Source: Chrysochromulina parva (lineage: Eukaryota > Haptophyta > Prymnesiales > Chrysochromulinaceae). From it: DNA of 23,403 nucleotides. The stretch covers positions 1 through 23,403 of the forward strand of contig PJAB01000587.1 of assembly GCA_002887195.1 (NCBI GenBank). Reading direction: 5' to 3'. The notes under the pieces are model-generated. The model worked only from the letters and a program-made list of their open reading frames with translations. It was not told the DNA's origin and made no database searches. This document shows positions 1-23,403 of this stretch, piece by piece. A program made the translations under genes and the position numbers. The stretch's first letter is position 1. Every line of letters begins with the position of its first letter.

Positions 1-832
1 GGCGGCAGCGCCAGCACCGAGCCACTTGGCGAATGGGGCCGCATCCTTGCCGTAAGGCACGAACCAGGTCTTGCTCCGGTAGTCGAAGCGGGCGCCGAGG
101 CTGCCGAGCTGCTCCCGCTCCTTGAACGACGCGCCCTGCAGCAGCGTGCCCAGCAGCGACCGCCCGCCGTCCTCAGCGGCAGCCTCAGCGGCGGTTTCGA
201 GCACGGCGCGCTCCTTTCGCGGCATCTTGCTTGCCTGGGCAAACCACGTATCGATCATCTTCTGATCCTTCTCCTCCAGGTCTTCGTAGCGTTCGATCTG
301 CGACGCGGCGGTGAGCGTCTCCTCCTCGGACACTTCGAGCGGCTCCATGAAGCACTTGGGGTGGCGCCACGAGATGTCGTCCCAGTCGCCCTTGCCAGGA
401 ACCGCGAGCCCCAGGCGCACGAGGCCCTGCTCAATCTTCTCGCCGCACTCCTTGCACGTCGAGCGATTGGAGACCGCATACTCTACGCAGTAGATGGCCT
501 CGCCTGAATCAGGAAAAGGGCGCTTCGGTGACTGGTGCGGCGGCAGGGCAGGAAGGGCGGGCGGCGCGCTTACCGTGGTCCGGCCGGCGCATGGGCTTCT
601 TCTTCACCTTCTCGGGCTTGGTCTTCTTGGCGGCAGGCGCTTCGTCCTCCACGTCCGCATCCGGCTCGGCCTTCTGCTTGCCCTTGGGTTTCTTGGCGGC
701 AGGCGCTTCGTCCTCCACGTCCGCATCCGGCTCGGCCTTCTGCTTGCCCTTGGGTTTCTTGGCGGCTGGCGCTTCGTCCTCCACGTCCGCATCCGGCTCG
801 GCCTTCTGCTTGCCCTTGCCGCGCGGCGGCAT
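1..832 (-). CDS. PARP-type zinc finger protein with DUF5710-like C-terminus, 3' end outside window
   Basis: Two exons, 574-832 and 1-503, joined through a canonical GT-AG intron that keeps frame; the 254 residues visible run off the window start. The N-terminus is three 22-residue charged repeats (about residues 7-72) and a basic stretch, probably a disordered, nuclear-type tail. Residues 91-140 match a PARP-type zinc finger: a YCVEYA start, ligands C103, C106, H134 and C137, and the RLG strand between. In known families this finger binds DNA ends or nicks. Residues 217-248 (LGARFDYRSKTWFVP, then PFAKWL) resemble the short DUF5710 module often attached to nucleic-acid enzymes. No PARP catalytic domain is visible; one could lie beyond the edge. 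The ATG at 832 is the first in frame and directly precedes the repeat. The gene diverges from the G-patch gene. A DNA-related nuclear role is inferred. Confidence 0.8.
504..573 (-). other. Intron of the zinc-finger gene (70 bp)
   Basis: On the minus strand the donor is CACG|GTAAGC and the acceptor CTGATTCAG|GC. Removal joins CAC-G to GC-GAG in frame (His-Gly-Glu) directly before the zinc-finger YCVEYA. It is a conventional short intron, without the CATCAG/TGATGG repeats of the introns after 14 kb. Confidence 0.8.
620..817. repeat. 66-bp tandem repeat, three copies, coding
   Basis: Three nearly identical 66-bp units encode a repeated 22-residue charged segment (KGKQKAEPDADVEDEAPAAK core) at the N-terminus of the zinc-finger protein. 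The unit length is a multiple of three, so copy number can change without breaking frame. Confidence 0.95.
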
Positions 833-992
833 CGTGCACAAGAAAGGCAATTGCGAGTTTCGTCGACTGGGTTTCGTATGGAGGACTCTACAGAAAACCA
901 GCCTCGACGAGCACACCTGTATAAACTTGTTAATGATGAGACGATTTGTTGACATTCGGCGCCGTTCTGGGCACCTTGATTCCACGAGGACA
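833..992. promoter_or_regulatory. Divergent intergenic/promoter region
   Basis: Only 160 bp separate the start codons of the minus-strand zinc-finger gene and the plus-strand G-patch gene, so both promoters must lie here or in the leaders. A TATAAAC at 920-926 sits 67 bp before the plus-strand ATG and could be a TATA-like element. The stretch is visibly more AT-rich than its surroundings. No transcript data are available, so the element is suggestive only. Confidence 0.35.
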
Positions 993-1775
993 ATGGCGCA
1001 GGGCAGTGTCAACCCGCGCCTGCTCTCGCGCAAGACGCAGCACGGTCTTACCGGCGTGCTCAATGAGCACGCTGCCGTGCCCGCTGCGCAGAGCGGCGGC
1101 TTCGGTGCGCGCATGCTTGCCAAATTCGGCTGGAAGGATGGCGAGGGCCTCGGCAAGGATGGGCAGGGTCGCAAAGAGCACATCCGTGTGACAAAGCGTG
1201 CCGAGGGTCTCGGCCTCGGCGCATCCGCAGCGGAGCCATCGGAGTGGGCGCCGCCACCGGGCAGTGCCGCCGCGGCGGCCAGCGCGAAGCGCAGTCGCGA
1301 CAGCGATAGTGACAGCGACGAGGAGGATGAGCGCGAGGCTGAGGTGCGGCGGCGCGTCGCGAGCTCTGGCGTGATCCCGGGCCTATCCGACGAGGACCTT
1401 TTTGCAATCTGTGGCGGCGCACGGCTTGGTATGCGTGCGCGGGCGGACCAGGGCGGCAAGCTAAAGCGGATGGAGCTCGCCGATCGAGCTGCCGCCGAGG
1501 CGATGAAGCGTGCGGCTCCGGGCTCTGCGACGGCGGCTGCGGCCACAGCTGCGACGAGCTCAGGCACACCGCGGCAGTCGCCTCGGCTGCAAGCGCTGGC
1601 TGCCACCGGAAACCTACCGTCACTCGACCTCGCCCCGAAGGCGAGCCGTGACGACGCGACCGCGGAGGCAAGAGCAGCGGCGAAGGCGGCGCAGAAGGTG
1701 GCGCGTAAGGCGGAGAAGAAGGCTGCACGCAAGGCTGCACGCAAGGCTGAGAAGAAGGCTGAGAAGAATGTATAA
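993..1775 (+). CDS. G-patch domain protein, PINX1-like
   Basis: Intronless, 260 residues. Residues 35-76 form a G-patch: FGARMLAKFGW, then GEGLGKDGQG and a closing GLGLGA, closest in feel to PINX1-type G-patch proteins. G-patches bind and activate DEAH-box RNA helicases in splicing, ribosome biogenesis or telomere maintenance. After an acidic Ser/Asp patch (about 100-115) comes an Ala-rich region and a strongly basic Lys/Ala/Arg tail (226-260). The reading frame is open upstream, but the ATG at 993 is the first that gives a normal N-terminus and lies downstream of a TATA-like element. The basic tail is shared at DNA level with the PRMT gene at 10985-11055. The next gene begins 80 bp after the stop. 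Nuclear location and RNA-helicase partnership are inferred from the family. Confidence 0.85.
   Translation: MAQGSVNPRLLSRKTQHGLTGVLNEHAAVPAAQSGGFGARMLAKFGWKDGEGLGKDGQGRKEHIRVTKRAEGLGLGASAAEPSEWAPPPGSAAAAASAKRSRDSDSDSDEEDEREAEVRRRVASSGVIPGLSDEDLFAICGGARLGMRARADQGGKLKRMELADRAAAEAMKRAAPGSATAAAATAATSSGTPRQSPRLQALAATGNLPSLDLAPKASRDDATAEARAAAKAAQKVARKAEKKAARKAARKAEKKAEKNV
1665..1735. repeat. 71-bp Lys/Ala-coding segment shared with the PRMT gene
   Basis: By eye this segment matches 10985-11055 at 66 of 71 positions, in the same coding frame, including most third codon positions. It encodes the basic EARAAAKAAQ-type tail of the G-patch protein. Confidence 0.8.
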
Positions 1776-1855
1776 TACGGCTACTTGCAAGCAAGTGACC
1801 GAAAAGGTTTTCCTACGGTCAACGGTGTGAACGCTCGCGTCTTATCGCTTCCGCA

Positions 1856-2968
1856 ATGATGTTTCGAGCTCTCCGTTCGGCGCCGTCCCGCCGCGCACTC
1901 GCGTGGCCAGCTCATTTCCACTCGACGCTACGCCGATTGCAAGAGCCACAGGCTGGCAGCTCGAGCGACGGGCGGCCAACAGTCTATGTGACGGGGTTCA
2001 TGACGGATACCGCGGAGGCGGGCAACTGGGACGCCTGGCTGACTTCGCACCAGAGCCTGAGCCAAGAATTGAATTGGTGCGACGACGCCTATGGTTTGAC
2101 CTGGCGCTCAGGCGCGGACGGCGACATTCTAGGCAAGTGGCCTTTTCCTCTGCACACTTTGGCGCTCGTCGCAAGGCGCAGCTCTCCGAAAGCTCTTGCG
2201 GCCGGCGTGGCGGCCGACGCGATCGTCAACGCGGCCCGCCTCTATCTCCACTTTCGCAAAGCGGAGGTTGCCGCCGCGGCGGACGCCGACCACTTTGCCG
2301 AGGCGTGCGATCGCCTCGGCGCGAGCTCGAGCTATCGCGTGGCCGCGCATTCGCTGGGCTGTCGACTCGTGCTCGATGCGCTGCCACTGCTGGCACCCGA
2401 GAGGCGGCCGGCGGAGGTGTTCCTGTGTGCGGCCGCTGCGACGCCCTCGCACGCCGCCGACAAGCTGTCCCTCATGTGCGCGAGCGGCGGCCGGCTCTAC
2501 CACTTCTACTCACCCTACGACGAGGCGCTCACGACCGGCTTCGTGCTTGCAAGCGGCGGGGAGGCAGCACTCGGGAGCCGTGCCCTTCCTTCGGAGCTCG
2601 AGTTCCCAGGAGCGACCTCGCATGATGCGACGCACTACCTCGGCATCGCTGCGCACGGCGCGTACAAGAAGCACTTTCATCGGCTAGCGGCGGATGCTGT
2701 GCTGGGCAGGCCGCCTCCCCACGCGCTCTACCCGGCTGTTCACATGGGCCTCGTCCGCCAGCGAGAGATGCTGCGGACCAGCCTGATGCAGGCGCTCAGC
2801 TCGCTACCGGGCGTGCGCGCAGGCGTGCGCGCAGCAAGCTCCGTACCGCGATGGAGGTGGAGCGCCGTGGCGTCGAACCTGCCCCCTCTACCATCTGTGG
2901 GCGCGCCGTTGGTGCGTCAGTGGTTGCAGCACGCCCAGATATGGAGGCGCGGACGCGGGAAGGGGTAG
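1856..2968 (+). CDS. TMCO4/DUF726-like alpha/beta hydrolase, probably mitochondrial
   Basis: Intronless, 370 residues. The first 30 residues are rich in Arg, Ala and Ser without acidic residues (MMFRALRSAPSRRALAW), typical of a mitochondrial or plastid targeting peptide. From residue 42 the chain follows the DUF726/TMCO4 hydrolase pattern: VYVTGFMT strand and turn, Trp-rich segment (NWDAWL, LTWRSG), then the nucleophile elbow AAHSLGCR with S166 as likely catalytic Ser. D222 (FYSPYDEAL) and H267 (GIAAHGAY) are the likely acid and His. No membrane segment is obvious, unlike animal TMCO4. Substrate unknown; the family is thought to act as lipases or esterases. ATG-ATG at 1856 is chosen because it begins the leader. 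The C-terminus is basic and variable. Confidence 0.8.
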   Translation: MMFRALRSAPSRRALAWPAHFHSTLRRLQEPQAGSSSDGRPTVYVTGFMTDTAEAGNWDAWLTSHQSLSQELNWCDDAYGLTWRSGADGDILGKWPFPLHTLALVARRSSPKALAAGVAADAIVNAARLYLHFRKAEVAAAADADHFAEACDRLGASSSYRVAAHSLGCRLVLDALPLLAPERRPAEVFLCAAAATPSHAADKLSLMCASGGRLYHFYSPYDEALTTGFVLASGGEAALGSRALPSELEFPGATSHDATHYLGIAAHGAYKKHFHRLAADAVLGRPPPHALYPAVHMGLVRQREMLRTSLMQALSSLPGVRAGVRAASSVPRWRWSAVASNLPPLPSVGAPLVRQWLQHAQIWRRGRGKG

Positions 2969-3428
2969 CTTGGCGCGGCTCGAGACGCGCTTGCGTCTCG
3001 TCGTGGCAGATTTCTCAGTCCGCGGACCACTTCTGTTTGAAGAGTTTAGGAGAGCAGCGCGCGCTGACCGCATTATATTTCCGTTTCAGCGCGCACGTGC
3101 GCGGCGGCACCCGTGACCCGAACACACCGCCTTCAAATTCTGTCAGTGGAGGAAAAAGAGGGCCGGCATTTGCCATTTCCACTTGTGCCGTCCGGCGCCG
3201 TTCCGTTGCTGTTCCGTGAGAAAATCGTGTGGAGCCCTTGGTTGTTTGTGGAGTCGTGCGACATGTTGGCGACGTGGTTTTCATGGCGGTTTTAAGTGCC
3301 CGCGCCCCCCCCCCCTCGCCGTTGGCCTCGCCCTTGGGAATGTGTGCTCAGATGGCAGCGATCCTTCAAGTTTAGAAATTCCACACCCAAAAAGACTGAC
3401 GAAATTCGAACGAGGTTATCGTCCTTCA
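2969..3428. other. Intergenic, no gene seen
   Basis: The stretch contains a C homopolymer near 3305 and nothing I can identify as coding. The frame of the following oxygenase is open back into it but has no in-frame ATG before 3429. The promoter of the oxygenase gene must lie here. Confidence 0.5.
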
Positions 3429-4139
3429 ATGGCCTTGCCACGAATCGCTACCCTCGCGCGCCGCCCGCGTGTACGCCAAATCGAAGGTTTTCTGTCGATA
3501 TCCGATTGCGAAGCGCTGCGCAAGCTCGCGTCCGGAAAGATGGGTGCCTGTGAGCTCTTGGCCGATGCTGAGTTTTCGCACGAGCGGTCTAGCACCGGTT
3601 GCTGGCTCCCACGCTACGACTCGCCGAGGTCCGCATGGCGCGACATCGGAGCTTCAGAAGCCGACATTGCACTTATGGGCCACGTTGAGCTTTCTTTGGC
3701 CAAGGCGTGCGGCTATCCGGCCTCTCATGGTGAGCCGGCGCAGATCCTCCGCTACCGAGTCGGCCAGCAGTACATGCCACACCCCGACTTCTTCGACCCG
3801 CTCGATCGCGAAGCGCTTGCGAACGGTGGCCAGCGTCTGCTCACGTGCCTCGTCTATCTCACGACGCTCCCGGCCAGCTGCGGCGGCGCAACATGGTTCA
3901 CGACAGGACTGCGCGTACAGCCGGTCGCGGGTCGTGCTCTCATCTGGCACAACTGTCGAGTCGATGGTGCTGTGGATCCGAACAGCGTGCATGCGGGCGA
4001 GCTTGTATCGAGGCCGAAAGCTGGCGAGGAAGCGCGGGAAAAGTGGGTGCTCAGCAAATGGGTGCGACAGCGACCGTTTGAAGTGGACCACTCGGCGTTT
4101 CGCATAGAGCCGCAGGGCACGTCAGCGGGACCACGGTAG
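3429..4139 (+). CDS. 2-oxoglutarate/Fe(II) oxygenase, prolyl 4-hydroxylase-like
   Basis: 236 residues. The order of motifs is that of the prolyl 4-hydroxylase alpha-subunit catalytic domain: PRVRQIEGFLS strand and helix, RSSTGCWL substrate-loop region, ILRYRVGQQYMPHPDFFD with iron ligands H118 and D120, the LVYLTTL strand, GGATWF, then NSVHAGELV with iron ligand H188, and KWVLSKWVRQRPF with K205 as likely 2-oxoglutarate anchor. All core residues are present, so it is probably active. The family hydroxylates prolyl residues in wall or secreted proteins, or in signalling proteins; the substrate cannot be told here. No clear signal peptide follows the ATG at 3429, so a cytosolic location or a missed upstream exon is possible. 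The frame is open further upstream but has no ATG. Confidence 0.85.
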   Translation: MALPRIATLARRPRVRQIEGFLSISDCEALRKLASGKMGACELLADAEFSHERSSTGCWLPRYDSPRSAWRDIGASEADIALMGHVELSLAKACGYPASHGEPAQILRYRVGQQYMPHPDFFDPLDREALANGGQRLLTCLVYLTTLPASCGGATWFTTGLRVQPVAGRALIWHNCRVDGAVDPNSVHAGELVSRPKAGEEAREKWVLSKWVRQRPFEVDHSAFRIEPQGTSAGPR

Positions 4140-4794
4140 AGCCTCTAAAACGCTAAACGGGTGACGGCATTCGTACTCGGGTGGAAGGTATGTGTCTAGC
4201 GTTTCATCGACGCGGAAAAGAGTTGAACCGCGTCTCGCCGTGGCCCGTGTAGATAAGAAAGTCATGAAGAAACTAGAAAGAGAAATCCAATAGTCGCCAC
4301 GAGCGAAGTTGAAGTTCGACGGGAAAGCTGACAGTCACGAAATCTCAAGATTACTAACATGATAAATCATGATTGACAGATGAAGTGCCACCCACGCACG
4401 GGCAGCGGAGACGGCAGCAAGACAACGACGGCAGGAATTCATGATGACGGTTGACGCGATGCCACATCATCCACACTACGAAATTGAGTTGTGCGCGAGA
4501 GCGTTAGTATTCAGTACTTGTGTTGACCGAGGGGTGCGGAGCCTTCCTAAGAGACTGAGGAGTGGTTACATGTAGCTGTGGGGCCGTGACGAAACTGACT
4601 TTAGACAGTTTCCTAGAAAGGACGAGACTTGCACGAAGATCACAAACTCCTCAAGACTGTCACACAGGAATCCTCCCTCGTCGACGCACTCGGACGTGCG
4701 ACCTGGGCCTGGAGCAGAGGGACAGCGTGAGAAGGAGGCCCCAAGGTCCATTCTCGGCGCCTAGAAGCCCAAGCAGATTGAGTTCGCGAAGTCG
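4140..4794. other. Intergenic, no gene seen
   Basis: About 650 bp, more AT-rich than the rest around 4250-4500. Several short frames occur, none resembling a known protein. A small upstream exon of the doubtful ORF at 4795 might lie near 4630-4750, but I could not join one in frame with sensible splice sites. Confidence 0.4.
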
Positions 4795-5301
4795 ATGGAT
4801 ACATCAGAAGAACTCGACGAGCTGCAGGAATTGCGGCTCATGCTGCAAAGCGGACCTCCGTCTGACCGGCGGCGCGACCTGCGCAGCGTCAGGGAAAACG
4901 ATATGGAGGAGGTGGCGGCGGCATCCGATTGCGCTCGCTCGCCAGACAAATCTGCTGGTTCGCTCTCATTCCGCCCAGTTCGGAGTGAAGGCCACCACCC
5001 TCTCCATCTTCACCGCCCTGTCGCCCGGATGAAACGTGATCCGTCGGCCCTCGCGCCATCACCACCGCCAGTGCCTCCGTATCGAGCTGCTGCTCTCGCT
5101 CGCGAAGCTTGGGCGGCAACGCCATCGCCGTCGCCATCACCACCGGCACCGGCACTGTCGCCGCCAGCAAAACACCCCAAGCCTTTGGCGCACCCACGTC
5201 TGATGACTAAGCAGCATGAGTTCAGCATGAGTGGTGAGGAGCTCATGTTGCCTGAAGGGAACACGCCGAGTGGCCACTTAATGCGCCTGCGCATTATGTA
5301 A
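4795..5301 (+). CDS. Hypothetical protein, doubtful
   Basis: An ATG-initiated 168-residue frame. The N-terminus (DTSEELDELQELRLMLQ) looks like a plausible acidic helix; the middle is Pro/Ala/Ser-rich and low in complexity. No family is recognised. The frame stays open upstream to a possible acceptor (CCCAAGCAG|ATTG at about 4773-4780), so it may be the last exon of a larger gene. Against it: an overlapping minus-strand frame of similar length, and no conserved domain. The intron-like element at 5419-5492 points instead to transcription of this area from the minus strand. Confidence 0.3.
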   Translation: MDTSEELDELQELRLMLQSGPPSDRRRDLRSVRENDMEEVAAASDCARSPDKSAGSLSFRPVRSEGHHPLHLHRPVARMKRDPSALAPSPPPVPPYRAAALAREAWAATPSPSPSPPAPALSPPAKHPKPLAHPRLMTKQHEFSMSGEELMLPEGNTPSGHLMRLRIM

Positions 5302-5418
5302 GCTGCTTTTTGCATCGGCGCAAGCAGACCCCCACCATGACGCCCACGTGGAGCAACATAGCGCTTGGCCCTACACGCCACGCGCAGGGGAGGGGAGGGA
5401 TCGCAGCAGGGATCGCAC

Positions 5419-5492
5419 CTGATGAGGGAGGCAATCAACATGCCATCAGATATGCAATCAGCGCAGGGGAGGGGTCGCAGCAGGGATCGCAC
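5419..5492 (-). repeat. Solitary introner-like element (74 bp)
   Basis: Read on minus it begins GTGCGATCCCTGCTGCGA, carries TGATTGC/TGATGGC repeats and ends CCTCATCAG. The sequence right after it (5418 downward) again begins GTGCGATCCCTGCTGCGA. This matches the layout of introns in the large gene after 14 kb: intron start duplicated at the start of the next exon. A minus-strand transcript is therefore likely here, but the spliced frame stops after about 15 codons and no protein is recognised. Confidence 0.55.
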
Positions 5493-5640
5493 CGCGGAGT
5501 GCGTTGGCCTTACACGCCACACCACACGCGGAGGGAGCAGCAGAGCGCTCGAAGAGCGGTACAAATGCATGCGGTGCAATTGCATGTGGAAAGGCTCGTG
5601 TTCGCGCTCAGTTCGAGTCACACACGACGTTCCTCATGCC

Positions 5641-5774
5641 GGTGGCAGCCCCTGCGAGGTGGCAGCCAGTGGTAGATGCCGGTGGCAGCCGCCGCAAGGA
5701 GGCCAGTCAGTCAGTCAGTCGGGGCAAAGCCGCCCACGTATGCGGACGCAAGGACGTCTCCAAAGGTGGCAGCC
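5641..5774. repeat. GGTGGCAGCC repeats and CAGT microsatellite
   Basis: GGTGGCAGCC occurs at 5641, 5658, 5681 and 5765. Between the third and fourth copy lies a four-fold CAGT-type run (about 5704-5720). No coding or regulatory function is apparent. Confidence 0.7.
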
Positions 5775-6213
5775 GGCAGCCCCCCAGATCCCCAGTGGTA
5801 GCCCAGTGGCACAGCTGTTCGAATGTAGGGCCAACAATGGCAGGGCCCCCAGTCGAGTGCATACGAGTGTGAACGGTCTGTCTCGCCGTGACCCGGAGCG
5901 GCCGTCGCGCGGGTTGGAGCCCGTTGGCGTAACGTACCGCCCGCGGACGCCCCGACCGAGACGGGATATCGGCCGAACTTACTTCTCATGAAAAATCAGC
6001 TTTCGTAGTGGTGATTATAACCCCGATGCTCGCGTCCCTCCTCCACCTGAAAAAATCGGAAAGTCGCTGCTCGGACGCTCACGCCACTCCCGTCACCCCG
6101 GCAATCACGTACACCGAAAAAACCGTAAAGGGAAACACCGGCTGCAAATTCTAGCTCCACCGACATACCCAGCGACCACCGCTAGCGCGTGTGGCTAGAG
6201 CGCATAGGTTGAA

Positions 6214-7530
6214 CTACAGGTCAGACTCCTTCTTGACACGAATGCCTTTGCTGCCGACCTTGCGCTTCGCAAAGACGGCGGCAGGTGCGTCGTGCAGCGC
6301 TGCTTCGGCCGCGGCCGCCTCCGAGGCCTGCTGCAGTGCGACCGCTCTCTGCATCTCCTCGCTCACCGGCAGCCTCACCTTGAGATCGTCGAGAGCGGCG
6401 GCTTCCTCCTCCTCCTCCTCCTCCTTTCGATTGGTCGCCCACGCGACGCGTTGCCGCTTCTCTGACGGTCGATCGTAGCCCCACCCGCCCTCCGGCGTCT
6501 CCCCCGTCTCGACGGCTTCCCATGCGCCCAGGCCTGTCACCACATCCACGGCGCCGACCACCGCGCCTGCGTCCGCGCCAGCTGCCGCCTCGAGCTCCTC
6601 TCGGTAGCGTTTCTGCTCGCGCTCCGTCTGCATCTCGTGCTGCTGAGATTGAATCTCGTGCTGCTGAGATTGAATCTCGTGCTGCGACGTCGGGAGCGCC
6701 TCGGCGTGCTCGTGGACCTGAGATTGAATCTCGTGGACCTGAGATTGAATCTCGTGGACCGCCGGATCACAGGCGCTGCTGCTGCCGCCGCCGCCGCCTC
6801 CGCCGCCGCCGCTGCCGAGAGCACTGGTGCCGCCACCGCCGCCACCCAACCACTCGGGCGGTGGCTCCCATTGGGTGAGGGCCCGCTCGACATGGTAATA
6901 GTAGGGCAAGCCCTGCTCGTTGTAGCCCTGCTGCCATCCGCCCGATACGGCGTTCGTCGCGGGCGGCGGCTCGCTGCTGCTCGCGCCCTGTGCCGACGGC
7001 CTCGCTGCACTTGCCGACGGCCTCGCTGCGCCTGACGCCGGCGCGCCTGTCGCCGCCGGTGCGCCCGGCTTCTCCCATTGCATCGCGCCGTTCTCGTCGT
7101 TCATGAAGAAGACCTTGCCGTCGGGATTGGTCATCGCGCGCCAGCCCGCGGGCAGAGCTCCGCCGCCCGCAGCCGCGCTAAAGGCGCGCGCCATCCGATC
7201 AGCCGTCATGCGGGCTTCCAATTCGGCGAGCCGAGCCGCACGGTCCGCGGGCACCTCAGCCTTAGCAGCCGGGCGCGCCTCCTTGGCAACGTCGTGGTGC
7301 ATGTAATCCTTGAGCGCGTTCCTCTCGATCTTGTCCATCTCCTTTTGGAGATCGCTCTGCTCGATCCGCCTCTCGCGTCCACGCATTCGCATGTCGCGCA
7401 GAGAGAGCTCCACGATCTCCTTGTGCTTCTTGCCATTTTCGTGGAAGGCGATCGACGACTTGTTGCCCGCGATGTAGATGCGGCAGTACTCGCACCAGTG
7501 GCGCGCTTGCGAGACCCAGTACTCCGTCAT
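6214..7530 (-). CDS. WBP4/FBP21-like spliceosomal protein: U1-type zinc finger and two WW domains
   Basis: 438 residues, intronless. Residues 2-40 match the U1/matrin-type zinc finger of WBP4: YWVSQARHWCEYC with ligands C13, C16, H30, H36 and the GKKHKE end. A charged helix follows. WW domain 1 spans about 127-155 (LPAGW to W152-P155) and WW domain 2 about 197-225 (GGW to W221-PPP). WW domains of this family bind Pro-rich splicing factors, and WBP4 joins the activated spliceosome. Between WW2 and the C-terminus are a Gly run and repeated HEIQSQ units. The C-terminus (KRKVGSKGIRVKKES) is basic, as in WBP4. The ATG at 7530 is preferred over a frame start further upstream because it matches the family's N-terminus. 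It ends toward the gene-poor stretch and begins 565 bp from the next minus gene's stop. Confidence 0.88.
   Translation of the reverse strand: MTEYWVSQARHWCEYCRIYIAGNKSSIAFHENGKKHKEIVELSLRDMRMRGRERRIEQSDLQKEMDKIERNALKDYMHHDVAKEARPAAKAEVPADRAARLAELEARMTADRMARAFSAAAGGGALPAGWRAMTNPDGKVFFMNDENGAMQWEKPGAPAATGAPASGAARPSASAARPSAQGASSSEPPPATNAVSGGWQQGYNEQGLPYYYHVERALTQWEPPPEWLGGGGGGTSALGSGGGGGGGGGSSSACDPAVHEIQSQVHEIQSQVHEHAEALPTSQHEIQSQQHEIQSQQHEMQTEREQKRYREELEAAAGADAGAVVGAVDVVTGLGAWEAVETGETPEGGWGYDRPSEKRQRVAWATNRKEEEEEEEAAALDDLKVRLPVSEEMQRAVALQQASEAAAAEAALHDAPAAVFAKRKVGSKGIRVKKESDL
6632..6760. repeat. 21-bp coding repeats (HEIQSQ)
   Basis: Two clusters of 21-bp units sharing GAGATTGAATCTCGTG on plus encode HEIQSQQ and HEIQSQV repeats in the WBP4-like protein. 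An acidic helical insert separates the clusters. In-frame expansion is likely. Confidence 0.85.
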
Positions 7531-8095
7531 GTTGGTGGCTGGAACAGGTTCGTTCGGGCCCACACCTAGTCGAGGTGCTCCCAAACGCGTACTACATCCA
7601 TGGGTCGTCTAGCTAGAGACGAAACATGAAAACTTTGCTGTGAATTGAGAAAAGGTCAGCTCAGAGCGACACACGCGAACGCGCATCGCCTCGGCCACGA
7701 CCACACGTCTGTGAATTGCCAGCATCCTCTTCCCTCTTGCTCAAGAGCGTTAATTAAGAACTTGAATGATGACGCACCGCAAGATGCGATGATGCATGGC
7801 GAATGGCGGTCGCAAAAATCAAACGAGTTTGGTGCTCGTTGCTCGATAACTGCGTGTGAAGGCAAGACGCAAGAGCTATTCTCTGTGTGCGGAATCAAAG
7901 GCAGACTGAGACTCAATTGCTGAGTCCTGAGACTCTCTTCAAGTGTGTCTGAGTCTCTTCAAAAAGCGTCAGTGCAATTGCGACAGGAATCGACGTTATG
8001 TTATTAATCACTGGGCACCCCTGACCCCAGCCTGTATACACTAAAACTTTCCCGGACCTACAGTGGCACCACTGCCGACGCGCGTCAGTGAACTG
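7531..8095. other. Intergenic, no gene seen
   Basis: About 565 bp, AT-richer than the coding DNA. It holds the promoter of the WBP4-like gene and the 3' region of the next minus gene. A short imperfect direct repeat (GACTCTCTTCAA / GAGTCTCTTCAA near 7930-7962) is the only structure noted. Confidence 0.5.
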
Positions 8096-8884
8096 TCACC
8101 ACATCATGCGCTGTGATGATGGCACGCTGCCGGCCGGCTTTCGCGCCGGGTAGATGCCTCGCGGCGCGTTGAGCACCGAGAAGTCTGAGGCCGTGACGAT
8201 TGGAACATGCTGCGGGCTCGGTGGTCTGCGTGGGCCGCGACCTGTGGCGGCCGTGGTGGCCGGCCGGCTCGTCGAGAGCGAGGACAGCGAGCCCGGCGTG
8301 AACTTGACTTCGGTGGTTCGCTCCTTGTACTGGCGGTACTGGCGCATCGCCTCGAGTCGGTCTTTGGTAGAGAGTCCCCTCACATCGGGCGGGCCCCGAG
8401 AGAAGTCGCTGTAGGTATTGTAGTTCGCAGGGTCGACGATTGCAAAGCTGCCCAAGGACGCCTGCGAGGCGTGTGTGGTGCCAAACGGGCGGGCGAAGGG
8501 AACGACGGAAGGGCTCTCGCTGTGACCATAGCTTGAGAGGCTGAGGCCCGACTTGTCGAACGTCGCAAGGCTGAGGTGCAGCGGAGTCAGCCGACCGCCA
8601 AGGGAAGATGCCGCGAATCGCTGCCGTGGAGAGAGATGGGAAAACGAGCCGCTGCTCTGGAGCGACGTGGTCGATGCAGACTGGGGAGCGGTGAACCGCG
8701 GCCCAGCCGCCGTGGCGCCAAACGGACGGGGTCCGGCCGGGGTCGTGCCGCCGTGGCGCCTCCTCTCTTCTCTCCATTGCCCTTCGGCGCGGTGCAATGT
8801 CTTGAGGTGCACGAGCCACGCGTTGTCGCTATTGGTCGGCGAACCCCGATCCCTCGGGTACTCGAACATGCGGTTCACGCCCAT
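8096..8884 (-). CDS. Hypothetical protein, Ser/Arg-rich
   Basis: 262 residues from the ATG at 8884 (MGVNRMFEYPRDRG). The frame is clean, intronless and has a codon use like its neighbours, so it is probably real. No family recognised. The N-terminal 45 residues (WLVHLKTLHRAEGQWREE) and a C-terminal segment (GLSTKDRLEAMRQYRQYKER) look helical and could be short interaction motifs; the rest is Ser/Pro/Gly-rich and probably disordered. No signal peptide, membrane segment or catalytic motif. It shares a 261-bp divergent upstream region with the PRMT gene, which might mean joint regulation. Confidence 0.65.
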   Translation of the reverse strand: MGVNRMFEYPRDRGSPTNSDNAWLVHLKTLHRAEGQWREERRRHGGTTPAGPRPFGATAAGPRFTAPQSASTTSLQSSGSFSHLSPRQRFAASSLGGRLTPLHLSLATFDKSGLSLSSYGHSESPSVVPFARPFGTTHASQASLGSFAIVDPANYNTYSDFSRGPPDVRGLSTKDRLEAMRQYRQYKERTTEVKFTPGSLSSLSTSRPATTAATGRGPRRPPSPQHVPIVTASDFSVLNAPRGIYPARKPAGSVPSSQRMMW

Positions 8885-9145
8885 GACGGACAAGTAGGTG
8901 CTGAATGAGGTCCTTCGACAGCGCCGCCGCGGCCGAATGAAATGCCGAATGTCTCGTCGCGTGTCCGCGAGTTTGGAAATCTGTGCTGACCTTTTCGAGC
9001 AACTTTGACAGCCTGAATCTCAAAACCCTCAGGCAAGCCCGCACACAGCAAAGTGGAGCTATATGTGTGGAGGACCTCGCATGCATGCGTACTTTCTGAC
9101 CCGCGGACGTCACAAGAAACTTAGTAACCGGTACGTCCAACGGGC
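8885..9145. promoter_or_regulatory. Divergent intergenic region
   Basis: The 261 bp between the start codons of the minus hypothetical gene and the plus PRMT gene must contain both promoters. No TATA box or other clear element is recognised. Confidence 0.35.
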
Positions 9146-12100
9146 ATGCTGCGCAGCCTGAGCCGGTCCCGCCAGTCCCCGACTCCAGGCCCCGCTGGGC
9201 TCAGGCGCAGCCTAAGCCCTGCGCCAGGTCCCGACGGCCCGAGAAGCCCGAAAAGCCCCGCCGACTTCGACGGGCCGCCGCCTCCAAGCCCACCGAGCCC
9301 CACCGACGGCGACGGGCCGCCGCCTCCGAGCCCAGAGCTGCAGCCTCCGAGCCCAGCGACCCGTCATCAGCCTGCTTCGGCCACCGTCGCCGACAAACTC
9401 GCACGCATCGGTTCCATGCTGCGGCGAGAACAGGACCCGATGGCATTCGGCCACCTGCAGCGGTCGCTGCACCTCAACCCGGGCGCGAGCGCAGTCTGGA
9501 AGACGCTGGGCCACGCCCTCGCGCAGGACGGCCGCACAGGTGCTGCAGCGGCTGCCCTCGGGGCGGCGGTAGCCTCTTCGAATGGTAGCGACCTGGCGGC
9601 GCGCACGGGGCTCGCCACGGTGCTTGCACAGCAAGGACGTGCGAGCGCGGCTCTCGATGAGCTGCTCGCCGTACGGCGTGCCGCTGGCGAGGTGTCGTCG
9701 GCCGCCATCCTGATGGCAGGCCCATTCGAGCGCCTGTGCCGCAAGGTTGTGCCCGGCTACCGGCTCTCCTGCATGCAGAATGAGCAGCGCGTGGCGGCGT
9801 GGACGAGCGCGCTCAAGGCGGTGTGCCCTCCGCACGCGCGCGTGCTCGACCTCTCACCGACGCCGATGGTGGCCTTGCTCGCGGCGAAGCATGTCGACGT
9901 GCATCGGCCGGTGGTACGCGTCGAGGGGCTGCCGCCATCCGTGACGGACGAGCTCATCGAGTGCAATGGGCTACTCGGCGTCGAGCCACCGGCAATGCTC
10001 CTGCTGCCCTCGCCCCGACCGCGCTCCGATGGCAGCACCGATGCGCGCGCGTGGCCGCCGACGAGCGGCGTGTGGGAAGATGCGAGCGGCGAGCCGCGGC
10101 CGGCGAACGTCATCCTTGCCGACACGGACGCGCACGACGTGTTTGATGGCGCGTACCTGCCCCGACTCGAGGTCGCACGCGGCCTCGCCCCGGGCAAGGC
10201 GCTCCTCATGCCAGATCGGATCGAAATTTGGGTGGCGCTCGTGCAGAGCCGCGACCTCATGCGCCTCAACCAGGTGAATGGCTCACGCGGCGGATTCGAC
10301 CTGAGCTCGCTCAACCGATACTGCCGCCGCTCGCGCGCTGTGCAGCTCGGGTCGCTCACCATGGAGATGATCACCCAGCCAACGCTCGCGTTCACGATGC
10401 GCGTGAACGAGGTCGTCAGTCGGAACCCGACGACGTACTCGCCCCTCGCGCAGGGGTGCGCCGAGGTGGATCTGGAGGTTATGGCGGCGGGGGAGGCACA
10501 CGCGCTACTTGTGTGGCATACGATCCATTTGACAGCTGCAGCCGATGGGCCGCGCATCACCACTGGACCCGCTGGCACGGGCTCGGTGAGCGCGGACGCG
10601 GCAGCGAGGCAGGTCGCATACTTTCTGTGGACGGCCACGGAGGACGAGGTCCAGTGGCATGAGGAGGGCCCTCTGCTGGCCGGGCTTGGGGCAGAGGCCC
10701 AAAGCGCCGCTGCGAGGGCCTCGGGAGACGCCAGGGCGGCGGCTGATCATGCGGCCATCGCAGCCCGTGCTGCTCGGGAGGCATGCACGAGAGAGGCGAT
10801 CCTCCGACCCGAGGTGACCATCTCGGAAGAGGAAGAGGAGGCGGGGGAGTGGGGTTGGAACGAGCAGGAGGCGGGGGGGGATTGGAACGAGGTGGAGGAG
10901 GAGGAGGAGGAGGAGGAGGAGGAGGAGCTCGTAGCAGTGGACGGTGAGGCTCGCGATGCGAAGGGGGATCTCGACGTGAGCGAGGAGGCACGAGCAGCGG
11001 CGAAGGCGGCGCAGAAGGCGGCGCGAAAGGCGGAGAGGAAAGCTGCACGCAAGGCCGAGCGTAAGGCGGCGCGCACGGCCGAGAGCCGCGGGCTTCGCAG
11101 GATGCACGAGCATTCGGTGCGATTGGTGGATGCGGCAGAGCGTGCGTCCGAGGCCGCTTCCGCTGCGAGCGCCATGGCTGCGTTGTCTGCGCACGAGGCC
11201 GAGGCAGCGGTCTCGGAGCTCGGGCGGCTGATGCAAGAGGACGCCGGTGACTTTCGGCGGATGCGTGTGGCAAGGGCGCTCGGGCAGGCGGTAATGCGAG
11301 CAAGCACGGCTGCAAAGGAGGCGGCCGCGTCCGCCGAACTGGGCGCACGCCAGGCGCTCGAGCCGCGCGTGCGGGACGGAGACGAGGACGGAGACGAGGA
11401 CGAGGATGAGGATGAGGATGGCGAGATGGAGCACGCGACGCGCTTGCCCGTGCACCCGCTTTCCCGTGCAGACGTGGTCCGAGGGAAGACGCAACTGGAC
11501 CCGACGGGTGCGCACGAAGTGCCACAGGAGGCGACCGATCCCGGCGTCCCCGAGCTCGCGCCGGGGGAGGCGCTCGAGCCTCCAGAGGGCATTGGCTCCT
11601 TGGGCGTGCGTCAAGGGCAAGTCGTCCACCTGACGATGCGCTGGCAGCCGCGGCGCCTCGCGGTCCAGCTGAGCTCGGGCAATGTGAAGGCGACACGCGA
11701 GCACGAGCGTACTCTCGTGCGTGCGCGGCACACGCAGCGCCAGCTGGTCGCCAGGGCAAAGGCGGCGAGGCTCGAGGCGGAGCGCACTGCGGCGAGCATG
11801 CCCACGATCGAGTACGAGGGTCCCCCGCGCTCCGGAGTGCACTCGTTCAATGACGCGGACAAGGGGAGGCTCTTCTTTTCGTCGGTGCTCGGCTCGGAGG
11901 TGCATCTGGCGGTGAAGGACCCCTCCCTGGGTGCTGGTGCCACTCGGAAACGCTCCGGCAGCATCATCACGCTCACGCCAGAAGGGGAGGCCGCTGCGAA
12001 GGCATCTATCCTCGACAAGGGAGCCAGGGTGAGCGGCAGTGAGAGCCTCACCACCATACTCCACCTATTCGACCGCGATTCGGGCAAACTCGTCCAAATC

Positions 12101-13609
12101 CCCTTGTGCGACATCGTGGCGGCACGGCTGGTGCAAGAGAAGGCAATCCAAATGGCCACGGCCGCCGGACTCCTCGACGACCTCAAGTCGCACGAGCTGG
12201 CTCAGAAGACTCTCGCGGCGTCCGAGGAGCTCGGCGTTCAAGTCGTGGCCGCCAAGGAAGCTGAAATCGCCGCCCTCGCCGCCGTCGTCGCTGCCAACCG
12301 ACCGCTGCATCTGTGCGCCATGACCGGACCCATGGAGAGCGCCGTGTTGAGCGGTCAGAATAGGCTGGGGAGTCGGCCGGCCCCTCTGAGCGAGTATCAC
12401 TTCCCCATGGTCAACGATACGCATCGGAACAACGCCTTCCACAGCGCCCTCGCCCACGCGATCAACGAGACGCGCCCGGAGCTCGTGCTTGATATTGGCG
12501 CAGGCACGGGGCTACTGGGCATGATGGCGGCGCGGGTAGGCGCGACTCGCGTTCTCGCGGTCGAGATGGCGCCCGAGCTCGCGCGGATCGCACGGGGCAA
12601 TGTGACCGAGCATGGGCTGGACGAGCGCGTGCGTGTGCTCGAGTGTCACTCGACTCACCTGAAGCTCGATGTCGCCTCGGCCGATCCATGGAAGCGCACC
12701 GCCTCGATGCTCGTCTTCGAACTGCTCGGCTCCGACCCGCTGTGCGAGGGACTGCTACCCGCGCTCCACGACGCGCGCAAGCGGCTGCTCACCCCTGGCG
12801 CGCAGGTCATCCCGGCGGAGCTCGAAGTGCACGTGGCGCTCGTTCAGAGCGAGCAGCTCGCACGACTCAACTGCACGGCGGCGCCCGTCGGTGGGATGGA
12901 CGTGAGCGCGCTCCGGCGCGTGGCTCACCGGGTGCGTCCGGTGCGCCTATCCGACGTGGCGCATACGGTGCTCTCTCGACCCTGCGTGGCGGTCCGAATG
13001 AAGCTCGATGACCCGATCCAGCTGCCCGCGCTCTCGGGCGGCACGCACATTGAGCTCAAGGCGGAGCTCAATGGTACCGTACATGCGGTCGTCGCGTGGT
13101 TCGTCGTGTACCTTGACCGCGCGCGCACGATTGCCGTGAGCACGGCGCCCGGCGTCGAGGAGCCGATGAGAGGTTATTCATGGGGCCAGGTGTGCCACCA
13201 CCTGCCCGCTGGGGGGTGCGTGCTACGAATGGGCGAGCAGATGCACGTGCACACGCAGTGGTCTGAGAGGGGCGTACACCTCTCAGCGACGCCACACCCG
13301 GGCGTGGTCAAGCTCGACGTGGACCTGAGCGGCTCGGACGGCTCCATCACGCGCAATCTGCTCTTCCTCCGCTCAGGCAACGAGGCAGGACAGAAGATTC
13401 AGGCCGAGATGCAAGCGCAGAGGGAGGCGACGGCCAAGGAGGAGGCGGAGCTAGCGGCACGCAGCGGTGACTGGAAGCGCGGGATGGAGTTCCGAGGGTC
13501 GTTCGAGGACCAGATCAAGATGGCCGACAAAGAGCGCACCAAGGACGAGAAGAACAAGAAGGAGATTGAGAAGCGCAAGGCGAAGCGGAGGGCAGAAGCC
13601 CTCAAGTAG
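9146..13609 (+). CDS. TPR protein with tandem PRMT domains, PRMT9/PRMT7-like
   Basis: 1487 residues in one exon. Residues 1-80 are Pro/Ser-rich. Residues 97-175 form TPR-like helices (DPMAFGHLQRSLHLNPGASA onward). A first methyltransferase-like unit covers about 195-510, but its SAM motif I reads VLDLSPTPMVALL and its double-E loop ILADTDAHDVFDG, so key Gly and Glu residues are gone. A charged, Ala/Lys- and Glu-rich insert follows (about 520-1080). The second unit (about 1080-1430) has intact features: MVNDTHRNNAFHSAL, motif I VLDIGAGTGLLGMMAA with D1116, AVEM, double-E loop FELLGSDPLCEGLLP, and AWFVVYLD in the THW-like position. Both share VALVQSxxLxRLN, showing internal duplication. PRMTs transfer methyl groups from SAM to arginine; TPR plus two units resembles PRMT9. 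The C-terminus is a basic coiled coil. The start is the first ATG; downstream is a convergent gene. Confidence 0.85.
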   Translation: MLRSLSRSRQSPTPGPAGLRRSLSPAPGPDGPRSPKSPADFDGPPPPSPPSPTDGDGPPPPSPELQPPSPATRHQPASATVADKLARIGSMLRREQDPMAFGHLQRSLHLNPGASAVWKTLGHALAQDGRTGAAAAALGAAVASSNGSDLAARTGLATVLAQQGRASAALDELLAVRRAAGEVSSAAILMAGPFERLCRKVVPGYRLSCMQNEQRVAAWTSALKAVCPPHARVLDLSPTPMVALLAAKHVDVHRPVVRVEGLPPSVTDELIECNGLLGVEPPAMLLLPSPRPRSDGSTDARAWPPTSGVWEDASGEPRPANVILADTDAHDVFDGAYLPRLEVARGLAPGKALLMPDRIEIWVALVQSRDLMRLNQVNGSRGGFDLSSLNRYCRRSRAVQLGSLTMEMITQPTLAFTMRVNEVVSRNPTTYSPLAQGCAEVDLEVMAAGEAHALLVWHTIHLTAAADGPRITTGPAGTGSVSADAAARQVAYFLWTATEDEVQWHEEGPLLAGLGAEAQSAAARASGDARAAADHAAIAARAAREACTREAILRPEVTISEEEEEAGEWGWNEQEAGGDWNEVEEEEEEEEEEELVAVDGEARDAKGDLDVSEEARAAAKAAQKAARKAERKAARKAERKAARTAESRGLRRMHEHSVRLVDAAERASEAASAASAMAALSAHEAEAAVSELGRLMQEDAGDFRRMRVARALGQAVMRASTAAKEAAASAELGARQALEPRVRDGDEDGDEDEDEDEDGEMEHATRLPVHPLSRADVVRGKTQLDPTGAHEVPQEATDPGVPELAPGEALEPPEGIGSLGVRQGQVVHLTMRWQPRRLAVQLSSGNVKATREHERTLVRARHTQRQLVARAKAARLEAERTAASMPTIEYEGPPRSGVHSFNDADKGRLFFSSVLGSEVHLAVKDPSLGAGATRKRSGSIITLTPEGEAAAKASILDKGARVSGSESLTTILHLFDRDSGKLVQIPLCDIVAARLVQEKAIQMATAAGLLDDLKSHELAQKTLAASEELGVQVVAAKEAEIAALAAVVAANRPLHLCAMTGPMESAVLSGQNRLGSRPAPLSEYHFPMVNDTHRNNAFHSALAHAINETRPELVLDIGAGTGLLGMMAARVGATRVLAVEMAPELARIARGNVTEHGLDERVRVLECHSTHLKLDVASADPWKRTASMLVFELLGSDPLCEGLLPALHDARKRLLTPGAQVIPAELEVHVALVQSEQLARLNCTAAPVGGMDVSALRRVAHRVRPVRLSDVAHTVLSRPCVAVRMKLDDPIQLPALSGGTHIELKAELNGTVHAVVAWFVVYLDRARTIAVSTAPGVEEPMRGYSWGQVCHHLPAGGCVLRMGEQMHVHTQWSERGVHLSATPHPGVVKLDVDLSGSDGSITRNLLFLRSGNEAGQKIQAEMQAQREATAKEEAELAARSGDWKRGMEFRGSFEDQIKMADKERTKDEKNKKEIEKRKAKRRAEALK
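10985..11055. repeat. 71-bp Lys/Ala-coding segment shared with the G-patch gene
   Basis: Near copy of 1665-1735 in the same frame, inside the charged insert between the two methyltransferase halves. It is followed by further AARKAER units. Confidence 0.8.
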
Positions 13610-14072
13610 CCCTCAAGTCCTATGAAATGAAATTGAGAAGAACTGTGGGGCGTCATCTGCCTAGACTCTGCGCCCAAGTAGACCAAGCCCCTCCTTTCGG
13701 CTTCGGGCGTCGCGACACGCGAGCACGCCCCTCCTTTTGGCTTCAGGCTTCGGGCGATGACGGCGGTTGCCAGGGAGGGTGGAGAAATATCATAAAAAGT
13801 GGGGAACGGCTTTTTCTTTTCTTAAGAATCGTAGTTGATGGTTCTAGCGTTTCAGCAAAACTCCGGCGGACGAGGGTACTCGGAAGGGTCGAGGCCGGAG
13901 GCGCCTCCTGAGTCCTGTCTCTCGAAGCTCACGTAAAGCTCACGTCAGGCAACGGTCGCTGTGGCACTCAGATAGAAATACAGCGCGGCGGCCGCGCCCA
14001 TGACCTCTTGTTCACTTCCCCTAAGTCTACGGCTGCGAAAGGCTTTCCTTAGTGTACTGATCGCGTTACGGG
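13610..14072. other. Convergent intergenic region, no gene seen
   Basis: This separates the 3' ends of the PRMT gene (plus) and the NACHT-LRR gene (minus). It contains an imperfect direct repeat, GCCCCTCCTTT(C/T)GGCTTC, at about 13686 and 13726. No coding frame is credible. Confidence 0.5.
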
Positions 14073-17000
14073 TCACAGGATGACCTTCACGGTCTGCCTC
14101 GACAAGTCGCGAAGCAGCATGCGCGTGTCCTCATCGAGCGAGTTGAAGCGCAAGTCACAGTACGTGAACGACGGGTTGGCCGCGATCGCATCGGCGATGG
14201 CCTTGCCACCCTTGAGTCCGACGAGATTGCCGGAGATGTCGAGCTCGGCGAGCGATGGATTTCGTCCGAAGGCCTCGGCGATCGCCTTGCCACCCATGGC
14301 GCCGATGCCGTTGTACGCGATGCCGAGCTTCTTGAGAGATGCGCACTTGCTCACCTGATGAGGGGGCCATCAGGCGCGCCATCGGGTGCAATCAGAGAGG
14401 CCAACAGCTTCAGAGGCCGGCCGCTCTCGCTGAGCTCGCACTCACCGCGCCGGCGAGCCCGACGAGGCCCTCCATGCTCACTTAATGAGGGGGCCATCAG
14501 GCGCAATCAGGCGCAATCAGAGATGCCATCACCGCGTCCGCGAGCCCGACGAGGCCCTCCATGCTCGCGATGCGCACGCCGTGCAAGTAGCTCACGCCGA
14601 GCGAATTCTGCGAGAGGTCGAGCTTGGTCAGGCACTGACTGGCGCGGAGTGCCGTAGCGAGGCCCACCAGGCCGCGGGACGTGTACTCTCCGCAAAAGTC
14701 GCCTCGCTCGAACCAGACGCCGCACAGTCGGTTGGCAGAGAGATCGAGCTGCATGGGTTGTGCTCAGAGAGGCGACCATCAGTTGTCAGCGCTCGTCAGA
14801 GGGCATCAGAGGGCATCAGAGGGCATCAGAGGCCACCAGAGGCCAGCAATCACCTGCGTGAGGCACGTGCTCCTGCGCAGCCCCTCGGCCACCATCAAGA
14901 GCTCATCCGCGCCGAGCTTGTTGCCGCCGAGCCCTATGGCGAGGGTGGCACGCATGAGCTGTGCCACTGCGAGCATCGAGGTCGGTAGATCGCCGCCGAT
15001 CTTGCCCTTGAGCTCGAGCTCGAGCTCCGATCTCGTCGAGAGCTCCGATCTCGGCTTCGTGAACTCGGGGGAGGAGCCCTCGCCCGAGACGGCGCGTCCG
15101 CCCGAGACGGCGCCATCACTCTCATCAGAGACGGCGCGGAGCAGCCCGCGCCCGAACCGATCGCCCATCTCGGCGCCCAGCCGGAGGGTATTGCGCCACC
15201 ACGAGCTCCATCGCCATGGGGCGCCCACGTTGGGCGGAAGGCGCCGCCCGTCGGCGATGCTTCGGGCCGTGTAGTATTCCTGGAAGGAGAGGTGCGACGA
15301 CTGCATCTGGTACGGCTCCGATTGGAGCAGCGTGAAGAGCGGCAGCTTATCGGCGGCAACGCGACGGAGCATCGCCTGTAACGTCTCGCGCAGCTCGGCG
15401 GGGAGATTCGCGCATGCAGCGCTCACGGCGGCGCGTCGCTTCGCCCTCTGGCTCGTCTCAAACTGGCGGCCGCTCGCCTCGTCCAGACCGGAGGAGCGGA
15501 AGTCGACCTCACGCAACATGTCGCTCATCCTGCCATCGCTCATGACGACACGAAACGGTCGCGCGCTCACAACGCCGCGCATCCCAATGTGTGGCCCTGC
15601 GAGGATCTCGACGTAGTGTCCCTTGGCCGCACGTCCCTCGAAGTGGGGAAGGTCGCACCGGATGGCCGCGAGGACTTCGGGCGCGAAGAGTCCGAGCGCC
15701 GCCTCCTCTAAATGGAAGGTGGTTATGACGCGCCGCTCGGCCGCATGCGCCTCAAAGAATACGGCCTGCACCATGCCATCGAGCGGGACCGACTTGCCAC
15801 GTATGCGGCCCCAGCCGTTCAGCGCCTTGAAGGAGCCAGACGTGTTGGCGAGTTTGCGCTTGAGGATCGCGATGCCTTCTCTCTCGAGGATCACCGCGGT
15901 AGCCTGGTCGTAGAGCGCCACAGTCGTCTCCGGCATCTCCACCCGCACGAGATCGCGCTCGACTGCTGCCGAGGCGGCCGCGTTGCCGCCCCCGCCTCCG
16001 CCCCCGCCTCCGCCCCCTCCATCCCCTCCTCCATCCCCGGCCGCAGCTTTGAACACTTTCTCCCATCGGCGATCTCGCTGCTGCTCGAAGATCGAGATTG
16101 CGACGGAGAGCATCAGAGGGTTGGCTGTGAGCCGATACCCTGTCTCGACGTCGAGGGGGACCTGACGGGAGAGGTGATCAGAGGTCATCAGAGACGTCGA
16201 GGGGGGCCTGATGGGAGAGGTCATGGGAGAGGTCATCAGAGGCCATCAGAGAGGTCATCGGAGAAGCGATCACCTTCTCGAGCAGGTAGCGGGGGAGAGC
16301 CTCAACCGCCGCCCCCGCTCCCAACCGCTTCTCGATCACGTCGAGCTGCTGCCTGTCCGTCAGAGGGCACAGGCGCAGGTGCCAAAAGTGCTCCTGGAAG
16401 CGGCTCGCGTCCAGTCCGGCTGGGCGCGACGTGACAACTATCACATGACCCTGCGGTGCGAGCACCTCGGTCACGTGCCGCTCGATCACGTCGCGCACTT
16501 GGCCGCCCTCGTCGATCCCATCGATGAGAAGGATCGCGCGGCGCGAGCTCATAGCTTGACGAAGCATAGCGTAGAGATCGGAGTTGCGCCCATGCTCCAT
16601 CTGCCATAGGTGGGGGAAGGGGGGAAGGGGGGTGGAGAGGCGGTGTGAGGGGTAGAGGGGCGGAGAGGCGGTGTGATGGGTAGGGGGATGGAGTTGTGGT
16701 GTGATTGGCACGCAGAGAAGCACGCCGCTAGTCATCCTCTCCACCTGTAGGTGGGCGTCCACAAAGTTCCACGCGCTCGCAAACGGATTCGTATCGGCGC
16801 TCATAGACTTCGTTGTCCGACGTCGTTCGTTGAGAAGATGCGCTTGGAGCAGCTGCACGCGCACAAGGATCGGGACGAGGGGCGAGCGCTCGTCCTTGAT
16901 GAGGGACGTAATCAACTGCGACATGAGGCACGTCTTGCCTTGTGCAGCCTCAGCGGTGAGCAGCACGCATGCGCGCCCTTTGGGGGCTTCTGCCTTGCTG

Positions 17001-20000
17001 CACAGCGCCGCCTGCGTCGCCTGCAGCCACGAGGCCAAGCTCGCCACGTCACTCACGCTCCCTATCGGTCCGAGGCTAGCTGCGGTCTGGGCCGGTTGGA
17101 GCACTGGCGCGAGGACGGTGGGCACGCATTGCTTGATGACGTCGAGCCGCCGGCCGGTCAAGGCATCGACGAGGGTTGCATGTGCCGTCTTCATCGCGCG
17201 CACGTGGCGCGCCTTGAGTGCATCAAACCGGTGAGCCGCGAGGTCGGCAGGGGCGTGGTTCCAAGGATGGAGCGCCAGGCTAAAGGGGCTCCCGTCTGAG
17301 AGGAGCTTGAGCTTATGCTCCCCATCGACTGTCTTCACCTCACTCGCGAGCGTCTTGGCGACGGACCCCTGATGAGGGCGGCAGTCGAAGGCAGTCAATG
17401 GCAGTCGAAGGCAGTCGAAGGCCATCGAAGGCGCCATCAGAGGCCATCAGAGGCCATCAGAGCATCCACCTGCCCTCGCTCCGTGCCGGGATTGAGTGCT
17501 TGCCACGCGGAGCCACGACATCGCATGCTCTCGGCCGCGCCGCCCGCGCCGCCCGCGTCGCCCGCGTCGGCTACGCGGCCTGGGCCATCGCTCGCGATCG
17601 AACGCGTCCTCGCCGCTGCCGGTGGCGGCTGTGTGCGAGAGGGGCCATTCCCAAGCTGCTCCTCGTCCATGAGCTCTGGCGGCTCGATGACTGACACGTC
17701 CTGCCACTCAGTGCCGCTGTGAACGGACAAGCGCTGCCCGACGGCGTACCTGATGAAGGAGGCAATTACACGCAATCAATCGCAATCAACCGCGGCCCGA
17801 CGGCGACCCCGAGGAGGGAGGCAATCAAATGCAATCGGTGCTCGACAGCGTACCTGCGCATTCCGAGCGCGCCGGTCGCCCGCAGCTCGCGCAGGAGCCA
17901 CTCTTCGATGACCTGCTCGAGCCTCGAGCGATCAACGGTCATCGCCCGCAACAGCGCCTCGCGAAAGCTCTGAACCGAGGCGGCGGTCGCGTCGGCCGTC
18001 GCCTGTGCGGCCTTGGCGGCACTCGTCTCCGCGGCGACGGCCGTTCTCTCGGCAGAGAGCTGGGCCGCGTGGCGCATCGCTCTCGCGCGCGCAGCCGCAT
18101 CGGCAGCCATCTCCTTGAGGGTGATGCTCGCTAGCCTGGCCTCTTTGGCTGCAAGGAGCGCGTCCGCGGCGGGGCTGTTCTTCGAAAAGTCGCCCCGTTC
18201 CTCCGCCTTGGCGTTCGAGATTGCGAGCTCCTCCGCCTTGGCCACCGCCGCCTTCTCGTCGACGATCGACTGCGCCGCCTTCTGATCTATCGCCTCCATC
18301 TGGTCCTCCGCCGAGCTCGCCATCGCCGCATCGTTCTCCGACTCGAGCACCTTCTCCGCCAGCGCACTCGCAGCCGCCGCGGCCTGTGCCGCCGATCGTT
18401 TGGCCGCCCCTCGCGCGTCCTCCGTCGCTTGCTTCACTCCGAGCACACCCTCGCTAGTCTCCTCGAGGAAAGTGCTCAGCGCCTTGGAGCTCGCCTGGGG
18501 CAGGGTGCGGGTGAGGGCGATGGTGAGGGTCGGTGGCGAGTCTCTACGAGGGGAGCCTTGAGCCATTTCCTCGAAAGTCGCCTTCACTCCTCATTTGGAA
18601 GTCGAAGGAGGTCGCCTGCACTCGCTCAGCCATCCAAAAGGGCATCCATCGCAATCCATCGCAATCAATCCCGATCAATCCCAATCAATCCCAATCCATC
18701 GGGGCTCGCCTGCAGCCGCTTGAGCTCGGCCACCAGCTTCTCAGCCGCCGCGGCGAGGTCCCGACGTTCCGCCGTCACGGCATCGTCTTTGCTCGTCGCC
18801 GTGCTCCCATCGAGCGCCGTCTTGGGCGCGATCTCGAGCACGATCTTGGCTCCGAGGCCCATGAGCTCGTTGAGCGTGTCAAAGCTGCGCTGGGCGGCAC
18901 GGAGCACGCTCGACACGGCGCCCGGCTCGGGCGCCTTCCACGGCAGCACCGCCTGGTGACAGCTGTCGAAGTCCATGCGCATCTCGGTCTGATCCAAGCC
19001 AAAGAGGCATGCTAACCGCTTGCCGCCCACGAGGACGCGCGCGAGCCGCGTCACGCCCTCAGCGCCGCTCAGTCGCACCGACCGGTCCGCCACAAACGCC
19101 ACGCGTTCACCCGCGGCGAGCCTCACCTGCGAGACCGCCTTGCCAGCCAAGTCGGGTGGCGGCTCGGTCGGCGGATGCTCGAAGCTACAGCTGAGCGCGA
19201 TCGCAATCCTCTGCGCAGCGTGGAAGGCGACTCGCTTCTGCCACTTGCCCAATCGGGACGAGTGAAGGCTCTGGAGTGCCTGCGAGAGCATCGGCATCAA
19301 TAGCGAGGCCGGGTGCAGGTCAGCCGCGCACGCCGTTGCCTCGACGTCATCGCCGTCAGCCCCAGCGGTGGCGAGCTGCTCCCGTAACGAGCACTTGGCC
19401 GTGAGCTCGCACGCGAGATCGAGGATGCGCATGCAGAGCCGGAGGGCAAGCTGCGCGTGGGAGGGCCACTGCTGCGCCGCCTGTGGAAGGAGAGCAATCG
19501 CATGCATCCATGTGGAACGCACATGGAGACACACTCCGTGAGGCCAATCAGCCACCATCAGGGGCAATCAGGGTCAATCAGGGGCCATCAACGACAATCT
19601 ACGACAATCAGGGGCCACCAGGGGCCAGCAGGGGCAATCAGGGGTGGCAATCGATGGCACTATGAGCGACCCTCAGCGGAGGTCATAAGAGTGCTCATCC
19701 AGGCGCAATTAGTTAGCAATCAGTGCGCCCACCTGCTTCGAGAGCTCACGGCGAGCCATCTGCCAGAGCTCGGCCGGCTCGCCATTCGGATTCGGGCCGA
19801 GCAGCTCATCGACGACGCGAAACGCCTCGTGCATTCGCGCCGTGCACAACTTCTCATCGCCGAAGCGCGGGAGCACCGGCTTGATCTCTTCGTACGTGGG
19901 CGCATGCCCCGCGCACGCGAGGAGGAACTCGTTCAGGGTCGTGGAGTGGCAGGCGTGCTGGCGGAGCTGGGCGGCGGCCACGTGAGGCAGCTCGAGCAAC

Positions 20001-23000
20001 TCGGACAGCGTCGAGACGGGCATCGTGCTCACCTCGTCGATGCCAAAGGGCGTCGGGAACAGGTCGAAGAGCACCTGCATGCAATGAGGGAGGCCATCAG
20101 AGATCATCAGAGGATGCGACCAGATTCAATCTCAGAGCTCTTCAGGTCGGATCGTGCGAGCACCGTGCAGATGAGGCTGGCCGCGTCAACGAAGGGTGTG
20201 TGCAGCGCCGTCTCCGAAAAGTCGAGCAGCCACAGCATGTTGCGTGCATCGACCAAGACCTCGCCGCCGTGCAAGCTGCCGTGCTGTCCCACCCGCAGCG
20301 GGTGCCACGTGCTGAGCCACGCGCACGGGCCGCTCGGTCCGCTGGAGCGGTTAGGGGCGGTTGGCGAGCCTCCTCCCACGAGCTCATGTAGTTGACGAAG
20401 CAGGGCTACGAGCGGCCCGCATGCATCGGCATTCCACAGCGGCTCGTCGGCGTTCGGGCTCGGCCACTCGAGCACGAAACTGCTGCCAAACTGGCTCATG
20501 AGCGAGCCTACGCCGCCGCCGATGCATGCCGATGCATGCTGTGGAATGCCGTGGCGGCCCCCCTCGAAGGCGGCATGGCCGCTCTTTAAGGACTCGCACT
20601 CCTCGGCGGCGCCCATCTCGGCGCCCTCGCCTTGCCACCAAGCGTCGCCGTACACACGCCGCAGCTCGCACAGGCCCTCGTGCAGGCTGGCCGGCGGCTC
20701 GTACGCCTTCGCGGCTCCTTCGGTCCATTCGCGGCTCCTTCGGTCCATTCGACGGGCGGCTCCGTCGGTCCATTCGCGACGCTCGAACCTGATGAGGGAG
20801 GCCATCAGAGGCCATCAGAGGCCATCAGAGGCCATCAGAGGCCATCGGCATGCAATCAGGGACGGTCTTTTGTCCGCTCTTGGCGTGCTCATGGCTAGCT
20901 CATGGCGTGCGTACGGGGAGAGGAAGACGGCGCTGAGCTCGCGTGCGAGCTCACGCAGGTGCTGCAGCAACAGCCCGTCGGGCGCCGTCGCGGGCACAGC
21001 CGCGCGCCGGGCCTGGGCGAGCGCTATGTTGTTGAGCGGCCCCCCGGGTCCCCACAGCTCCTTGAGGATGTCTCCGTAACGTCCAAGCTGCTGGCCCGCA
21101 GCCGGCTGGACAGCACCACTGAGCCCGGGGACTCCTCCCTTGCCGCCGAAGGGCGGTGTCTTCGTGCTCGTGTTCGTGGCGAGTCCGGCGGCGCCGCTGC
21201 CCGCCCCAGCACCGCCGCCGCCACCGCCTATGCCTGGCGGCATCTTCATCGCCATCGTCGGGGCGCCCAACACGGCGCCAGTCAGGGGAGGCTTGGGCTT
21301 GCCGTCTGGCGCCGTGCTGGGCGTGGCCTTGAGGCCGTCGCTGCTATGACAGCTGCCCTTCGAGAAGGAGCTGCCGTCACTGCCCTTACTACTCGTGCTG
21401 CTCGTCGAGCGCGCGCTCTCCTGCCCGCCCTTGCTGCGCGCCGACTCGAGCCCGCCGCCCGCCCCGCCCTTTTGCTTGACCACGGGTGCAGGAGGGTTGA
21501 GCTGCGGCGACGTGCGGAGCATCTTGCGCAGCGAGAGGATCAACTCGACACGCGCCTGCATCTTGAAATGGAACTCGGGGAGCGCCCAGCAGGCACCCGC
21601 CGTCTCGAGCACGAACCCGCCCAGAGCTGCCGATGAGCTGCCCAGAGCTGCCGACGTGCTGCCTGGGGAAGCGACCCTCGGTGGGACAAAACCGTCGGGA
21701 CCGAGCGCCGTACCGAGCACGGACTGTGGGGAAGCGACCCTCGGTGGGACGAAACCGACGGGACCGAGCGCCGTACCGAGCACGGACTGGTTGGGAGCGT
21801 TGCTGAGCGAATGGAGGTCGTCCTCGGGCGCGCCCATCACTGTGCCGTCCTCCCCCTGCCCGGAGCCCTGCGGATCATTCACACCGGAGCCATGCGGGCC
21901 GTGAATGAGAGACAGCCCCTCACTCGCCGGCAGCTCACATTCGGCACCGGTGGCGTCCACGCCTATCGGCCCTCGCAGCACGCGCGCTGCGGACTCGCCC
22001 CGCACGACCTCGGCGATCTGACGCAGAGCCCGTGCCTCCCTCGCGATACGCGTGGCACTCCCGAGTACAGTGACCGTCGGCTCGTCGGGTTTGCCACGCT
22101 CATCGAAGCTCTCACTCTTCAGGAAGATCGCGTCGCGCCCAACACAGCGCCCCCTGATCGCGTGCCGCTCGCCGTGCACCGCATCCGCGACGCTCCCATG
22201 CATGCGGCTAAGCTCGACGCGCGACGAGCCGGTAAAGAGGCGCTGCACGAGCCGCAGCAGCGGCAGCGAGAGGGTCAACCCTCCCTTGAGCTCCACCACG
22301 AGCGCGTAGTACTCGGGGGGCAATGTGCCATCCCCGTCGACGCCGTCGCATAGCAGCACCTCGCCCTGACCTGCGACGGGGCGTCCGTGGTAGAAGGCAA
22401 CTCCATTGTCAATTGCACGGTGCACATCGACCCAAATATAGTAATCGCACGGTCGTGGTCCACTGCTGCTGCTGCTCACGCTCGCCGCCGTCTCGCGCCG
22501 CAGCAGCGGCGTGTGATGGCGCAGCATCCGTGTAAGCCCCAGCTTCGTCAAACTCTCCGCATGCATTCCGAACCAGCCGTGGACCGCAAGCGGCGGCGCT
22601 GTGGCGATGGTGAGTGGCATCGGCCTCTGATGACCGCTGATGACCTCTGATGACCTCTGATGATCTCTAATGGTGAGTGCCGTCGGCCGCGGCGCTACGC
22701 GCTCGGAGGCGGCGGGAGGGGAGGCGGCGGGGGAGGCAGAGGCGGGGGAGGCGGAGGCGGGGGAGACGGAGGCGGGGGAGGCGACGGCGGACAGAATCGG
22801 AGGGCTCTGCTGCTGCTGCTGATGATGATGATGGCTCTTGCTGCTACGCACCGCCTCCGCGCGGCTCGCACAGATCTCGAGGGCCGGGAGATACCATCCG
22901 AACGGCGACGTGTCGGGCGCGGGCTCACGCTTGATCGCACTGTGCAACGACGCTTCAATGGATGGAGACTCTTCCAAAGGGCGGCGTGTCGGTGTCCTGA

Positions 23001-23344
23001 GCGCTGTCCTGAGCGCCGCGTGGAGCGCCGCGGTCATCTCTGGATCCGCCTCCGGAGCCTCCGCCACCGCATCGTCATGGGCGTCGCCACTCTCTCTGGG
23101 CTCGTGCTTGCTGTCGACCTTGAGCACGGCGTCGTCATGGGCGTCGCCAGCGCCGCCCTCAGCCACCGTTGTGCGTTGGGAGCCCTCCCCCTCCCCCTTG
23201 CTTTCACCCTCCCCCTTGCCTTCCCCCTCCCCCTTGCCTTCACCCTCCCCCTGGCCTTCCCCCTCCCCCTGGCCTTCCTCCCCCTTTGCATCCGATCGTC
23301 CCCTCCCCCTCCGTTGGGAGCCCTCCCCCTCGCCTTCGATCGTC

Positions 23345-23403
<59 letters not shown>
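14073..23403 (-). CDS. NLR-like protein: Tpt1/KptA-like lobe, APH-type pseudokinase, coiled coil, NACHT, LRR; 5' end open
   Basis: Predicted exons, 5' to 3' on minus: >23403-20915, 20788-20164, 20074-19733, 19480-18710, 18581-17854, 17749-17470, 17368-16745, 16600-16274, 16161-14854, 14748-14533, 14354-14073. All ten junctions keep frame and each exon stays open, which is strong evidence for one gene. The first in-frame ATG at 23037 gives 2541 residues, but the frame continues upstream to the poly-C edge, so the true start may be outside. Numbering uses that ATG. Order: disordered region (1-150), Tpt1-like lobe (150-250), kinase-like region (about 300-960), helical and coiled-coil part (to about 1500), YAVGQ/LHPWNHAP module (1530-1705), NACHT (about 1754-2240), LRR (2346-2541). 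NACHT-LRR proteins are self-associating NTPase switches, often immune sensors; the front domains would be effectors or signalling parts. That role is inference. Separate gene models cannot be excluded without transcripts. Confidence 0.75.
14355..14532 (-). repeat. Intron 10, introner-like with a fossil exon fragment (178 bp)
   Basis: Donor GACGCG|GTGATG, acceptor CCTCATCAG|GTGAGC, phase 0. Plus 14453-14479 is an exact 27-bp copy of exon 10 sequence at 14540-14566, followed in transcription by its own donor-like GTGAGT and preceded by a decayed acceptor CCTCATTAAG. Two intron-like units therefore lie in tandem around a copied exon piece. Confidence 0.8.
14749..14853 (-). repeat. Intron 9, introner-like (105 bp)
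   Basis: Donor ACGCAG|GTGATT, acceptor CATGCAG|CTCGAT, phase 0. It contains TGGTGGCCTC and three TGATGCCCTC units. Splicing restores an LRR (CLTQ-LDLSANRL). Confidence 0.8.
16162..16273 (-). repeat. Intron 8, introner-like with duplicated acceptor and exon start (112 bp)
   Basis: Donor GAGAAG|GTGATC, acceptor CCGTCAG|GTCCCCCTCGACGTC. Inside lies a second acceptor copy, CCATCAG|GCCCCCCTCGACGTC, 46 bp upstream in transcription (plus 16193-16221 against 16147-16175). TGATGACCTC units fill the rest. Phase 0. Confidence 0.75.
16601..16744 (-). other. Intron 7, pyrimidine-rich, not of the CATCAG family (144 bp)
   Basis: Donor CTACAG|GTGGAG, acceptor CTATGGCAG|ATGGAG. Its length is a multiple of three with no stop, so retention would add 48 residues. 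Removal brings the NACHT strand before Walker B into normal spacing. It contains CACACCGCCTCTCC-type tandem units instead of TGATGG. Confidence 0.65.
17120..17749 (-). other. Unnamed pre-NACHT module (YAVGQRL ... LHPWNHAP)
   Basis: Exon 6 begins RYAVGQRLSVHSGTEWQDVSV, a small beta-barrel-like pattern. After a Gly/Ala-rich loop, exon 7 has HKLKLLSDG and LHPWNHAP (residues 1656-1663), then ATLVDALTGRRLDVIKQCV just before the P-loop. It looks like one folded unit interrupted by a loop and an intron. I recognise the motifs as a unit but cannot name the family. Confidence 0.45.
17369..17469 (-). repeat. Intron 6, introner-like (101 bp)
   Basis: Donor GGGCAG|GTGGAT, acceptor CCTCATCAG|GGGTCC, phase 0. 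It contains TGATGGCCTC units, then TTCGACTGCC units. Confidence 0.75.
17750..17853 (-). repeat. Intron 5, introner-like with three related exon-start copies (104 bp)
   Basis: Donor AG|GTACGCTGTCGAGC, acceptor CTTCATCAG|GTACGCCGTCGGGC. An internal copy GGTCGCCGTCGGGCCGCGG lies at 17791-17808, so the same 18-bp motif occurs three times (17732, 17791, 17836 on plus). TGATTGC units lie between. Phase 2, restoring Arg-Tyr-Ala-Val. Confidence 0.8.
17973..18515 (-). other. Ala/Glu/Lys-rich coiled coil
   Basis: Residues about 1310-1490 are almost free of Pro and Gly, rich in Ala, Glu, Lys and Asp, with long heptad-like runs (VLESENDAAMASSAEDQMEA, then KAEELAISNAKAEERG). This is predicted to be a long helix or coiled coil joining the front domains to the NACHT module, possibly for oligomerisation. 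Confidence 0.7.
18582..18709 (-). repeat. Intron 4, introner-like, apparent GC-AG (128 bp)
   Basis: The frame-keeping solution is CTGCAG|GCGAGC with acceptor GTGAAG|GCGACT. GCGAGC at the intron start, GCGACC internally and GCGACT at the exon start are related copies. GGATTGATTG repeats fill the 5' half. The more usual-looking acceptor GTGCAG|GCGACC would put the coiled coil out of frame. Confidence 0.55.
19481..19732 (-). repeat. Intron 3, introner-like (252 bp)
   Basis: Donor AAGCAG|GTGGGC, acceptor CTTCCACAG|GCGGCG, phase 0. The middle is a run of about ten TGATTGCCCC/TGATGGCCCC units. It is the longest of the set and ends with a more conventional acceptor. Confidence 0.75.
20075..20163 (-). 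repeat. Intron 2, introner-like (89 bp)
   Basis: Donor ACG|GTGCTCGCACG, acceptor TGCATGCAG|GTGCTCTTCG. Intron start and next-exon start are near copies (GTGCTC...CGACCTG in both). It contains TGATGATC/TGATGGCCTCCCTCATTG. A rival donor at GTCGCATCC would give the wrong frame. Confidence 0.7.
20164..20290 (-). other. APH-type kinase C-lobe, catalytic loop altered
   Basis: Residues 877-888 read HGSLHGGEVLVD and 895-899 LLDFS, followed by FVDAASLICT. In aminoglycoside phosphotransferase and choline kinase relatives these are HGDLHxxNhLhD and hIDFx, then DhAxL. The catalytic Asp is Ser here and the metal-binding Asn is Glu, while the DFG-like Asp remains. Splicing to the next exon gives ICT-VLFDLFPTP, a natural helix continuation. 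Probably a pseudokinase. The overall pattern recalls APH-like phosphotransferase domains seen with bacterial NTPase conflict systems. Confidence 0.6.
20711..20775. repeat. 20-bp coding repeat
   Basis: GCGGCTCCTTCGGTCCATTC occurs at 20711 and 20731, and a one-mismatch copy at 20756. It lies at the start of exon 2 of the NACHT-LRR gene. The 20-bp unit is read in shifting frames, giving REWTDGAARRMDRRSREWTE. Confidence 0.85.
20789..20914 (-). repeat. Intron 1, introner-like (126 bp)
   Basis: Donor CCCC|GTACGC, acceptor CCTCATCAG|GTTCG. It contains five consecutive units of the TGATGGCCTC type. Joining gives Pro-Phe-Glu-Arg in frame. Flank similarity is weak here. Confidence 0.75.
21665..21790. 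repeat. 63-bp coding duplication
   Basis: Two adjacent 63-bp units encode repeated 21-residue segments (QSVLGTALGPxGFVPPRVAS) in the linker of the kinase-like region of exon 1. Confidence 0.9.
21958..22140 (-). other. Kinase N-lobe-like segment
   Basis: Residues 300-360 read as strand-helix elements with an AIFLK (K307) and an IAREARALRQIAEVV helix, then RVLRGPIGV. This resembles the N-lobe of aminoglycoside-phosphotransferase-like kinases: a lysine strand, then a helix with a conserved Glu. The matching C-lobe is about 520 residues later, after a low-complexity insert and a segment FVLETAGACWALPEF. Assignment is by pattern only. Confidence 0.4.
22288..22590 (-). other. Tpt1/KptA/TRPT1-like ADP-ribosyltransferase-fold lobe
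   Basis: Residues 150-250 follow the C-terminal half of RNA 2'-phosphotransferases: VHGWF (H153; family HGT), KLGLTRMLRHH (H174/H175; family GLxxMxRxHIH), YIWVDVHRAIDNGVAFYH (family VFIDxxxALxxGIxFFxS), EVLLCDG (family NGVILTxG) and GTLPPEYY (family FLPPKYF). The N-terminal winged-helix half of Tpt1, with its LRH motif, is not recognisable. In the family this lobe binds NAD+ and transfers ADP-ribose to an RNA 2'-phosphate. Here it could have another target or be inactive. Confidence 0.65.
22607..22680. repeat. In-frame insert of the intron repeat in reverse orientation, with direct-repeat flanks
   Basis: ATGGTGAGTG is present at 22607 and 22670 on plus, 63 bp apart. Between them lie CTCTGATGACC units on the plus strand, the opposite orientation to the gene's introns. 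On minus it is an open 21-codon insertion just before the Tpt1-like lobe. Confidence 0.75.
22705..22790. repeat. Low-complexity Pro-Ala-Ser coding repeat
   Basis: GGCGGGGGAGGC-type units on plus encode PASASPAS repeats in exon 1, beside a short His/Gln run (22807-22833). A disordered linker. Confidence 0.85.
23188..23345. repeat. Gly-Glu coding repeat at the 5' edge of the large gene
   Basis: CCCTCCCCCTTGCCTT-type units on plus give, on minus in the gene's frame, GEGEGKGEGE-like repeats without stop or in-frame ATG. It may be coding (upstream of 23037) or leader. Confidence 0.7.
23347..23403. repeat. Poly-C run at window edge
   Basis: Fifty-seven consecutive C. It may be a real homopolymer, but a run this long at the edge is also typical of an assembly or sequencing stop. 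It limits any claim about the 5' end of the large minus-strand gene. Confidence 0.9.

Follow-up and report, generated by a model that had tools for sequence, protein, structure and literature searches.

Positions 14073 to 23403 of the window (the whole stretch of DNA analysed, i.e., 23,403 nucleotides of contig PJAB01000587.1 of the freshwater haptophyte Chrysochromulina parva) raise the question of whether one gene can join a NACHT-type ATPase and leucine-rich repeats (LRRs) to a front end related to the Tpt1/KptA ADP-ribosyltransferases and to kinases, and of what such a front end could do. An earlier note, made from the sequence alone, had described a minus-strand gene of eleven exons that are in frame with one another once ten introns are removed. 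This structure was reproduced: joined by script, the exons (23403..14073, minus) give 2634 in-frame codons, counted from the contig end, with a stop codon that ends at 14073. The protein is very large, as had been claimed, although the earlier length of "at least 2541" residues gives way to this count. Introns measure 89-252 bases and nine of the ten are GT-AG, intron 4 being GC-AG. When the model was aligned to four single-frame paralogs, seven of the ten junctions (aa 1039, 1410, 1623, 1925, 2034, 2470 and 2542) were continuous and flanked by conserved residues in one or more of them; at aa 1153 the flanks align, yet the model has four residues absent from most paralogs, at aa 830 the upstream side is conserved and the downstream side is poor, and at aa 1717 the alignment is poor and gapped. 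A search of the genome assembly (45 Mb, 2199 contigs) found both the front and the back half inside single open frames of 3235 (C404), 2840 (C362), 2667 (C880), 2611 (C102) and 2591 (C1204) codons: C404, C102 and C880 each unite ADP-ribosyltransferase (ART)-like, kinase, NACHT and LRR matches in one frame, and the kinase, NACHT and LRR parts are common to the frames of C362 and C1204. A JGI gene model (P0002, Chrpa1 17925) covers C404 as one protein and is 100% identical over 64% of the query. Because the paralogs hold both halves in an uninterrupted frame, the eleven exons are confirmed, as far as the in-frame model and these single-frame paralogs can tell, as one very large gene. The weakly supported junctions at aa 830 and 1717 could also mean that the model fuses two or more separate genes, the outcome that the earlier note had named as its own refutation, but the single-frame paralogs and the clean run over the other seven junctions make this extremely improbable.

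Several introns of this gene, for example 20914-20789 and 17469-17369, contain 10-base CTGATGGCCT-type repeats, and a 19-mer, CTGATGGCCTCTGATGGCC, has 356 + 317 occurrences in the genome vs 0 + 0 for a reversed control. In introns 2, 4 and 5 the two splice junctions share 7-9 identical bases, and with all ten introns pooled the observed junction-identity sum was reached in 23 of 20000 permutations; such splice-junction repeats are what intron-generating elements would leave. Elsewhere in the window there are a frame open at the contig start with zf-PARP (65.9 bits) and DUF5710 (41 bits) domains (1-603, minus), a G-patch (351-1775, plus), a 2OG-Fe(II) oxygenase (3117-4139, plus), WW domains with a U1-type zinc finger (6214-7608, minus) and a 1493-aa frame (9128-13609, plus) that is arginine methyltransferase-like, with PRMT_C, a methyltransferase domain and a weak TPR. 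Rfam had 0 matches within the window.

The back half agrees with the NACHT-LRR protein proposed in the earlier note, and the Walker A/B, TSRP, LSFQEY and LRR motifs are all found where that note placed them. Exon 7 (16745..17368, minus) contains the start of the NACHT with a Walker A-like TAEAAQGKT (within 16963-16925), and exon 8 (16274..16600, minus) continues it with the Walker B LLIDGIDEGG (within 16537-16502) and a sensor-1-like TSRP (within 16444-16415). In the window the Pfam NACHT score is 14.8 bits, below the cut-off of 26.7, and the assignment consequently rests on the paralogs. Relatives pass this cut-off as genome frames (C1122 34.3, C317 33.0, C404 30.3) and as proteins (P0011 27.8, P0009 28.3), C404 scoring 24.2 as a protein; the profile passes in 13 of 17 listed genome places, two of which need their neighbours to reach it, the family membership of all 17 not being established. 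In the family alignment, the GKT, DGIDE and TSRP of the window (AEAAQGKT, LLIDGIDEGG, VTSRP) fall in conserved columns, and the first glycine of the P-loop is replaced by alanine in the window, C404 and P0010. A family NACHT profile (A6) found no NLR in the PDB, where its two matches, both weak, were to other ATPases of the AAA type (best E 0.018).

Exon 9 (14854..16161, minus) codes for what would be, by analogy, the C-terminal NACHT helices, for SSHLSFQEYY (15300-15271) and for the first LRRs, which continue in exon 10 (14533..14748, minus; gene model and paralog alignment) and in exon 11 (14073..14354, minus), the latter carrying the best LRR_6 unit (aa 2573-2595, Pfam) and the stop codon. 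LRR_6 scores 30.2 bits in the window (cut-off 23.4), with five units between 14862 and 14136; in C404 the LRRs share one frame with the NACHT, and among the best 60 of the 74 PDB sequences matched by P0010 the best stretch is the LRR end. Within intron 10 (14355..14532, minus) the last part of exon 10 (MEGLVGLA) recurs almost unchanged, and the model leaves this duplicate out; splicing past it gives the LRR continuation seen in C404 (paralog alignment). Upstream of the NACHT, exon 4 (18710..19480, minus; gene model, tblastn) codes for a conserved, putatively helical region of the family, exon 5 (17854..18494, minus) for an Ala/Glu/Lys-rich stretch that is probably a coiled coil by the composition of its translation, and exon 6 (17470..17749, minus) for a small-barrel-like segment, GQRLSVHSGTEWQDV (~17736-17695; the fold is a guess), followed by a linker.

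The kinase-like part is spread over three exons: its N-lobe (21994..22299, minus; family alignment and tblastn to paralogs) lies in exon 1, most of its C-lobe in exon 2 (20164..20788, minus; family alignment) and the end of the C-lobe, with the region after it, in exon 3 (19733..20074, minus; gene model and paralog alignment). In the window protein there is no match at E<=1 to TCAD9, APH or any other Pfam kinase family, so this assignment also comes from the paralogs. The paralog C558, scored as a protein, reaches 57.3 bits for TCAD9 (cut-off 40) and 28.3 for APH (cut-off 23.2), its stretches scored apart giving 36.7 and 25.1 bits, and a tblastn comparison relates the window to it (E 9.3e-22, query 667-808); TCAD9 is above cut-off in C558, P0009, P0011, P0016 and P0017. 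Four motifs, GGxSGSL, PTV(T/L)K, HGDLN and IDFA, occupy aligned columns in C558, C317, P0008, P0010, P0012 and P0016, and P0015, which begins after the N-lobe, keeps HGDLN and IDFA. At these columns the window has altered loop residues, PTVTV (22086-22060), HGSLH (20292-20263) and LLDFS (within 20235-20212), i.e., the catalytic lysine, the aspartate of HGD and the aspartate of IDF are V, S and D, respectively. By the usual motif criteria this predicted domain is a pseudokinase. HGD is also altered in C404 (HGS), C880 (HGN), C362 (HGS) and C1204 (HAN), and C102 is intermediate (K replaced by R, HGDL retained, IDFA changed to ADLA). A kinase profile of the family (A7) found no PDB match at E<=0.1.

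In front of the kinase, exon 1 (20915..23403, minus; aa 1-829), which apart from the kinase N-lobe is otherwise made of linkers, one of them of low complexity, contains a degenerate Tpt1/KptA NAD lobe of the ART fold (22306..22680, minus). In the joined protein, PTS_2-RNA reaches 27.6 bits (cut-off 26) and covers profile positions 72-167 only (Pfam); among the homologs, P0018 is above the cut-off (30.2) and P0019 (24.1) and P0020 (25.5) are just below it. When the window lobe, P0019, P0020 and C404 were combined into a profile, hhalign matched it to Tpt1 of yeast and mammals with 92% probability (E 6e-7, 77 columns). A comparison of the window ART with profile A1 was discarded as circular, since A1 contains the window row. 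Other searches gave less: against the PDB a head profile (A8) had 9 matches at E<=1, none below 0.58 and the top one to a low-complexity sequence, and four NCBIfam RNA 2'-phosphotransferase models match P0006, all far under their cut-offs; the predicted models of the homologs P0019 (head) and P0017 (a Nudix-kinase sister) have a mean pLDDT of 32.1 and 37.6, too low for fold comparison. The paralog C558 has a much fuller domain (169.3 bits, profile 2-177), and at E<=0.001 it retrieves 13 PDB sequences, every one an RNA 2'-phosphotransferase; downstream of its Tpt1 part there was no PDB match at E<=0.01. It retains LLRH, NDKQRF, HGT, MERHHIHL and SGMR, and the residue that follows SGMR is His, as reported for Runella in the part of a paper that was available. 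C102 (113 bits) keeps LLRH, HGT and SGMR, with other changes. On this basis the window head is, as predicted from its motifs, a degenerate Tpt1 NAD lobe followed by a pseudokinase; the earlier note had proposed an ART-fold lobe plus an APH-like pseudokinase, which PTS_2-RNA, the homology to C558 and the kinase motif losses uphold.

As a correction to that note, the front end is truncated. A 57-base poly-G run on the minus strand occupies the contig end (23347..23403), and from about here two homologs located on other contigs, P0019 and P0020, reach further towards the N-terminus and carry the Tpt1 RNA lobe. RNA lobe and NAD lobe are set apart by a long low-complexity insert, inside which the window contig breaks, and since the frame is open up to the poly-G end, the true start of the gene probably lies outside the window. 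A search of the assembly for the missing RNA lobe yielded a single weak hit (E 6.8e-4) of 29 residues that is interrupted by a stop and was not accepted.

The catalytic state of the head was judged from the Arg-His-Arg-Arg tetrad, whose positions in these proteins were assigned from motif context, and from HGT. By inspection, C558 has them all; in the window and its homologs they are incomplete. The window keeps HG, MLR and SGPR (in HGW, within 22587-22564; MLRHHTP, within 22533-22507; and SGPR, within 22470-22444; minus), and the threonine of HGT is tryptophan in the window, P0018, P0019 and P0020. The counterpart of LLRH is LLWH in P0019 and LLCH in P0020 (Arg to W or C), followed by TDGW, and PRYEL (P0019) and ARYDL (P0020) were taken by eye as counterparts of QRFEL, the aligner having left them unpaired; these motifs indicate that one tetrad arginine is lost and that the other two have probably been kept. 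C404 (HGW) and P0001 (YGW) have likewise lost the threonine and retain LMRH. According to the accessible text of PMC6333775, loss of the RNA-lobe arginine slows step 1 of Runella Tpt1 380-fold, and a yeast Tpt1 mutant without both the His and the Thr of HGT is lethal, a double loss, whereas the window loses the Thr alone. ADP-ribose chemistry, which the earlier note had suggested, is thus unlikely for the window copy on these motifs (HGW in the window, and the arginine replaced in P0019 and P0020), and the idea suits the family better than this gene because the sister C558 has intact motifs. The head could still be an active ADP-ribosyltransferase with a changed chemistry and an acceptor other than 2'-phosphate RNA, given that the NAD lobe, the HGT His, the tetrad Arg of this lobe and the SGxR Arg are retained (hhalign match) and that the lobe is strongly conserved in P0019; the shared Thr to Trp change and the replacement, in P0019 and P0020, of the arginine whose loss slows the Runella enzyme make us regard this as unlikely.

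The losses in both heads raise the further possibility that the gene is a decaying paralog, as would the exon piece duplicated in intron 10. Comparison with P0019 points the other way: identity is 106/109 in the NAD lobe, 87/102 in the kinase N-lobe and 29/30 in a block at aa 591-640, vs 139/174 and 76/117 in the flanking linkers, so that the altered lobe is 97% identical and one linker 65%. These protein-level figures, which are not a codon test, suggest that the altered NAD lobe is under constraint. Lobe and linker differ little when P0020 is compared (91/98 for the NAD lobe, 166/185 for the linker), which leaves some room for decay, and P0018 is almost identical throughout and gives little information. 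The joined model runs without a stop across its 2634 codons, and C404 and P0001 share the loss of the HGT threonine yet keep LMRH, and a pseudogene is accordingly considered quite improbable.

The window gene belongs to a family whose putative domain order is shown by the comparisons above to be a Tpt1/KptA ADP-ribosyltransferase fold, a TCAD9/APH-type kinase fold, a helical region, a NACHT-type ATPase and LRRs. The heads differ among members: ART-type heads have their motifs kept in C558 and C102 and altered in the window, C404 and C880; C317 has a Nudix head (24.8 bits, cut-off 21.1); the relatives P0016 (20.5) and P0017 (18.0) fall under that cut-off, C362 has a weakly similar stretch and C1204 no recognisable head. 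C842 has a Tpt1 piece at a contig end without a kinase after it in its frame, and C102 has a Tpt1 domain, NACHT and LRR in a single frame. C558 is spread over several frames, with NACHT pieces that lie further downstream along the same strand, outside the head frame, and no LRR was detected at its locus. P0009 and P0011 have TCAD9 and NACHT above cut-off, and their Tpt1 pieces (NAD lobe in P0009, RNA lobe in P0011) sit after TCAD9, in mid-protein, whereas in C558 and the window Tpt1 stands at the front. Taken together, the heads seem to vary on a common kinase-NACHT base. Variation of heads on a shared base resembles defence families. In a NACHT tree of 17 rows, C558 not being one of them, the window (C587) joins C404 and P0001 (90/88), and six forks are unresolved.

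Protein searches, which scored the 8000 candidates sharing most words, listed five relatives in ENA, 13 in JGI and three in EukProt. Scans of GTDB species genomes and of IMG/VR, each with two short peptide patterns that distant relatives can escape, found no relatives: the patterns, from two alignments, matched 27 and 163 stretches in the former and 20 and 50 in the latter. PADLOC gave two weak matches (E 0.0026 and 0.0089) in one of four proteins, which were not used. Two further features were seen among the paralogs: C880 (L058) has, by eye, repeated C2-like segments, and its kinase and NACHT are separated by a charged, coiled-coil-like stretch of great length, and C317 (L059), C1343 (L047) and C73 (L048) have in common a FWDF/FWDY block, possibly a further domain in NACHT proteins.

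These observations are best accommodated, with moderate confidence, if the window gene codes for a pseudoenzyme-headed NLR-like switch, in a haptophyte family that also has sisters with intact heads. On the model of NACHT proteins, the LRR end would sense a signal or hold the protein off, and ATP-driven assembly of the NACHT would gather several copies, bringing their heads together; the template for this switch is the layout of bNACHT proteins, described in the consulted portion of PMC12169576 as an N-terminal effector, a central NACHT and a C-terminal sensor. A head of the C558 type, judged by its motifs, could modify RNA or protein, spending NAD+ and ATP. The window copy, because both of its heads have lost catalytic residues, would most likely have a binding role, serving an intact sister as decoy, scaffold or helper, and the His and Arg residues left in its head may still allow it to bind NAD+, ADP-ribose or RNA ends. 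Several points count against this reading: the sub-cut-off NACHT of the window, a NACHT profile that finds no NLR in the PDB, the low-confidence models, the weak contrast with P0020, and C558 being in several frames with no LRR there. Tpt1 being an RNA enzyme, and the immune role resting here on analogy, the protein might instead be a large RNA-processing or housekeeping scaffold with a NACHT ATPase, but this fits poorly with a multigene, diverse family whose heads may be Tpt1, Nudix (C317) or none recognised (C1204) and in which the C842 Tpt1 piece lacks a following kinase in frame, and we hold it to be rather unlikely.

A more specific version of the pseudoenzyme-headed switch is possible but doubtful: in an NLR-type defence of haptophytes, an intact head of the C558 type would hit RNA or NAD+ upon NACHT assembly, and the pseudoenzyme sisters (the window, C404) would serve as baits or helpers, detecting interference with that chemistry. 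If true, Tpt1 would have a role outside tRNA splicing and NLRs a new effector class. The role of Tpt1 in bacteria, outside fungal tRNA splicing, is termed a longstanding conundrum in the section seen of PMC6333775. With intact and altered heads in one haptophyte family, Tpt1 chemistry under the control of an assembly switch becomes testable, and the family also allows NLR-type defence to be tested in planktonic algae, among them C. parva, a host of lytic viruses (PMC12085832, as partly available). In the literature searched, mainly titles and the beginnings of abstracts, there was among the matches listed no description of an NLR with a Tpt1 head, in line with the earlier remark that this combination is unfamiliar among described NLRs, and no relevant paper on Chrysochromulina NACHT or haptophyte NLRs; the words KptA, TCAD and haptophyte are absent from the accessible part of PMC7159879.

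Compared with known systems, the closest likeness is to NACHT-LRR proteins (animal and fungal NLRs and bNACHT), with which the family shares a central NACHT-type ATPase with a GKT P-loop and a DGIDE Walker B, a TSR sensor-like motif, C-terminal LRRs and a variable N-terminal head. The usual heads of NLRs are PYD, CARD, TIR, HET or nuclease domains. The window family differs in its head (a kinase fold of the TCAD9/APH type preceded by a Tpt1 fold), in the long region between head and NACHT and in its phylum, Haptophyta. Green algae have NACHT proteins as well, although the text seen of PMC4773052 describes NACHT-WD40 in Chlamydomonas and, in that extent, leaves haptophytes and Emiliania unmentioned. 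TCAD9 has been linked to bacterial vWA-MoxR-VMAP systems in a figure legend of PMC10910872, the single real mention among the matches listed in the papers as far as they were available; as in TCAD9/APH kinases, C558, P0009, P0011, P0016 and P0017 have the glycine loop, K, HGDLN and IDFA, whereas here the domain is part of a eukaryotic NACHT protein and in the window HGD has become HGS and the K a V. With Tpt1/KptA the family shares the domain itself, C558 keeping the residues checked and the window HG, the NAD-lobe Arg and SGxR; it differs in that the domain stands at the front of an NLR-like protein, that the window is without the HGT Thr and its homologs without the LLRH Arg, and that the two lobes are split by a low-complexity insert.
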